From Druceiella hillmani (taxonomy: Eukaryota > Arthropoda > Insecta > Lepidoptera > Hepialidae): a stretch of 64,000 nucleotides of DNA. The stretch is from positions 3,743,501-3,807,500 of the forward strand of contig JAYKKI010000095.1 in the NCBI GenBank assembly GCA_039881145.1, in the 5' to 3' direction. A model generated the notes under the pieces. It searched no databases and was not told the origin of the DNA. It worked only from the letters and a program-made list of their open reading frames with translations. This document shows, piece after piece, positions 1-64,000 of the stretch (the stretch's first letter is position 1; each line of letters starts with the position of its first letter). The position numbers and the translations under genes were made by a program.

Positions 1-944
1 TCGTAACTATGTATTGTAAATCTACACCAAATTTATATCTTTGGAAAGAGTTAGCTAAATTGTGAAAGTTAGCACCTTACTGCTCTATTACAAGTTGTGA
101 TTAGTAAAAGTTTTATGCAAACAACATGTATGATTTAGAAGCTAAAGAGCACCACTCTTGAGTCAGTTTCATTCGAACTCTCTGAGTTTAAATGGAATTC
201 TATAAAAGACAATTAATAAGAAATATGTGTACATATAAAAATAAGTATATTATGGCGTATTGCAATTTCGAAGCAAGATGTTATTATAGCCTCGTAACTA
301 TATGTTGCAAATTTACACCAAATTTTTATTCTCAGAAAAATTTAACTAAATTATGAAAGTTAGAACCCAACGCTATACTACAAGTTGCGATCAGTGAAAG
401 TTTTATGCATAAAACATTTATGATTTAGAAGTCAAAGAGTGCTGACCAATAAGTGATTTCTATTTGCACTTTCTGGATTCGAATGGAACCCTAAATCAGA
501 CAAAAAATAAGGAAAAAGTGTACATATAAACATAAGTGTATTACTGCGTGTTACAATTTCAAAGCTAGATATTATTATAGTTTCGTAACTATGTGTTGCA
601 AATCCAAACCAAATTTATATTCTTGGAATAAAAGACAATTAATAAGAAAAATGTGTTCACATAAAAATAAGTATGTTATCGCGTATTGCATTTTCGAAGC
701 AAGGTGTTATTATAGCTTCGTAACTATGTGTTGCAAATTTCCACCAAATTTTTACTTTCGGAAAAAATAGCTAAATTATGAAAGTTAGCACCTCACCGCT
801 ATATTACAAGTTGTGATTAGTGAAAGTTTTAAGCATATAACATTTATGATTTAGAAGTTTAAAGAGTGGTGACCAATGAGTGAGTTCTATTGACATTTTC
901 TGGATTCGAATGGAACCCTAAACCAGACGAATAATAAGGAAAAA

Positions 945-1021
<77 letters not shown>

Positions 1022-1075
1022 AACATAAGTATATTACGGCATGTTACAATTTCAAAGCTAGATATGATTATAGTT
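1..1075. repeat. Satellite higher-order block H1
   Basis: This block is a four-monomer unit: two full monomers, one shortened monomer (584-717) and one monomer carrying an (AT)n tract. The same monomer order returns at 1076 and 3484. The left end is set by the window, but the first base coincides with a monomer start. Confidence 0.85.
947..1021. repeat. (AT)n microsatellite inside satellite block H1
   Basis: Nearly pure TA dinucleotide run of about 74 bp at the place where other monomers read GTGTACATATAAACATAAG. It is evidently an expansion of that short ACATATA stretch. Confidence 0.95.
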
Positions 1076-2019
1076 TCGTAACTATGTATTGTAAATCTAC
1101 ACCAAATTTATATGCTTGGAAAGAGTTAGCTAAATTGTGAAAGTTAGCACCTTACTGCAATATTACAAGTTGTGATTAGTAAAAGTTTTATGCAAACAAC
1201 ATTTATGATTTAGAAGCTAAAGAGCACCACTCTTGAGTCAGTTCCATTCGAACTCTCTGAGTTAAAATGGAATCCTATAAAAGACAATGAATAAGAAAAA
1301 TGTGTACATATAAAAATAAGTATATTATGGCGTATTGCAATTTCGAAGCAAGACGTTATTATAGCCTCGTAACTATGTGTTGCAAATTTACACCAAATTT
1401 TTATTCTCAGAAAAATTTAGCTAAATTATGAAAGTTAGAACCCACCGCTATATTACAAGTTGCGATCAGTGAAAGTTTTATGCATAAAACATTTATGATT
1501 TAGAAGTCAAAGAGTGCTGACCAATAAGTGATTTCTATTTGCACTTTCTGGATTCGAATGGAACCCTAAATCAGACAAAAAATAAGGAAAAAGTGTACAT
1601 ATAAACATAAGTGTATTACTGCGTGTTACAATTTCAAAGCTAGATATTATTATAGTTTCGTAACTATGTGTTGCAAATCCAAACCAAATTTATATTCTTG
1701 GAATAAAAGACAATTAATAAGAAAAATGTGTTCATATAAAAATAAGTATGTTATCGCGTATTGCATTTTCGAAGCAAGGTGTTATTATAGCTTCGTAACT
1801 ATGTGTTGCAAATTTACACCAAATTTTTACTTTCGGAAAAAATAGCTAAATTATGAAAGTTAGCACCTCACCGCTATATTACAAGTTGTGATTAGTGAAA
1901 GTTTTAAGCATATAACATTTATGATTTAGAAGTTTAAAGAGTGGTGACCAATGAGTGAGTTCTATTGACATTTTCTGGATTCGAATGGAACCCTAAACCA
2001 GACGAATAATAAGGAAAAA

Positions 2020-2070
<51 letters not shown>

Positions 2071-2124
2071 AATATAAGTATATTACGGCATGTTACAATT
2101 TCAAAGCTAGATATGATTATAGTT
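1076..2124. repeat. Satellite higher-order block H2
   Basis: Tandem copy of block H1 with the same four-monomer order and only scattered substitutions. Most of the length difference comes from the (AT)n tract, about 74 bp in H1 and about 49 bp here. Confidence 0.85.
2022..2070. repeat. (AT)n microsatellite inside satellite block H2
   Basis: TA run at the same monomer position as the tract at 947-1021. Confidence 0.95.
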
Positions 2125-3483
2125 TCGTAACTATGTATTGTAAATCTACACCAAATTTATATGCTTGGAAAGAGTTAGCTAAATTGTGAAAGTTAGCACC
2201 TTACTGCTATAATACAAGTTGTGATTAGTAAAAGTTTTATGCAAACAACATTTATGATTTAGAAGCTAAAGAGCACCACTCTTGAGTCAGTTCCATTCGA
2301 ACTCTCTGAGTTAAAATGGAATCCTATAAAAAACAATGAATAAGAAAAATGTGTACATATAAAAATAAGTATATTATGGCGTATTGCAATTTCGAAGCAA
2401 GATGTTATTGTAGTTTCGTAACTATGTGTTGCAAACTTACACCAAATTGATATTCTCGGAAAGATTTAGCGAAATTATGAAAGTTTGCACCTCACAGCTA
2501 TATTACAAGTTGTTATTAGTGAAAGTTTTATGCCTATTACATTTATGATTTAAAAGGTAAAGGGTAGTGACCAATGAACCCTAAATCAGCCAAATAATAA
2601 GGAAAAAGATTACATATAAACCTAAATATAATATGGCATGTTAAAATTTCAAAGCTAGATATTATCATAGTTTCGTAACTATGTGTTGCAAATCTACACC
2701 AAATTCATATTTTTGGAAAGAGTTAGCTAAATTGTGAATCCTACACAAAGTGTCCGATCAGAAACTAAAAAATGCAAATAATAAAGAAAACGTGTACTTA
2801 TAAACATAAGTATTTTATCGCATGATATAGTTTTGAAGCAAAATGTTATAATGTAACACATAATGTGAAATATCACAATTATGTATTGCAAATTTATAGC
2901 AAATTTCTATTCTTGGAAAGATTTAGCTAAATTTTGAAAGCCTCACCGCTATATTACAAGTTGTGATGAGTGAAAGTTTAACGGATTATTATAATGTAGA
3001 AGATCGTTTATGATTTAGATGAATATTTATGATTTAGAAGATAAACAGTGGTGACCTATGAATTAGTTCTATTCGGACTCTCTGGATTCAAATGGAATCC
3101 CAAAAAAGACAATTAATAAGATACATGTGTACATATAAAAATTACTATGTTATGGTGTGTTGCTATTTCGAATCAAGATGTTATTATAGCTTCGTAATTA
3201 TGTGTTGCAAATTTACACCAAATTTGTATTGCTTGAAAGATTTAGCTAAATTGTGAAAGTCAGCACCTCATCGCTGTATTACAAGTTGTTATTAGTGAAA
3301 GTTTTATGTCTATAACATTTATGATTTAAAACGTAAAGAGTGGTGACCAATGAGTGATTACTATTCACACGTTCTGGATTCAAATGGAACCCTAAATTAG
3401 ACAAATAATAAGGAAAAAGTGTACATATAAACATAAGTGTATTACGGCGTGTCACAATTTCAAAGCTAGATATGATTATAGTT
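2125..3483. repeat. Satellite higher-order block L1
   Basis: Alternative block of 1359 bp. It includes monomers with a deletion that joins the TTAGCTAAATTGTGAA phrase directly to CTACAC, and a segment around 2820-2900 that is not present in the H blocks. It is matched along its full length by block L2 (4497-5855). Confidence 0.85.
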
Positions 3484-4496
3484 TCGTAACTATGTATTGT
3501 AAATCTACACCAAATTTATATCCTTGAAAAGAGTTAGCTAAATTGTGAAAGTTAGCACCTTTTTGCTATAATACAAGTTGTGATTAGTAAAACTTTTATG
3601 CTAACAACTTTTATGATTTAGACTCTAAAGAGCACCACTCTTGAGTCAGTTCCATTCGAACTCTGAGTTTAAATAGAATCCTATAAAAGACAATTAATAA
3701 GAAATATGTGTACATATAAAAATAAGTATATTATGGCGTATTGGAATTTCGAAGCAAGACGTTATTATAGCCTCGTAACTGTGTGTTGCAAATTTACACC
3801 AAATTTTTATTCTCAGAAAAATTTAGCTAAATTATGAAAGTTAGAACCCACCGCTGTATTACAAGTTGCGATCAGTGAAAGTTTTATGCATAAAACATTT
3901 ATGATTTAGAAGTCAAAGAGTGCTGACCAATAAGTGATTTCTATTTGCACTTTCTGGATTCGAATGGAACCCTAAATCAGACAAAAAATAAGGAAAAAGT
4001 GTACATATAAACATAAGTGTATTACTGCGTGTTACAATTTCAAAGCTAGATATTATTATAGTTTCGTAACTATGTGTTGCAAATCCAAACCAAATTTATA
4101 TTCTTGGAATAAAAGACAATTAATAAGAAAAATGTGTTCATATAAAAATAAGTATGTTATCGCGTATTGCATTTTCGAAGCAAGGTGTTATTATAGCTTC
4201 GTAACTATGTGTTGCAAATTTACACCAAATTTTTACTTTCGGAAAAAATAGCTAAATTATGAAAGTTAGCACCTCACCGCTATATTACAAGTTGTGATTA
4301 GTGAAAGTTTTAAGCATATAACATTTATGATTTAGAAGTTTAAAGAGTGGTGACCAATGAGTGAGTTCTATTGACATTTTCTGGATTCGAATGGTACCCT
4401 AAACCAGACGAATAATAAGGAAAACGTGTATATATATATATAAACATAAGTACATTACGGCATGTTACAATTTCAAAGCTAGATATTATTATAGTT
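3484..4496. repeat. Satellite higher-order block H3
   Basis: Third clear copy of the four-monomer block. The (AT)n position at 4428-4442 is only about 15 bp long, so the block is 1013 bp. Confidence 0.85.
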
Positions 4497-5855
4497 TCGT
4501 AACTATGTATTGTAAATCTACACCAAATTTATATGCTTGGAAAGAGTTAGCTAAATTGTGAAAGTTAGCACCTTACTGCAATATTACAAGTTGTGATTAG
4601 TAAAAGTTTTATGCAAACAACATTTATGATTTAGAAGCTAAAGAGCACCACTCTTGAGTCAGTTCCATTCGAACTCTCTGAGTTAAAATGGAATCCTACA
4701 AAAGACATTTAATAAGAAAAATGTGTACATATAAAAATAAGTATATTATGGCGTATTGCAATTTCGAAGCAAGACGTTATTGTAGCTTCGTAACTATGTG
4801 TTGCAAACTTACACCAAATTATTTTTCTCGGAAAGATTTAGCGAAATTATGAAAGTTTGCACCTCTCAGCTATATTACAAGTTGTTATTAGTGAAAGTTT
4901 TATGCCTATTACATTTATGATTTAAAAGGTAAAGGGTAGTGACCAATGAACTCTAAATCAGACAAATAATAAGGAAAAAGTTTACATATAAACCTAAATA
5001 TATTAGGGCATGTTACAATTTCAAAGCTAGATATTATTATAGTTTCGTAACTATGTGTTGCAAATCTACACCAAATTTATATTTTTGGAAAGAGTTAGCT
5101 AAATTGTGAATTCTACACGAAGTGTCCGATTAGAAACTAAAAAATGCAAGTAATAAAGAAAACGTGCACTTATAAATATAAGTATCTTATCGCATGATAT
5201 AGTTTTGAAACAAAATGTTATAATGCAACACATAATGTGAAATATCACAATTATGTATTGCAAATTTATAGCAAATTTCTATTCTTGGAAAGATTTAGCT
5301 AAATTTTGAAAGCCTCACCGCTATATTACAAGTTGTGATGAGTGAAAGTTTAACGGATTATTATAATTTAGAAGATCGTTTATGATTTAGATGAATATTT
5401 ATGATTTAGAAGATGAACAGTGGTGACCTATGAATTAGTTCTATTCGGACTCTCTGGATTCAAATGGAATCCCAAAAAAGACAATTAATAAGATAAATGT
5501 GTACATTTAAAAATTACTATATTATGGTGTGTTGTAATTTCGAAGCAAGATGTTATTATAGCTTCGTAACTATGTGTTGCAAATTTACACCAAATTTCTA
5601 TTGCTTGAAAGATTTAGCTAAATTGTCAAAGTTAGCACCTCATCGCTATATGACAAGTTGTTATTAGTGAAAGTTTTATGCCTATAACATTTATGATTTA
5701 AAATTTAAAGAGTGGTGACCAATGAGTGAGTTCTATTCACACGTTCTGGATTCGAATGGAACCCTAAATTAGACAAATAATAAGGAAAAAGTGTACATAT
5801 AAACATAAGTGTATTACGGCGTGTTACAATTTCAAAGCTAGATATTATTATAGTT
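4497..5855. repeat. Satellite higher-order block L2
   Basis: Full-length match to L1, again 1359 bp, with the same internal deletion and the same atypical segment (around 5190-5270). Together with H3 it shows an H-L unit of about 2.4 kb repeated in tandem. Confidence 0.85.
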
Positions 5856-7093
5856 TCGTAACTATGTGTTGCAAATCTACACAAATTTATATCCTGGGAA
5901 AGAGTTAGCTAAATTGTGAAAGTTAGCACCTTACTGCTATAATACAAGTTGTGATTAGTAAAAGTTTTATGCAAACAACATTTATGATTTAGAAGCTAAA
6001 GAGCACCACTCTTGAGTCAGTTCCATTCGAACTCTCTGAGTTTAAATGGAATCCTATAAAAGACAATTAATAAGAAATATGTGTACATATAAAAATAAGT
6101 ATATTACAATTTCGAAGCAAGATGTTATTATAGCTTCGTAACTATGTGTTGCAAATTTACACCAAATTTTTATTCTCAGAAAAAATTAGCTAAATTATGA
6201 AAGTTAGAACCCACCGCTGTATTACAAGTTGCGATCAGTGACAGTTTTCTGCATAAAATATATATTATTTAGAAGTCAAAGAATGCTGACCAATGAGTGA
6301 TTTCTATTTGCACTTTCTGGATTCGAATGGAACCCTAAATCAGACAAATAATAAGGAAAAAGTGTACATATAAACATAAGTGTATTACTGCGTGTTACAA
6401 TTTCAAAGCTAGATATTATTAGTTTCGTAACTATGTGTTGCAAATCCAAACCAAATTTATATTCTTGGAATAAAAGACAATTAATAAGAAAAATGTGTAC
6501 ATATAAAAATAAGTTTATTATGGCGTATTGCAATTTCGAAGCAAGATGTTATTATAGCCTCGTAACTATATGTTGCAAATTTACACCAAATTATTATTTT
6601 CGAAAAAAATTAGCTAAATTATGAAAGTTAGCACCTCACCGCTATATTACAAGTTGTGATCAGTGAAAGGTTTAAATATATAACATTTATGATGTAGAAG
6701 TTTAAAGAGTGTCGACCAATGAGTGATTTCTATTTGCACTTTCTGGATTCGAATGGAACCCTAAATAAGACAAATAATAAGGAAAAAGTATATACATGAA
6801 AATAAGTATATTATGGTGCGTTGCAATTTCGAAGCAAGATGTTTTTATAGCTTCGTACCTATGTGTTGCAAATTTACACCAAATTGTTATTCTCGGAAAG
6901 ATTTAGCGAAATTATGAAAGTTAGCACCTTACGGCTATATTACAAGTTGTTATTAGTGAAAGGTTTATGCCTATTACATTTATGATTTAAAAGGTAAAGA
7001 GTGGTGACCAATGCGTGAGTTCTATTGACATTTTCTGGATTCGAATGGAACCCTAAACCAGACAAATAATAAGGAAAATATGTACATATATAT

Positions 7094-7150
<57 letters not shown>

Positions 7151-7201
7151 ATAAGTACATTACGGCATGTTATAATTTCAAAGCTAGATATGATTATAGT
7201 T
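5856..7201. repeat. Satellite higher-order block H4, rearranged
   Basis: Begins as an H block but contains an additional monomer (about 6850-7200) and small deletions, for example near 6105 where TTATGGCG is lost. It ends with an (AT)n tract. Confidence 0.75.
7085..7147. repeat. (AT)n microsatellite inside satellite block H4
   Basis: TA run of about 63 bp with a single AA interruption, at the recurrent ACATATA site of the monomer. Confidence 0.95.
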
Positions 7202-8052
7202 TCTTAACTATGTATTGCAAATCTACACCAAATTTATATCTTTGGAAAGAGTTAGCTAAATTGTGAAAGTTAGCACCTTACTGCTATATTACAAGTTGTG
7301 ATTATTAAAAGTTTTATGCAAACAACATTTATAATATAGAAGCTAAAGAGCACCACTCTTTAGTCAGTTCCATTCGAACTCTCTGAGTTCAAATGGAATC
7401 CTATAAAAGACAATTAATAAGAAAAATGTGTACATTTAAAAATAAGTATATTATGGCGTATTGCAATTTCGAAGCAAGATGTTATTATAGCTTCGTAGCT
7501 ATGTGTTGCAAATTTACACCAAATTTTTTTCTCGGAAAAATTTAGCTAAATTATGAAAGTTAGCACCTCACCGCTATATTACAAGTTGTAATAAGTGAAA
7601 GTTTTATGCATATAACATTTATGATTTAGAAGCTAAAGAGTGGTGACCATTGAGTGAGTTCTATTCGCACTTTCTGGATTCGAATGGAATCCTAAATTAG
7701 ACAAATAATAAGGAAAAAATGTATATTATGACGTATTACAATTTCAAAGCTTCATTTTTTTACAATTCAAAGCTGTAAATATTCTTGGAAAGCGTTAGCC
7801 AAATTGTGAGAGTTAGCACCTCACCGCTTCATTAGAAACTGTGGCCAGTGAAAGTTTTATGAATATAACATTTATGGTTTGGAAATTAAAAGATTACGAT
7901 TCACCTATGAACAGCGTAACGAGAGTAATTATGAAAGTTTTATGATGGTAATAGTGAAGGTTTTATGCAAGTAGCATTTATGTTTTAGAAACTAAAGAAA
8001 GGTGAGTTCCATTGGGATACTTTGAGTGAACCCTACAATAAGAAAAAGGAAC

Positions 8053-8089
8053 ACATAAAAACATACATAAGATATGTATGTTTTTATGT
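8053..8089. repeat. Perfect short palindrome (17-bp arms, 3-base loop)
   Basis: ACATAAAAACATACATA at 8053-8069 is followed after AGA by its exact reverse complement at 8073-8089. It lies in the decayed edge of the satellite and has no neighbouring gene for which it could be a terminator. Confidence 0.9.
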
Positions 8090-8199
8090 CGTGTGTTACA
8101 GTTTTGAAGTAAGATTTTATTAAACGTTTTGTAGCTATGCATCGCAAAAAGATTGTTTCTTTGAAAGAGTTAACTTGTGAAAGTTAGCACCTCGCATAT

Positions 8200-8274
8200 A
8201 CATACTACTTTCAGTGATCATAACTTGTAGTATAGTGAACTAAATTACAAGTTTTGATCAGTGAAATTAGTATG
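8200..8274. repeat. Imperfect inverted duplication of a satellite fragment
   Basis: The segment about 8234-8274 reads in satellite orientation (ATTACAAG, GATCAGTGAAAT, TAGTATG). The segment 8200-8233 is its imperfect reverse complement, so a piece of monomer was copied in inverted orientation. Confidence 0.65.
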
Positions 8275-9084
8275 TATATAGCATTTACGCTTTAGAAGTA
8301 AATAATGGTGTATGAATAGACAACCGAACAAGAGTATTAACAATCTAGTGAAATCCATTCGGACTCTTTTGTTCCGAACGTAAAAGTCCAATAGTAAAGA
8401 AGGCGTGTACATATAAACACAAGTATCTTATGGCGTGTTAAAGTTTTGAACTAAGATATCATTATAGTTTCGTTAACTATGTATCGCAAATCAACACCAA
8501 ATTTCTATTCTTTGAAAGAGCTAACTTGCGAAAGTTAACCACCTTACCGCTGTATTACAAGTTGTGATCGGTTACAATATTATAATCGGGGCATTTATTA
8601 ACTATTCAAAATTAAATGTGTATATGGGAGAGGTATCGGGTGTTAGGAACATTTATAACGTGAACAAGTTGAACGGAAACAGCAATCGATAATGTTATAA
8701 AGAATACCAATACATCAACAGAAATAAGCAAGTTATGAATACAGAATTAGTTCTTCAAGTAGGAAAGTATATCGCAATTTTACAATGTAGGAAAAAGTGT
8801 GCTTAGATTTAGTCAAGTTAAAGGCATATTACATTTCTTAAGTAAACAAATGTAATAAGAAAAAAAATTAAATGAATAAGATTACCATTACAAATTAACA
8901 AAACATAGATGATGAAATTATAGTTGTCTTCATTGTTCTGTAGTCAAACTAGGAACTCATACTCGCAGTTTGTCCATATCCGCCTGTATGTATTATTCAC
9001 GGAATGTTAATGCTATAAATTTTGTCATAGTTATGCATACTTACGACGCCTATAAAGTTATGATCTTTCAAAAAAATGTTTTTT

Positions 9085-9372
9085 TATATTGAATATATTT
9101 GGCGTTAGTTTTGTAGAAATTCATTATTCACAATTAAATGAAAATAAGTGATGTAGTATTATTTCTACTTTCTTTAAGTTCTTTACCATGACCTAGGTTT
9201 CGTTGTATTACAACATATTCAGGTGGGCTATTAGTAAAGATTGAATCTTTGCTATTTGAATCTTTGCTAATATCCCACCTGAAGATGTTGTAATACAACG
9301 AAACCTAGGTCGTGATAAAGAACTTAAAGAAAGTAGAAATAATACTACATCATGTAGTTTTATTTAATTGTG
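9085..9372 (-). mobile_element. Palindromic hammerhead-bearing element E1
   Basis: Two arms of about 110 bp form a near-perfect palindrome around the 9230-9270 spacer. The ~45-bp unpaired tail is on the left, so the element lies in minus orientation: it starts CACAATTAAAT and ends in ATATATTCAATA. It is flanked by the 10-bp direct repeat AATGTTTTTT (9075-9084 and 9373-9382). It sits inside interspersed repeat copy A, whose uninterrupted relative is at 47258. No coding capacity is evident; ORFs on both strands are products of the palindrome. Confidence 0.9.
9275..9315 (+). ncRNA. Hammerhead-ribozyme-like motif, right arm of E1
   Basis: Order of parts: CCAC, CTGAAGA, T, hairpin GTTGT-AAT-ACAAC, GAAA, CCTAGG, TC, GTGA. 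Stem I pairs CAC with GTG, and the fourth pair is lost (C against A). The CTGANGA and GAAA core boxes are intact. The opposite arm on the minus strand (9186-9226) has CTGAATA instead of CTGAAGA and is probably dead. Confidence 0.6.
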
Positions 9373-9826
9373 AATGTTTTTTAGGTTATTTCCTCGATAT
9401 GTAAAGGTGAACTTTTCATATTTTCATACACCGCTGTGTAGAGTATCATTGAATAGGTATTTCAAAAATATTGGTGGTATGTCATGAACATTTTTTAGAT
9501 ACTGCCATCCGTTTACGAGATATTATAATTTAAATTGGTCACATTTGTTACAGTTACGTATCCTCACTCTCTACTAGCTAAATCTCTATTTTCAAATAGC
9601 AGAAAAGTATTCACAAATAGTAGGAAATATAATGAAATTAAAAAGAAAATTATCACAGCTAAGTAGACTCTACTAGTTTATTAGTAATATTCGAAAAATT
9701 TACATAATATATCGGGTCTGTCAAAGTTCACAGAAATGCCATAAAAATCACTTCAGTCAACAGCAAACCTAACAACCTTTGTATTTTAAATTATACATTT
9801 GTTATTTCTGTCAAAGATATACTAGG

Positions 9827-9827
<1 letters not shown>

Positions 9828-9883
<56 letters not shown>
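9828..9883. repeat. (AT)n microsatellite
   Basis: Uninterrupted TA run of about 55 bp in interspersed repeat copy A. Confidence 0.95.
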
Positions 9884-9885
<2 letters not shown>

Positions 9886-9951
9886 AAGAGATTGTTTTTT
9901 TAAGATAAACATGTTAAGTACCAGTACAAATTGGCATGTAAACTAATCATG

Positions 9952-9953
<2 letters not shown>

Positions 9954-9998
<45 letters not shown>
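9954..9998. repeat. (AT)n microsatellite
   Basis: Second TA run about 70 bp after the first, also in copy A. Confidence 0.95.
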
Positions 9999-10002
<4 letters not shown>

Positions 10003-10066
10003 TACAGGATTAGAGATATAATATTAACAGTTATAAATAGTTTAACAGAAATACTTTGTACGCTTA

Positions 10067-12074
10067 AATATTTATATGTGCCGTGTGTGTTAAACCCGCG
10101 CGGCGCAAATTCTACGGGTACTTAACAAGTTTTTCTTAAAAAAAACAATCTTTCCTTAATTACGTTGTTAAAATGAAAATATTTGCCCGTTTAATTTGGC
10201 TTCAATCATCAAAAAAACCTTATTTAACTTAAATAAAATAAGGTACAACAGAAGGTTAGAAACGAATAATGCGATCCCTCCCTTTTTCATTGAACCACCT
10301 ATGAAAAATTGTTTTATAGATGTTGACAACATTATCTCAATATTGTTTAATGTTGATTGTACCCACCTTTTTAGAAATAAAAATCCCGCCCAGTTATGTG
10401 GATCTCAAACCCATTTTTTTCCAAATTCTACATAAGATAGTCCTAGATATTTTGCTAAAAATTAAAAATCCGGAACTGCTAACGTCCTATCTCCGAAATC
10501 GCTGACGTCAAAATTATAAAGAAAACAGCGTTCCTAGAACTTATTAGACTTACCTATAGTTTACCGTAAAACTAGTGTAATGATCCAAATCTCTTAGTTT
10601 TTGAGACATTTATGGACTTGTGAAAGTCCTACTAGGCGATATGATTTACAAGGCACATGTTAAAAAATAATATTAATATTTGTTACGTGCAGGGTGGTTG
10701 TTATGTTCATGTAGGGTACATGGTGTAATGTACCCTAAATGGTACATGGGTAAACCTTCATATGTACATAAGTGTGTATGGAACCATCGTAGTCAGAGTT
10801 TTACTAGACGAATTTCGTTATTGAAGTACCTCATCATACGTCGAACTTTAGCATGAAAATTATTTTCTTGTGAACCCCATCGAGTAGGAGTGTCATTGCA
10901 AAAGGTCTATTGACATCTTGTGTCTTATAATATTTTATGGTACAATGTCTCCTTTAGAAATTATTCAAATATTTATGGCATTTTATTTATAAAATCTGTT
11001 ATTTCAGTAAATAAAATACTGTTTGTTTATATTAATATTTATAACCTTTAATAATATTAAAGTCGACTAGTTTTCAAATATTTAACTTTAAAAGTAACTG
11101 CTTCACCTCCAAGCATGCATTTGGGAAGGAGGGGAGGACCTTCAATTGTTCAGACAACCTTTGGAGTTCATTTAACTTTGTTTCCTACTTTTTTTTCAGC
11201 AATAATTCAATTGGTGTTTAAAAAAATATCCCATATGAGTTCGTAGAGCTCTAAAGAATTTATTTCTGAATCCCTTGGATTCCAGCCCCTCTTAGATACG
11301 TGTTTTGTTATAAATAAATTATGGTACAGTGTAATGAAAACAAAAAGGGTCGTTTCCCTTTAAACGTCAGAATAAAAAAGAAATGTTTTTCCCAGATGAA
11401 AATAATTATTTACAAAAACAAAAAAAATTGTTTCTCTTTAAATGCCAGAAGACGAAAAGAAATTTATTTTAGGTCTTACGAACAGTTATCATATAAGTAT
11501 TTATTTCAATTGTAATAAGGGCTGTATTTTATAAAAAAAAATCAGATCCAGCCTTACATTCTATAATTTTAATCTAATGATCTGAAAGGTGGCAATTGCA
11601 AGTCACTAACATCGATTAATAATATTAACTAATTCAGTATTTTTCCAATTTTACGTTGTTGAAGCTATTTGATTTATTTTTTTATTAGAATATTTCTCGT
11701 ATACATTTCTCGAGAATTCTGTAACAAACCTATTCTTATAAATATATTACGTTACACGCACACGAAATTAATGAGAATTCTCAAATGACAAATGCAAGTT
11801 TATCAACGGCATCATAGTTGAAAGCTGGTTAACTAAGTAAACGATACAGTAATAAAGGCCCACAGCAAAGACGAGATTGTATGATATTTTGCAAAGGACT
11901 GCAAGGAATTCTGGTTAAAGTGCTGAAGTTCGATCGTAAGTCGGCGCGTCGAGTTTGCCAACTAAACAACAAATTGCTTACCTAAGTATGAGTTTAGTAA
12001 ACTACTTCATAGACTATGGCTACTAAGTAAAGAAAATCGATATTCGAACTGACAAAGTCGTTCAAAGCTTTGAA
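10067..12074. other. No gene recognised; AT-rich sequence
   Basis: Short open frames of 60-80 codons (10196-10505, 11321-11515) are lysine- and asparagine-rich as expected by chance in AT-rich DNA, and match nothing I recognise. Around 10740-10830 the phrase TATGGAACCATCGTAGTC recalls the end of the interspersed repeat at 19587-20117. Confidence 0.5.
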
Positions 12075-12184
12075 AAGGAATCATTTATAATTATATTTTG
12101 CCCTTATGAACGTTACGTATTGGCAACATTGTCTTAGAAAAGTTTATATTCGTTTAATTAAAGTTCTTTCTTACGCTTTAAAGT
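12075..12184. repeat. 110-bp direct duplication, first copy
   Basis: The stretch from AAGGAATCATTTATAATT to CGCTTTAAAGT recurs at 12290-12399 with about two substitutions (GAACGTTA against GAATCTTA). Confidence 0.9.
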
Positions 12185-12289
12185 GGCATATTATTACATT
12201 CCTAGTTTTTGGAATAGGTTAAGTTCCAGTATTGTTTGAAAGTTATAAGTAAAATTATGTTTAAGTGGTTCAGAACAAATCTTAAAATG

Positions 12290-12399
12290 AAGGAATCATT
12301 TATAATTATATTTTGCCCTTATGAATCTTACGTATTGGCAACATTGTCTTAGAAAAGTTTATATTCGTTTAATTAAAGTTCTTTCTTACGCTTTAAAGT
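12290..12399. repeat. 110-bp direct duplication, second copy
   Basis: Copy of 12075-12184 displaced by 215 bp. The near identity implies a recent event. Confidence 0.9.
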
Positions 12400-13787
12400 A
12401 AAATGAACATTCACGTGAAAATCTTCCCTATAAAATATAGATTGGTAATGACTTTTTATAAAAAAAGAAATGATAATCTATTTAATTCATAGCACAATAA
12501 ATTCTATTAAAATCTCATAAAAATGTCAACAGTTACAACGTTAATAGATAAACTTTAATTTTATTCCAAAAAATTGTAATTGTCAGTGTTGGAAAAGAGA
12601 TCAGCGAAAATGGTCTTGGCGTTAGAGAAATTTAATATACTTTTTAAAAAGTTTGTATTTTTTAGGATATCTAACATTAAACAATACAGTGATGGATAAT
12701 CAGGGAAAAGCAAAAAATAAAACACAATTTATAAACATAATACAAAACAGAATGCTCTCTTCATAAACCTGCACGTATTATATTTTCAGGTAACATTTAG
12801 TTTTGCGATACGTATATTTATTTATTTTAAATTTTGCGACCGATTTTTCAACTACTTGTACGTAATGGATTGCCGATAACAATAGAACATTGTGCAAATT
12901 TCAACTTTTGATCTTTAAATGCTGATGTTGCGGGGTACTGCCTGCCTAAACAGTTGCACTCGATGATCTGCTGTTTAAAATGGCATTGTAACTCCCAAGC
13001 AGCGATTTTGTCATTAAACTCTGGATTCTAACTCCTCAGTTCTGATGCAGAAGTGGCACGGTCAGCCTTATACACGATACTTGACTATTTGCTGATTCCA
13101 AATTTGTAAAGTAGGCCACTTGTGAGAGGTTTGCATCTTTGTAACTATCAACTCAAATTAGTATTTTTTTTATAGTAACGAGGTCGAAACACCGAGTATT
13201 TATCTATGTATATGGGGGGGCCGAAGGTCGATTTACTGTAACGATTCAGTTCATCGAATAAATGTATTAAACTAAGGTCAAGCAAATAAAGCAGATTCAA
13301 AAGTTAAATATGAAACAAAGTTATAGATATTTTTACAAATTTTACAATCTATGCTGTACAAAAATTTAGAAAACGATTATGGATTTTTAATATGGGGTTT
13401 TGATCAGACCAAAATAAAATCGTATAGGGCATATAGTAGGACGTGGAGGATACAACGGGACTATTATGAAAAATAACTTTTTCATAAAACAATGCAAGAT
13501 TACTCATTCGTCTGATCGAGGAGTTAAATAAAATTTTGAAGCGAACTTATTTTTCATTTTCTCTATTCAATGGTGTCATTTTCATTCTTGTAACACCAGG
13601 GCATAAAATTATGTGGACTTTTGCCGATTATGGTACCGTAGAATAAACTTGAGTTACATATTCCAAAATAATACAGATCCAGTTAGGTTTATAGCAAAAA
13701 TGGATGACGTTTTAATGATCGATAAAAAATAACAATTAAAATTTTGACCTTTTCATGCCAATACAAGCGGCTTTGGGGATCTGAGTA

Positions 13788-13789
<2 letters not shown>
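12400..13789. other. No feature recognised
   Basis: AT-rich sequence without a convincing open frame, repeat partner or structured RNA. A G-run occurs near 13213-13220. Confidence 0.4.

Positions 13790-13845
<56 letters not shown>
13790..13845. repeat. (AT)n microsatellite
   Basis: TA run of about 55 bp. A small minus-strand ORF that crosses it translates as alternating Tyr-Ile and is not a gene. Confidence 0.95.
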
Positions 13846-13847
<2 letters not shown>

Positions 13848-14142
13848 TGCCAGAATTTATGTGGTTTTGTAATAAATTTATTAAATATATGGTATCTATT
13901 CTTTAAAAGCGTAAAGAAAATTAAAAAAAAACAAATAAGAAAATACATAGTGGTATTGAGATGATAAAATATATCATGGGTATTAAATTTGAAAACTTCA
14001 GAAAACTTTTTTTGTAAGTTTCGAGTTATATTCCATTAATCGTACCAGATGTGGTTTCTTTAAATAATTAAATTTATTAGTGACACATAATTTGTTTTCC
14101 AATAACGAAATATTTGTTTTATTTTCAATATTTTTCTGATTA

Positions 14143-14475
14143 TTTACATTTAAACATTTCGTTACCATTAACAGAACCTCGATGTAAAACTTAACCCCTC
14201 AAAAATGGTCCGTACTCGTTTCGATACTTACAAACATTGAAGCATACGTGGTTTTTCTATTAAACTATTTACGTATATTAATTTTTCATAACGTAAATAT
14301 ATAGCAACGTATTTACATATTACATTTAAACATTTCATTACCATAAACAGAACCTCTATGTAAAAAATAACCCCTCAAAAATGTTCCGTATTCGTTTCGA
14401 TACTTAAAAACATTGAAGCATACGTGGTTTTTTTATTAAACTATTTACGTATATTACTTTTTCATAACGTATATA
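14143..14475. repeat. Tandem duplication of a ~177-bp unit
   Basis: ACATTTAAACATTTCGTTAC at 14149 and ACATTTAAACATTTCATTAC at 14326 open two copies that share AACCCCTCAAAAATG, GTTTCGATACTTA, AACATTGAAGCATACGTGG and TATTTACGTATATTA. A third, diverged relative is readable near 16350-16460. Confidence 0.85.
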
Positions 14476-14486
14476 ATAATACTTGT

Positions 14487-14565
14487 ATATAGCAACCTGC
14501 TTACATACTATATCTATATAATAAATACTTGTATATAGCAACCTGTTTACATACTATATCTTTCA
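14487..14565. repeat. Short tandem duplication (~38-bp unit)
   Basis: The phrase ACTTGTATATAGCAACCTG followed by CTTACATACTATATCT occurs twice in a row (about 14490 and 14527). Confidence 0.85.
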
Positions 14566-15375
14566 CGGCGTAAAAGCATGGTGCATATTTCATAAATTAT
14601 GAGATCTAGGATAAACGATATAGTTTTCCTGTGATCTACCAGTTAGATTTTACCAACGCTGTTTTTTCATAACTTTGGCTTAGTAGTTTAAAAAATAAGA
14701 GGCTGGTAAGCTGTATTTTGCCTATGTTTTAGAATATGTTTCTAAATATGCAATTTAAAATTGTAAACTGATTGTCGTATTTTACATGATTTTTCAAATG
14801 ATATAAAAAATATATATATAGTTGGTAAGATGTATTGCTATGCCAATTTCAAGTTTCCACGTCACATGGTTTCTGAGAAAATCGGCTTTGAAAATTATGA
14901 CATCTAGAATCATTGCTATAGTTTTCCTAAAATATTTGCGTGGGCTTCCAAAAACCCATATTTTTTCAGAATCTTAGTTTGAGTAGTTTCAAAATAAAGG
15001 GCAGGAGGATTTTTTAGTATATCTCTAAAGATATAATACCCAAAATAATGAAAAACAAAAATTTTTTGGGACACTTGTAACTAGCCCTTTCAAACGAAAC
15101 CCCGCTCTATATATGGAATTAAAACATAGTGTTTTTCGAATTTGGTCTAAAATTTCCAACTGAATATTTTTGAGTTTTAGCTATAGCTATATGTTTTAGT
15201 TTTATATGTGCGGATTAATATGCTTTATTGCTACGTCAAATTTCAAGTTTCACCATCAAGCGGTTTCTGAGAAAAACAGCTGTGACGGACATACTTACAG
15301 ATATTTACGTGAGTTATAAAGATCACTCTTTCAAGGGATCCGTCTTTCCTTTTAAGGTACGGAACTCTAAAAACT
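14566..15375 (-). repeat. Interspersed repeat with internal duplications
   Basis: It closes at the right with GGGATCC...CTTTTAAGGTACGGAACTCTA, which is the reverse complement of the opening of the repeat at 19587 (TAGGGTTCCGTACTTCAAAA). Internal copies can be aligned: AATTATGAGATCTAGGAT near 14596 with AATTATGACATCTAGAAT near 14894, and TATTGCTATGCCAATTTCAAG near 14833 with TATTGCTACGTCAAATTTCA near 15225. TTTCTGAGAAAA occurs twice. No protein was recognised. Confidence 0.6.
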
Positions 15376-15509
15376 TAAGAAAAATAACTAATTATCAGTG
15401 AAATTGAGTTTCCTTTCTGCGAAGTAATACTTATATCGCTTACTATTTAAGACCGAATAAGATATTAGGCGTATCGTATCGTATATCGCTTCGAGGATGT
15501 GCGTGTACT

Positions 15510-16268
15510 TAGGGTTGCCAGATGTCCGGGATTTTCGGAATTGTCCCGGAATTTGTGATATTGTCCCATGTCCAGGAATGTAATAAATTTGTCGCGGAAA
15601 TGTAAAAATTATGGTAATTCTTTAAAATTGTCTTTATTGGCATTTTTCGGGAACCTATACATGCCATAGCTGCATTATATTTTGCTAGATTGATCAATGG
15701 AAAGACCGGAATCGCATGATTACGGATCAGATGAAGGCATAAATTGAAATTCAAATAAATTGCGAAGAGTTAGAATTCAACTTCAATTTATTAAAATAAC
15801 TAAATCAAAACATGAACATAATAAATTCAATATTATTGTCATTGTCAAACTACGAAAGTTAAGCTTCGAGTTGAAATTAGATAAGATTAATTATTGCAGG
15901 ACAAATTTCTTTTGCAAAATATTAGTATTAGCTTTTAATAATTTGTAATAAATTACTAAAAGCTAATACTTTATACTAAAAGCTAATTCTTTAATAGCAA
16001 TTTCGTAATAAATGTGATTAACATAACGACTGTTTTTATATTAAATTACTTATAATTATTTAATAAGTCAATAAACTTTATTAAAAAGTTCACTTTTTAT
16101 TTTGGCAAAAGAAAACAATTTTTTTATTTATTTATTAATCTGAATGTTTTTTGGGTTTAAAAAACCTTTTGTTCGGTCAAACTAATTTTTTTTTCTTAAA
16201 TCACTGGTAGTTATAGATATAGTAGAAGAAATGTCCCGGAAAAGGTGATTTTACGTATGGCAACCCTG
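15510..16268. mobile_element. Non-autonomous hAT-like DNA transposon
   Basis: The ends are inverted repeats AGGGTTGCCA (15511-15520) and TGGCAACCCT (16258-16267). Outside them the direct repeat GCGTGTACT (15501-15509 and 16268-16276) is visible, 8 or 9 bp depending on how the end bases are assigned. An 8-bp duplication and CAGGG/TAGGG-type ends are typical of hAT elements. The interior is about 740 bp and AT-rich, with GTCCCGGA-type motifs near both ends. An 81-codon minus-strand frame (15509-15754) runs into the terminal repeat and I do not recognise it. Confidence 0.75.
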
Positions 16269-16276
16269 CGTGTACT

Positions 16277-17617
16277 GCAGGATACTTGTATCTTGCAGTA
16301 ATGTAGAACGAGTGTATCCCGAGTAATGGTTAAGATAGGAAAAAACGTGTCAACACACATTTAGGTACTTATAAACATTTAAGCCTATGTAATATTTTTA
16401 ATTAAACTATACACAAATATTAATTTTTCACCACGTATATTCATTTTTCACTTTTCACTTTTTCCGCAAATTATATTTTTCGCTGGCGTAAAAACATACT
16501 ATTTATAAATGAATGATTCCACATAGAATTAGAAACATTCATTTATAGATTTTACCCTTTACTTATGCTATCAGACTTCTCATTATGTTGACTTTCAAGA
16601 TTATAGGTCGACCGGAAGTACCTACCCTATAGGTTGTGATGATCAATAAAGCTTTTTATGAACAAAAAAATATGATTTAATGGGCTTTATCATTTATTTC
16701 GTGAACCAAAAAAAAACTAAATTTACAGCAATATAAGGCTGTAAATTAAGCAGAATATGATATTAATTTCATTTCTCAAGGCATAAATATTTTGAATGCA
16801 AGTGGAAATCGCACTACGAAGGACCCGCATTCCCGTGTGGCCCGTTGGGCACACGAGAATGTTATATAGAATATATTTAAGTATATGTAGAATTTCTGTA
16901 AAGTTATTTATAAATATTAATATTATTTTCCACTATGTAAATATTTTGCCGAGTGTATATTTTTCAGGTGTGTGAAAAATAAATTTGTTGACTCTGTAAA
17001 TGATTAACGCGAATTGCCTGAAATAATTTTCCATTGAAGAACTTATTAGATGCGATTCTTCTAACTTTTTCAGATTTTTGACAGACGTGGCTAAAAAAAT
17101 TAGAAGAGAACAGGAGTGGGTGAGCGGCCACACTTCAAGACATTTTGGAGTGTTATATCATCTAAAGGAGACAACTTTAATTATTACTATGATTTTACAA
17201 TTTAAGTTTAAAAGACTGCCTCAATGACCCCCTTGATCCTGAGATCCGTGAGAAAAAAATCATCCCAAGTACGATTTATGGAAAGGTAGGCCATTAAAAA
17301 GTTAAAAAAATGTTTTTATTTCTTTATGTAATATAACTGTGTCCAATAATTGATGAATGACCAATAAATTGAAAATGTTCCATTTTTGCTCTTTTGTTTT
17401 GGGAACCTAAAAATGATATATGTATGTTTAATTTAGTTGGTTGCAACTGTAACAAAGGCTAATGCTGTTTCCACACAGTTCGACTGTTTAGTGACTGAAG
17501 TTAGGACAAATTGCGTGCAAATTAATTCTTGTAGATACGAATATAATTGAACGACGCTCATCAACGAATCATCAACGTCGACATGTTTGTTTCGTTGAAT
17601 AAAGAAAAAAAAACGAA
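16277..17617. other. No gene recognised
   Basis: AT-rich DNA containing a diverged relative of the 14143 repeat (16350-16460). A short minus-strand frame at 16933-17133 has no recognisable features. Confidence 0.4.
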
Positions 17618-17662
17618 AAAATCGAGCTGGTCTGACTTTTGTAGTCAGACCAGCTCGATTTT
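17618..17662. repeat. Perfect short palindrome (19-bp arms, 7-base loop)
   Basis: AAAATCGAGCTGGTCTGAC is followed after TTTTGTA by its exact reverse complement. No transposon ends or adjacent gene explain it. Confidence 0.9.
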
Positions 17663-17974
17663 AAAAAGAAAAGGCACAATTAAACAAATTTAATTTATTT
17701 CCTTTCACTTTGACTTTTTATGATGTGTCCAGAAATTATATTTGAAGTTAAAAGAATGAAGATGTACCCCTATAAAGTAAGCATAAATGTTTATACTGAT
17801 TCCGCTAAGTGAACAGTAATTGTTTTCAAAGAACTAGAAAACACAGTTTTGGTTTTCGAACTGAAAAGTACAATCACAATATTGTGAATAGTATTTTCTA
17901 TATAATTACGATATTTACATAATTAAATGAAACTACGTGATGTAGTATTATTTCTACTTTCTTTAAGTTCTTTA

Positions 17975-18015
17975 CCACGACCTAGGTTTCGTTGTATTAC
18001 AACATCTTCAGGTGG
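17975..18015 (-). ncRNA. Hammerhead-ribozyme-like motif, left arm of E2
   Basis: Read on the minus strand: CCAC, CTGAAGA, T, GTTGT-AAT-ACAAC, GAAA, CCTAGG, TC, GTGG. All pairs of stems I and II are kept. Confidence 0.6.
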
Positions 18016-18043
18016 GCTGTTAGCAAAGATGATTGCTAATAGC

Positions 18044-18084
18044 CCACCTGAAGATGTTGTAATACAACGAAACCTAGGTCGTGG
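18044..18084 (+). ncRNA. Hammerhead-ribozyme-like motif, right arm of E2
   Basis: CCAC 18044-18047 pairs with GTGG 18081-18084 (stem I). The core CTGAAGA is at 18048-18054. Stem II GTTGT/ACAAC (18056-18068) closes an AAT loop. GAAA is at 18069-18072. CCTAGG (18073-18078) can give a two-pair stem III or a self-complementary dimer contact. Predicted cleavage follows the GTC ending at 18080. The T at 18055 is one base more than the canonical core between A9 and stem II. Confidence 0.65.
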
Positions 18085-18194
18085 TAAAGGACTTAAAGAA
18101 AGTAGAAATGATACTACATCACGTAGTTTCATTTAATTGTGAATAATGAATTTCAAAAAAATTAATGCCAAATATATTCAATACGATATTTACA

Positions 18195-19586
18195 ATAACG
18201 AATGCATGTTACAACATAAACATTTTCGCCATTTCTCCAATTTGAATAATTATTATTGAACATAGTAACAACTCTTTATTGCTTTACCCATTGCTGTACC
18301 ATACGACATAGGACACATTTTGCAGCCATGACAGCGAGTTATCTTGTAAATAAATAATTAGATGATCAATATATTAATCACAGAATTAACTTAACGAATT
18401 TCTCCATAAAAAAATCGTTTAAGTACGAGTACATCTCGCAATTCCGTGCAAATTTACGCACATAAAGTAGTATTTTCTAGAACTACCTTTGCTAAAATTC
18501 TAAAAAAAATACTTTTTGAAACCTTTTTTGATACGCCACCAGAAACACAAAAGCATATCCTTGCACTTTATTTGCCACCTCTGAAAGGAAATCGGAGAAA
18601 ATGGGCCAGATCGTTGGAGAAAGGGAATATATTTTTAAAAAGCTAGTATTTTCATAATACAAAAAAAAGTAATTTAGCGATTGACAACCTGAAAAGACCA
18701 AAAATAAAATAGTATTTTTATCTATAATACAAAACAAAAAACGATATCTACATAAGAGGCATTTATTACATTCTTAATAAATCATCATGAAGTGTATAAA
18801 CACTTTTTAGGAACTGTTACAAAAAATAATCAATATCGATCGCTTTTTTTAATGTGTAGTCATTGCCTAAATTAATTAAAAATAAACTATCAACTAATAT
18901 TGACAATGTCATTTATGATCTGAGATTGACATTAATTTTGTGTTGTCAAAATGAAAAAGCCTTTCGCTCTTTTCGAGTTTTCGTAGCTTTTTCAACAAAC
19001 AAAATGAAAAATATTCTGATTTTTCATAAAACGTATAAGATTTCACATTTGTGTAAGAGATGATTTAATTAAAAATTTTAAGAGGCTTATTTGTTTAATT
19101 TTTTTCTAATATGTAACTTTTCCGGAGTTTTACCGATCTCTTATTCGTATAAATATTTTTGGGCGTTAACTGTGTATATGGAGGTTAATAATATATTTTA
19201 CCCCTATGACAAATTTCAAAGTACTTCCAAGGGTTTTTAGAAAAGCATCTGACACAGAATAACTGACACGAAAGTACGGACAAGGAATTTATAATTGTTT
19301 CGTTTTTCCTTTTTAAAGTACGGATCAATACAAAGCAAGTAATTGCAAAGTCTACGTACAGGCGTATACAAACGTGTCTTGTCAGACAACATTTAATGGG
19401 TGGGGGGGGGGGGTGATATTGTTTGCCATCTATGCATTTATAAAGGGTTGAACATTTACAGTATTGCTGTTTGCTATTTGCGACCATTGAATATTCAATT
19501 CCCTCAATAGCATATATGCAAATATTTACCTCCCTCGACAGTTTATTATGGAAAGTCTATAATGAATTTATGAATTCTTTAGCCTT
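18195..19586. other. No gene recognised; one diverged repeat pair
   Basis: 18925-18985 is a diverged inverted relative of 46085-46150: both contain GTCAAAATGAA and TTTCGCTCTTTTCGA in the same order. A poly-G run lies at about 19399-19412. Nothing else was recognised. Confidence 0.45.
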
Positions 19587-20117
19587 TTAGGGTTCCGTAC
19601 TTCAAAAGGGAAAAATGGGCCCTTACAGGATCATTCGTTGTCCATCTGTCGGTCTGTCAAGACCTTTTTTCTCAGAAACGCGTGGTGGTATCAAGTTGAA
19701 ATTAATATCAAATACTAAGGTCTACGGTCTCATGGAGCTGTAAAGTCGACGCAATCAAGAAGACCCCTAAAAATAAGGCCATTTGTGCCACATATTTTGA
19801 CATTTGCAAATAAATCAAAACCTATAGTGTATTTCCCGTTGACCTATAATCATGACATTTGACAAGAAGCAAGGTGGCACAGCGGACGTAAAGGAAAAAT
19901 CGAAATCATTAATTTGTAGTTATACCACACAAGAAAATATTTTCTTTTTAAATATGCGTCTGTGAAAGATATAATAGGCAATATATTTTCGTTAAAAAAA
20001 AAATTATATTTTGTAAATAGTTTTGTAAGAATGTTACGTACCATTAAATGTTTATAAATGTCTAAATATGTACGGAACCTTCGTAGTGCGAGTTCCACTC
20101 GTGCTTGATAGTTTTTT
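19587..20117 (+). repeat. Interspersed repeat, copy C
   Basis: Opens TAGGGTTCCGTACTTCAAAA, continues with a CCATCTGTCGGTCTGTCAAG stretch and TTTCTCAGAAACG, and closes TACGGAACCTTCGTAG followed by the small hairpin GCGAGTTCCACTCG and a T-run. The segment 19960-20050 (GTGAAAGATATAATAGGCAA onward) matches copy B near 47865-47945. This layout resembles insect non-coding repeats that I remember, but the family name is not known to me. Confidence 0.65.
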
Positions 20118-21237
20118 TGCCATTTTGAAGTTAAAATCCAGGCAATAAACGTTTTAATTTCTAATAAACTCTGCGTATTTATGCTGACGAAAACACAAAA
20201 CTATTAATTAAACATATCTTGTGTTTTTATGCACTTTTTGTAATTTTTTTTATATTACATTTCAGATACTACCTACAAGATGGAATACATCAAAGCCGAT
20301 TCAAAGAGCAGAGAGATGTTATAATATAGTATATGTGGGAAAAAATATAATTTATGATTTGTAATCGAATAAGGCTTCATTGTGAAAAGTGACACCTTTT
20401 TACAAAACTAGCCTTGAAATCTCACGGGTAGGCAAAGAGTTTTCCCCCATTGATACGTCCTGTGTGAATGCATGTATCATTTTTCTTACTCAAAATTACT
20501 GTCATAATTTTAAGACTATTTTTTAGAAAACCATGAAAAACCATATCAAATGGAAATTTGATGGTTATAAGGTGAGGAGAATTACTATAAAGTATAACTT
20601 GACAAGGATTAAGTCAATTCTGTATAATAGCTCTAGAAAACTTGGGTGAAAAATTATATTATTTTTAAATCGTGAAACGTTTATTATGCAGTTTATGTAA
20701 TTTTATTGTAGAATTTTGAGAAGAACGGTAAGACCGTTTCGAGAATCGTTTAGAGATACATTGTTTCCATGTATCTCTAACGGTTTAAGCAGCTAGCGCC
20801 AAGGTATACCTAGAAAGAGTGATCTTTAAAGAGTATGAATAAATTATATAACTACACCATACTCGTGAATCAATCTATCGATTATTAAACACCGAAATAA
20901 AATCTGTTTAGTACTAATTGAGAAAGTTGCGTACATACAGACAAACGCGACGGGATATTTATTTTATAATGTGTATTAAAGTTTAATGGTTTTATAGAAA
21001 ATTGATCCAATAGCTATCTTTTCAAAAATATTCGGAAGCGAGATATTTACGCTTACGGTCAAATGATGAATTTAATATAGGAAAGTCGTTGTACAAAGTT
21101 TTTGTTTCGGGGGTCCCCGAAGTGGAAAAAAAAATTTAATTGATTAATCTTTATGTTTTGCACTAAAAATTAAAATTTAAAATATTGAAATTCATATATA
21201 ATTTCCTGGGGATATTTTTCATGGTACAATCACTATT
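20118..21237. other. No gene recognised
   Basis: AT-rich sequence. Its only structured feature is the palindrome at 20747-20782. Confidence 0.4.
20747..20782. repeat. Short palindrome (14-15-bp arms)
   Basis: CGTTTAGAGATACAT and, after a 7-base loop, ATGTATCTCTAACG form a stem with one irregularity. Confidence 0.85.
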
Positions 21238-21490
21238 TTTAGTGCCCTGTGGCAAAATTTCCAAAACAAGAACACTTATGGAATCACTTTGGTGGCCGTC
21301 CGTCCGTCTGTTATAGGCGATTTTTTCGGAATCTATTGGATGTAAAGAACAGAAATTTTACATAGAGATAGAGTATAGCGGGCCAATTATAGTCGTATAT
21401 AAACAGTACAAGCAGTTAATTTTGATTTTGGGGGTTAATGTCAGGGGGTAAATACAGAAATAAACAAATTAAAAAGATCGTGTAGGTTGT
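21238..21490. repeat. Possible fragment of an interspersed repeat
   Basis: GGCCGTCCGTCCGTCTGT followed by TTTTTTCGGAATCTATTGG resembles the GTCTGTCC-rich part of the other interspersed repeats here. There is no clear end. Confidence 0.35.
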
Positions 21491-22271
21491 CAAATGAAAA
21501 TTAACTGAAGCACAAATTCAAAAATACAAATGATGTATTTTTTCATGAATTCGTTTAAACATATTTCGGAAAAAAACGCTTGAAAATTGCTGACCCACAC
21601 TTTAAACAACAAACTATCAGAAAAATCTGAAAAAAAAACATGAATATTGGGAATTAGGTATAGATTGAATCAAAATTAGTAGGAATGAAAAATTCCAGGG
21701 TGATTAATTGTTACAAACAACGTAATTGTTCATTTATTTGTAACTGCTAAAGTAATGGGTTTTAAAGAAAATAATTTTAGAAAAAACGCGAATCAAATTC
21801 TACTCCCATACGTTTTTCAAAATCTTTTTAAACTTTACACGTTTTATAAAAGGTTTCTATCGTTTTTGGAAGCTGGTTTTTGCCTTTCCTGACACTCAAA
21901 GTTTGGAACACCGTTGCATATAGCCATATTTCATTATTAGTAATAATATTTATCATTATTTTATTAATAAGGCCATATTTCATGAAATGAGGCATATAGC
22001 CATATTTCATTTCTATTAATATTGCGGAATAATGGTGCGGAATACAAACTGTTCAATTATGATTTGCATTTGATCGATTTTTTCTTCAAATATATGTCTA
22101 TATCTAAGCTGTACTTGCCAAGTCTGTCTGATTTAGTGTGATAGACAAGGTGTTATAAATAAACCAAAGTACTAATGTACCTACTTTCGCTTTTACATTG
22201 GACATAAGTGTGATTATTACATCCACAGCAATATGAACAGCATTTTCTATATAATTATGATATTTGATAAT

Positions 22272-22467
22272 GTGATAATAGATTAGATACATCATAATTA
22301 AGATAATAGATTAGATACATCATAATTAAGATAATAGATTAGATACATCATAATTAAGATAATAGATTAGATACATCATAATTAAGATAATAGATTAGAT
22401 ACATCATAATTAAGATAATAGATTAGATACATCATAATTAAGATAATAGATTAGATACATCATCGTA
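22272..22467. repeat. 28-bp minisatellite, seven copies
   Basis: The unit is AAGATAATAGATTAG followed by ATACATCATAATT. GATTAGATACATCAT starts at 22281, 22309, 22337, 22365, 22393, 22421 and 22449, so the period is exactly 28 bp and the copies are nearly identical. It abuts the 3' end of the LINE relic at 22490 and could derive from that element's tail. Confidence 0.95.
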
Positions 22468-22489
22468 AGCCATGCTCAAGCATTTTATT

Positions 22490-24505
22490 ATAGACCTCCT
22501 TCAAACTGCACCACTCCTTCCGGTTTGGGCTTTCTGGGTCTAGTTTATGTCCGCCACCCTATTTATGCCATCTTTCCGCCGTATTTGCGGTCGGCCAACT
22601 TGTCTGTTGAGCTCCAGGGTTCCCTACTACAAGAGAACTTTGCACCGTGAGTCCGACTTTCGAGCGATGTGACCAGCCTACTGCCACTTAAGTTTCGGCA
22701 ATCTCTTGACCATGTCAACAATTTTGCTTTGTCTCCAAAACCACTTATTTGTTCTGTGTTCCTCTAACAAGATCCACACCATCTTCTTTTCCTTTTGCAG
22801 GAAGGTATTTGGTATTATTTAAGTTTCGCCGCCGTAAATGAAGACTGCAAGTACACACTGGTTGAAGATACGTTCTTTTAATTGATTCTTGATGTTCATT
22901 TTGATGGCGAATTCAAATTTTTTACAAAGTTGCCATTCCAATCGTATGCATCTGTCCACTTTGTTAGTCTGGTTCTTTTTACCCGTCTGTAGTTCGCGGC
23001 CCAGCTGCACATACTTATCTACGCGCTCGATTATAGTACTGTCCACATATTTGTTGTAGGTTGATTTCCGACGTCACGACTTTTATCTTGCTCTGATTCA
23101 TTTTGAGTTCTACCGACAGCGAAATCTCGTGCAGTTCCCTGATTACAGTTTATCTGAATTATTTGTAAATAGTACTGTATTGTACGCTAACCTCAAGTTA
23201 TTTAAATGTGTACCTGAAATCAAAATACCTCCATGTTCCCAATCCAGTAGTTTCCAAACGTATTCTACGACAAGAGTAAAAAGTTTGGGTGATATTGTGT
23301 CTCTCTCTGTCTCCTCCTTGTATAAATACAGGATTGTTGTTATATATACAGCTATGTAGTGGTATTCCCAAAGTATTTTTATAGATATTGGCAATCAGGC
23401 TCCTATATCTATGGTCTATAATTGTATCTCTAAAAGATCATTCCGCATTGGAGAATGCTTTTTTTAGTCGATACATGCTAGCCATAGAGAGATGTGGTAT
23501 TCTGCAGGTTTTTTTATAAGCACCCTCACATGGTCTAGGATGCGGCCTAACATACTGCTTCTGTTCCTTTTTTCTAGAATCTCTTTTCTATCCTAATATA
23601 CTGCTTCTATCTCCATTTTTCTAGAAGCTTCTCTTCCCAATTGAAACCATTTCACACATTTCTTGTAACAACTTCTTTGTTTCTGGGTTGTTTGTTTTGT
23701 GTACAAGTTGTTTAAGACTGATACACCGTATACTATGTATCTGTGGCTATTGAGTATGTAGTCGATCTCGTTTTTGTATCTACAATCTGGCTAGCAGCCA
23801 TGTCCATTGTAGAAAAAAAATGGGAAAATGTGCCCTTGTAAGAAAATCCATTTTCCTGCAAAAATTTGCAATCATTTTTCCTCTACTACTCCTTTCAACA
23901 TCCCCTGAAAGACTTCTCATTTTTCTTCCTTTTTCCTTATTTTCATATTTTAATTTCCACTGATGAACTCGTAGGTGATTTTGACAAGTTTTCGAGTCTT
24001 GGTTATAACTTCATTCAACTCTTCAACTTCATGTTCCGATAAGATGTTTGTTGGTATAAATAACTGTATTAAAATTGATTAATGACTCACAATTTGGTGT
24101 TTTAATTGTTTATGATCCAATAGTTCAACTCCATGCTATCTCTCGTCATCACCGCCTTTTTTATATAAAATATGTCAAGACTTGGAGTTTTGTACTTTCT
24201 CCGCAAGGTCTCCGAACCTCTAAGAGACTCATAATGTTCTAGTCAATGTGGTCAAACTGATGATGTAATTTTTCCATTCTATCCTCCTTTGTCAGTGTTC
24301 CATGGTTGTACTCTCCAATGTAAATGTAAGTTTTAAACTTTTTATTATTTTTGTCGTAGTAGTTTGATCATTTCCAGTTATTCTTAGCATTCCTGTCCTA
24401 CCCAGAAACCAGTGTGCTGCTTTTGCTGGATGTCGCAAGTCCGCTGGGGTTTGTACTTTTATATTGGTTGAAGTCTTTAGATAATTTAAATCATCCGTGA
24501 CCATA
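22490..24505 (-). pseudogene. RTE/CFDP2-type LINE: endonuclease plus reverse transcriptase relic
   Basis: Minus-strand reading shows a non-LTR retrotransposon in order. An endonuclease-like region (about 24480-23740) ends with KNEIDYIL and a YGVSVLN stretch near 23750-23775. The reverse transcriptase follows: GDTISPKLF-like residues (read as RDTISPKLF) near 23300, then a catalytic box near 23190 where ADD has become AYN. The thumb region at 23046-22819 includes FNQCVLAVFIYGGET. The C-terminal VGRPQIRRKDGIN is at 22602-22564. Families of this type encode about 900-1000 residues in one ORF; this copy has many stops and frameshifts and a broken catalytic box. A second, shorter copy of the endonuclease part is at 27240-27887. 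Confidence 0.85.
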
Positions 24506-25100
24506 CGTCTTGATGAGTGAGATTATATACATAGCCAGTTACAATTATATTAGAGACAACTCTATACTATAGATGGCTCTGGATCCATTGTTAATTACGA
24601 TTTATATTATTTATTTTGGCATTATGCCAACACCATCATAATATCAACATAACTATCCATAATATAAAAATAATTTATGATATTAGCAATGTAGATCAAA
24701 ACTACCTTTTAACAATGTCTAAATATTTTATCAACTTATGTTTTATTTGAGATATACTTTTAGCAAATAAGTCATGGAATATTCCAGTTTTTGCCAAATA
24801 TAACAAATCCATCAAATGTGTTTATACGACAAATCTTTAACGATGAGTCATTGAAACGAGCTATGACTTATCGTTAAGGATTTGTTGTATAAACTTATAA
24901 CTAATATCGACGTGTTAAGAACGCCAATGTAAAAAATACCACTTCGGAACTTTAATACGCTCTGAATATTTCCACACAATATGATCCTATGAAGTGAACC
25001 AGTAATTTTAAATATCTCAAATAAATGCTTCTCAACATGTCTCAGACAATGCCAGTTAACTGCTTCAGAACTGTTTTAAGCGACATTTCCTGACTTCTTA
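24506..25100. other. No gene recognised
   Basis: AT-rich spacer between the LINE and copia relics. It contains only the palindrome at 24821-24893. Confidence 0.4.
24821..24893. repeat. Inverted duplication (31-bp arms, 11-base loop)
   Basis: 24821-24851 and 24863-24893 are reverse complements with three mismatches. The arms begin TTTATACGACAAATC. Confidence 0.9.
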
Positions 25101-25399
25101 CTTTTCCAAATACGTTAAACTACCCATTAAATTTTGGTAAAAAAGTGTATTATTACAAACATAAGACTTTTAAACATTTAACTTATACCCTATGGATGCA
25201 TTGGAATGATTATAATCTGTGGTACCAAGTATTTTTAACGACTATACAGTACATCGTTCTTGATCAACAGTATTTAACCTATTGTTTTGATTAATATTTA
25301 TTTTCATAACCAAATATTGCTTAATCTATTCGTAATCTTTAATTTTATATTTCAGTCTTAAATTCTGTTTCAAAATGTTTGTTTCATTCTTATTATTAG

Positions 25400-25800
25400 A
25401 AAGTTTAAAAAAATCATCAACGTAAACTACAACCAAAGTTTTTTCTTTTACTATTTTTCATATAAAGGGCCTTATGCCCTTTTTCTTCTTGTTGTAACTT
25501 AAATCCTGATCCTATCCCTGATACTAAGCATAGGTATTTTTTTATAACAATTTTTAATCGAGAAACCTTCAGGCAATACATGTAAATTGTTTTCTTTAAA
25601 TATCCACTAAGAAATGCTGTTGCAATGTCGAAATGAGTTATGTCCACATCTAACTTCACACTCAGAGCGAGCAACAGTCTCAAAGTGGAATACCTCACGA
25701 GTTTCTTGATGATCTGTTCCGGTTTTCTGCAAGAACCCTTTGCTTTCAGTCTGGTACGAAATTTCACATCATTGCCATAAACTAGTATCCGTCTACACTA
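25400..25800 (-). pseudogene. Copia reverse transcriptase relic
   Basis: The frame from 25767 contains VRYSTLRLLLALSVKLDVD followed by THFDIATAFLSGYLKKTIYM, a typical copia reverse transcriptase N-terminal block. After a frameshift near 25440 a VVVYVDDFF catalytic box is readable; the YVDD codons lie at 25413-25424 on the minus strand. Both catalytic aspartates of the box are retained although the gene is broken. Downstream reading (about 25400-25300) continues in copia style with LKQNLRLKYKIKD. Confidence 0.85.
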
Positions 25801-26399
25801 TATACATTCACGTTATTTGGAGTAACGACAACGACCCCACACTGTGTCCCTGACATCGTCATCTCGTCATTAATCTTCTAGTTAATGCACATGTTGACAT
25901 AATGGAATCTTTCGGGTTTATTTCTTTCTTTTTTTTCTACTAGAGTTTCTTTGTTCTGATAAGTTTCAATTTACTTTTACATTATTTATTTTAACATTTT
26001 TATTGTGCGTTTCCTTGTAATTTTTCGTCCTATTCGGTAATGTTATCTTTCAGTGTGGTTTTTTCCACTTTTTGGATGTCTTCCTCTAAGTTCCCACCCA
26101 AACCTCTTTTGAAGATTTTTCCAGCTATGAAGTAATAGGTCTGTTTTTTAAATAGTCACTTGTATTTGCAAATTCTGCTCAAAATTGCTTATCTAATTGC
26201 GCTTCAAACTTTAAGCATAATATTTTCACCACTAGGGTATGGTTTAATATTTCAGACCACTCGTTCTTTCAGGAGTATAAGTTTATCTTCTGGTGTATAA
26301 TGCCAATGGTGTATAATTTTCCTTTCCTTTTTAAAAACCTTTCAAAATAGTCATTCTAGTACTCACAATCATTGTCAATTTCCAAGATTTAAATTTTTT

Positions 26400-26955
26400 C
26401 TTCTGGTGAATTTCTATAAATGATTTGAATCCCTTGAAATAATTGAATGTCTTACTTATTGTTTTAAAAACAAACGAAAGTTTTACTGCTGAATTCGTCT
26501 ATAAACTGTAGAAAATAACTTGCACCACTAATATATTTACAGTATAGGGCCACATATATCTGCATAAATGAGTTGAAAATTCTATTTATCTCGGATTCTA
26601 AGTGAGAAAGGTAGCTGAGACCGGTTTCCTTCACACCAAAATTTCCAGTTTGATTTGCTAGCAACAACATTTTCAAGATAATCAAATACTTTCACAAGGC
26701 CATGCTTTGTCAAATGTATGTAGTTGCTGTTTATGTGCCAAATTCTAGTGCGAGATGTAAACCATCTAACACACTGTCAATGTCAAGAAACAGTTTTTTT
26801 GGTTGTAGGTTAAGTTCATCATCTATAAAGTGAGTTCTTGCAATCATGTCACGTTGTTTATTTTGTATAAAGCTACGTCTGGGCTCAAAATGTACACAAT
26901 TTCCATTTTTTATTAATCCACTGCCTGATAATAAGTTTGTGGTCAGTCTCGGCAT
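26400..26955 (-). pseudogene. Copia integrase relic (pre-integrase and core)
   Basis: The frame 26955-26731 has MPRLTTNLLSGSGLIKNGN, matching the copia block between protease and integrase. The frame 26685-26464 contains NSFMQIYVALY, GASYFLQFIDEFSSKTFVCF and related residues, which correspond to the conserved start of the integrase core (family pattern HTDLCGP...YFLTFIDDYSRKTFVYF). In this copy the first catalytic aspartate position reads QIYVALY instead of HTDLCGP, so the active site is damaged. Confidence 0.85.
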
Positions 26956-26959
26956 TTAA

Positions 26960-27145
26960 AAGATATTCTTCAAAGTTATCTTGTAATATAACTTGTCATC
27001 ATTTCCACATCACCAGAACATAAAATTGGAATCTTTGTTTTCTTAGGTTTAAGTAAAATAATATTCAGTAGACTCAACAAGTGTGACGTGTTTGTCAACC
27101 AAGTTGTGTTCGTTAGTGATGGCAAGAATGCTAGCCAAATCAATA
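26960..27145 (-). pseudogene. Copia protease region relic
   Basis: Minus-strand reading gives WLTNTSHLLSLLNIILL and KPKKTKIPILCSGDVEM, matching the copia stretch after the DSGA protease box (family style: ...NKTKIPILGSGDV). The DSG box itself is missing at the junction with an inverted fragment (27157-27222). Confidence 0.65.
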
Positions 27146-27156
27146 TCCTCCTTTAA

Positions 27157-27222
27157 ACCAAAAATCGGAGAAGAAATAGATAAACTCTTTGAACGTTTTT
27201 TTGTCTCAGTGGATGTCTATAA
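27157..27222 (+). repeat. Inverted scrap of copia gag
   Basis: AAACCAAAAATCGGAGAAGA through GTCTCAGTGGAT is the reverse complement of 27888-27950 in the same element, with a few differences and small indels. The pair faces each other across the LINE fragment. Confidence 0.8.
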
Positions 27223-27239
27223 GATGGTTTATCGATTCC

Positions 27240-27887
27240 AATGCCTACTGGCTAAAACTTTGCAATCATATTTCCTCTGCTGTTCCTTTCGACGTAGCCA
27301 AAGCCCCCGTTAAAGGCCTCTCAATTTTCTTTCTTTTTTTCATTTTCACATTAAGATGTCCAATGATGGAATCGTAGGTGATTTTTACAAGTTACCGAGC
27401 CTTGGTTATACTCTCATAAATTTCTTCCACCGTATGTTCTGATGAGGTGCTTGTTGGGGGTAAACTTACATGACTTGTAGTTATTTTCTTGATATACTCA
27501 GTACAGTATAAATAACTCTCTCATAAATTGACCCATGACCCAAAATTTGATGTTCTAATCGTTTATGAACTATTATTTCCACACCACGCTCTTTCTTGCC
27601 ATCATAGTCTTTTTTATGACATTAGATATGCGCAGACTTGTAGTTTTGTGCTTTCCTCTAAAGGTTTCTGAATCTTTAAGAGATTCAAAATGTTCCAGTG
27701 AAAGCTGTCGAGCTCATGATGTAATTCTTCTATTCTATCGTCCTTTTCCAGTGTTTTATAGTTATACTCACCAATGTAAATGTAAGTTTTATACTTTTTG
27801 TTTTTATTTTGTTGTAGCTTGATAATTCCTAGGGATTCTTAGTATTCTTGTCCTAGCCCAAAACCAATCTGCTGCCTGCTATTATTG
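27240..27887 (-). pseudogene. Second RTE/CFDP2-type LINE endonuclease fragment
   Basis: DNA of this segment aligns with 23870-24430 (shared phrases include GTAGGTGATTTT, GAGTCTTGGTTATA-like, and CCAATGTAAATGTAAGTTTTA). On the minus strand, TLEKDDRIEELHHELD and PPTSTSSEHTVEEIYESITK are readable, typical of the CFDP2-like endonuclease (family: YAPTS...DEEVEEFYE...). No reverse transcriptase follows, so only the 5' part of the element is present, enclosed by copia sequence on both sides. Confidence 0.8.
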
Positions 27888-27889
27888 AA

Positions 27890-28265
27890 ATATCCACTGA
27901 GACAAAAAACGCTGAAAGCGTTTGACTGTTTCTTCTCCGATTTTTGGTTTAAAAGAGGACATTGATTCGTATAACGGCCTGTTTCCTTGCATTTATAGCA
28001 GGATATTGTTTCCCCAGTTTTGAAGTTTGATGTTGAATTTGGCATACTTGATTGGTCGTCGGTCGACTCAGTTTAAGAGTGGTACCAACTTTTTGGGTGT
28101 GTCTTTTACTGTGCCAACTTTGTGCGAATAAGCTGTACTGCATTTCGTTTTGCCGATTTCCATATCAAGTAGTTTGTTCGTGATTGTATGGGTAGTTATT
28201 GCAATACCTGATTGCACTATTTCTATGACCATTCGTGAAAAACGTGCGGGTAAATCGGCTAACAA
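27890..28265 (-). pseudogene. Copia gag relic with zinc knuckle
   Basis: The frame from 28265 reads MLADLPARFSRMVIEIVQSG and ITNKLLDMEIG, a standard copia gag C-terminal block (family: LLAGLP...IEHSGI...KTKLLDME). After a frameshift, CYKCKETGRYTNQCP follows at 27955-28010. This is a CCHC-type zinc knuckle spaced C-x2-C-x9-C; its histidine is replaced (family GHY, here GRY), so it probably cannot bind zinc. Two frames are needed to read the domain, hence a pseudogene. Confidence 0.85.
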
Positions 28266-28300
28266 CGGAGAACAAACAAACTTGTCATTAATTTTAAAAC

Positions 28301-29150
28301 AACCCTCAACCGCTGTGAAGGATCCACTATTTGTATTACATATTTCGACACATTTTTATACTTTTCTAATATGATTGAAATCAAATGACGAAGCAAAGTA
28401 ATTCATTTTGAAAACTTGAATCGGCTAATGAAATTTGCAATGTTGTCTACAATTATTCGTATTATTTGTCTCTTTCCTTTGTGCCAACTCGCACAGTGCT
28501 AGATCTACAATGCAAAATACTGTTGCTTCGGAAACTTTCTGTTTAATACATTTATTAATCTCTTCCAAAACGAGCAAATTATCTGCTGCGAATGCCGAAT
28601 CGTCGTAATATTTTCCTTTGAGTGTCTATACGTTCATTACAAAATTGCAACTCATTTTTGTACTCTGAAACTCAACTCATTTTCGAAACTCAATGAAAGT
28701 TAAATTTTAAAACATTAAAAATATGTAACCGGGCCCATAACCTATCAAAACATATTGATTAATGAACTGGAAGTGATTTTGTGGAAGGTTGATTGCAGCA
28801 TAGATAAACTAGATTAGATATAGCCAACAACAATTATTATATAGAGAACTTTACCTGATGGCAGGCTCCAGTAGTATTATGGACTATGATTTACATTGTT
28901 ACTTTAATATTATGCCAAAACTTTCTACTATGATTTTCATACGTATAATGCTTCACTTCAGTACCATTTCTATAGCATTTTTGAAGGGCTTAGGCTATGT
29001 CCTTGTACTCATCTCAAATCAATCCTCTTTTTGAAGGTAAGAATGTTACTTTTAGGCCACTCATCACCCATCACATCATATTTAAACGGAATTGTTTAGG
29101 GATTAGCTTAAATGTAAGTTTATTTTAAAATTAATTTGTTAAAAACATAA
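28301..29150. other. No gene recognised
   Basis: The first part may hold the decayed gag N-terminus or leader of the copia relic, but no conserved block could be read. The remainder is AT-rich. Confidence 0.35.
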
Positions 29151-29773
29151 TTAACCGTTTTGGTGCCATTGTTTTTTACTCATATATACTTAAAAATGCC
29201 AAAGAAATCTTTTGTTTTTGATGTCACTTACCCTAGTCTCGAAAAAAAACTGTATCTATTCCAAAAATCATCCAATTTTAATAATTTTTTCGGTGTTTTC
29301 TTAATAAAAACTTGTACAAGGATAATAAAATACAAAGAAAATTATAGAAATATATATTGTGAACAAAAATTATAACAAATCACATCGTCATTTTCGCAGT
29401 CCGGTACATCCTCCGTATCAGCAAAATAATTGTTATCGTCAATATTATCACTATCACTCAAAATTTGTATTACGCCAAATTGTGAGCGCACCACAATGTC
29501 ACTCCCACTATCACTTTCTTCACAACTTGAAAAACGATCATTTTCACTCGAATTATTTTCGTATTCCGACATTATGGGTTAAAAATTTTCTTTTCCTGGA
29601 TCCTTTTTATATTGTAATTACTAATAATATTATAATTTGAACTTTATGTAACAAGCAGAAAGATAAAAAATTAGCGATGCTTGCGAGCGACCTCCCCTAC
29701 CGCGCTAAACAGCAACTAATTTAGTTAGTACGCGCACGAGCGCGATGGCGCTCGTCGGCACTCTAACGGTTAA
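29151..29773 (-). mobile_element. Short non-autonomous piggyBac element
   Basis: Both ends show TTAA followed by CCGTT. On the left TTAACCGTTTTGGTGCCA starts at 29151; on the right the reverse complement reads TTAACCGTTAGAGTGCCGA, ending at 29773. The TTAA target duplication and CC-starting inverted ends are diagnostic of piggyBac. The right subterminal region (29680-29765) is GC-rich with several GCGC motifs. About 620 bp remain of an element that is usually ~2.4 kb; only the transposase N-terminus survives. Confidence 0.85.
29342..29572 (-). pseudogene. Acidic N-terminal fragment of a piggyBac transposase
   Basis: The 76-codon frame starts MSEYENNSSENDRFSSCEES and is strongly acidic and serine-rich throughout (DSGSDIVV, SDSDNIDD). 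PiggyBac transposases start with such an acidic low-complexity region before the DDD catalytic core. Its start lies about 200 bp inside the right terminal repeat, where the gene normally begins. The core is absent. The assignment rests on position and composition, not on a conserved motif. Confidence 0.55.
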
Positions 29774-31602
29774 TTAAACCATCGGAATCATGCCCCGACG
29801 ATAACTGTCGCGTGGTCGAGAGACAGTGATAATCGTGTAGTGAAAACTGCTGTCATATTAATTACTGTTTAGTAGAAGTTACACGTTAAGTTTTTAAATA
29901 TTCTATACTATCTTCTGATTTACAGTTATTCTTTCGCCGATATAAAGGTCTTCACATAAGTTTTTACTTGTCATGGTACTCCATAATTATTTCTTGTCCC
30001 AGAGTTAGCTATGCACCTCATAGAGGACATATAATATTATATTTTGCTTAACACTTGTTGTAAAGTGCTACAAGTAGTTAAAAATTTGTTTATATAATTG
30101 GAGTTGGCTTTGAAAAAGGTGAATCAAACGAAATTATATTTTGTATTTTTTGTATCGTATCCAGAAACACACGGAGTTTCTGTGCACACTTGAAACATAT
30201 ATATTAATATTTGGACTTCCTCTATTGCGTCTTCAGCTATTAATGTTAAGTTTCAAAATTGGAGACATAAAGTCAAATCTCGACGATAAGTAGCCACTCG
30301 GAGGCGGTGTGCGCCCATTCGTCCGGAAGTCGACTAGATATCCCAATGCGAAGATACAACCGAGCGGTTTGCTTTGCTAAGCATTGCCTTTGCACAACAG
30401 TTGGTCGGTTGACTTGATTCGGGTTAAGGTACAGTCACAAGCAAAATATACTCACCATAGAATTTGTTTTCCTTCAACAGTAATTTCACTTTATATTTTG
30501 TAAGTATCAGAATAGCAATTATCTGATTTTAATGCTTACATCTTGTGTAATAATTGTCTGGTTATGACTGTGCTTGTTTGAGGTGAGTTAATAACTAAAG
30601 AAAAAAAAAACAATGTAATCATGGAGGTATCCATGATCGCTGGGTGAATGTTAATTATACTCATTTCACACAGATATATTTTCCTGTTACCAGTTCCTAA
30701 ATGTTTGTGCGAATTTAATTATTTTGACTTATGAGTAGTTTAATAATTACATTCTATTTACCATCGATATGTAAATAACTTATCGATGGTAAATTGAATG
30801 TAATTATTACAAAAAAATATTTAAAATGTTATATATCAGTTTTGCGTAAATAACCCTGTTGTACAAGTGTTAAACTCGCACCACGAGGGACATACTTTGA
30901 TCCTATAAAAATTTAAACCTTTAAGGATTCGCTCTATAAATATATAGCCTAGTACGTCTTTCAGACGCGTGAGATAAATAGGTTGGTTGTTTATATTTCT
31001 TAAATTTATTGGAAGTTGGCCGCAAAGAACTGCTCACTTAATATCATTATCCTGATTTGTTTCTAGTTTTTCTTTATACACGTGGTTAAAAAGTTAAGGT
31101 AGAGGGGAGAGGATTGGTCAGTGGAGAAGTGGGAACAGCGGAAATCATTTAGCGACTCACTACTTGCAAAGGACAGCCGTATCAGAAAATATTAATGGAT
31201 ATTTTAAATTTTATTTTAAAAGACTTTTTTAAAAATTCATTCGGTGGAGTTAGGCAGAAAAAAATAGTTGCATTTAAATAAAATTATTAAAAGTTTATTT
31301 CTATGTATTCGCGTAATTTAACTAAGTTTTCTGCAAAAAATTGTCATCATCAGTGATAAACTGAAAGAGATATGATGTTACAACTTACAGACGGACGGAG
31401 AGAAATAACGAAACTATTCGGGTCACTTTTTGCCATTTGGTTACGAAGCATTCCAATAAATTAAGTTCAATGGAGTTTGGCGGTTTTGGGCCCTTGAGAG
31501 AACAGATTCGAAATTATCCCCAACCAAATGTACTGAATGCCTAGTGTATAATATGCAAACATTGAAGTTTGATATTTTTTTAGAGCTGTGTAATAATAAT
31601 TT
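29774..31602. other. No gene recognised; small GC-richer stretch
   Basis: 29780-29850 and 30290-30430 are less AT-rich than their surroundings (GGAGGCGGTGTGCGCCC, CCGAGCGGTTTGC) and could be regulatory or part of an untranslated exon. No long open frame or clear splice context supports a gene. The palindrome at 30741-30809 lies here. Confidence 0.35.
30741..30809. repeat. Inverted duplication (29-bp arms, 11-base loop)
   Basis: 30741-30769 and 30781-30809 are reverse complements with one mismatch. The inner ends are CCATCGATA and TATCGATGG. Confidence 0.9.
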
Positions 31603-31700
31603 ATTGAATATATTTGGCGTTAATTTTGTAGAAATCCATTTTTCACGACTAAATGAAACTACGTGATGTAGTATTATTTCTACTTTCTTTAAGTTCTTTA

Positions 31701-31741
31701 CCACGACCTAGGTTTCGTTGTATTACAACATCTTCAGGTGG
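31701..31741 (-). ncRNA. Hammerhead-ribozyme-like motif, left arm of E3
   Basis: On the minus strand all parts (CCAC, CTGAAGA, GTTGT-AAT-ACAAC, GAAA, CCTAGGTC, GTGG) are intact. Confidence 0.6.
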
Positions 31742-31812
31742 ACTATTAGCAGATATCTTTGCTAATAGCCCATCTGAAGATGTTGTAACACAAAGATATC
31801 TTTACTAATAGT

Positions 31813-31853
31813 CCACCTGAAGATGTTGTAGTACAACGAAACGTAGGTCGTGG
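31813..31853 (+). ncRNA. Hammerhead-ribozyme-like motif, right arm of E3
   Basis: CCAC and GTGG close stem I, and the core CTGAAGA and GAAA are intact. The stem II loop changes from AAT to AGT, and stem III reads CGTAGG instead of CCTAGG, removing one of its two pairs. Confidence 0.55.
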
Positions 31854-31910
31854 TAAAGAACTTAAAAAAAGTAGAAATAATACTACATCACGTAATTTCA
31901 TTAAAATGTA

Positions 31911-33728
31911 AATATTAGATTATAAACATTTTAATGATAGTATCCGTAAACGCTTTAGATCATTTCCAGATTAAAAAACATTGATTACTAAAGAAAAACA
32001 ATTTCGGAGTACCTACTGACTTCTTAGCAATTTAATTATCTATTTATACTTTAGAAATGCTTTGATTACAGAATAAAACGTTCATCCAAGCTTACTTAAT
32101 TACAGCTTTCGTAGCTATAGCAACAAAAAACAAAAAGTTCCAGCTATGAAGTGTTTTAATATATTTTGTTTGTTTATCAATCCCTTGTCCATTTATACAA
32201 GCTTCATTTATGATCCCACCTTTCACTAAGGTGATATTCTAGGGAAACTTGCCAATATCCTTTAACACCCATAAGTTTTATGTAAAAACCTACATTTCAT
32301 ATTGACGTTTATCAGTACTAGTTGATTTCGCTGTGACAAGGATACGGAAAGTATAAAAAAAATTTTTTTTTTATTCACACGTGTGTCACTATAATTCAGT
32401 ACAGCGGATATACTAATGGAACAAATTCGATATGGATCGTCTTAAGAATATTTTTAAAAAAATTTCGATTTTCTTGAAGAGATTCGGTCATCATATTGAA
32501 TGATGCGAACAAAAATGAAACTTTCATAACGGGCAGAGGATTCATAGACAAGCAAACAATATTAAAACACTTCATAGAAGCAGTTTGTGTTTTTTTTATT
32601 ATCTTGGCTCCAAAAACTGCGACTGTTAATTGAATGAAAGTTTTGTTCTGTAATCAGAGCGTTCTTAAAATAAATACAGATAATAAAAATGTTAAGGAGT
32701 TACATTAGTTAATAAAAATGTTAAGGAGTAATAATTATTTTTAATATCTTCCAAGCCAAAGTTGCTATAAAGATTCACATGAATTCACAGGATAAACTTC
32801 ACAGGATGCGCGGGAACACAGCCAATGGCTTAACCTTGAACTTGACCTTGTTGTTTTATTGCTTTGAAGAACAGTATTTTTATTTCAATCGATATACTTA
32901 AGTCATATTTTTTTAACATCAATGTTTTTTTAGCCTAGCAATAATCTAATGCGTTTACAAAGATTGTCACTAAAATGTAATTATAAAGATATTTATTACA
33001 TTGTTGTAAAAAATCCTCAAGCTCCAGTTTGTGCACAACGTGACTAGATGTTTAGCATTTTTTTTGGTAATAAATTTGAACTTCTTCGTTTAGGGAACCA
33101 AAAATTGCCGGTCTCCTTTCCAGTATTATTTGTTTGTAGTTAACGCATAAATATATTGTCATAGATTTTTTCCAGAGAAACGGAAATTGGTGCTTTTTAT
33201 TCTAATAGGAGTGGAGATTTTATTAGAGTGGACATTTTAATGATATTAAGTTAGTTTATCCATTATTTATTTTAATATTATTAAGCATGGATTCCATTTT
33301 TATTAGACTCTTAAATTTTTTATTGATATTTGTTACTATGTTTTATGCAGTCATACCTGCTAATTTTATAAAGAGGGAAGTTTTGTTTACTAGTCTTGTT
33401 TTCAGGAATTACCACAAAAACTGCTTATTCAATTGATATGAAACTTACATTTTTGAATAGCTTATTATAACATACAGGATATATTATACCTATTATAGAA
33501 AGCATAGGTAATGAGCGTTAACAATTAAAATGGGTGCATTTTTGAGTTAAAGTTTTAAACCATTATAGCTATATTAAAATAAAAAAAGTTAAACAGTATA
33601 AGGCGCTAATTGAAACAAGTTTTCTGTTATGACCCGCTTTACGTTGCAAAATCAGACTGTAGAAATATTTTGAGTTAAATAACATCTATTTATTAGAGGT
33701 TATTTGTTTTAAGCATATTTTTACAAAC
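31911..33728. other. No gene recognised
   Basis: AT-rich. A short tandem duplication of TTAATAAAAATGTTAAGGAG lies around 32680-32730. Nothing else stands out. Confidence 0.4.
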
Positions 33729-33738
33729 TTAAACCACA

Positions 33739-33855
33739 ATTAAACCTAGGTCGTGGTAAAGAACTTAAACAAAGTAGAAATAATACTGCATCACGTAGTT
33801 TCATTTAATTGTGAATAATGAATTTCTACAAAATTAACGCCAAATATATTCAAGA
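33739..33855 (+). mobile_element. 5'-truncated single-arm copy E4 of the palindromic family
   Basis: Homology starts at 33742 with AAACCTAGGTCGTGG, in the middle of the hammerhead motif, and runs through the whole 3' tail to ATATATTCAAGA. The first arm and loop are missing. Both sides carry the 10-bp direct repeat TTAAACCACA (33729-33738 and 33856-33865). The copy was therefore inserted in truncated form and not trimmed afterwards, as expected for reverse transcription primed at the target. Confidence 0.9.
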
Positions 33856-33865
33856 TTAAACCACA

Positions 33866-35009
33866 CAATTCTGCTCTGTCTAAAGTGCAAAATGTATATT
33901 AACCCTTAAGAAAACCATAAATAATTAAAACATGAAAAAGCTATGAAAATAAATGCAGTTATAGCAAAGTCAGAAAGGGCATGTAGTATTCATATAAATA
34001 TTGCATTTATAGAAAATATTAGTTCAAACAATGCTATAATGAAACGATAGGACTAGCCTCGCAGTACATCAGTCCATAGCTTGATAATAGGGTATTTGAC
34101 TTTTTTTATTTCATAAATTATAATCTCAAGATATGAGCTGGGGAGGAATGAAATAATTTTTGAAAAATCTTAATAATGAACCGAGTTACAAAGGTTTAAA
34201 TTTAACGATAAAGACAAGGACGGTAATACTAAATTATGATGTCTTTTTTGATAATGCGCTTTGTATTCTACGAGTGCGCAAGGGACAGGAAGATAACTTC
34301 ACTTGTTCTTACCATTAGATTTAAAAGCTTATAACTCTTTTATTTTTTAATATTTTTTCACTATTAATTTTTAATTTATATACATTCTTATGGTATTTTA
34401 AGGAAAATAGTAAATTTAAGAATAGCCAGCTATCCTTATTACTCATCTTCACAAAGTTAATAATATTTGAGTATTAAAGTCTGTGCAATGAGACCTTAAG
34501 AAATAATATTTAGAAATTCGGGCTCTATGGTAAAAAATAATATAGGATAATTGATTACTTATAAATTTGCATTTTTACTAGAAACGAAAAATTATAAAAA
34601 TTTATACAAAATATAGAATTTATAAAAAATAGAGAACAAGTTTTTAGATTTAATGGTCGATATATATTGTGAGATATTTTCCTTAATCATTAGCTCTCAT
34701 GCAGTACAGTGAGTTCTATTAAAAATGAAATGCCGTCTTACTCCAAATGTTAAATTTTAACTTTTATAATTTCGCAAATTTTAAATATTTATCACAGCGT
34801 TCACTCCATGTCAGCTTATATCTCGAAATGATGATTTATGGAATAAAAAAATCGTCAAATGCTCTTTTGTCGAAACTCTTGAATTAATTTTTGAGGAGTT
34901 CTTACTATTTAGTTATGTAAACTAACATATTGGACAATTTGGTTGTACATTCCAAAAATTTAACAATAAACCTTTTCACACGAGAACGAACAATAAACCT
35001 TTTCAACAC
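33866..35009. other. No gene recognised
   Basis: AT-rich sequence. Near 34968-35008 the phrase AACAATAAACCTTTTC is repeated in tandem. Confidence 0.4.
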
Positions 35010-35047
35010 GTGAGACGTTCATGAACATACGTTCATGAACGTCTCAC
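35010..35047. repeat. Perfect palindrome (17-bp arms, 4-base loop)
   Basis: GTGAGACGTTCATGAAC, loop ATAC, then GTTCATGAACGTCTCAC. It lies at the left border of the GC-richer island. Confidence 0.93.
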
Positions 35048-35049
35048 CT

Positions 35050-35730
35050 TTTCGTCAATTGAAATATAAGGAGTGCACCGAACAAAGACACCCTCTTGGT
35101 CAAAATAACAACAAAAGCACCCTCCCGTCAAGTCTTAGCAAACTATGCAAATGAATAAATCCATTTCAACTTAACAACTCACTTCTCCCCCCTGCGACGG
35201 GGTAAAAGTTGCGGAGGCCTCCGCAGATAAAGGTACCTCCTATCTTGGACCGGTAGCAAACTTGGAGCGGACTTCAATTACGGGCTTCCTTAACCCAACT
35301 CGCGCGTACCTCCTAATACAATTTCACGATTAATTGCTCGATAGCGCGGCCCATTGTGCCACGGCTAGACGGAAGGATTCTATTACCTAATTGAACGCCG
35401 TTCGGGGACCGACAATGAGTTTCACTTTCTCGAGTAGCTTCACTTTACAGGTCCGAAAGCAAGACGTAAACAATCTTCTGGTGCGCTCCATACTTTGTCG
35501 CGTATAAATTTAAGATAATCGCTTAGTTAAAATTGCTGCAAGCGCTTTGACCGTGTCATTTGGGGCTTGGGGTGGACTTATCTATGCTAAGTTTGAACGG
35601 AGGCGGCCGTTCTCCAATTTGACATTTACGGGTTAAGTTTCGTGTTAAGATTGGGTTTGAGTCTGCGCTAGATAACATTGTGCGTTGGCAACGCGAGTAA
35701 TAGTTTGACGTGGAGTTAACGTTTCTATTA
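35050..35730. promoter_or_regulatory. GC-richer island, candidate regulatory element
   Basis: This ~680-bp stretch is conspicuously richer in G+C than the rest of the window (for example GCGGAGGCCTCCGCAG, GGAGGCGGCCGTTCTCC, TAGCGCGGCCCATTG). It has no repeat partner here and no open frame above 60 codons. In AT-rich insect DNA such islands often mark promoters, enhancers or conserved non-coding elements. That role is inference only. Confidence 0.35.
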
Positions 35731-38700
35731 TAGTTTGATACCCTCCGTTTAATATTTTGATAGCAATTAAGATATCGATGATAGATTTTGTTTAAATTTT
35801 ATGCATTTTGGTCGTTGTTTAGCGTATAAGTATTGTCACCTATGTTTTGAACTATTTTAGTTAAATTTGACACCTTCATAAACATAAATATAAAAATAGA
35901 GCCAAAACTCGTGGTCCTTTAACCACGCAAGGTAATGACATCTTACGTAGGGCCAAGATTACAGCAGCTCATTAATTCTCTTCTGATACTTTCTTAGATC
36001 TCCGTAAATCTCTAATTTTTTGTGAAAAAACAATGGGTTGACTTGATAATTATATACTTGTAGCATGAGAATGTGACAGCTACTCTTAATCTTATTCTTG
36101 GACTAGTCTTAGATTCAATATTTGATGATAACATTTTTATTCTCTGTATAATGTAGTATAGGTTGTAGAATAAGACTTGTGTTGAATTTAAAGCGCATAT
36201 TTGGTTTTAATGTTATAGGTACCGAACGGTATATTCTTGTGATAGTATTTGTCAAGCCAACCCACTGTCTTCACTAAAATATAGTCTTAGTAGATCTGTG
36301 AATTAAAAGTATCAAAGTTAATAGAATCTATAGACTTGGCTCTACAGGATATCATTACTTTTTATAGTCAGCCGGTTAGGAGAATTGGCCATATTTTTAT
36401 AGATGTATGTTTTTGATGATATGTTATTTCTTTTGTAAGTAGTTCTGTTTTTCTTTGGCTCTGGCTCTATAGGTTCTGACATATTAAACAATGTATCGTA
36501 TAGCCTCCTCAGTAACTCTGTTGGTTCTTCATGGTATCTTAGAATTGCGTATTTTTCACAAGTCTGAATGGCAGCTGTTTCTCCTTTAGGCCAGTCACTT
36601 TGATATCACTAGGTAAGCTTGGTTATTATATGAGTATAGTGTTATGGTGGAAGCCACACATATTGGGTATTATTTCCGAGGTACGTAAACTCTATAATTA
36701 ATTTCGAATTTAGTTTTACCTGAAGGAAGGTTAATAATAAGTTAACTCTAAATTTTTGATTACACTCGTGTTAAATTTATTCTTTATACGATTCTGATAG
36801 AACAATTTATTAAGTCCGTACTTAAGTGAATGTCTCTTCTCTCTTGTTACTATTTGTCTCGTCTAAACCGGCTACATTGAAACGTCATCCTTACACTTTT
36901 CTATCTACTCTGTCTAAGGCTGTAAGTTTAATTTATGAACGATTTTTGCCTTTAATATGGCAATATTTAACTACTGAGTGATATTTTTGTTGATAGTAAA
37001 CAGATTGTATTTTAGGGAGTTTTGGAGTCATACCATGATATTTCTAATAATTTTCTTTCATTGGATTTGGAATGTAAAGTATTTCAGTGATTAGGTGCTT
37101 CTTACGATCTGTTCATGTTGATATTCCAACTCCTATCCTTTTGTGCATTACGACAAGGTGATATTGTTGACTTGCTTTACGTTGAGGTGAGTTCGTCTTA
37201 ACTGAATAGTTCAGTTCAAAAGTTTTGGCACGCTGTGTTATCTTAGGCGCTTGTTCACTTCAGTTATACTTAGTTTCACGGAAGGTGATTTTTTTCGAAC
37301 AGAAAGTTGTGATAGAGAGTTGAGAAAACCGACAGTTGTAAAGGTTTCCTAAGACTATAATGTGGTTTTTGCCAAACCATCTCTCTTCTGATCGGTATTG
37401 TCGAATATTTCAGATTGGTTTTAATGGATACACATTTACATATTCAGTATCATTAAAACCTCATTCATAAAGGTATCCTTTTGCCATACCTTTTACATCA
37501 GAATTTTAAGTTTTTTTCACGGGAGTAGTTTGTATTTTAGCATTTGCTTATATCATACGAGTAGTTATAAAACCACAGTGGTTCAAGGCACAAGCTGTAA
37601 TTCCTAGTGGAGCATTATGGATATTTTATATTTAAGTAAAGTTGGATTCAGATTGTCAGGATTTTTGTAATAAAGCCTTCCAAGTATCACTTAAATGAGT
37701 ACGTGAAATCTCATCACAAGTGTTTTATATATTTCTCGTAATAACTTTTTTGATCATTATTTTTTTGTTTATTATTCCTTGAAGATTTAAGTCAAACCAT
37801 TCTACTTCCACACAGTTTATTTGTTGGGAATTGTTTACGGCATTCGCTGCTTCTAAAGCTTTACAATGTAATAGATCTTAAGGTCCTCATCCTCATAAAT
37901 ATTTCCTCCTTCTTCATTAAGTTCGTCTAATTTCTCTCCATTATTTAAAAAGCTTTTCCAAAATGTATCCTAATTACGCTGGTTTATGGCCATAAGGTAA
38001 ACCTTCCTTTTGTTCGTCTTTTATTTAATTAAAAACTGCTGTGTGCGTTTCACATCCCATTTTCAATTCTTTCAAAGATAGCCATGTTTTAAGCATAAGA
38101 AGTAATGAAAAGAAGTATTTTCTGATACTTGCTCAATGTCATAAAAATATGATGTTTAGATATGGTCCATCTCTCGCCTTTAAATAGTTTTTACCTTCGG
38201 CTTAAATACATATAATATTTAAATTTTGTAGAAATGTGTCGCGATTTTACACTGTCATAAATTTTTATGAAGGTGTAAATTTGGTATTTGCCAGTTTGTT
38301 TGGTCTGTTAATATAATGATCACAAAGCTTATAATACGGACTCTAGGCCAAATATACGAACATATGTTAAGATGTCATTAAAATTTTCATGTGACGTTTC
38401 TCTGTAAAAGTAAACGTCGAGTCGTGGCATGAGTATTCGAAATATATGGCCGACGACTCTCATTTTATTTTATTTAAAAAAATTATTTCCTTGTTTAATT
38501 TAAATCAAACATATTTTTTATCATTTATTTATTAACAACTTAATTAATTTTACATCATTCATCGTCTTCCTCAATTATATGTTTGAATATATTTTAAAGC
38601 AAAAAAAATACACTACATGAAAAATATTATAATTTAATACTTATTTTATTTTTATTTTTTTATTTTTTATTTTGAATAGTAGACACAAAGATAATTGTGA

Positions 38701-39416
38701 TAAAATATCATAATTTCGCAACAAATAAATCATAATTTTTTACATATACAGGTGGTTACTATAACTATTACATGTATTATTAAATAATTTATTTGGGAAT
38801 TATAGATTTAAATCTTCTGAAATTAGAAAATACAATAAATGTCGACTGAGAATCAATAGGCAAAGGGCGCGCTGCGTTCGCGGAGGTAATCGTCGGCCTT
38901 CAACATTTTTCTGATGGTGATACATTTATATATATAGAGTGTATCATTGAGGATGGACTAACTAGCGCAGGATTATAGAAGAGCTACGTACGCATTGATT
39001 TAAATTAGTTTATACATATATATTAGTCTATACTTGATAGTTTAGAAGTTATTTAGATGTTAGAGTACTTTTTAGCAAGACTCCAGTTTTGCCTTATAAT
39101 TTTATCATTCTGGCTAACTTATGAATACAATCGCCATAATTTTATGAACATTGTCTAATAATAGCCCTTTCATACTAAACGAAGATTTTTTTATTAAAAT
39201 ATGAGTATTTTCAATAAAATTTTTTTTAAAATTTCAGTCAATTAAAACATTTTAACATCACGGTGTTCGAGTTAAAAATAATAAGATAAAAAACTGCTAG
39301 CACCTATCTTGAAAACTTCTCTACTGTACTAACAATTAATCATAAACATTCCGTTCGGCTAGTCAGATTTCTTCAATCCGATAAATATACAGAAAAAGAG
39401 GCAAAAAATGCCACTT
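35731..39416. other. No gene recognised in 3.7 kb
   Basis: No open frame reaches 60 codons. Composition is less extreme than elsewhere, so a very decayed retroelement is possible, but I could not read a conserved block on either strand. Confidence 0.4.
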
Positions 39417-39924
39417 TTAACCTTTCGTTAGTCGCACCATCGCGTCAAATGTAAGCGATTGCGCGCGGTCTGTGAGACCGCAACTTTATGTACCTATTTT
39501 GAGACGCCGAAGTAATAATTTGTTTCATTGTATATGATGCCATGTGTCTTTTTATACGTTTTCATTTATTTATTAATTTGCATTAAATAGTTAGAGGGTC
39601 CCCAAAGACTTAAAAATTTAACTTTATGATAAAACAGCGTTATAATCACTACAATAACATAAAAATAGAATATATTTTTTCTAATTTAAAAAAATTATTA
39701 ATATTACCTTAGAAATTAATCAACATTATCATTACTTGCACCAAGTTACAGGAACTTTAAAATCATGTTAGTTTTTTAATGTTTTCGTTCAAGACATTTT
39801 TATCATTTACATAATTTAAATAAAATAATATACAAAAACGAAATGCAAATCTTTTGGCAACTTTTAAATAAATATTATATCAGTTTTCTCGTCATCTAAA
39901 TCCGTGATTGGTGCTGCTGGAGAT

Positions 39925-39969
39925 GAACACTCTTTGCAAATAACAGTTTGTTATTTGCAAAGAGTGTTC
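39925..39969. repeat. Perfect palindrome (21-bp arms, 3-base loop) inside the piggyBac element
   Basis: GAACACTCTTTGCAAATAAC and the following A are followed after GTT by the exact reverse complement ending GTGTTC. It lies in the 3' part of the element, downstream of the recognisable transposase core. Confidence 0.93.
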
Positions 39970-40225
39970 CAGACACGTGTATTTTCCATATTTGAACCAA
40001 GGTTTGGTTTTTTTTTGTTTAACAATATAAGTAAAACTTGATTTAAAGACGATGCTACTTGATCAATTTCAGAAATTTTGAGGATTTCTTTGATTCTTAG
40101 TTTAATTGTTTGAGAAATAGTACAAGACGAATATGTGTTTCAATTGACTGCCTACGAATGAATAATGAAATTTCTCCAATAAACTTTCGTATTACAGCAG
40201 TTGTTTTTTTAGTTAAATTTAAAAA

Positions 40226-41570
40226 TCACTCTGCATTTATTGTTCTAATATTGATAATAGTAAAAAATAAAATCATGCGCCACCTTCTCATATTTCGCTG
40301 ACTTTTGTGTATGCTGCAAAGTTTGTCCAGTATGTCGACTCCAGATTTCGTAGCATGGTAATCCAATATAATGTCAGGTTTTCCTGAAAAGTCATCGGCT
40401 TTATTATCTTCATGCACACTGGGGAGTAACCAAACATTTTTACCTTTTTTGGTACTTAGGATAATAAAGTTCTATTACTTTGAAAGCTAAAAAAACATGG
40501 TTTCTCTTCGCATCTTTTATTATTAGGAGAAAGATGCAGGTACTTGAGTTTTATTTTTCTCGTAGTACCGACAGACGTCAAATTACGTTCAGCCAACAGA
40601 ATAGTGGTCAGTTGACAACTAATGTACCAATTGTATGTTGTCACGTTTCGTCCTGATCCAGAAATTGGTTCGCAAAAACGAGTCACAATATCAGTAGGCT
40701 TGTTGTTGCATGGAAACGGATCATCTGGTCGAGTACCAATATAAACGTTCATATTGAACATGTAAGCCATTTTTGGTTCCGTAACAACTTGTATTTTATG
40801 GCCAGTAGAATTTCGTCAGTGGTCATGAAAGTTCATGGAGAATAACCATTTTCACAATTTGGACGAATTTGTTGAAAGACTCCCTTATTGGTGCAATTTT
40901 ATTATATTTCATTCCATTGGCTCGAGTCTCTTTATCGTCAAATCTCATAGAACGTAAGTGAAATAAGAATCTACGTTGACTTTTCTGGCTGTTTGTCTGA
41001 CAATTTCCATAGATGAACCATTTTTGTTACATAAGCCACCGGCATTTATGCGGCTACATTTCACCACACACCAATCCCTTAATTTCTGTCAGCGTTGTCT
41101 CTTTAGCATCTCTTTCTCGAAAATAGTTGGACTTCGTATTTCTTATAAATTTATTGGTTTTATCCATAACAACACTCAAAAACTCATTACTGATGAAATA
41201 GAAATAACACTGTGTAGATGTAGTGATCTCAGAGAACGAGCAGGTGACAATATTTTAGGAAGTTGCTCTTTAATTATCTAAGCAGTTTTAGGTATGATAG
41301 GAAAAGGTGTGTTTTTATTGCAAATAGTTCCATCTTTTCCAACATATGTTCCACTTTGCTTCTTGTGTAACCGAAGGGATGACAAAGGTCTGTTCAATGT
41401 CTGATTAAATGCATTTTTCCTATACTGCCAAGGGACTTGGGTCTTCCTCTTCTTCTGAAACATAATCAAACCCTTCAGAATCTGATGCAGCCGCTTCCAA
41501 TAAAAGAGCAATAAGTTTTTAAAAATCTTCAACTCATTATCAACTCATCATCTTATTATCTATAAAACAA
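40226..41570 (-). pseudogene. PiggyBac transposase pseudogene
   Basis: Blocks recognisable on the minus strand in order: YVGKDGTICNKNTPFP (about 41330, family YVGRDGTIW...), RSMRFDDKETRANGMKY (41000-40900), MAYMFNMNVYIGTRPDD (40770), a block with NVTTYNWYISCQL (about 40630) and ERNLTSVGTTRKIK, and the C-terminal KPDIILDYHATKSGVDILD with MRRWRMILFFTIINI (40417-40226). The family DNFYTS motif, holding a catalytic aspartate, reads YNWYIS here, so catalysis is lost even apart from the stops and frameshifts. The final KSGVDILD block is well kept. Confidence 0.88.
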
Positions 41571-42429
41571 TGTAATTAATATTTAAATATTTATGATAAC
41601 TTTTATCAAAATAAAATCACCAAGATAAATTTAAAATAACGTGAAATACTCACTCAAACTTCAATTTCACTACGTACGATTTTTATATTCCACGAATGGT
41701 CATGCGCAGAATCTAAGAATGCCAAAACAAATAACTTGACAGATACCCTAGCGACAAATGTCAAATGACTACTGAGGGAAGTACTACCCCATCTTCTCGA
41801 GGCAAATAGAAAAGCGTAATGCGCTGTAGTGTATATTTTATTAAATACGACTGAAATTATTTCGCTGTGGTCTTATAGACATCAGGAAATAATTTCACGG
41901 AGCGTCCTAACCTTCCGCGCTTAAGGACGGTTAATGTTAACGTAAAAATTATTCAAAATGTGAAATAAATACTTGTGGGTATTATTAGCACTCCCACTGC
42001 AGATAAGAGAATCGACTTGCATTAAAAAATGAATACTTTCAAATTACTACCGTTTTATTCAAGGAAAATATCCTAAAATTAAAATTTTAAATTTTCTTAG
42101 GTTTCAGAAAATCTATTTTACATATGAAATCAAGTAAAACAACTAAAATAAATTAAATGAAAGTTTCTTTTTGAAGTAATAGCAAATTTTCAAATTAATA
42201 ACCTCTCACGGCAATGCACACGACGCGTCTTCTCAAAAAAATCATTTTAATCTTCGCAACGTCCCTTTGTTTTCCTGAACATTTTCTTTTGCTTTGGTAA
42301 TTTTTTTCTTAATTTTGTAAAAAATTATATTCTTTGTAGTTTACTAATTTCTAGTAATTTTTAGCACTTAAATAAAAAAATCAACCTGTTTCAGAAGCAA
42401 GGACCTTGGAGGTGATGCTGTTGGTTCTC

Positions 42430-43190
42430 CGCGCTAAGTTAACCCGCCTGAAAAATGTTAATCTAGATGAATTTTCACAATCAATGTATAAAGGTATTGT
42501 GCTCCAACATTTTGGAAAATAATTTGCCCCTTATTCACATATTAACCAAGAAGATGTGTGGCGTATTTTCCAAAAAATGTAATTCTTTTCAACCTAGCTG
42601 GTAATTCAAATGGTCCGATAAGTTGTCTGCCCCAGATTTCGACCAAGAGGTTGACAGCAGATTGTTTCTGAAAATTGTGACGGTCGGCCTATTTCAGGTT
42701 TCCTACTGACGAAGAATGGTTATTGTGTATATTGAAAATGTCACTTCTAATGAAGTTAGATTCGTCAGTCCAATGTAGTCAACAAATTGGTATTCCCTGC
42801 AACTTTCTCAATATTTCTTCACGAAATTAGATTTGTTTTTCATAATCAGTAAGCAGCAAATCCTGAACCTTGCTAATGTAATAGCAATTGTAGATCTCCC
42901 TGCATAGGATATGATGAACCGTTGGACAAGGAAACCCGTGCGACGTTTAATTGCTCTCTTACTTGTAATAAGATCAATTTCGACTTTTTCCAGTACAGCT
43001 TTAAAATGTTCGAGATTTGCCCTTGGCACTTTTTTCGATTAATTGTAGCGGGTAAACAACTTTTCATGTATGCGTTATATACTCGTAGAAAACTGCGTTG
43101 ACCCGGATAAGTATTTTTTTGACCACGTCTTAAGCAGTTCCGGTATATTCTTGCAGCAAGACATTTCCTTTTGTATTGATAATGCATTCT
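42430..43190 (-). pseudogene. Tc1/mariner-like transposase pseudogene
   Basis: The minus strand reads CLAARIYRNCLRRGQK and RSFLRVYNAYM (43187-43060), matching the insect helix-turn-helix N-terminus of this family (ARRIYRERYP...FLRVYN). Further on come WTDESNFIRSDIFNIHNNH (42780-42720), the first catalytic aspartate block, and a VNLLVEIWGRQLIGPFELP block (about 42660-42590), corresponding to VNVWAGI...LIGPYVLP. The frames alternate and stops are frequent, so the gene is dead. Terminal repeats were not found. Confidence 0.8.
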
Positions 43191-43235
43191 TGCATATCTC
43201 TTTGACTAAGAAGGGGTAAGTAGAAACAAAAAGCA

Positions 43236-43264
43236 TAATGATCTTTTAAAGCATAATGATCTTC
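43236..43264. repeat. Short tandem duplication
   Basis: AAAGCATAATGATCTT occurs twice in succession. Confidence 0.8.
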
Positions 43265-43589
43265 CTATCTCAGTTGGAATCCATCTACTAATATCATGCA
43301 CAATATTTTTTTAAAGAAGTAGAATATTTTTTTAGATTTCCAAATTTTCACCTCTTTTCCACTTTGCGTCTGTTTTATCGCATGAAGTAATGGGATAAGT
43401 TCACTTTTTTGGATAATTTCGCAGCATACCAAATATATTAAATCAAGTATACGCTGTTGATATGTTTAAATATAGTTTTATCCAATATTAACGATAATTA
43501 ATTTCGCGGTACAGTTTCTTTCAATTAAATCAGTACAATTTTGAAACAATTTTCTATAAAATTGCCACTTTTTTGCAAAAATAAACGTT

Positions 43590-43665
43590 CGCAGGTTTAA
43601 AAAGAGGATATACTTTTATGGTTGTAGGCAGGTTTAAAGAGAGGATATACTTTTATGGTTACATT
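43590..43665. repeat. Tandem duplication of a ~35-bp unit
   Basis: GCAGGTTTAAA, GAGGATATACTTTTATGGTT is present twice (about 43592 and 43629) with one small difference. Confidence 0.85.
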
Positions 43666-44574
43666 TGGGGTTATAACTTTTACGGTACAAGAAGGTCTTT
43701 TTTCATTGTTCTGGAAGACCTAACAAGAAAACCTAAGGCATATAAATACTAATATAAAATGAAGTAAATTTTTAATAAATAAATATTAAAAACTAAAAAA
43801 TTATTTGAATTCAATAAATAAAAAATATGTTTAAAAAGACATATGAGCAGTAGGATTCGAATCTGTCACTTCATTCATTTAATTTAAATAATATCTAGTT
43901 ATGCATATAATTAAAACATAACTACTGATGTAAAATTAAAAAACATTTTAAGAAATAAATGATAAAGCGTTTTTTTATTTTAATTCGATAAAGAAATAAT
44001 ACTTTTTATAATACACTACGAGCAGCAAAAATTAACTGAACCCAATCTAACCTAACCAGTACGTAGAGGTATTTACCGCTTGTGCCAATGACTCATTATG
44101 CGAACTAATGAAATAAATTTATGCTTACTTCGTACTGTTTTCACTTCTTTATCGATATATTTATTTTCGATCATTAGTGAGTGTTATAAAAGCGAAATTT
44201 TGAATTGAATTATCGTATGAGCTACAAACAAAAAAGGAAAGCAAAATTTGAAGTTTTAGTTCAGTTTAGCTTTCCATACATAGCTGCTAGAGTTTAAGGC
44301 TTATACAGTCTTTGAGGCTACTTTCGGTACTTTATGACAAATTCTATGTAAAAATAGGGGGGGGGGAGGGGGGCTCAAAGATTCTTTGAGTTTTTTTATT
44401 CGATTAAAGTTGTTACGGTTATATTTTTTCGACTTGGTGGGAGCACTGTCGTGTCCCTACATTTATAACTGAAATAGAAAAATGTGAAAGGTTTTTATTT
44501 TATAATAAAACAAAAATATAAGAATTGAGGAACAGGTTTAAGTTTTAAAATTTTATTTTAGCGTCATTACTGAG

Positions 44575-45775
44575 GATTGTGTCGCCTTGGTACTGCCGAC
44601 TCGCAGGATTTTACTATTCCTTTCAACTGGTTCCAGTTTCGGTCTTTTCGAAGATCATACTAGATAGCTTTTGTACCTGGTCCGAATATCTAACCGGAAG
44701 ACGGCCTCTTGTTCTCTTTCCCACTATTCTGGTTACAATGAATATTGTTTCTAAGTTATCCTCGTTGCGTTAAGCTATGTGGCCAAAGAGTGCACGTATT
44801 CTTTGCACGCAGAGAGTGGATAGTCTTGTTTTTGCTTTCAGCTTCTGAAGTATAGACACATTTGTCATTTCATCAGTCCGGAATGTCCATACCATTCTAT
44901 GCCAGCACCATATTCAAATTTGTCGATCTTATCTCTTTTAGATGATAGTATTTTTTTATAGACCATCTCTTAACTTTGCATAGACAAATCGAAAATACCA
45001 GATTTTTCAGAAGTCTTACTTGGGCATGTCATGTAAAATATTTCTATCAGGCTATATTTTTGTTAATTTAGTCACGCTGGTTATATACATTTGTATTCTT
45101 CTGGATATTGCTATTCAAATCCTTCTTGGTCATTCAATACGTATTCAAGGTACACAAAATGCTTTTTTTTATTGTCGATCATTGAAAGTTTGTCAATGAT
45201 CGACAATCAACATTTTTGTTTAGTTTGATTAATGCCGAGTTCAAGGTTTTGAGTTTCTCGATTGACTCTATTTATGGGTTCTCCAATTTCCTTTTTTGAA
45301 GAAGCGACCGGTGTGGTAACATCGGCCTATCGAAGATCTTTCCTCCTGTCTATCCATCAAGGCCCTTGTGCAGCATATACTCACCGAGGTGTAAAATGAA
45401 AAAGGGGAGAGTACACAACTTGTTTTACTCCTTTTTGTGGTTTGAATGGTTCAGATAACGTTTTTATACACGCCGCTGTTTGTCTATCTTCATATCGGTA
45501 TTCCAGTGTTCTCATTTCTGCAAGTACAGTCCATATGTGGTCCATTTGATGCAGTTAGTAGATGAAATATAAGACTAACTGTACTTAAAATTCGTAATTC
45601 TTTTCAATTAGTTGCTTCTTGCATGAAGGATTTGCTCGTTCGTTTCCCATCTCTTGATGAAGCCCATTTGGCCTTTGTCTAAATATGATTAGCTTTCCGT
45701 GTAGAATGTGAAGTAAAATTTTACTCGCATGTGATATTAGTACCGCGTAGTCGTTTTCATACTTTTTTGTTTAAC
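44575..45775 (-). pseudogene. Second LINE reverse transcriptase relic
   Basis: On the minus strand, from 45750: a KILLHILHGKLI stretch, LIEKNYEF and VQLVLYFI (45620-45560, palm region; family QLIEK...LVFIDYKKAFD), then HIWTVLAEMRTLEYRY, ACIKTLSEPF and a KGVKQVVYSPLF block near 45400 (family KGVKQGSVLSPLLF). C-terminal RPPVRYSDQV-like residues are readable near 44700. The YxDD box could not be located. The glycine of KQG is replaced, and stops and frameshifts are frequent. The copy is distinct in sequence from the LINE at 22490-24505. Confidence 0.7.
45171..45207. repeat. Perfect palindrome (15-bp arms, 7-base loop)
   Basis: ATTGTCGATCATTGA, loop AAGTTTG, TCAATGATCGACAAT. It lies within the LINE relic. 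Confidence 0.92.
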
Positions 45776-46659
45776 CTTTCGTGTATAGAGACACCAATAT
45801 CCAAGTGTTCCAAGAATAAAAATGACACTCTAATATAGAGGAAAAGAAAAAATAAGCCCCTCCAAATTATATTTAAAAAGCAAATTAGACAAATGAGAAA
45901 TCTTGAAATTTTTTTATGAAAAGATTCGTTATTTTTCATAATAAGTTATTAATGCTATTTCTAAAGAACTCTTTGCAGCTTTCCAGCAAGATGAAGTGCG
46001 TATTGTGTCCCGTTGCATTCTTCATACAGAGGCGAAACATCAAACGAAATAAACAAGCCCGACAGGTTTAGCGAAAAAACATGTAAATGTCGAAAAGAGC
46101 GAAAAAGACATTCATTTTGACGACAGGAGTTGATGTCAATGCCAGTTAATATAATCAAATACTTAATTAGATTTTTCTTGTTATATTTGTTTCTTATCAA
46201 TGATTATCGATATAATAAAAATATAATATATGCGCATTTATAGAGATAGGTTTTTTGTTTTATATTATAGTTACTAATAGTATTTTATATTTTGTTCTTT
46301 TATCCTCTGAGTATAAATAGTTTTATGAAATAATGGGATACAAAGTACTTATTTACGTTCGTTCGTAAGCCTTATTTTAATACATTAAAATTCATGTGTT
46401 TTTACATTTTACTTTAACATATTTCTCAAAATAAAAGAGAATCAATCGAAATGATGGTACGTGTATAGATATGTCTAAGATTATATTTACAAACTCATTT
46501 ATGCATTTAAAATACAATATAATATTTATTTGGCCTTCAAAATATGTCAAAATTACAATGCCTTTTAAATGCAATCCCAGTTAGATACTTAATCAGTTCT
46601 TGCATCTAATTTGGGAAATAATATAGATTGAAATTTTATCTACAGAGATAGCTTGAACT

Positions 46660-46660
<1 letters not shown>
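45776..46660. other. No gene recognised; one diverged repeat segment
   Basis: 46085-46150 is the inverted relative of 18925-18985. A 79-codon minus-strand frame (45961-46200) crosses it and shares the pattern QNE..FRSFR with the frame at 18863, because the DNA is homologous. I do not claim a protein. Confidence 0.4.

Positions 46661-46662
<2 letters not shown>

Positions 46663-46703
<41 letters not shown>
46663..46703. repeat. (AT)n microsatellite
   Basis: TA run of about 40 bp. Confidence 0.95.
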
Positions 46704-46706
<3 letters not shown>

Positions 46707-47257
46707 TGAGTGTTAACACTTTACACTGTCAGACAAGTTAACCTCGTCAATCTCTGATGTATTTCAAAAGTGAACGGCTTACTGAAACCAAAGTCACTGG
46801 ACATGTGACCGTTAATGTTTTTATATATAACTAGTCAATCCATTTATTAATATACACAAACGTAACGAAAACCAAATATATACTTTAAATTTGGAAGATA
46901 ATAAATCACTTTGATAATAAATTAATAATCTAAATACAAGCAATTATAGAATAGAAACAGATTTGATTTTCAGAATGGTTTAGTATAAAAAAGATCATAA
47001 AAAACAAATCCTACATAATTTATAAAATTACAGAAATCGTTATGGATTAAATAATAATAGTCAAATTATTAAAATTTTATAAATAAGTTAATTAAACCTA
47101 TTAAACTAAATAACAAATAAATAATAAATATTACTTTTATACTTCGACGACATATACTTCGACGTATTTAAATAAGGCACAAACCATAACATTAAGCTCA
47201 CATCACTATACCGAAGTGTATCATTAAAATTTGATTATAATCGTTTTTAAGTTCTCA
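46704..47257. other. No feature recognised
   Basis: Very AT-rich. A short repeat of ATACTTCGACG occurs at 47140-47165. Confidence 0.4.
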
Positions 47258-47950
47258 TAGTCAAACTAGGAATCCTTATAGTTTCGCCATGTTTGTCTAT
47301 CTGTCTGTCCATCTATACGTCACAGCCGTTTTACTTGCAGACTATTAACGTTACACAGCTGAAATTTGACGTCATTATACACGCTCATAACGCCCATAAA
47401 ATTATGAAATAAAATCGTTTACAAGAAAAGCTTACCTCCTGTACTTGTAGGTGGATTTTTTCGCATAGTTCTTTCTATCGTTGAATAGGTCTTCCAAAAA
47501 TATTGAAGGTGTATCATGGACACTTTTTCCATACAGGTATCCGTTTCGGATATATTAAGATTTAATGTGGTCATTTTTTTTTCTATCTATATTATTCTTG
47601 CTTATCTGAAAAGTGTTCAAATTGAAATACATAAGGAAAATTATCACAGCTAAGCGGGCTCTACTAGTTTACGTATAATAGTCGACCAATTTACGACTTG
47701 TACTCGTAGTTGGGTCTGTAAAAAGTTCATAGAAACTCCATACAAATGACTTAAATGAACTGCAAAAATAATGTTGTATTTTAAAATACACGCTAGGCAG
47801 TATATTGATATATTTACATGGCGAAAAAAAATATAATTTAAATATGAAACATGTTTTTACACACCTGAAAGATATAGTAGGCAATGCATTTATGTTGTGA
47901 AAAATTAATATTTGCAAATAGTTTAATAGAAAAACTATGTACCCTTATTT
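47258..47950. repeat. Interspersed repeat, copy B
   Basis: Begins TAGTCAAACTAGGAATCC, continues with the GTCTATCTGTCTGTCCATC stretch, GTTGAATAGGTCTTCCAAAA, TCACAGCTAAGCGGGCTCTA and GAAAGATATAGTAGGCAA. It is the uninterrupted partner of copy A (8941-10066), and its end matches 19960-20050 of copy C. Confidence 0.75.
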
Positions 47951-48860
47951 TTGGTCGTGTATATTATTGCGACGATTTTTTTAAGTGGTAATATTTTCAT
48001 CCCAGAAGTGGTCTTAACTTATCTCAGTAACAGTTTGTATCTAACATTTTATACAATATTTTATATTGTACAGTTCTAAACTCACATATTTGATTCGTGC
48101 TACATGGGCGTACATAACTTAATTTAAAATCTGTATACAATTTAAATTCCTTCTTTTTAGCCATTACACTCTTGTCAAAATGATCGTGGGCATCATGTCA
48201 AACGTGTTGTTGGTGAATGATGCACCACAGGATTTGTCTATAAGCACGTAAATGTGTGACACAAGTGACCACTATCTTGAGAAAATTAATTGTCATCTTG
48301 TGACGAGCGAAAAGATGTGTGAAGTTAACGTTGAATGTTAGCAAAATATTGCATACATCGTTTTGTTTCGCACTTCAGGAATATATTTTACAACTGATAT
48401 AATTCCCGTATTAACATACATACATAGTTGGAAAGATTTTTAAATCGTGGTTTATATCATGCGATTTTTTTTGAGTATACTAAAGATGATATAATTTTGA
48501 TTTTTTAACTTATACACTCAAATAATATTGGCGAATTCAAATTAAAATATCAAATCACGCATAGTAATATTTTCATCGCAATGGTAGGTGATAATATTTT
48601 GATTAACATACGTTAAGTATAATAAATTTAAATTTCTAATAAATTTGTTATGATTAACTATTATATTTTTAATAATAAATACGTAAGTATATTTAGTAAA
48701 CCCCATTAGACAATAAAGGCGGATGTGAAAACTTCCAACTCATTACTACAGAGTACTGAATTCGAATTTCATAGTTCTTTGGAGACGTAAGATATTGACG
48801 TATATTTCTCACAATAGATGAAAAACATATTTGTAAAACAGGTAGTAGATGCTCTAGCGA
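47951..48860. other. No feature recognised
   Basis: AT-rich with no repeat partner seen. Confidence 0.4.
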
Positions 48861-49130
48861 CCAAAATATCAATTGTATTTCACACTGTCAGATGATCATA
48901 AATGATTTTATTGCCATCTCGCTAACTCAACTAGATCCTCTACTGTTCTAATGAATTTCTTTACACAGCTTTGTATTTCTTTTCTCCCCGTCTTATGTTT
49001 TAGAGGTGAGTGGGCTTTCCATAAAAAATGTGTTTTATATCCCCTCCATTACCTATTATTACCTCCATGGTTTTCGACTTATTTTAGGATTCGGAATTCG
49101 AATATAAACATGTTTCTGAGAATCAAGATA

Positions 49131-49312
49131 CTTAGAGCTAAAACACCTTGACTTGACAATATTTAGAGCTAAAACACCTTGACTTGACAAAGTATAGAGT
49201 TTATAATATTCGGTACAAGGATTGCAATCCAGCAGTGTTTTCAGTCCAGCTGCAATTCTACTGGACGAACATAATTTAAGCGCGAATCCAGCAATTTTAA
49301 CATAAAGTATTA
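49131..49312 (+). repeat. Left member of a ~180-bp inverted repeat pair
   Basis: Contains AGAGCTAAAACACCTTGACT (twice in tandem), TATAATATTCGGTACAAG, CAGCAGTGTTTTCAGTCC and ACTGGACGAACATAATTT. The reverse complement lies at 53878-54040. Identity is high across both. Confidence 0.9.
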
Positions 49313-49329
49313 ACCAGAAATGGCCACTC

Positions 49330-50200
49330 TATCGTAGTGGATTAATTAGAAATTATCGAATTCAAATTTCACAATATTTTTGAGATTTAAAGCGAGGAAT
49401 CATTTTCGATTAATTATGGGATGCTGTTGTCTTTTTAGATTCAAAATAGCGGTACCTGCCATTCGCAATAAACCGCCATTATATAACTTTTCGACTAATC
49501 AAAGCCTGCTGAAATATTGAAAGTGGCGGTAATTTATATTAGCAATAAATCTCCACCATATTTGTTTTCGATTATTTATTGGATACTGAATTCGAATTTC
49601 CAAATTTATTATAGATTTGAGATGTCTGCATATGTACTCGTAACATGCAATAAATCGCCAGTATATTCCTTTTCGACTAACAAAAGGCTGTTACATTCTA
49701 ATTTCAAAATTATTTTAAGATTGTGTTCATTTTCGACACCTTGTAACTAGTGCTGAATTTGAATATCACAATATTTTCAAGAATAAAAATGGCGGCATGT
49801 GTCATTTGCAATAAATGGTCACTATATTCGTTTCCGATTAATTAGTTGTTACTAAATTCGAATTTGACGTTTTATAGATTAAAAATGGTCGTATGTTTCA
49901 TTCGCAATAAATCGCTACTATATTCATCTTCGACTAAGTATAGTGTGTTGAATTCGAAGTTCACAATGTTTTGAAATTTATGATGGCGTCGTGGGTCATT
50001 TGCAATAAATCGTCACTATATTCGTTTTCGACTAATATAAGATGCTGAATTCTAATTTCACAATATTTTTGAAATTCAAGACGGCGGCACTTGTCATTTG
50101 CAATATACCGCCATTATCTTTTCCGACTACTTTAGGGTGTTGAATTCAAATTTTACAATATTTTTGAGCTCTAAGATTCACCGACTTTAGTTTGTGGTAT
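49330..50200 (+). repeat. Degenerate ~95-bp tandem repeat, forward array
   Basis: The unit reads approximately GAATTCGAATTTCACAATAT, TTTGAGATTCAAAATGGCGGC, GTCATTTGCAATAAATCGCC, ACTATATTCGTTTTCGACTA. The phrase GCAATAAATCGCCA-like recurs near 49470, 49544, 49650, 49810, 49905, 50004 and 50100. Copies are diverged, so short ORFs in them are not genes. Confidence 0.85.
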
Positions 50201-50229
50201 CCAAGCTTACGGCAGAGAATTTCGGGCGT

Positions 50230-51010
50230 CAAAATTAGTGGACTAAATATAATTGGAGTTGAACAGAGTCAAGATTTATTTCGTGACAGATGCCGCTATC
50301 TTGGATCTCAAAAACATTGTAAAATTCAAGTTCGACAACCTGAATAAATTTAAATCGAATGTAGTGAAAATTTGTTGTGAGAGAGACAGATACTGCCATC
50401 TTGGTTCTCAAAAACATTATACAATTTTAATTGAATACCCTAATGTTATTCGAATCCGAATATAGTGACGATCTATTATGCCACCATCATCGTGAAATTC
50501 GAATTGAGCTGTTTGAATTAGTCGTAATCGAATATTCTGACAATAAATTTGGAGACAAACGCCACTTTCTTTGATCGTAAAACATTGTGAAATTCGAATT
50601 CAACATTTTGAAGATAGCCAAATCTGTTTTAGTGACGATTTTTTTTTGAGGCAAATACCGCCATCTCAACTCTTCAAATCTAATTAAATTTAAATTCAGC
50701 ACTCTAAATTTAGAGATTCTTAAAAACATTGTGAAATTCGAATTCAGCTCCCTAAAGTTAGTCAAAAACGAATATATGATGATTTATTTCGAGACAAATG
50801 CCGCAATCATGGCACAGCCACCATCCTGATTCTCAAAAAATATTATGAAATTTAATTTCAGCACTCTAAACTTAGACCAAATCAATTATATTAACGATTT
50901 ATTTCGAAACATGCCACACTCAATTCACAAAAACAATATGAAATTCGAATCCAGCACAAAGTAAGTTTAATAAAAAAATGGATAGTGACGTTTTATTGCG
51001 ATATATACAG
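50230..51010 (-). repeat. Degenerate ~95-bp tandem repeat, reverse array
   Basis: The same unit in opposite orientation: TAGTGACGATTTATT, GAGACAAATGCCGCCATC, TCTCAAAAACATTGTGAAAT, TCGAATTCAGC recur near 50270, 50380, 50465, 50545, 50632, 50776, 50897 and 50985. Together with 49330-50200 it forms a large head-to-head inverted structure. Confidence 0.85.
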
Positions 51011-51390
51011 ATGTCGGAATCAAGTACCGCACACGAGTTTGTGATTTCTGGTACACAGCAGCTTTTTTGCGACTTGATAATAATTACAAAATCTCCATGT
51101 TTTCTATACTGTCTTGTTTTATTTTAATAAGAAATAAAAGAAATACTTTAACTTATGGTAAAAACCGAATTAAAATCTATTGAATAGTTTAGATGGACTA
51201 TGTTTTTTAACAGAGGGACAGACAGAGGTAGCGGTTTTGTTTTATAGTATAAAAATAATATTTATGAATAAAATATTTCTTATTTCCATTTTCAGATTTC
51301 AAACAAGTTCAGTTCAGACAGCTGTTCAGATACAGATGCATATACTATAACAAGCTTATAACAGCACGTATTTGTACAGAATAACGAATA

Positions 51391-52795
51391 ATGTCTCTTC
51401 CAAAGCCATTTCAGCAAGAGAAATGTGGTGAGGATGATGATAAAAAAATGTTATGGGACTATTTTAAAATATTGGATAATGGTCAAAGTGCAACGTGTAT
51501 GTTTAAAAATTTTGCTGATCAGTAACCGTTCAACGACAGGCTTAAAAGGACATTTACAAAAGATACACTGCATTAATCTCACTTCTGTAAACAGCAAATT
51601 AGCACTTCGTAACATAGATATGATAGTTTCCGCAGCAATAGCAATTGCATCAAAGAATGATGATGATCAGGAAGTAGTTATTTCACCGAATAAAAAAGCT
51701 AAGAAGACTATTGATACCTATTTTGTAAAAGAACAGGGAGGTTACCAGGATGGTGTGCAACGATCGGTTTACACTGAGTTCATTTTGTAAATCTCCCGAC
51801 ATTTTTTTGCGAAAAGTGGATTCCAATTGTCGACTTCTTCCAACACCATAAGGTTGATGAATATCAAATATGCGAATAATGTCGAAGTTCATATAATAAA
51901 GGAATTTGCACATTTAAAAAAAGGGGACAAAGATTTTAATTAAGCTTTGATGAGTGGACATCCAAAAAAAAAACACAGATATGTAGATCTCAACGAGCAC
52001 CAAAAAGAGACTCAATTTAATTTTGGTCTGATCAGAATTTACAGATCCTGTACTGCCGAACATTGCATTGAATTAACGGTTAAACTGGCCGTAGAAGCTT
52101 TCTATAGAAGAGAGTCTAGTTTTATGACTGCTAACACTACCCTAAAATTTGTGTTAGATAAATTAAAAAGTCAGCACACAATTCTTGAGTGTTGAGCTTT
52201 CTGAGGCACTCCGCAAAAGAATCGGAATATGGTGTCTTACCGAGGTCACAGGGATGCTGGTTTACCTACACAACTTGAAGAAATATAAACAAGAAGTTAA
52301 AAATAGAACGCCTGAATATACTTTCACAGTGCCGAAAAAATATGAAATGCGTTAGGAGCTGAAAAATATGCTGAATCGTATAAATACAAGTGGAACCAAC
52401 AGCAGTGGAAATAGAAATTGGCAGTAGAAAGAGATGGCCCGGATAACTCTAATAACTCTGATTCCCTGTAATTTTATACTGGAACAAGAACTGGAAATTC
52501 AAATAAAGCATGAGAAAGAAAACTTCATGAAATGGAAAGTAACGAAAACTGAGAAGGATTATGATAGGATATGAAAAAAGGAAATGAATATTTATGAAAG
52601 TGTGGAAATCATAGGTGAAAACTAAACTTTATTCTATGATTATTTGATGACCCTGAAACCAACCAGGGTAGAGGCAGAAAGAGCCTTCTCTGCAGCTGGA
52701 TACATACGCAATTCATTGGGAAGTAGGTTGGGAGACAACACCATAAATACCATTTATTTCTTGAGATCCTACTTCCAGAGGAGTCAAAAAAATTA
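51391..52795 (+). pseudogene. hAT-family transposase pseudogene
   Basis: An N-terminal BED-type zinc finger is readable in pieces: MSLPKPFQQEK and LWDYFKILDNGQSATC in the frame from 51391, then after a frameshift STTGLKGHLQKIHC (51515-51575). A middle block reads RYVDLNEHQKETQFNFGLIR and CTAEHCIELTVKL (51975-52090). The C-terminal dimerisation domain AERAFSAAGYIRNSLGSRL continuing to NTIYFLRSYFQ (52670-52790) is well preserved. hAT transposases are typically 600-700 residues; here the length fits, but stops and frameshifts occur throughout. The element could belong to the foldback-like array beside it. Confidence 0.85.
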
Positions 52796-52853
52796 AATTT
52801 TATTCCAAGATAAGGCGAATATTTTAAAACTTCTAGAGAAGAGTCTCTACTTT

Positions 52854-52932
52854 AGCCTAGTCTACTAACCACTTATAAAAAGTATATAAAAAGTTAACAA
52901 CTTAAATTTTATAAGTGGCTAGTAGGCTAGGC
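52854..52932. repeat. Imperfect inverted duplication after the hAT relic
   Basis: GCCTAGTCTACTAACCACTT and, 30-40 bases later, AAGTGGCTAGTAGGCTAGGC, with one or two mismatches. It lies about 60 bp downstream of the transposase stop and might be a subterminal structure of the element. Confidence 0.75.
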
Positions 52933-53877
52933 CTTTTAGGTAAATCAGTATTTTTTTGTGAAAATTAATGAGACGAGAAACTGAGTCTATTTAGTCTACC
53001 TAGTCAATTAAATTCATATTTCTTTAGTATTTATATGAGGAATGGTTCAAGATTGTGATAAAAAGAACTACCTACATTATCAATTATTGACTACTTTACT
53101 AATAATAATAATTAAAATGTAGAACCAAAGAAAACTGGTAAGACTGATTGCCACTGATTATCTGTGCTTGCATTATTTTAATATAAACTAGCGTGACCCG
53201 TGCGAAGTCTTTGCATTATTATTTATTCCATTATGAAGCTTAGATGACAGATCAAACAAATATTTTACTAAAATTGACATATAGAGGCGCAATTATCAAA
53301 AGCATTGAGCTAAAGCGCCACTTTATTTATACGTGAGTGGATTTTAAATTAAACAAAAATTTTACCGACCGTCAATCATATTGACGTTGAGCAGTTAGAT
53401 GGCAGTATTGCTGTTTTGTGTATATAATTTTAATAATTAATTAGTTTGCAAAAACAATAGCAATAATAAATTTTTTAGTTGCGGATGCCGGTAGAGCAAG
53501 CAATTATCTATAAAATGATATATAATTTATGTGGCTTAGTTGTGAGGTTTTTTCTAAAAAGGGAGTGTAACATCTTAACCTTAGCGTATTAATATATATG
53601 ATGATGATTATAATATATTTATATAAATTAATTAATATATTTACATTTAATATTATATAGTTTGTAGATTACGTCACCTATATATAATTATAATACCAAC
53701 TAAACATTTAAAGTTTATTATCTCAAGTGCAAAATTGAACTAAAGTTAAGTTTACTATCCGAATGTGTAAGAATTCCTACTGATTTGTACTGAAAGTGAC
53801 CAGTCGAAATAATAAACGTTTGGAAAGAAACAGAGAAAATGCATTTTTTTCTTAAGTATTTAAAATAAAAACCATTT
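52933..53877. other. No gene recognised
   Basis: AT-rich. ACTAGCGTGACCCGTGCGAA at about 53189 recalls the start of insect SINE/LINE tails, but no second copy is present to confirm it. Confidence 0.35.
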
Positions 53878-54040
53878 CTTTTAAAAAATTTATAAAATTG
53901 CTGGATTCGCGGTGAAATTATGTTCGTCCAGTAGAATTGCAGCTGGACTGAAAACACTGCTGGATTGCAATTCTTGTACCGAATATTATAAACTCTATAC
54001 TTTGTCAAGTCAAGGTGTTTTAGCTCTAAATATTTTCAAG
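53878..54040 (-). repeat. Right member of a ~180-bp inverted repeat pair
   Basis: Reverse complement of 49131-49312, including AAATTATGTTCGTCCAGTAG, GGACTGAAAACACTGCTG and AAGGTGTTTTAGCTCTAAAT. The interval between the pair holds the ~95-bp arrays and the hAT relic. Confidence 0.9.
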
Positions 54041-54594
54041 TTCATCGTCTTTGGAAAATAAATATAAAACTCGAATTTTATTCTTATAGTTGGGACATTT
54101 TCAGGTTTTTATAGTTGCAATAAAAACATTTAAAATTAAACAAAAAGAAAGTTGAAAATAAAACATTTAAAAGTAAAATATGGTTATATTTTTATTTCAA
54201 ATTTTGTCATCGTATTCAGTGCGGGACGAGCATATTTGTGTGTAGTGACTAAAGGTTGTATATTACGTAATAACGTAAGTACCTAACTTCGAATAGTGGT
54301 CATAGCATAGCTCCTGTTTAAAAGTATGTCAAAGAGAGTAGAAGTCACACTTCGAAGTATATATATGTACGAAGGTTTCATGGCCACTTAGGTATTTACG
54401 AAATTTAAAAAATAAGGCATATCGTATTTTTATTATACTATTACACGTTGGTATAGTCATTTTTTTCAAATTGTTGGCATGCTTTGCTAACAAGTTAGAG
54501 GTATTTTGCGAAGAAGATGCCGTAAAATGACATCCCATTTGTAAAGGTTGGTGAAAAAATAATTTTTAATCTACCAATATAACCTAATAGTACC

Positions 54595-54642
54595 TCTTTC
54601 TATACGTAACTAGGAGAGAGACCTAGTTTAGTATAGAAAGGA
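54595..54642. repeat. Short imperfect palindrome
   Basis: CTTTCTATACGTAACTAGG and CCTAGTTTAGTATAGAAAG pair around AGAGAGA with one bulge. Confidence 0.75.
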
Positions 54643-54804
54643 AAGTTGCTTTATTTATATGTATTGGCGTAACTGATCTTTGTTTATGTAACCTTTCATT
54701 ACGATCGGATCTAATTGAAAGAGTTATGATGTTTTGAAATATGGATGGACAGGTAAACGTGACTAAATTCGGTTCTGTTTTTCAGCTAAAAGTAGCAATA
54801 CGCT

Positions 54805-55040
54805 ACGCAGCCGACTTTCGTAGGTCGGCGACGAGTCGGCAACTGATAACTGCCGACTTTTGTCGGACAAGGTCGGTGGCAGACTTTCGAACGACTTATC
54901 GCATCAGTTAAAATGAACGCGCCGCCAACTAAATGTATGACGGCTACGTGAGCGAGTAGCCAGTCGTATATTGTATTCTTTCTTCCGTTACCATGTTTTA
55001 ACTCGAAATATCCAGATCGGCGAGAGTCGGCGGAGTCATT
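54805..55040. repeat. Cluster of GCCGAC/GTCGGC motifs in a GC-richer patch
   Basis: GCCGACTTTCGTAGGTCGGC, GACGAGTCGGCAACTG, GCCGACTTTTGTCGGAC, AAGGTCGGTGGC and CGGCGAGAGTCGGCGG lie within 230 bp, several as small inverted pairs. This resembles the subterminal repeats of a DNA transposon, but no terminal repeats or transposase were recognised. Confidence 0.45.
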
Positions 55041-55159
55041 CCGATTTTTTTAGTATCGACTTTGTTGGGATACGTGCTTTAAAGAATTATACAAAAGTCT
55101 GGGAAAAAGAGTCGCACAAAGAAAGACGTTATTCGTTGACTGAAAGATATCTTTAAAAT

Positions 55160-57027
55160 AAGATTTAAAAGATGACTTTTTTTAGAAAATTTAAAATAAT
55201 ATTCATAATTATTTGTCATCTTTTTCGGACACACGATATTTGCGCACGTTATTCAGCGCCGCTTAGGTATCCGCGAACAGCTGCGGAGACAGCCTGGGTA
55301 AGCACCGCGCTTCAGGCAAGTATTGGGTGTGTTAAAAAGAGTTATGTGTAATATTTTTTTGCTCTCGACTAGAAAAAGGGCGTGATTTACGTTTTATTTC
55401 AACGACAATTTATTCTTTTATAGCCAACGAATAGCGTCTTCTTTGTCCAACACTTATTCCTGGACACCGTGCATATCATATGTTTTATTTTCTGCGATAA
55501 TTATTGTCGGTCGACTTCGTTGCACTTAAGTGCTCACGTTACTATCTGAAACGTAAAGTAAACCAAAAGTATAAATTCCATTTCAAAACCACTTGAACCT
55601 TTATTTACACGCAATGGAACAAAATATTATTTATTGGTTACCCGTCCAAGCTTACTCAGGCAAAAAAGTGGTAAATTACTGAACTGTGTTTTAATTTTTT
55701 TTTTGAGTGTCAATAGTCAAAGATATATTTATCAACGGTATAGTATCTTAGGTATAACAAAAAATATGCATTATAATAATTAGAGTACAATCTAGAATTT
55801 TTTAGGAAAATTTTTATGTTGTGTCCAATCTTTCGAAATATAATTTTAATGAGGCTATTAAGCTCCTTAACTAATTAAACACTTCTATTTCCTTTACGTT
55901 AATCATTACTTCTCCTTATTGCTTACGTCCATCACGATGCTGCAGTAATCAGAAAAACTTAAGGATTAAAAGAAAGTTGAAAAAATTGGTTCATTTTAAA
56001 CAGCTGCAATACGGCGAAAAATATTTAGATTGAAATAAATAAAATTGCATTTCAAAGCTGATATTTCGTAGTTTTTAAATATGGAATTAGACATATTTTT
56101 TAGAGTAAATAAACGTATTTTTTTTTTAATTTTTAATTTTTCCCGTAATAATAATAAAAATAAACTGTCAAATAAAGTGAGCGGCGTGGAACAAAGCAGG
56201 ACGGAATTTTCATCAATACGGCCTTTAGTTTAAATCTAAATTTCAACTAAATTCGGCCTTCGATCTAAAAAAGATCGATTTTCTTTTAAATTATTTTACT
56301 CTAATTGCTTATGACATTTATAAAATCACTGTGATTCATTTCAATTAGTTTTTCTTTAATTTTTGTAGCACATACGTTTAAAATTTTGATAGCATATTTC
56401 AATCCCGCAACGAATTTCCGAGTTTGGAAACATATGATTTTGTTCGTTCCGTTTTCCCTTCAAATTTTATAAGTCTTTGAATGCGTCCATATGCACGAAC
56501 ATATGTATTTACACAAATGCCCAAAAAACATTTCCTCTAATATTTCCTCCTATATTTTCATTAACTAACGCAGCTTATTAACATCCTGTACGCTAGCACA
56601 GAACTTTCATGATGAAAGAAAAATCATAAAAATTAAAAATCAAATGCAATAATCTATCCACACGATTCTATAGAACATTTTACAATAGTTGAATTAAAAC
56701 AATATATTTTTTTCAAAAAAAGACTTCAAGTTACCTCTTAACCTAAATTGCTTTAAAATAAAAATGAATGTCCGTGAAAAATTCCGATACTCTCCGCACA
56801 TATATGCTTGATTTCGTTGACCACTCCTAATGACGTGGTTTTTACATGTTAGAAAACGAAATCACATACATTATTTTCTCCTAATGCTAATAGAAATTCT
56901 GATTTGTAATACAGGTGTCCATTGGCAGATTTCAAAGTTTGAACAAACATAGTTTCTGAACGCAACACATAAGAGGGGCGCGGGGAGCGTCGTTAGAAGC
57001 GCAAGCGGTGCGGATGTTTTAGTAGTC
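55160..57027. other. No gene recognised
   Basis: Mostly AT-rich, with one GC-richer stretch at 55240-55320. The 61-codon frame at 54971-55156 just upstream is not recognised. Confidence 0.4.
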
Positions 57028-57591
57028 ATGGAACAGTGGAGCGGAGAGCAACGCGCCTTTGCTGTCGAGGCGTACATTTTGAGTGGATTTTCGCTGTCTG
57101 TAGCACGTCGTTGATTTAATAATCGTTAAAGTATTCGTCGATTACGTGATGGACCATCGATCAACCTCATTCAGTCATGGGTAGCAAGGTTCAGAGCTAC
57201 AGGATCAACATTAAATAGGCCCAGGCCAGGACCTACACCATTGGTAGCCACTGATGAAAATGTCGAGCGTGTTACGGTTTCTGTCGTTGAAAATCCCCGT
57301 TTATCACTGCGTACACGTTCATCGATATTGGGAATTCCGAAATCAACTTTACAGGTAATAATGCGAAAAAAGCTCAAGTTCCATCCATATAAAATTCAAA
57401 TTGTTCAAGATTTACACGATTCTGACTTTGAATTAAGAAAAACTTACGCGGAGGTGATGTTGTTGAGATTTCGTACTGCTACCCGGATGGGCAACATATT
57501 CTTTAGGGACGAAGCTCACTTTCACATTGGAGGATATGTGAATAAGCAGAACTTTCGTTACTGGGATGTCCACAACCCAAAACCTGTATAA
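57028..57591 (+). pseudogene. Tc1/mariner-like transposase, truncated pseudogene
   Basis: One frame from ATG 57028 reads MEQWSGEQRAFAVEAYILSG and SLSVARR, the N-terminal helix-turn-helix typical of this insect family. Two in-frame stops follow (57112 and about 57127), then RDGPSINLIQSWVARFRATG, RPRPGPTP, SILGIPKSTLQVIMRKKLKF, HPYKIQIVQDLHDSDFELRK and FFRDEAHFHIGGYVNKQNFR. The DEAHF block carries the first catalytic aspartate. The frame stops after YWDVHNPKPV at 57591, so the second half of the catalytic domain is missing (about 186 codons against about 340 expected). It differs from the relic at 42430-43190, which belongs to another subfamily. Confidence 0.85.
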
Positions 57592-57856
57592 CCTCGCGTG
57601 ATTTTCCAATCTACAACAAATAATTCATTAGACAAATACTCCATTATGGAAATTTTTTTTAAATCTTTTTTTTATCAAATAAATCAAGAGTGATCATTCT
57701 AAATATCCAAATATAAATTTTCTTGCAATAAAATAGACAAAAACAGTGAAAATTAAACCTTTGATAAAGTGCACTTGTTTTCAAAACATAATTTTTAAAC
57801 ACAATTAAATGAAACTACATGATGTAGTATTATTTCTACTTTCTTTAATTTCTTTG

Positions 57857-57897
57857 CCACTACCTAGCTTTCGTCGTATTACAACATCTTCAGGTGG
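57857..57897 (-). ncRNA. Hammerhead-ribozyme-like motif, left arm of E5
   Basis: On the minus strand stem II reads GTTGT-AAT-ACGAC (one G-U pair), GAAA is kept, stem III reads GCTAGG and the cleavage triplet is GTA, still an allowed NUH. CCAC and GTGG are intact. Confidence 0.5.
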
Positions 57898-57942
57898 GAT
57901 ATTAGCAAAGATGCTATATCCCACCTGATCTTTGCTAATATC

Positions 57943-57983
57943 CCACCTGAAGATGTTGTAATACAACGAAACCTAGGTCGTGG
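57943..57983 (+). ncRNA. Hammerhead-ribozyme-like motif, right arm of E5
   Basis: Identical in all paired and core positions to the motif of E2 (18044-18084). Confidence 0.6.
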
Positions 57984-58089
57984 TAAAGAAATTAAAGTAG
58001 AAATAATTCTACATCACGTAGTTTCATTTAATTGGGAATAATGAATTTCTACAAAATTAACGTCAAATATATTCAATATAATTTTTAAA

Positions 58090-60686
58090 TAAAAATATTG
58101 AGAGACGTACATACAAGTGAGATTAGTAAGGTTCTGGATTTGTGGGTTAAAAAATAATAATCTTATATGTATAATATAATTCAGGTATAGACAATTTACG
58201 AGAGTTTAATGTAGATTGACTCGAAATAAACTTCGTAATATATTGCTACGGCCACTCTATCGGAGAATATTCGTGCTGTATTTTCGCGACAAAAAATTCG
58301 CCTTCATCCTTCGTACTATGGTCAAACTCTCGGACGTTTATTTGTGTGGTGTCATTACGACTAAATTCTTTAACGTGTACAGACTGCTAAATTATTAGTA
58401 GTTGTTGTTTCCCTAACATTCCGTGTCGCCCGAACCTAACGTAATATTCGTGGCATGAGACGTACGGATATCCTTTGACCTTACCTATCGCGATAACGCG
58501 AATCTTTGCCGAAGCCAAGTATAAGAAAATTTACGTACGTATATGTACATGTGCAAACATATTTTTTGTGATACTTTAATGGCTAACGAACATTTATATA
58601 AATATTTACCTCATGTAATCGGCTGGTTTCGATACTCAATGTGAAAAGACACATTTAAATAACTCTGGTACACAAATCCAACTTGAAATTACTTGATATA
58701 CATAAATACAATGTTTATGAACTTCGCCCACACCTTTGTTGCAATTATTATAACTGAAAGAATTAATTTTCACAAATAACACAACTTTAATATAAAGGTG
58801 CATTGAGAAATAAAATAAAGTTAAATGGTACGGGAATATCTATTTAATTAAATAACGGAATAATCGAACATTTAAACGTCATGCGACAGGCGACATCTTT
58901 GGGTGTGTAAACAAACTGAGATCAAATTAGACACGCGTCGTGGCTTATCGATAAATTAGTAACCGCTATAATAACTTTGTTATTTAATTGCTTGTTACTT
59001 CTGAATGAATTTTATGATTATACGCAAAGCAAATGGAGGTAAGTTGCGCGAATTAGATAATTTAAGACATGGTCGTACCTAATGTATTTTGTTAGGTTTA
59101 TCATGAATATGGTTAAATTTGTGGTGTTGACAGATGTTTGAAGTCTGTAAATTGTTTCTTTATATATGACATATTATTACTGTAGAAGTAAATGTCAATT
59201 TTATTAAAGCTGGCCAGACGTCTTATAATTCCAAGAGCCACTCATTGTCATACTGAAATTTCTTGGATAAACAATTTTATAAACTAAAATAAACAGATAA
59301 AATAAAAGGAAATGTAACGGCACGTTGAAACTATTATCATACTTACTTAAAGACATTAAAAAAATCTATGAATATTACATATTAATATTGTAAGTACTTC
59401 GAAACGAGGGACTAAACTTTTTACATTATTCTTCCAAATTTGACTTTAGAAAAAATATCAATCAATGGAGCTTAGTTTCCAAACGTACATAAAGTCCAGC
59501 CTCTTGCTGTTTGTAAACGTATATTATTAAACTTAATGTTATAGAAATATATTTCCACTGTTTCGATAATTGTATATTTAATAATAGTAATTGTAGATTT
59601 AATAATAGTTAATAAGAAACAAGTGGCTATGTATATGTTAATAAACATCACAAAGTAATGATATCTTTATTTAAGTAACTTAATTCATATTGATTTTCAA
59701 TGAAAGCAGTAGGACTCATGCAAGTTTATGATTATCGAGGTAAGTGAGCAGAGATTTATTATACTTATTGTGTAATATATTGTCATGTTGTTGTACTAAA
59801 TTATTATGATTTAATGAATGTGTTGTATTATTTTATCATACAAGTTACATGTATGTCAAAATTATTAGCGATTAGTTGCTTGCTTGCAAAGGTATTAAGA
59901 AACAAATGAACAAACAACAAATACTGTATAAATCTGTATAAATCTTTAAAACATTAATTAGGATTGGGAAATTGAGTAGCATCTTAAATGATACGATTAT
60001 TATTATCATTTGTTTCATGTACTATTGCTAAAACGAAACAAAAAATTTCGACAATGAATCGTTTAACTGTTGAACAAAACAGACCTACATAAAGTTTTCG
60101 TATAAATTACATTTTATGGAAAGAAAGTTGCATGTTGATCTTTTTCAGTCTTCTGGAATTTGAGATTTAAAATAAAAAACAGAGGTATACAATCATTGTA
60201 AACTTGGTGTTAAAAAGTGACATAAAATAATATAGGAATTATGATTCTTGTTATTTTATCTATATTAGTGGAACGTTAGCTAATATTAGCTGGGTGCGTG
60301 ACATCAGCTCCGTCTAGCATCAGCAGCTTTATAGGCGCCTCGATATTATTAGTACGTTTCAAATTAACGGCTCTAGAAAATGTTTACGTGAATAATATAA
60401 TGGAAATGCTTTTATTAAGGAATAATAACAAGATTTTAGGTGTCCGTACCCAGAATATAAAATATATATTTGTTTTATGTTTAACAAAATGAGTAAAATA
60501 TGGAATGCATTTTATACCAGCTATCCATTTTTGTATCTAATTTTCAATTCAATATTAGCAATCTGGAAAAGTAGAATTTGTTATTTCTTGAAGTTTTTTT
60601 CCGTTTAATACAAAATAACTAACGTGTCGTGTTTAGACAATTTGCTTTTAACGTTTAATAATTTTAGTGATTTTTATTAAGTTAAA

Positions 60687-60688
<2 letters not shown>
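58090..60688. other. No gene recognised
   Basis: AT-rich. TTTAATAATAGT is duplicated near 59580-59610. The open frames of 60-64 codons (58216, 60298) have no recognisable features. Confidence 0.4.

Positions 60689-60726
<38 letters not shown>
60689..60726. repeat. (AT)n microsatellite
   Basis: TA run of about 37 bp followed by a T-run. Confidence 0.95.
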
Positions 60727-60734
<8 letters not shown>

Positions 60735-60973
60735 TTGTTTTTTTTATATAATTATGTATTTTAAAAAGTAAAAATTAGTATTGCAAAAATTGATTTAAAA
60801 AAATTTACCTACAGTATGCATCTTTATTTTGATATTACTGAAGTATTACCAGTTAAATTTGTAATTATAAAGACTCAATAAATATCTAAACAGAAATTTT
60901 AATAACAACAATTTACAAAGTAGTAAAGAGGTAAGTAATTATTAGCTTTAAATATTTAGTTTAAGATATATAA

Positions 60974-61248
60974 CAATTAAATGAAACTACGTGATGTAGT
61001 ATTATTTCTACTATCTTTAATTTCTTTACCACGACCTAGGTTTCGTTGTATTACAACATCTTCAGTTGGGATATTAGCAAAGATTCTTTCTATCTTTGCT
61101 AATATCCCACCTGAAGATGTTGTAATACAACGAAACCTAGGTCGTGGTAAAGAAATTAAAGATAGTAGAAATAATACTACATCACGTAGTTCCATTTAAT
61201 TGTGAATAATGAATTTCTACAAAATTAACGCCATATATATTCAATTAT
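60974..61248 (+). mobile_element. Palindromic hammerhead-bearing element E6
   Basis: Starts CAATTAAATGAAACTACGTG and ends with the family tail at ATATATTCAATTAT. The 9-bp direct repeat GATATATAA (60965-60973 and 61249-61257) flanks it; counting one mismatch the repeat would be 13 bp. The arms are the best matched of the family, which is why 72-codon near-identical frames appear on both strands. Confidence 0.93.
61107..61147 (+). ncRNA. Hammerhead-ribozyme-like motif, right arm of E6
   Basis: Intact in all core and paired positions. The minus-strand counterpart (61029-61069) has CCAA in place of CCAC, which breaks the first pair of stem I. Confidence 0.6.
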
Positions 61249-61257
61249 GATATATAA

Positions 61258-62539
61258 ATTTTTTAAATTATATTTTCATGGATCCTCATTACTTCTTTAA
61301 ATTTTTGTTTTTTTTTTGGGCTGATAAACAGTGAAATTCTCATTGTTTCTAAAATGATTTTATTTCCCATTATTAATTCATTATTTATAAAATCGCAAAC
61401 AAAAGATTTAATAATAAATTTTTAAGATTGGTAGGATTGAATGTTTTTGTTAATATTAAGTGAGATAGACGTCATCTTTTTTAAATTTTGGAAAATTGTT
61501 ATTTATCTCTTGTTTAACTTTTTTTCTTAATATCACTATTTATATTTATTTCTTTGTTAAATATGTAATATCTGATTATAAATTTAAAGTGAAAACAGTG
61601 AAAAAAAATTTGTAGTATAAGAAATAGAGGTATTATTGGAAATTTTTTATACAATCAATTCTTCATAATAAAATATGACTACCTAGACCTATTTTTTTTA
61701 AATACATGGTTTTTATGTATATTCTTTCTTTAAGATATCAGTGAAATTCGCATTTTTGCTAAACTACACCGGTTCCATCAGAAAACATGACAATATACGT
61801 AAGTAAATTATATTATCTATGACCATATTTAACAAGCGCCTTTAGATATTTCCATTATCATTGTCATTCCATTATGTTTACATCACATCGATGTTTATAT
61901 TTATTAAGCGTTGTCATAATTTTTAGATTTTTTTGAATCTGTAACTGCTTTTAGCGTCTGACATTTTGTGCGACGGTCTGATCTAAGTTGGTTTATGGAA
62001 TTCGTAATGGCGGCTATTGATCATTCAGTTTTTTTATAATAGCTGCAATATACAGTTTGTTGTAATGTATAGGTTAATATATACAGGTCGATATTCGGGT
62101 TTTGGTAATATACGGGTTAATTAACAAATTATTATGGTCATGTAATCGTTAATTCCGCCAATCTAACTGTGTTCTAATACTCCCATGTAGTTTTAATTTT
62201 TCTGGAATAACTAGAGTAATCATAACTTGTATATGTTCTATGGCTAAAATAACAATTTTATTGAGTTTTTCAAGATGTATCCACGGAAACATTATGCCAC
62301 TGTATAACTTGTTATATGTATGTTAATCCATAAACTTTTACCATAATTCATTTTAACCTACAAGCCCAGAATACTGTACTCATAATATTGCAATATGGTA
62401 TTAGTATAAATAACCTTCTTTCAGTTCCTAATCCGAAATAAACACGAATTTGATTTATTTTCTTTTAGCAATTTTTTTTAACTAAATTAGTACAGCAACT
62501 TTAAAAAAAAAGGGTGCGTGTACTTATGTACGCGCGTGA
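61258..62539. other. No feature recognised
   Basis: AT-rich without repeats or open frames of note. Confidence 0.4.
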
Positions 62540-62936
62540 GAAGTTATACTTCTTTGGCATCATTAAATAATACATACGGATAGATAACCTCAATTATATT
62601 GGAGCACTTGAAAAAGTCTATAAACACAATTTTTTCACTAATATTTACGAGTAAATAAATATATTAATCAAAATATTGAATTTAAATCACTACTGAATAT
62701 AATTTATCAGCACATATATAAATCGCACTTATATGAAACTTATGTGAATCTAGACACTAGAAACATGTGGATAAATACTATGAATATGAAAACAGTGAAC
62801 AGAGGCGACGATGGTGCCAATAGCTTTTGTTTCGAGACTGCAACCGCTGCAACTTCATACTGTAACTTTTGTGTGACGAATCTTAAAATTTCGCTCTCAT
62901 CATTTTTTCATAACGCGCCTAAAGAAGTATAACTTC
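62540..62936. mobile_element. Small element with ~20-bp terminal inverted repeats
   Basis: GAAGTTATACTTCTTTGGC at 62540 and, at 62917-62936, the inverted copy (reverse complement GAAGTTATACTTCTTTAGGC). GCGCG lies just outside the left repeat and just inside the right. The interval of about 360 bp contains a 62-codon frame of no recognised family. No clear target duplication was seen, so the exact ends and superfamily are uncertain. Confidence 0.55.
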
Positions 62937-64000
62937 AAAAATATTTTTTAAAACCTCTTACGTACTTTTGGAAATACCGAATATATTAAAAGAAAACAAA
63001 ATACATGCAAAATTTAAAGGTGTAATTTAAATGAGTCGGTGATCGATATCGACTTTTTACGGGACTTGCCTATGCGCCCGGGATGACCGTTAGGCATGAA
63101 TCAAATAAAGTTTGTATTATTTATTCCGTTAAAGTTTTCCCCGCACACCTCAGCTGTTATATATCAACGACTTGCGGACATTGGAAGCAGTCTACTTGAC
63201 ATAGGATTTTAGTGTGTCGTCTGCTAGCTAAAAATGCCAGAGGAGGGGTCCGTAATGTTGGCTAAGTTTGTTGATGTTGTACTGAGATTACTGCGCATTA
63301 AAAATATGTTGGTATTGGTCGTTTGCGAACCACAGAATGGGGGTAGCGAAATCGAGTAGTCCAGAAGGCGAGAGACACACGACAGTGTGTCTAAAAAAAC
63401 TACGCATAAAATGCATGGTATCAATACGATGCTGTCAGTGCAAATTACACAGCTCTGAACTCTGAGTCGTGCACTTTATATGTGACAACATCGCTTAAAA
63501 TGTCGACTTATGCTATATTCTATTCCCACCTGCAAAAAGATCACTAGACTGTTTAACTTAAAAACTGTTTACAAAAATTTTAAAAATCTTAATTGCTTGA
63601 AACTGAAAAATGTAAAATTTAATTTGTTAAAAAATAGAGATTCGTTGTCATGTCGTTGGGGAATTTTGTGTTATATTTGAAATTTCCCTTATCATATACA
63701 ATATAATATTTTACCTATTGCATATATAATCATTGTATTTAGGATTAGGGAGACGCGTGAAAGAAACAAATGTTACATTCATTCATTTTTGTTGTCTTTA
63801 ATTTCCGGAAAATGCGAACGGATATTATTTAAAATAAGTAGAAATTTCATCACGATTTTGAATGCTAATTAATATAAAATAATTTTTCTTTCCACTTTCA
63901 ATTTTTTTAGTACGAGACCGATTATTTTAAAATTTTTATAGCGGGATTTTTAATCTCTTTTTTTTTACTTTAAGACACTATACTGTTTTCTTTTCATGTA
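62937..64000. other. No gene recognised
   Basis: A less AT-rich stretch at 63040-63260 (CTATGCGCCCGGGATGACCG) has no open frame. The 66-codon minus-strand frame at 63224-63424 is not recognised. Confidence 0.4.

Follow-up and report, generated by a model that had tools for sequence, protein, structure and literature searches.

The locus at positions 18044-18084 of the window, by which we mean the whole 64,000-nt stretch of Druceiella hillmani DNA that was analyzed, raises the question of whether a short string repeated in palindromes is a hammerhead ribozyme, which element carries it, and whether it is cleaved in the animal. The string CCAC-CTGAAGA-T-GTTGT-AAT-ACAAC-GAAA-CCTAGG-TC-GTGG was found at 18044-18084 (+), exactly as the preliminary description had given it, with a twin copy at 17975-18015 (-). 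When the 25-nt core string from CTGAAGA to GAAA was searched with up to 3 mismatches, 11 places were found in the window and none in 100 shuffles. Ten of the 11 are arms of five palindromes, whose arms of 70-124 nt are 88-98% complementary in an inverted-repeat search, and in every one of them the motif points outward, away from the centre; the 11th (31774+), a broken and incomplete copy, lies within the third palindrome (31603-31914). The full 41-nt motif is exact in five of the 11 copies, carries one change in two, two changes in two and three changes in one, and is ruined in the copy at 31774+. The statement that the motif is kept in at least eight arms is fair for the core, but the whole motif is perfect in only five arms.

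The palindrome around the motif, E2, spans 17918-18182 (inverted repeat 17918-18141). Its short arm (17918-18030, -) covers q18-130 of a 171-nt arm reference (q1-171) and lacks the tail, and its long arm (18033-18182, +) covers q22-171 and ends in the 41-nt tail, with point changes. On this reference CTGAAG starts at q37, and the hammerhead is predicted to cut between q69 and q70. In the right-arm motif (+), with stem I CCAC/GTGG, stem II GTTGT/ACAAC and core CTGAAGA and GAA, A15.1-U16.1 lies in ACCTAGGT and cleavage is predicted between 18080 (C) and 18081 (G); for the identical left-arm motif (-) it is predicted between 17979 and 17978. E2 is bordered by a target-site duplication, TACGATATTTACA, at 17907-17919 (+), the last bases of which overlap the element end, and at 18182-18194 (+).

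The other window elements are built alike. E1 (9088-9375, -) has a long arm at 9088-9249 (-) and a short arm at 9259-9375 (+); its hammerhead at 9198- carries two changes, including G8 to T in the core, and that at 9279+ carries one stem I change. E3 (31603-31914, -) has a long arm at 31603-31751 (-) and a short arm at 31798-31914 (+), with the broken motif piece at 31774 as an extra. E5 (57800-58077, +) consists of a short arm at 57800-57912 (-) and a long arm at 57928-58077 (+), with the target-site duplication ATAATTTTTAAA, and E6 (60973-61245, +) of a short arm at 60973-61085 (-) and a long arm at 61092-61245 (+). A sixth element, at 33736-33853 (+), is a single arm (q53-170) that starts inside the motif and has no complete hammerhead. 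The broken direct copy at 31774-31816 adjoins the right arm of E3 as if the reverse transcriptase (RT) had jumped back on its template, and partial direct self-repeats are seen in a few arms (L008, L076, L082 and E3). Two long runs of the TA dinucleotide, ~1 kb from each other (948-1034 and 2020-2083), make up most of the other inverted repeats listed in the window. The mir-5444 model (RF03511) fits both strands of 17952-18107, with 52 and 49.7 bits against a gathering score of 90; a microRNA reading was rejected on this score, and long perfect hairpins would be expected to draw such models. If transcribed, the palindrome would yield a long hairpin that Dicer might process.

The invariant core residues of a hammerhead (CUGANGA, GAA, A15.1-U16.1 and H17) are all present in the motif, and the order and spacing of core and stems proposed for it hold. 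The CCTAGG box, as read from the sequence, is too short for a hairpin helix III. It is better read as ACCTAGGT, because A15.1 and U16.1 are part of ACCTAGGT and form the ends of this self-complementary 8-mer. An 8-bp stem III would therefore be possible in a dimer, and none in the monomer. The predicted minimum free energy fold of the monomer is not a hammerhead and is no better than those of shuffles.

No match was obtained in the window at Rfam gathering score. When 18030-18100 was searched alone, RF00163 (Hammerhead_1) was the only family listed, one lower-scoring overlap of the same clan being omitted, and its boundaries were exactly 18044-18084, with 14.6 bits (gathering 34) and an E value of 0.32. 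In a longer stretch, the same place was assigned to Hammerhead_HH9 (12.8 bits, E 2.5). The motif thus resembles Hammerhead_1 in how core, stem I and the A15.1-U16.1 region follow one another and are spaced, and differs from it in score; the covariance-model check gave a relaxed hit to RF00163, and its distance from the gathering score counts against filing the motif as a canonical Rfam type I member.

Conservation was assessed in 67 anchor-chosen arms, taken from 60 regions with an exact outer anchor and enough upstream sequence. The core diverged by 4.8%, stem I by 4.5% and stem II by 3.8%, against 7.3% for the upstream and 6.9% for the downstream flank. Three subfamily sites (q31, q81 and q89) account for most of the flank divergence, and without them the flanks drop to ~4.4% and 1.8%, so that conservation is no higher in the core than in the flanks. 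The excess of core conservation looked for across genome copies was therefore not found in these 67 arms. Among 42 anchor-chosen arms that span the motif, the core is kept in 21 and core plus stems in 13. The stem cells of these decayed arms include 1 double-changed paired and 1 double-changed unpaired cell, together with 23 unpaired and 11 paired single-sided changes; compensatory stem changes, which the preliminary description had proposed to look for, were not seen in these arms. When hammerhead families sharing this spacing and these loop lengths were sought, 2 genome places (1 and 1) turned up, against 1 in the control (1 and 0); the genome holds no other such family in which covariation could be followed.

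The genome that contains the window (2.586 Gb, 181 contigs) was searched for copies, as the preliminary description had proposed. The 25-nt core, with up to 3 mismatches, occurs at 118,487 places (59,288 + 59,199), and the reversed-pattern control at 5 (2 + 3). An independent 30-nt string from the outer arm has 26,810 + 26,632 exact matches and none in the control. Chance occurrence of the motif was rejected on the window and genome counts, and the dispersed palindromic family claimed for the window is borne out by both. As far as our literature searches show, an expansion past 100,000 motif copies, which in the samples seen are chiefly end-only palindromes, looks new.

The carrier was reached through a GIY-YIG family search, which found an ORF flanked by inverted arms (L032) with a GIY-YIG match of 34.3 bits, above the Pfam cut-off of 22.6. 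With this endonuclease ORF as query, 150 places were scored from 6151 first-look candidates, and a hand count of the 150 gave at least 25 head-to-head pairs less than 6 kb apart. At L064 (C74), a 757-aa ORF matching RVT_1 (1.9e-14) and GIY-YIG (3e-4) sits between inverted arms of ~139 nt, both of which carry the exact motif. At L063 (C137), two Penelope-like elements (PLEs) lie head to head, with 2.35-kb arms that are 99.6% alike (RVT_1 1.6e-14, GIY-YIG 1.4e-3); the 25-nt core is present at both ends, with CCTATG instead of CCTAGG in one arm. The GIY-YIG matches of L064 and L063 (21.4 and 19.4 bits) are slightly below the Pfam cut-off of 22.6. Homologues of the PLE numbered 1164; the eukaryotic names among the 120 listed are insects, beside one bacterial-MAG name. 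The insects listed include Parnassius, Euphydryas, Phthorimaea, Diabrotica and Cacopsylla, with 35-44% identity over 83-97% of the query, and RVT_1 occurs together with PF01541 in some of the listed relatives. The features checked for PLE membership, all of which were found, were an RT ORF, a C-terminal GIY-YIG domain, inverted pLTRs with a tail on one of them, and a short target-site duplication. Because the RT + GIY-YIG elements at L064 and L063 carry the same core in their inverted ends, the window palindromes are taken as end pieces of this PLE, and the link to PLE-type minimal hammerheads drawn for the window is upheld. On sequence grounds, the motif is the terminal hammerhead of a GIY-YIG-bearing PLE, with the clade assigned from domain order and homologues. 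Most of the 150 scored RVT_1 matches in the genome (L034, L035 and others) belong to another family of RTs, which often has an open frame of 911 aa and looks young from its near-identical scores. COX1-like fragments, most with stops, were seen in nuclear contigs at L125, L126 and 29 further places, and are probable NUMTs; one of them, translated with table 5, looks arthropod-like.

The inner ends of the arms were then placed on the arm reference. The commonest arm start is q17 or q18 (ATCTTTG), found in 22 of the 67 anchor-chosen arms and at 70 of 100 arm ends among 50 listed of 4281 junctions reaching q22. ATCTTTG (q17-22) resembles a transcription start inside the terminal repeat, and may be one; joins there often share a self-complementary AT. 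Junctions nearer the predicted cleavage site were collected with q75 anchors and at most 22 nt between them, which gave 243 junctions (control 4). Each junction was counted once despite its listing on both strands, and the first 50 in contig order were listed here as in the other junction searches. Of the 100 listed arm ends, 39 lie exactly at q70, the G that follows the cut in GUC^GUGG, with 7 at q71, 0 at q69 and 3 at q68; the bounded gap hides arms that reach far upstream, but does so near-equally for q69, q70 and q71. The q70 share is 36 of 96 listed ends after repeated fillers are dropped. In the q57-anchor control region the largest share was 13 of 100 ends (50 listed of 59 junctions), and the q91-anchor region has a milder peak of its own, with 20 of 100 ends at q89 (50 listed of 297 junctions). 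With q70 anchors and at most 8 nt between, 106 junctions were found (control 1), and in 44 of the 50 listed both arms start exactly at GTGG with no further match. An A directly precedes GTGG in 50 of 94 listed ends, as would be seen if the RT added a T after template run-off. We read the pile-up at the predicted bond GUC^GUGG as insertions of hammerhead-cut RNA, which suggests cleavage in the living organism. Cut RNA would be a minor template, because only 2 of the 67 outer-anchor arms, both in one element, start at q70. Our searches of the open-licence literature turned up no report of a genomic footprint of PLE hammerhead cleavage.

The same counts bear on the possibility that the element is an ordinary PLE whose hammerhead is a dead relic that no longer cuts, the q70 pile-up being a pausing site or the cut of another nuclease. 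The weak Rfam score, the lack of a conservation excess and of covariation, the competing monomer fold and the rarity of q70 starts in anchor-chosen arms all agree with a relic. Against a relic stands a pile-up that falls exactly at the predicted bond, with no listed end one base upstream and few one base downstream; an RT coming from the 3′ side would be expected to halt, if blocked by structure, ahead of GTGG (q74) or of the ACCTAGGT helix (q69), and q70 is neither. We regard the dead relic as unlikely, if not strikingly so.

The outer ends of the arms fall into two types, a short end near q130 and a long end at q171. The 156 arm ends comprise 77 long and 72 short ones, with 7 unclear. Among 56 adjacent head-to-head pairs, 50 are short/long, 1 is short/short, none is long/long and 5 are unclear, so that 50 of the 51 classified pairs consist of one short arm and one arm that is 41 nt longer. 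This set mixes motif-chosen loci (L001-L030), outer-anchor loci (L065-L124), the window and L063/L064; E1 and E3 stand outside the pair and duplication count, and their arm types come from mapping onto the arm reference. No direct or tail-to-tail neighbours within 420 nt were seen for the 156 arm ends. Target-site duplications of at least 10 nt, mostly 12-13 nt, flank 32 of the 50 short/long pairs (0.07% when flanks are re-paired), and 18 of the 50 have no duplication of at least 10 nt; in L123 the long duplication match is mostly A. As far as literature searches show, a short/long rule on this scale looks new.

The elements with q70 starts follow the same pattern. The sample comprised 20 of the first 29 listed junctions in contig order plus L078; 8 junctions, mostly ones with an odd or longer filler or a longer arm, were passed over. 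Of these 21 elements, 19 are short/long, 1 is short/short and 1 unclear. Duplications of at least 10 nt flank 11 of the 21, against 0 in re-paired controls, and 10 have no duplication of that length. Since the duplications differ from one another, the q70 elements are separate insertions.

Head-to-head arms could also arise if a single cDNA or antisense template primed itself (snap-back), instead of by two-sided priming at the target, as has been proposed for the rotifer head-to-head Penelope repeats in the accessible part of the source (PMC3846280), and the few bases between the arms at many central joins fit such a snap-back. A copy folded back on itself should have the same outer end on both arms, but the classified pairs are short/long with a single exception. 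The inner ends of paired arms are often unequal as well (q57/q17 in L074, q92/q40 in L085, q116/q21 in L102), and bases added between arms with ends that do not complement each other would also speak against folding back. We judge snap-back decidedly unlikely. The strictness of the short/long rule, together with the duplications and the additional bases found between arms, would instead favour two separate initiations, one on each cut strand.

It is very improbable that each palindrome was copied whole from a palindromic master RNA, and not made anew at each insertion. The fillers between the arms are nearly all different, with 48 distinct fillers among 50 listed q75-anchor junctions and 47 among 50 listed q91-anchor junctions. 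The few that recur (2 among the 50 listed with q75 anchors and 3 among the 50 listed with q91 anchors) are what a master RNA would leave, and L078 and L138 share a filler despite different duplications. This 8-nt filler, ACTTTTTA, lies between q70 arms that also differ in arm variants, and points either to a templated source or to propagation of the whole palindrome; the fillers ACGTTTA (L142) and AAGTTTA (L134) look related to it. Finally, the inverted ends, the 12-13 bp duplications and the high copy number would also suit MITEs derived from a DNA transposon that has terminal inverted repeats and makes fixed target-site duplications, a reading to which we give hardly any credence and which was rejected, since the larger relatives fetched encode RT + GIY-YIG, the arms are truncated unequally from inside and the outer ends differ by a fixed tail.

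We therefore return to insertion by a PLE. It is quite likely that the motif is a minimal type I hammerhead of a GIY-YIG-bearing PLE and that the palindromes are short insertions made by the machinery of that element. In the proposed mechanism, the template RNA would start at ATCTTTG inside the terminal repeat, or at GTGG after the hammerhead cut GUC^GUGG, and would be bound by the protein of the element. The endonuclease would cut both target strands ~12-13 bp apart, and each cut end would prime reverse transcription from either of two internal sites that lie 41 nt from each other, which would place a tail on one arm and none on the other. Both copies would run to the 5′ end of the RNA or stop early, and their ends would be joined head to head, in many cases with a few extra nucleotides in between. 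The ribozyme itself presumably makes the GTGG 5′ end, priming at the target is probably two-sided, and the hammerhead may work as a dimer through ACCUAGGU or with the help of protein.

Several of these features have counterparts in known systems. In the accessible part of the report on Poseidon_Ac of Anolis (PMC11167929), the element cuts and extends both target strands, for which the counterpart here would be the 12-13 bp duplications, and its RT starts internally at two adjacent sites that define an optional 30-40 bp tail. The family described here shares with it an RT + GIY-YIG ORF and two RT start sites that form an optional tail, and both have an ATG string at the start of stem II; the Anolis ATG is the start codon of the ORF, whereas here it is followed by TTG TAA and therefore does not open an ORF. 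The terminal repeats are inverted in the copies fetched here and tandem in Poseidon_Ac as that part of the report describes it, and the very many short palindromes are also unlike Poseidon_Ac. According to the same text, the Anolis hammerhead at the ORF start cuts only with protein added, mutants of it leave insertion in vitro unaffected, the element inserting without cleavage, and no RNA-seq reads begin or end at the cleavage site, whereas here the cleavage bond is marked by genomic junctions.

The Penelope of Adineta vaga, in the portion of the paper available (PMC3846280), has inverted pLTRs that often lie head to head, and its authors favoured self-priming. Inverted pLTRs, head-to-head order, short target-site duplications and junction palindromes are common to both, and a 31-bp tail optionally present on one inverted pLTR corresponds to the one-sided tail found here. 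It differs in its few copies and in duplications of 8-10 bp or none, and the word hammerhead is absent from that portion. Animal non-LTR retrozymes, as presented in the accessible text of PMC7229834, are likewise short retroelements without coding sequence that contain type I hammerheads and reach very high copy numbers (up to 120,000 copies in axolotl). They are built as direct tandem repeats, from which linear and circular RNAs of ~170-400 nt arise, unlike the arms here, which have no direct neighbours within 420 nt. The motif resembles the minimal PLE hammerhead of the literature (PMC6155905, PMC7229834, both as far as the parts consulted describe it), which is described in the former as having no helix III and no characteristic tertiary contacts and as conserved across all available PLE sequences.

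PLE hammerheads, inverted ends and tails are already known; the cleavage footprint looks new, as far as literature searches show. We lean towards the view that cleavage by the PLE hammerhead in vivo has been recorded to the nucleotide in this genome, and that the cut RNA served as template and the palindrome arose by simultaneous priming on two strands from two fixed start sites. Since every new palindrome has two terminal repeats that face outward and can start further templates, the minimal elements would then spread as a form of PLE that copies itself with borrowed protein. A sharp pile-up of this kind makes the use of PLE hammerheads in the animal testable from genome sequence alone, and the copies of this family are a large natural data set on two-strand priming by PLEs.
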